Source of the DNA: Desulfobulbus sp.
GTDB lineage: Bacteria > Desulfobacterota > Desulfobulbia > Desulfobulbales > Desulfobulbaceae
DNA: 5,013 bases
Reading direction: 5' to 3'
Assembly: GCA_028684915.1 (NCBI GenBank)
Contig: JAQUEZ010000373.1
Coordinates: 1-5,013 of the forward strand
Position 1 is the first letter of the stretch; each line of letters starts with the position of its first letter. The translations under genes and the position numbers were made by a program. Below the pieces are notes generated by a model that saw only the letters and a program-made list of their open reading frames with translations, had not been told where the DNA came from and ran no database searches. Positions 1-5,013 of this stretch are shown one piece after another.

Positions 1-1
1 C

Positions 2-73
2 TCGGTCATCATCACCATCCAGGGCCCCTCCTGGCGACTTCACGAATCTCGACGCCTCAACGCCCCCCAGTAA
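2..73 (+). CDS. istB: IstB-like transposition helper ATPase, C-terminal 23 codons (partial)
   Basis: Frame 2 is open from the window edge to a TAA at 71-73 and reads SVIITIQGPSWRLHESRRL followed by NAPQ. IstB proteins of IS21-family elements end with a short beta strand and a basic tail of this type (pattern V-I-x-I-x-G-x-S-[YW]-R-L-[RKH]-[ED], then basic residues), after the conserved D-R-L-L-H segment that would lie just upstream. IstB is an AAA+ ATPase that helps the IstA transposase choose and engage target DNA. The Walker motifs lie outside the window, so only the tail supports this call. The IS21-like terminus 180 bases downstream supports it independently. Confidence 0.6.
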   Translation, partial: SVIITIQGPSWRLHESRRLNAPQ

Positions 74-87
74 ATCCCTACTCTCCA

Positions 88-135
88 AGACATAGTCCAT
101 CTGCGGCGGGGACCCGCCGCAGATGGATTATGTCT
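88..135. repeat. 22-bp inverted repeat (long hairpin) between istB and the IS end
   Basis: Bases 88-109 and 114-135 are complementary over 22 positions with one G-T pair, separated by only four bases (GGAC). The core arms read CATCTGCGGCGG and CCGCCGCAGATG. No T-run follows on either strand, so it is not a standard intrinsic terminator. It lies inside the IS, after the istB stop. It may block read-through transcription, or it may be an inserted palindromic unit. Confidence 0.8.
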
Positions 136-318
136 CTTCCTCCTCAGTACGTCCCTGGTAATCGGTGAATTACTCTATCCAATTCTTGAAAACCTGCAAC
201 TTCGGCCGGGTCAGGCCTGTTCTGCCAAATGGGTCCGTTTCTGATCGGCGGTGACAGGCAATCATGTCTACAGGCAAATTGTTTCGCATGTTTTACGATA
301 TTTCACATTGCAATTTTT

Positions 319-348
319 TTGATAATTCAGTACAAAATTATTTATATC
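319..348 (+). promoter_or_regulatory. Candidate sigma-70 promoter of the small exported protein
   Basis: TTGATA (319-324, one mismatch to TTGACA) is followed after 18 bases by TATATC (343-348). TTATAT at 342-347 gives a 17-base spacer instead. The region is strongly AT-rich and lies about 50 bases upstream of the start codon at 401. An alternative is TTGCAA (308-313) with TACAAA (331-336) at 17 bases. The choice between them cannot be made from sequence. Confidence 0.4.
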
Positions 349-400
349 AGCCTGGCAAAAGGCTAGCTGATCCCTTTTTAACCAAAATGGAGAGGATAGT

Positions 401-652
401 ATGAGAATCGCGTTAATTTTGGTTTTGTCGGTATTTTTGAGCTCGGTTGCGCTTGCTTCGGAAGATACAGATAACAGGGCTAAGTTTGAAAAAGAATGTG
501 CTGCAATGATTGCCCCAGCTGGTCCATGCGGTAATGTAGTTGCTGGTGGTGGCGGGAGAAGAGGATGCGTTAGCAAACCGGAAAATTTTGTAAAGGCTAC
601 TCCGGCTTGCCAAGCTGTAATTGAAGAATGGCGAACAATGCAAAAAAAGTGA
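401..652 (+). CDS. Small exported four-cysteine protein, function unknown
   Basis: This is an 83-residue protein of no family I recognise. Residues 1-19 form a Sec signal peptide: a short basic start (MR), a hydrophobic core and an ALA-S cleavage site. The mature part of about 64 residues has four cysteines (33, 43, 56, 70), a Gly-rich turn (GGGGRRG, 49-55) and an amphipathic C-terminal helix (QAVIEEWRTMQKK). Four cysteines in an exported mini-protein suggest two disulfides formed in the periplasm. The start is well supported by GGAGAGGA at 389-396, five bases before ATG. An intrinsic terminator follows 44 bases after the stop, so it is probably a single-gene transcript. It lies between the IS21 end and a tRNA-associated integration junction. 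Function cannot be assigned. Confidence 0.75.
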   Translation: MRIALILVLSVFLSSVALASEDTDNRAKFEKECAAMIAPAGPCGNVVAGGGGRRGCVSKPENFVKATPACQAVIEEWRTMQKK

Positions 653-695
653 TACATCCCTGATACGCCGTACTTTAACGAACTGAAAATTTCCC

Positions 696-730
696 AAAAG
701 GGGGGACCTTTTACTGGCTCCCCTTTTTTT
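696..730 (+). terminator. Intrinsic terminator of the small exported protein gene
   Basis: AAAAGGGG (696-703) pairs with CCCCTTTT around 720-727. The stem continues inward as G-T, G-C, a bulged A and two C-G pairs, around a loop of about seven bases (TTTTACT). The T-run extends to 730. The stem starts 44 bases after the stop codon at 652. Confidence 0.8.
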
Positions 731-778
731 ATTGTGGCGAAAATAGTCCAATGCAGCAATTATTATCATTGCTGATCC

Positions 779-812
779 GTTATAGGAGCCAGGAGTCAAA
801 CCCGGTTCCACC
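779..812 (-). repeat. tRNA T-arm/acceptor-like relic, copy A
   Basis: On the minus strand the segment contains CCGGG-TTTGACT-CCTGG, a five-pair T-stem (one G-T) with a seven-base loop. It is flanked by GGTGG upstream and CTCCTATAAC downstream. It aligns with the segment at 2492-2526 at about 27 of 34 positions with one gap, including flanks outside the T-arm (GTTATA and CCACC on the plus strand). No anticodon or D arm is present, so this is not a functional tRNA. It may be a decayed tRNA/tmRNA 3' end left by integration, or a dispersed repeat that happens to resemble a T-arm. Confidence 0.45.
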
Positions 813-943
813 CTTCCAGAGCAAGGCTTTTGTGGCACACGGGGTCTGCTCATTTTGAGCTGGCTTGATAAGGAGCTACGGATACCGGTTCAAGAGGTCC
901 ACTTTGTGCCTTTTTTTCTGGGCCACAATAAGGGCACAAAACG

Positions 944-978
944 AAAAAGCCACTCAGCAAATCATCTGCTAAGTGGCT
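944..978 (-). terminator. Strong minus-strand intrinsic terminator just after the tRNA-Leu end
   Basis: On the minus strand AGCCACTTAGCA (967-978) pairs with TGCTGAGTGGCT (948-959) over 12 positions with one T-G pair. The loop is seven bases and a T5 run follows. It starts nine bases beyond the encoded CCA of the tRNA-Leu fragment, where a native tRNA terminator would be. This suggests that the DNA to the left of the tRNA fragment is the original downstream flank of that tRNA gene. Confidence 0.8.
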
Positions 979-986
979 GATATAAT

Positions 987-1048
987 TGGTGAACGAGGCG
1001 GGATTCGAACCCGCCACTACACTCATAACCTGCTGATTTTAAATCAAC
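987..1048 (-). tRNA. tRNA-Leu(UAA) 3' fragment (5' half missing), probable att site
   Basis: On the minus strand the order is: anticodon stem GTTGA, loop TTTAAAA (anticodon UAA), stem TCAGC, a 17-base variable region, T-stem GCGGG, loop TTCGAAT, CCCGC, acceptor strand CTCGTTC, discriminator A and an encoded CCA (987-989). The loop TTTAAAA matches that of known tRNA-Leu(UAA) genes. No D arm and no matching acceptor strand (GAACGAG) occurs upstream. The sequence instead turns into AT-rich DNA and a TGTGATACCA direct repeat. The variable arm has no strong stem, so the tRNA identity is less secure than the T-arm and acceptor. A tRNA 3' half beside its own terminator is what integrases targeting tRNA genes leave at the distal junction. 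The element would then extend to the right from about 1049. Confidence 0.6.
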
Positions 1049-1059
1049 TATATATTCAA

Positions 1060-1080
1060 TGTGATACCACTGTGATACCA
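1060..1080. repeat. Tandem TGTGATACCA repeat beside the tRNA fragment
   Basis: TGTGATACCA occurs at 1060-1069 and again at 1071-1080, separated by one C (period 11). It lies 11 bases from the tRNA-Leu anticodon stem, on the presumed element side of the junction. Short direct repeats beside an attachment core are consistent with integrase arm-binding sites. This function is an inference. Confidence 0.5.
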
Positions 1081-1114
1081 AGGGCCAAACTAGAAGCCAT
1101 ATATTGACCCTTTT

Positions 1115-1405
1115 CTATTTCTTATCCTCTTTCATCATTTCACCGGGTTTCATGTGATCTTTCGCACCCTCCATCATTTCACCGGGCTCCATGTGGCCTT
1201 TCGTACCCTCCATCATTTCACCGGATTCCATGTGGCCTTTCGTACCCTCCATCATCTCACCGGGTTCCATGTGGCCTTTCGTGCCTTCCATCATTTCACC
1301 GGTGGCCGCCTTTTCCATATGACTGTCCATGTGAGAGCCAGCGAATGTCGCGGCAGGAGCAAAGCACATTATTGCTGCAACCATTAACAAGTAGCGTTTT
1401 TTCAT
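1115..1405 (-). CDS. Exported Met/His-rich tandem-repeat protein, possible metal binder
   Basis: This is a 96-residue protein. Residues 1-22 are a Sec signal peptide (MKKR, hydrophobic core, cleavage near TFA-GS). A short SHMDSHMEKAAT linker is followed by four 13-residue repeats with the consensus GEMMEGTKGHMEP (36-48, 49-61, 62-74, 75-87) and a partial fifth (GEMMK). The mature part has no mature cysteine and almost no hydrophobic residues apart from methionine, so it is probably unstructured. Repeated Met-Met, His-Met and acidic residues are typical of periplasmic copper/silver-binding proteins such as PcoE- or CusF-associated Met-rich proteins. Homology to any of them is not established here. 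AGAGGAGG at 1412-1419 gives a strong ribosome site about seven bases before ATG. It is the only minus-strand gene I support, and it has a dyad over its promoter. Metal handling is an inference from composition. Confidence 0.75.
   Translation of the reverse strand: MKKRYLLMVAAIMCFAPAATFAGSHMDSHMEKAATGEMMEGTKGHMEPGEMMEGTKGHMESGEMMEGTKGHMEPGEMMEGAKDHMKPGEMMKEDKK
1133..1302. repeat. 39-bp tandem repeat within the Met-rich gene (4 full units plus part)
   Basis: CATCATTTCACCGG-type unit starts recur at 1133, 1172, 1211, 1250 and 1289, exactly 39 bases apart. Each unit encodes one 13-residue protein repeat on the minus strand. The two central units are nearly identical, and the unit at 1133-1171 is the most diverged (AKDHMKP). 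The in-frame period means that copy number can change by slippage or recombination without breaking the gene. Confidence 0.95.
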
Positions 1406-1431
1406 AGTCGGCCTCCTCTAAGGTTGAAAGA

Positions 1432-1456
1432 ATAATATTTCACACTGAAATAATAT
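1432..1456 (-). promoter_or_regulatory. Palindromic operator candidate over the Met-rich gene promoter
   Basis: TATTTCA-CAC-TGAAATA (1436-1452) is a perfect 7+7 dyad. It extends to 1432-1456 with a single mismatched pair. It covers the proposed -10 (1450-1455) and the expected transcription start near 1443, which is where a repressor would act. I cannot name the regulator family. Confidence 0.5.
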
Positions 1457-1479
1457 ATGGCTCTTATTTTCAGTTACAA
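1450..1479 (-). promoter_or_regulatory. Candidate sigma-70 promoter of the Met-rich gene
   Basis: On the minus strand TTGTAA (1474-1479) is followed after 18 bases by TATTAT (1450-1455, one mismatch to TATAAT). Transcription would start near 1443, giving a leader of about 38 bases before ATG. A second small dyad, AAGGT-GTG-ACCTT (1478-1490), abuts the -35 element upstream. Confidence 0.5.
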
Positions 1480-1564
1480 GGTGTGACCTTGCAATATTTT
1501 AAGCAAGGCTAAAAGAAACAACTTAAGCCTTCTAAATAGCCCCCTACTCTCACAAAATTCACTA

Positions 1565-1638
1565 CGCGATTCAACGTTTGCCTCACCAGTTACTGAAGCC
1601 AGAGGCCTGGAAAAATCGCGCATCCAAACGTTTTTTTT
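1565..1638 (+). other. Structured segment ending in a T-run: possible sRNA 3' end or pseudoknot
   Basis: Two complementary pairs are interleaved. CGCGATT (1565-1571) matches AATCGCG (1614-1620), and AACGTTTG (1573-1580) matches CAAACGTT (1625-1632). Because the order is A-B-A'-B', both can form together only as a pseudoknot. The second pair is followed directly by a run of T to 1638, so that stem alone could serve as an intrinsic terminator with a long loop. The loop contains GCCTC/GAGGC and CCAG/CTGG pairs. No convincing gene lies in this 450-base gap (1406-1861). A small RNA is possible but unproven. Confidence 0.35.
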
Positions 1639-1760
1639 ATTATTACAACACCTTATCAACCATTTAAAACTTCATTACCCCTCGTTAATCAATAAAAAAG
1701 TACATCGAAAACGGGAAACACCCCCCTCTCAGTTAAGTATAGGACTGACTCTTGACCCAC

Positions 1761-1789
1761 TTTACAAGACCTATTAAAAGGTTTACCAT
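1761..1789 (+). promoter_or_regulatory. Candidate promoter of the stbD-relE operon
   Basis: TTTACA (1761-1766) and TACCAT (1784-1789) are separated by 17 bases. This would start transcription near 1796 with a leader of about 65 bases. The same pair of hexamers at the same spacing occurs before hicA (2793-2821). TTGACC at 1752-1757 is an alternative -35 with a poorer spacer. Confidence 0.4.
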
Positions 1790-1802
1790 TGAGTCAACAA
1801 AG

Positions 1803-1828
1803 TAGTCTCTTGAAAGCACGAAAGACTA
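1803..1828 (+). promoter_or_regulatory. Dyad in the stbD leader, possible antitoxin operator
   Basis: TAGTCT (1803-1808) and AGACTA (1823-1828) form a perfect six-base inverted repeat with a 14-base spacer, between the proposed start of transcription and the stbD ribosome site. A second palindrome, TTGA-G-TCAA, lies at 1789-1797. Type II antitoxins usually repress their own operon by binding such dyads. Which site, if either, is used cannot be told from sequence. Confidence 0.3.
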
Positions 1829-1861
1829 AACGATTACGGAAAACGAGAGGTATAAAAAATC

Positions 1862-2116
1862 ATGGTCACTACACATCATATTCTTGCTGAAATTAGCGCT
1901 GGGGTTTCAGAATTGAAAAAAAATCCAATGGCGGTTGTAGGACAAGGAGATGGCGCACCGATAGCGATTTTGAATCGAAACGAACCCGTTTTCTATGCAA
2001 TCCCTGCAAAAACATTTGAGTATATCTGCGATATACTTGAAGATGTTGAGTTACAGGCCATCATCGAGAAAAGAAAAAATCAGCCTGAAATAAAGGTAAA
2101 TCTCGATGAAATATGA
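1862..2116 (+). CDS. stbD: StbD-like (Phd/YefM-type) antitoxin
   Basis: This 84-residue antitoxin is the first gene of a two-gene operon. The N-terminal part (HILAEISAGVSELKKNP, 6-22, then AVVGQGDGAPIAILNRNEPVFYAIPA) matches the StbD/YafN type of Phd/YefM-fold antitoxin. These proteins dimerise, bind operator DNA with the N-terminal half and wrap the toxin with the C-terminal helix and tail (about 52-84: FEYICDILEDVELQAIIEKR and an extended end). Its role is to neutralise the downstream RelE-type toxin and repress the operon. GAGAGG at 1845-1850 is the likely ribosome site, 11 bases before ATG. The stop overlaps the start of the toxin gene by 11 bases, so translation is coupled. StbD-StbE pairs were first described as plasmid stabilisation genes, and in an island they would act against loss of the element. 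Confidence 0.88.
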   Translation: MVTTHHILAEISAGVSELKKNPMAVVGQGDGAPIAILNRNEPVFYAIPAKTFEYICDILEDVELQAIIEKRKNQPEIKVNLDEI

Positions 2117-2390
2117 ATTAAAATTCAAAGAAGAAGCATTTCGTGAATGGAACGCTTTAGACGGATCTATTCGAGAAATTTTCAAAAAAAAGCTCAAGGA
2201 ACGTCTAGCAGATCCCAAAGTACCGAGCGCAAAACTCAGAACAATGAGCGATTGCTATAAAATCAAATTAAGAGGCCCAGGCTATCGACTTGTATATCAG
2301 GTCCGAGACAATGAATTAGTGATTGTGGTTATTGCGGTTGGAAAGCGTGATAAAAATCAAGTCTACAAAATTGCCAGCAGCAGAGTTTAG
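2106..2390 (+). CDS. relE: RelE/StbE-family mRNA interferase toxin
   Basis: This 94-residue toxin has the RelE fold: an N-terminal strand (YELKFKE), two helices (about 11-36) and a beta-sheet core (YKIKLRGPGYRLVYQV, 51-66; ELVIVVIAVGKR, 70-81). The residues that matter in E. coli RelE (K52, K54, R61, R81, Y87) are all present at the same positions, so the toxin should be active. RelE enters the ribosomal A site and cleaves mRNA, halting translation. The start overlaps the stbD end and is preceded by AAAGGT (2092-2097) inside stbD. A terminator follows 43 bases after the stop. Plasmid literature calls the same gene stbE. A ParE-type gyrase poison is less likely given the complete RelE residue set. 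Confidence 0.9.
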   Translation: MKYELKFKEEAFREWNALDGSIREIFKKKLKERLADPKVPSAKLRTMSDCYKIKLRGPGYRLVYQVRDNELVIVVIAVGKRDKNQVYKIASSRV

Positions 2391-2433
2391 AGTTCAGGCA
2401 ATATGTAAGTTAATCGGTTAGAGCTTCAGCTTT

Positions 2434-2464
2434 TGACTGTTTTTTCACCGGTCGTTTTTTATTG
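2434..2464 (+). terminator. Intrinsic terminator of the stbD-relE operon
   Basis: TGACTG (2434-2439) pairs with CGGTCG (2449-2454) over six positions, two of them G-T, around a nine-base loop. Six T and ATT follow. The stem is short but the T-run is good and the position 43 bases after relE fits. Confidence 0.55.
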
Positions 2465-2491
2465 ATCTCCCCTCCCCCTTTTTCTCATTCT

Positions 2492-2526
2492 GTTATATGG
2501 CGCCGGGAGTTGAACCCGCCGCCACC
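2492..2526 (-). repeat. tRNA/tmRNA T-arm-like relic, copy B
   Basis: On the minus strand it contains GCGGG-TTCAACT-CCCGG, a T-arm with four good pairs and a canonical seven-base loop. It is flanked by GGTGGCG upstream and CGCCATATAAC downstream. No anticodon or D arm and no CCA is present. It resembles copy A at 779-812 beyond the T-arm itself. Like copy A it lies just downstream of a plus-strand terminator. Upstream on the minus strand are GTATC-C-C-type repeats (2546-2575), similar to those beside the tRNA-Leu fragment. A decayed integration site is the preferred reading; a dispersed extragenic repeat is the alternative. Confidence 0.45.
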
Positions 2527-2753
2527 AATTTCTATCAAGGGTTTCCGGGGTGACCGGGGATATATACGGGATACTAAGGCAAACCGATCATTCGGTATGG
2601 TGTCCCTGGAACTCGCCGCAGCACCCCAAAAATATTGAAACCTACCGCTATCCTTTCAGCTCAACGCTTTCCTGGTATACAGGGATACATGCACAATAAA
2701 ACGTGGTCTGTCCCCTATTATTTCTATTATTTATAAAAAGCGGCAAATGGCTG
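2527..2753. other. Gene-free stretch between the relE and hicA operons
   Basis: I see no supportable coding region here. Visible structure is limited to a CCGGGG-TGA-CCGGGG direct repeat (2545-2559), a small hairpin ACCGA-TCAT-TCGGT (2583-2596) and CCTG-GTATA-CAGG (2681-2693). No clear attC site with a GTTRRRY core lies between the two toxin-antitoxin operons. The segment may be decayed junction DNA linked to the T-arm relic on its left. Confidence 0.5.
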
Positions 2754-2781
2754 TTGATGCGTGGGAAAAATGAAAAATAAT
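2754..2781 (+). promoter_or_regulatory. Candidate upstream promoter of hicAB
   Basis: TTGATG (2754-2759) and AATAAT (2776-2781, one mismatch to TATAAT) are 16 bases apart. A transcript from here would start near 2788 and carry the dyad at 2801-2820 in its leader. A second candidate, TTTACA (2793-2798) with TACCAT (2816-2821) at 17 bases, would start at or next to the hicA ATG and give a leaderless message. Confidence 0.4.
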
Positions 2782-2800
2782 TTAATTTCCTCTTTACAAA

Positions 2801-2820
2801 TAGTATCACTATTGATACCA
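2801..2820 (+). promoter_or_regulatory. Inverted repeat before hicA, likely HicB operator
   Basis: Bases 2801-2820 are palindromic at eight of ten paired positions, with TATCA (2804-2808) facing TGATA (2813-2817). The dyad ends seven bases before the hicA start and overlaps the downstream promoter candidate. HicB antitoxins with a ribbon-helix-helix domain repress their own operon by binding such palindromes, and this operon's HicB has that domain. Confidence 0.55.
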
Positions 2821-2827
2821 TATACCC

Positions 2828-3070
2828 ATGGATAAGATAAGCGAACTCATAAAGACCATAGAGGGTAATCCCTGCAACGTCAAATTTTCCGATTTGTGCA
2901 AAGTCTGTGAGTATTATTTCGGCAAAGCACGACAAGAGGGCACGAGTCACCGAATTTATAAAACGCACTGGTTGGGCGATCCACGGATAAATATTCAGGA
3001 CAATAAAGGTAAGGCAAAGGCTTATCAAGTCCGTCAAGTATTGAAAGCTATCGATAAGCTAAAGAAGTGA
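2828..3070 (+). CDS. hicA: HicA mRNA interferase toxin
   Basis: This 80-residue toxin is the first gene of the hicAB operon. HicA is a small double-stranded-RNA-binding-like fold ribonuclease that cleaves mRNA and tmRNA. The core (FSDLCKVCEYYFGKARQEGTSHRIYKT, 20-46) contains the conserved G-T-S-H segment with catalytic His41, followed by the strand INIQ (54-57) and the typical end KAKAYQVRQVLKAIDKL (62-78). The N-terminus (KISELIKTIEGNPCNVK) makes it slightly longer than minimal HicA proteins. No Shine-Dalgarno sequence precedes the ATG, and an in-frame stop at 2813-2815 excludes a much earlier start. Translation may be leaderless or inefficient, which would keep toxin below antitoxin. The stop overlaps the hicB ribosome site. 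Confidence 0.9.
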   Translation: MDKISELIKTIEGNPCNVKFSDLCKVCEYYFGKARQEGTSHRIYKTHWLGDPRINIQDNKGKAKAYQVRQVLKAIDKLKK

Positions 3071-3082
3071 GGAGGTACGGCA

Positions 3083-3415
3083 ATGTTACAACATGATCAT
3101 TATACCTATCGAGTTACCTGGTCCGAAGAGGATCAGGAATATGTCGGTCTATGCTCTGAGTTTTCCAGCTTGAGCTGGCTTGGCCAGACTCCGGAAGAGG
3201 CATTGCAAGGAATCCGGCAGGTTGTGGCCGATGTAGTGACCGACCTTGCAAGCAATGGCGAGAACGTGCCCGAACCACTGGCAACCAAAAAATACAGCGG
3301 AAAGTTTCAGGTAAGGGTAACCGCTGACACTCACCGGGCTTTAGCAATCAAAGCAGCGGAAAAAAAAGTAAGCCTGAACCGACTGGTAAGCGAGAGTTTG
3401 GCGGCGGCTTGCTGA
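3083..3415 (+). CDS. hicB: HicB antitoxin with ribbon-helix-helix DNA-binding domain
   Basis: This 110-residue antitoxin has a HicB-type partially degraded RNase H-like domain (about 7-66: YTYRVTWSEEDQEYVGLC, then the TPEEALQGIRQVV helix) and a C-terminal ribbon-helix-helix domain. The latter has the strand KFQVRV (74-79) and helices at about 84-94 and 97-108 (LNRLVSESLAAA). The first domain binds and masks HicA, and the second binds the operator upstream of hicA. GAGGAGGT (3069-3076) is a near-perfect ribosome site that overlaps the hicA stop, with 12 bases between the genes. Antitoxin translation should therefore be much stronger than that of hicA. An attC-like structure begins at the stop codon, which raises the possibility that hicAB is an integron cassette. 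Confidence 0.9.
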   Translation: MLQHDHYTYRVTWSEEDQEYVGLCSEFSSLSWLGQTPEEALQGIRQVVADVVTDLASNGENVPEPLATKKYSGKFQVRVTADTHRALAIKAAEKKVSLNRLVSESLAAAC

Positions 3416-3475
3416 ACCAAAATAGCGAGGTCAATAAGTATTGGAAAAGTGTTGACCTTGTAAAACCGGTTAATA
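3411..3475 (+). repeat. Weak attC-like palindrome at the end of hicB
   Basis: GCTGAAC (3411-3417, six of seven to RYYYAAC) and GTTAATA (3469-3475, five of seven to GTTRRRY) frame a perfect inner pair AGGTCAA (3428-3434)/TTGACCT (3452-3458). The spacers are of equal length, 10 bases on each side. The order and symmetry resemble an integron attC, and the first box overlaps the stop codon, as expected for a cassette. The spacers are longer than usual, the R' core is off-consensus and no extrahelical base is evident. A chance inverted repeat, or part of the TIR gene promoter, is a real alternative. Confidence 0.3.
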
Positions 3476-3479
3476 GGAT
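3452..3479 (+). promoter_or_regulatory. Candidate promoter of the TIR gene
   Basis: TTGACC (3452-3457, one mismatch to TTGACA) and TAGGAT (3474-3479) are 16 bases apart, predicting a start near 3486 and a leader of about 27 bases. The -35 lies in one arm of the AGGTCAA/TTGACCT inverted repeat, so a regulator or recombination-site structure could affect it. A promoter inside the cassette would free the gene from an upstream integron promoter. Confidence 0.4.
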
Positions 3480-3512
3480 AAGATTTCACCGTTAACTCTC
3501 AAGAGAGATCGA

Positions 3513-4331
3513 ATGGATAAGCAAAAAGTTATTGAAAACCTCAATCTTTTCAAAGAGAGACTTACAGGTGAAGTTGTAGAGGCATTTCATACTCGGGGGA
3601 GCGAATTTGGCCAAGAAAGGTTTAATACTTGGCGCCGCAAATTTTCACAGTTCTTGGACGACTATCTGCCTGGAGAGACATCTGTTTTAAATGCCAAGCT
3701 AACCCACTTCATGTTTTCAGTCCGGCGTAGTGAAAGCGATGCCCAAAGGTTTTGGCGTGAAGATGGAGAGACAATGCTGGCATACATTGACTCTTTGATC
3801 CTTGATGTTGAAAACGATGAATATGATTTAAGAGAATCAGATGCCGAAAAAGAGCCAGAAGTGCAGCTAACGCAAATAGAAAAACCCAAGAATAAAGTTT
3901 TTATAGTTCACGGGCGTGACGGAGAAGCGAAAGAGCGTACAGCACGTTTTATCGAAAAACTAGGCTTTGAAGCAATCATACTTCATGAGCAGGCGAGTCG
4001 GAGTATGACTATCATTGAGAAAATTGAGAATTATTCTAATGATGTTGGCTTCGGAATCGTTTTGTATACACCCGATGATATGGGCAATGTCAAAGGCGAA
4101 GCTGAGAAAGGCGAACTTAAATATAGAGCTAGGCAAAATGTAGTTTTCGAACATGGCTTTCTTATAGGGAAGATTGGGCGAGAAAATGTAACTCCGTTAG
4201 TTGAGGGTGCAATTGAACTGCCTAACGATATAAGTGGCATCGTCTATATAAATGACAAAGACTGGCAGCTTGATATCGCAAAGGAAATGAAGGCTGCAGG
4301 TTATGCTATTGATTTTAATAAGTTGATTTAA
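3513..4331 (+). CDS. TIR-like nucleotide-binding (NADase-type) protein with helical N-terminal domain
   Basis: The protein has 272 residues in two parts. Residues 1-100 are mostly helical and Trp/Phe/Arg-rich (ERFNTWRRKFSQFLDDYLP at 35-53), of unknown function, followed by an acidic linker (99-118). Residues 127-272 match the predicted nucleotide-binding TIR-like family (PF10137, related to Cap12/PycTIR effectors). The visible motifs are KVFIVHGRD (128-136), ILHEQ (156-160), IIEKIENYS (167-175), VLYTPDD (183-189), RARQNVVFEHGF (205-216) and IVYINDKDWQLDIAKEMKAAG (243-263). Such domains cleave NAD+ on activation and cause abortive antiphage defence in CBASS, Pycsar and related systems. E213 in the QNVVFEHG motif is my candidate catalytic Glu. 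No cyclase or other partner lies in the window, so it may act alone, with the N-terminal part as sensor. A weak ribosome site (AGAGAG, 3502-3507) precedes ATG. An attC starts four bases after the stop, marking it as integron cassette cargo. The defence role is an inference. Confidence 0.88.
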   Translation: MDKQKVIENLNLFKERLTGEVVEAFHTRGSEFGQERFNTWRRKFSQFLDDYLPGETSVLNAKLTHFMFSVRRSESDAQRFWREDGETMLAYIDSLILDVENDEYDLRESDAEKEPEVQLTQIEKPKNKVFIVHGRDGEAKERTARFIEKLGFEAIILHEQASRSMTIIEKIENYSNDVGFGIVLYTPDDMGNVKGEAEKGELKYRARQNVVFEHGFLIGKIGRENVTPLVEGAIELPNDISGIVYINDKDWQLDIAKEMKAAGYAIDFNKLI

Positions 4332-4335
4332 AGTG

Positions 4336-4383
4336 AGCTGACAAAGCGTTGCACCGGGCAAGCCGATGAACGCGGCGTTAGAT
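4336..4383 (+). repeat. Integron attC site after the TIR gene
   Basis: The order is R'' AGCTGAC (4336-4342), spacer AAA, L'' GCGTTGCA (4346-4353), an inner hairpin CGG-GCAAG-CCG (4355-4365), L' TGAACGC (4367-4373), spacer GGC, and R' GTTAGAT (4377-4383, exact GTTRRRY). L'' and L' pair completely if G4351 is left extrahelical. R'' and R' pair over CTGAC/GTTAG with one G-T. Unpaired spacers and an extra-helical base are the recognised structural features of attC folded as a single strand. At 48 bases it is short for the class, and R'' departs from RYYYAAC at two positions. The expected crossover is between G4377 and T4378. Confidence 0.7.
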
Positions 4384-4942
4384 TTACCCAAGGGATTGAC
4401 TATGCCAGTCTATTTCATAGCAGAAAACGAAAACGGAAATTATGGCAATCTCAGAGTAAAGATTGGGATCAGTGCTAAAATCCAGAGACGCATTAGACAG
4501 CTGCAAACAGGAAGCCCATACGAACTTAAATTGATGGGTTGGATTGAGTCTGATGATGATAGGGAATTGGAAAAGCAGCTACATCAAAAATATGCGCAAG
4601 TTAATACTCATAGAGAGTGGTTCGCATTGGATGCCAGTGACGTATTCGAAGAACTGAAACAGCAATCAACAAGTAGTTTCATTGCAACAAACGATAACGC
4701 ATTTGAGGTCGTCTCACATGATCGGGATGGCGTACCCGAATATCTTGGCGCGTGGCAGTGGGGTGATGTAGAAATAGACGAGTTTTGCCCTTCTTGCGGG
4801 TGGGGAGGCGGACTTGATTACAATGAAAATTACGGTGGCATGAGATGTCTAAATTGCGGGCTAATGGAATCCAATATGTAACCCGCTCTAACGAATAAGG
4901 TTAGATTTTGAGAGCGCAGCGAACCAAAATCTGAACCGTTTG
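4378..4942 (+). mobile_element. Complete integron gene cassette carrying the GIY-YIG gene
   Basis: Taking cleavage after the G of GTTRRRY in the two flanking attC sites (4377/4378 and 4942/4943) gives a 565-base cassette with one gene in the usual orientation and its attC 4 bases after the stop. Only 24 bases separate the left boundary from the start codon, with no room for a promoter. Expression would depend on an upstream promoter, such as that of the TIR gene. No integron integrase is in the window. Confidence 0.65.
4402..4881 (+). CDS. GIY-YIG/T5orf172-like putative nuclease with C-terminal zinc ribbon
   Basis: With the start at 4402 the protein has 159 residues. Residues 1-75 resemble the T5orf172/MUG113 branch of the GIY-YIG superfamily: VYFI (3-6) and VKIGIS (19-24) in place of GIY and YIG, RRIRQLQTGSP (29-39), RELEKQLHQKYA (54-65) with E57 as candidate metal-binding Glu, and REWF (71-74). 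Residues 129-152 form a four-cysteine zinc ribbon, CPSC and CLNC separated by a Gly-rich hairpin. The likely role is DNA binding and cleavage, but single-turnover nickase, homing or defence functions are all possible. AAGGGA (4390-4395) six bases before ATG supports this start. The in-frame ATG at 4366 has no ribosome site and lies inside the preceding attC, upstream of the cassette boundary, so I reject it. The gene is the sole cargo of an integron cassette. Confidence 0.75.
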   Translation: MPVYFIAENENGNYGNLRVKIGISAKIQRRIRQLQTGSPYELKLMGWIESDDDRELEKQLHQKYAQVNTHREWFALDASDVFEELKQQSTSSFIATNDNAFEVVSHDRDGVPEYLGAWQWGDVEIDEFCPSCGWGGGLDYNENYGGMRCLNCGLMESNM

Positions 4943-4948
4943 TTGGAC
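4886..4948 (+). repeat. Integron attC site after the GIY-YIG gene
   Basis: R'' CTCTAAC (4886-4892, six of seven to RYYYAAC) is followed by a six-base spacer and L'' GGTTAGATTTTG (4899-4910). After a 14-base loop come L' CAAAATCTGAACC (4925-4937), a four-base spacer and R' GTTGGAC (4942-4948, exact GTTRRRY). L'' and L' pair over 12 positions with one base of L' (G or the adjacent C of its complement) unpaired, the expected extrahelical feature. The length of 63 bases is normal. The site starts four bases after the stop codon, as does the site after the TIR gene. Confidence 0.75.
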
Positions 4949-5013
4949 AAGCCCGGTGGGCCTCTATAGAAAAGAGCTTTTTGGTGCCGAGGGATTGAAT
5001 CAGGCGGTGGGGT
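4949..5013 (+). other. Start of the next cassette or array flank
   Basis: These 65 bases follow the second attC. They contain a small hairpin GCCC-GGT-GGGC (about 4951-4961) and an AAAAG-AG-CTTTT palindrome, but no ATG and no supportable reading frame. If the array continues, the next cassette gene would start beyond the window. Confidence 0.3.

What the first reader, a model, noticed from the sequence alone, without database searches (positions are those of the whole stretch)
4336..4948. Two attC sites frame a GIY-YIG/zinc-ribbon gene: an integron cassette array without a visible integrase
Two imperfect palindromes, each starting exactly four bases after a stop codon, show R''/R' boxes with exact GTTRRRY cores (GTTAGAT, GTTGGAC), unpaired spacers and L''/L' arms with a single unpaired base. 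Their sequences differ, as attC sites do in old, non-clonal cassette arrays. The interval is a complete 565-base cassette. This explains the tight packing of the last two genes and predicts more cassettes to the right and an integrase upstream, or an integrase-less attC cluster.
Basis: partly seen in the sequence, partly recalled or inferred. Interest (0 to 1): 0.8.

Follow-up and report, generated by a model that had tools for sequence, protein, structure and literature searches.

The report
Integron cassettes with attC-invading transposon end
The stretch holds two mobile integron gene cassettes separated by one genuine recombination site, while the second 'site' is the tip of a jumping gene that inserts itself into such sites, a habit seen here in many related copies.

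Summary
The left palindrome (4336-4383) is a genuine attC on the + strand: E 6.5e-8 with a covariance model built here from attC sites beside integron integrases. The TIR gene (unit 3491-4384) and the GIY-YIG gene (unit 4378-4892) are both cassettes. Each aligns end to end, 80-84%, with copies in other gammaproteobacteria whose neighbours differ. No integrase was seen on the contig.

The right palindrome (4886-4948) is not an attC. No model match spans it on either strand, its unpaired base lies in the wrong arm, and only its first seven bases (R'' CTCTAAC) belong to the cassette. From 4893 to the contig end it is the left end of an IS91-like transposon. Complete relatives (about 2.3 kb; Y2 transposase plus tyrosine recombinase) repeatedly sit at this position, just after the R'' of an attC. 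Their right end, GTTC, plus the target's AAC rebuilds an R'' box. Of 29 right ends, 22 run into an attC by covariance model or fold test. One lies in a class 1 integron on an E. coli IncC plasmid.

attC-targeting IS1111 elements and group IIC introns are known. My searches found one passing remark on an IS91-like relative. New variant of a known kind.

The parts
3491..4383 (+). Gene cassette 1: from G|TTAACT (3491) to the R' of its own attC
   Evidence: 3491-4384 aligns end to end, 81%, with L089 6727-7619, where attC hits lie on both sides; left-end sequence GTTAACTCT.AAGAGAGATCGAATGG shared
3513..4331 (+). TIR-domain protein (272 aa), candidate phage-defence gene
   Evidence: PF10137 CAP12-PCTIR_TIR E 1.4e-38; PADLOC PDC-S35 E 1.6e-85
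4336..4383 (+). attC site of cassette 1: R'' 4336-4342, R' 4377-4383
   Evidence: covariance model E 6.5e-8 (R1) and 2e-6 (R2)
4378..4892 (+). Gene cassette 2, from TTAGAT to the R'' box CTCTAAC
   Evidence: Aligns over its full length with L001 (84%, 515 of 515) and over 1-514 with L002 (80%); similarity stops at both ends (flanks)
4402..4881 (+). GIY-YIG (MUG113/T5orf172) protein with C-terminal zinc-ribbon-like cysteines, 159 aa
   Evidence: PF13455 E 1.5e-17, PF10544 E 1.5e-13; cysteines read from the sequence
4886..4892 (+). R'' box of the interrupted attC of cassette 2 (CTCTAAC)
   Evidence: Shared with L001 and, bar the last base, L002; complementary to the GTTAGAG at the 5' end of the L002 cassette
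4893..5013 (.). Left end of an IS91-like transposon, cut by the contig end (junction triplet AAC 4890-4892 is shared by target and element)
   Evidence: 4887-4956: 77% over 70 bases to L127, 74-76% over 67-69 bases to L128-L130; left-end alignment of 21 sequences
4899..4937 (.).
   Evidence: 90.8% of cells paired, 7 of 12 pairs with changes on both sides (1 of 500 shuffles reach it), covariation score 0.369 against 0.152 shuffled (0 of 500) in 21 sequences; further pair types 13 against 10.4 (20 of 500)
3416..3490 (.). Left flank of the array: no attC; weak sigma-70-like promoter 3452-3479
   Evidence: no attC-model match here; promoter scan 5 found against 3.2 expected in shuffles of 3380-5013, so weak

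Best explanation
The contig carries a short run of two gene cassettes, with no integrase seen, read left to right: TIR with its own intact attC, then GIY-YIG. A transposon of an IS91-like family has inserted into the attC of the GIY-YIG cassette, between its R'' box (CTCTAAC) and the rest of the site. Only the first ~121 bases of the transposon are on the contig.

In complete relatives the element is about 2.3 kb. It encodes a tyrosine recombinase and a Y2 (HUH) IS91-type transposase. Its left end is a hairpin about 265 bases from the 3' end of the transposase gene. Its right end, GCGGCTT(G/C)GTTC, abuts the target's AAC and so recreates an R'' box (GTTCAAC) in front of the remaining attC.

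Shown by comparison: the cassettes, site 1, the transposon identity of site 2, and recurrent insertion at the same point of attC in one orientation. Inferred: that the attC hairpin or its TAAC core is what the element recognises; that HUH-type single-strand insertion does it (the tyrosine recombinase could instead); that the rebuilt attC is still used by IntI, so that gene plus transposon move as one cassette; and that the window's copy has a body and right end like its relatives.
For: Site 1 and the cassettes. All 105 attC hits of model R1 lie on the strand expected from the integrase (16 of 21 loci had hits; 11 of the 105 trained R1).

Transposon end: the search with 4886-5013 matched 10 of 234 genomes; seven matches (G119, G190 x3, G090, G842 x2) span nearly all of 4887-4956. 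Four copies (three in G190, one in G842) share about 2,335 bp at 95-99.5% from exactly this left end. The two ORFs are PF00589 and PF04986+PF14319.

Junctions: 34 distinct left ends, 28 with T before AAC, against 724 of 3989 AAC triplets in sampled loci. Of 29 right ends (30 found, one spurious, L143 + 4248), 27 are followed by AA.

attC on the right: a model hit starts exactly at the rebuilt R'' in 14 of 29 right ends at E <= 0.2 (10, 4), all 14 reading the same way. The fold test passes 21 of 29 at the 5% level of background. By either test 22 of 29.

Named case: E. coli plasmid RCS41_p, NZ_LT985243, element between aadA1 and the rest of its attC, with qacEdelta1 next; model hit E 5.1e-6 at the right junction.

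More distant IS91 relatives (33-39% identity, 7 loci): 0 attC hits in their flanks.
Against: The transposase, the right end and the rest of the attC are not on the contig. Not every copy is in an attC: 7 of 29 right ends pass neither test. L150 (two ends), L153 and L176 look like other targets; L145 (5.9% of background), L143 (7.8%) and L186 (10%) narrowly miss. The 5% level alone would pass one or two of 29 by chance. Ends were found by motifs that include AAC, so AAC itself is conserved partly by construction. The window's own left end is only 74-77% like the relatives used. The copies come mostly from a few genomes (G190, G869, G884), so they are not all independent. Both covariance models were made here from integron arrays, mostly of one order, not IntegronFinder's model, and probably miss some attC types. 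The distant-relative control comes from other bacterial groups, so lack of attC there may partly reflect lack of integrons.
Confidence: 0.88

Rival explanations
1. Both palindromes are ordinary attC sites of an array; site 2 is an atypical but working attC.
For: R''-like CTCTAAC and GTTGGAC fit or nearly fit the core motifs; the palindrome exceeds shuffles; GIY-YIG similarity ends exactly at the R''.
Against: No model match spans it. Sequence downstream of the supposed R' is conserved in unrelated places (AAGCCCGG), whereas beyond a true R' lies the next cassette. The bulge is in the other arm. The homologous ends belong to a 2.3 kb transposon.
Confidence: 0.03
2. Site 2 is an attC in inverted orientation next to the GIY-YIG cassette.
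For: On the minus strand it starts CCAACAAACGG, has the extra base in the 5' arm and a CGCTGCGCTC centre; that motif is on the top strand in 10 of 105 attCs and the bottom strand in 0; 19 of 19 bases match an Amphritea attC centre on the opposite strand.
Against: No model match spans it on the minus strand either; the transposon left-end family explains all of it, including bases beyond the palindrome.
Confidence: 0.03
3. The element is placed in attC by a tyrosine recombinase (its own or IntI) acting at AA|C, not by the Y2 transposase: both junctions carry AAC, and a circle joined at its ends would hold GTTCAAC, an R''-like core site.
For: AAC at both ends in nearly all copies, though the motif search favours it; a tyrosine recombinase gene is in the element.
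Against: IS91-type elements generally insert at tetranucleotides (recalled); the seven more distant relatives also carry both genes but show no attC in their flanks.
Confidence: 0.25
4. The cassettes were inserted outside any integron at a secondary (attG-like) site rather than left over from a lost integron.
For: No attC left of 3491 and no integrase seen; a relative of the GIY-YIG cassette sits in a fatty acid isomerase gene in L003 with G|TT at both ends.
Against: The left flank could equally be a decayed attI; no empty site was found.
Confidence: 0.4

Closest known systems
IS1111-attC insertion sequences (ISKpn4, ISPst6; Post & Hall, Tetu & Holmes; seen only as cited in passages of PMC11187229)
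   Same: Insertion sequences that target one end of attC sites of gene cassettes
   Different: DEDD transposase guided by a seekRNA (abstract start), no HUH transposase; here Y2/IS91 plus tyrosine recombinase, hairpin left end, rebuilt R''
Group IIC-attC introns (passages of PMC8876359)
   Same: Insert at attC and split a gene from its attC
   Different: Group II introns, not DNA transposons with a transposase
IS91 family, and ISShvi3 in a Shewanella integron (passages of PMC9229058)
   Same: Same transposase family; [quoted passage not shown]
   Different: That paper's analysis detected no IS interrupting attC; the passages draw no attC-targeting rule. Whether ISShvi3 belongs to this subfamily was not tested
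[quoted passage not shown]
   Same: A hairpin-ended single-strand HUH element beside an attC array
   Different: Different family, one case, next to rather than inside an attC
[quoted passage not shown]
   Same: Cassettes with attC, no integrase seen nearby
   Different: Only one intact attC here; IntegronFinder 2 asks for two by default

Membership tests
attC site (site 1) | R''/R' and L''/L' imperfect palindrome with extrahelical base, GTTRRRY R' box | tested here: met
   E 6.5e-8 and 2e-6; R' GTTAGAT; extra base in 5' arm (alignment, sequence); R'' AGCTGAC is off consensus
attC site (site 2) | Covariance-model match spanning the site | tested here: not met
   nothing spanning 4886-4948 on either strand
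Integron gene cassette | Unit bounded by G|TT and attC, moving independently of neighbours | tested here: met
   TIR and GIY-YIG units align end to end in different contexts
Integron | intI gene and attI | tested here: inconclusive
   no integrase among the eight predicted proteins of the contig scanned with Pfam; the contig is 5013 bases, so an integrase beyond it is not excluded; attI not testable
CALIN | At least two attC sites without integrase (IntegronFinder 2 default) | tested here: not met
   one attC by model; a second interrupted after its R''
IS91-like transposon (window copy) | Y2_Tnp transposase gene | not testable with these tools
   contig ends before the gene; left end homologous to copies that have it
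IS91-like transposon (relatives) | Y2_Tnp and zinc-binding domains | tested here: met
   PF04986 E 1.5e-44, PF14319 E 6.3e-26 in the L137 copy
attC-targeting element | Recurrent insertion at the same point and orientation in different attC sites | tested here: met
   22 of 29 right ends by model or fold test; 28 of 34 left ends at TAAC; copies not all independent
IS1111-attC | DEDD transposase | tested here: not met
   the two ORFs of the L137 copy give PF00589, PF13495, PF04986, PF14319 and a weak PF08751 only

The most novel reading that the evidence does not exclude
A family of IS91-like HUH transposons has become an integron parasite. It enters attC between R'' and L'', its right end carries a replacement R'' box so that the attC stays usable, and the gene-plus-transposon unit (or the transposon alone, if its hairpin left end with GTTGRAC serves as a pseudo-attC) then travels as an ordinary cassette through any integron integrase.
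Probability: 0.35. Interest if true: 0.8.

Novelty: new variant of a known kind. Interest (0 to 1): 0.62.

Why it matters
Integrons spread genes among bacteria, including resistance genes, and attC sites are their currency. A further type of element that invades attC, after IS1111-attC and group IIC introns, and that appears to leave the site rebuilt, would change how cassettes are bounded, expressed and moved. It would also be a source of false attC readings. One copy already sits in a class 1 integron on an E. coli IncC plasmid. The pair of cassettes also links a candidate phage-defence TIR gene to cassette mobility.

Tried and rejected
Site 2 as a + attC, then as an inverted attC: both tested and dropped once its relatives proved to be transposon ends. 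tRNA and Rfam scans of the window: nothing. Window 4880-5013 in plasmids: no match. Left end of the G190 element in E. coli genomes: no match. The E. coli plasmid element: its own record plus a 249-base piece in Shewanella among plasmids, none in the complete E. coli genomes. HicB relatives gave no empty site for the left flank. Fourteen viral-contig loci (9 with TIR, 5 with GIY-YIG relatives): no attC match at E <= 0.5, so the TIR family is not always cassette-borne. GIY-YIG relatives L004 and L005 (60% and 51%): no attC match at E <= 1. Distant IS91 relatives as a control: 0 of 7 loci with attC. PDC-S35 is named in no paper of the library. Literature searches for IS91 with attC; the ISShvi3 remark was the closest passage found; the papers I opened were seen for passages only.

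Full report
What was claimed. The window appears to be a whole 5013-base contig (one search lists the TIR protein on a contig of that length; no genome is held), so nothing to either side can be read.

A yardstick for attC. IntegronFinder's model is not available here, so I built one. Integron integrases (TIGR02249) were found in the genomes bearing GIY-YIG relatives and in others of the order of G001, and the DNA on the attI side was fetched. A rule-based scan gave 154 sites, 109 of them in dense runs, some of which are look-alikes. Eleven short ones made model R1. R1 found 105 sites in 16 of 21 loci, every one on the strand expected from the integrase, and these made model R2.

Site 1 is an attC. 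Window 4336-4383 + scores 36.3 bits, E 6.5e-8 with R1 and 30.2 bits, E 2e-6 with R2. It is a short form (48 bases) with an off-consensus R''. A near twin occurs in an integrase-linked array (L058 4764-4811), and a closely similar site follows the TIR gene in L089 (7572-7618, E 1.7e-7).

Both genes are cassettes. The unit 3491-4384 aligns from first to last base with L089 6727-7619 (81%), where attC hits lie on both sides and a different gene follows. The unit 4378-4892 aligns over its full length with L001 (Amphritea atlantica, 84%) and to one base short of it with L002 (Vreelandella glaciei, 80%), with different neighbours. L001 has a model attC just upstream (E 1.4e-8); L002 has none close by; L004 and L005 (60% and 51%) have none at all. 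More distant GIY-YIG relatives in L003, L090 and L091 have model attC hits nearby. None of six cassette relatives examined lies beside an integrase: G806 and G742 have no TIGR02249 match at E 1e-40; in G001 and G002 the matches are on other contigs; in G003 and G751 the best ones are about 1.45 and 0.9 Mb away. The TIR protein matches PF10137 and PADLOC PDC-S35, a candidate defence family. Relatives at 83% or more are listed from very different hosts.

Site 2 is not an attC. With filters off neither model finds a match spanning 4886-4948 on either strand, even when only 144 bases are searched. The extra base is in the 3' arm; in the dense runs it is in the 5' arm in 91 of 109. I first thought of an inverted attC, because the minus strand shows AACAAAC, the 5' bulge and the CGCTGCGCTC motif, but the model rejects that as well.

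What site 2 is. A search of 234 genomes with 4886-5013 matched 10; seven matches cover nearly all of 4887-4956, three of them in G190 and two in G842. The similarity runs beyond the supposed R' box. Aligning the surroundings showed that everything to the right of AAC is one unit, about 2,335 bp at 95-99.5% in four copies (three in G190, one in G842), while the left flanks differ. The unit encodes a tyrosine recombinase (PF00589) and an IS91-type transposase (PF04986, PF14319). So 4893-5013 is the left end of such a transposon. The window's copy is 74-77% identical to four relatives over 67-70 bases. The hairpin is supported by covariation in 21 aligned left ends: 90.8% of cells paired (0 of 500 shuffles), 7 of 12 pairs change on both sides (1 of 500), covariation score 0.369 (0 of 500), further pair types 13 (20 of 500); slid controls pair 29-49%.

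Where the family inserts. After the right end (GCGGCTT(G/C)GTTC) usually comes AACAA plus the remainder of an attC. The transposase was sought in 232 genomes (10 with E <= 1e-60, 25 matches) and in plasmids (40 of 3636 records listed; the six closest, H47-H52, were fetched). In all, 34 distinct left ends were found, 28 with T before AAC, against 724 of 3989 AAC triplets in sampled loci. Thirty right ends were found; one (L143 + 4248) is spurious; 27 of the other 29 are followed by AA. AAC itself was part of the search motifs. A model hit begins exactly at the R'' formed by the transposon's GTTC and the target's AAC in 14 of 29: 10 of 21 right ends in the genomes, 4 of 6 in plasmid loci L173-L177, none in L143 or L186. 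E is below 0.01 in 12 of the 14 and 0.098 and 0.2 in two. A fold test against 271 background AACAA anchors passes, at 5%, 16 of the 21 (its 22 rows contain one copy twice) and 5 of the other 8. By either test 22 of 29. Failures: both ends of L150, L153, L176, and more narrowly L145 (5.9%), L143 (7.8%) and L186 (10%). Seven loci of more distant IS91 relatives (33-39% identity), each with both genes, have no attC hit in their flanks. Shewanella L178, which holds a left end only, has an attC one gene away on its left side.

A named case is E. coli plasmid RCS41_p (NZ_LT985243, IncC). The element sits in a class 1 integron between aadA1 and the rest of that cassette's attC, next to qacEdelta1. The left flank ends TCTAAC and an attC hit (E 5.1e-6) starts at the rebuilt R''. 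I described this and did not join the flanks.

Mechanism. Shown: one insertion point, one orientation in the 14 model-supported cases, AAC at both ends, a right end that supplies GTTC and so a new RYYYAAC box, a structured left end. Inferred: HUH-type single-strand insertion guided by the attC hairpin or its TAAC core. IS91 is recalled to use tetranucleotide targets next to its origin end; TAAC would be the counterpart. A tyrosine recombinase acting at AA|C is a serious rival. Also inferred is that the rebuilt attC still works, so that gene plus transposon can move as one cassette.

Known or new. IS1111-attC elements and group IIC-attC introns are established (passages seen in PMC11187229, PMC8876359, PMC9229058). 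[quoted passage not shown] an IS200/IS605 element beside a CALIN is also reported (PMC7923331). Searches of the held open-access library showed nothing closer in their listings; subscription papers and ISfinder were not available.

Noticed in passing
L003 9940-10900: In the Lamellibrachia endosymbiont a GIY-YIG cassette (with a second ORF) sits with G|TT at both ends next to a fatty acid cis/trans isomerase sequence (Pfam CTI only downstream, in part), apparently inside that gene: a natural cassette insertion outside an integron.
   Followed up: partly
window 3513-4331: TIR protein matches PADLOC PDC-S35; relatives at 83-89% are listed from an Ignavibacteria MAG, Photobacterium, Pectobacterium, Serratia, Billgrantia, Enterobacter and others.
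   Followed up: partly
window 1862-2390 and 2828-3415: Two toxin-antitoxin-like gene pairs (PhdYefM, below its cut-off, with ParE; and a HicAB-like pair) lie left of the cassettes (HicA by eye).
   Followed up: no
window about 990-1050 and 2505-2530: Stretches on the minus strand that look like tRNA-Leu and tmRNA 3' ends (by eye; ARAGORN finds no gene), suggesting a genomic island with old attachment sites.
   Followed up: no
L089 6650-10346: Four attC hits (one at E 0.0055) around the TIR cassette in a genome with no integron integrase match at 1e-40.
   Followed up: partly
L150 1204-1300: A transposon right end followed about 10 bases later by a left end: tandem or nested copies of the element.
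   Followed up: no
L143 about 3380-4389: A shortened copy of the element (about 1 kb between ends, fragments of both genes only); its left end is among those sharing GTTGGACAAGCCCGG with the window.
   Followed up: no
window 1115-1405 (-): Small secreted-looking protein with several near-identical GEMMEGTKGHMEP repeats.
   Followed up: no
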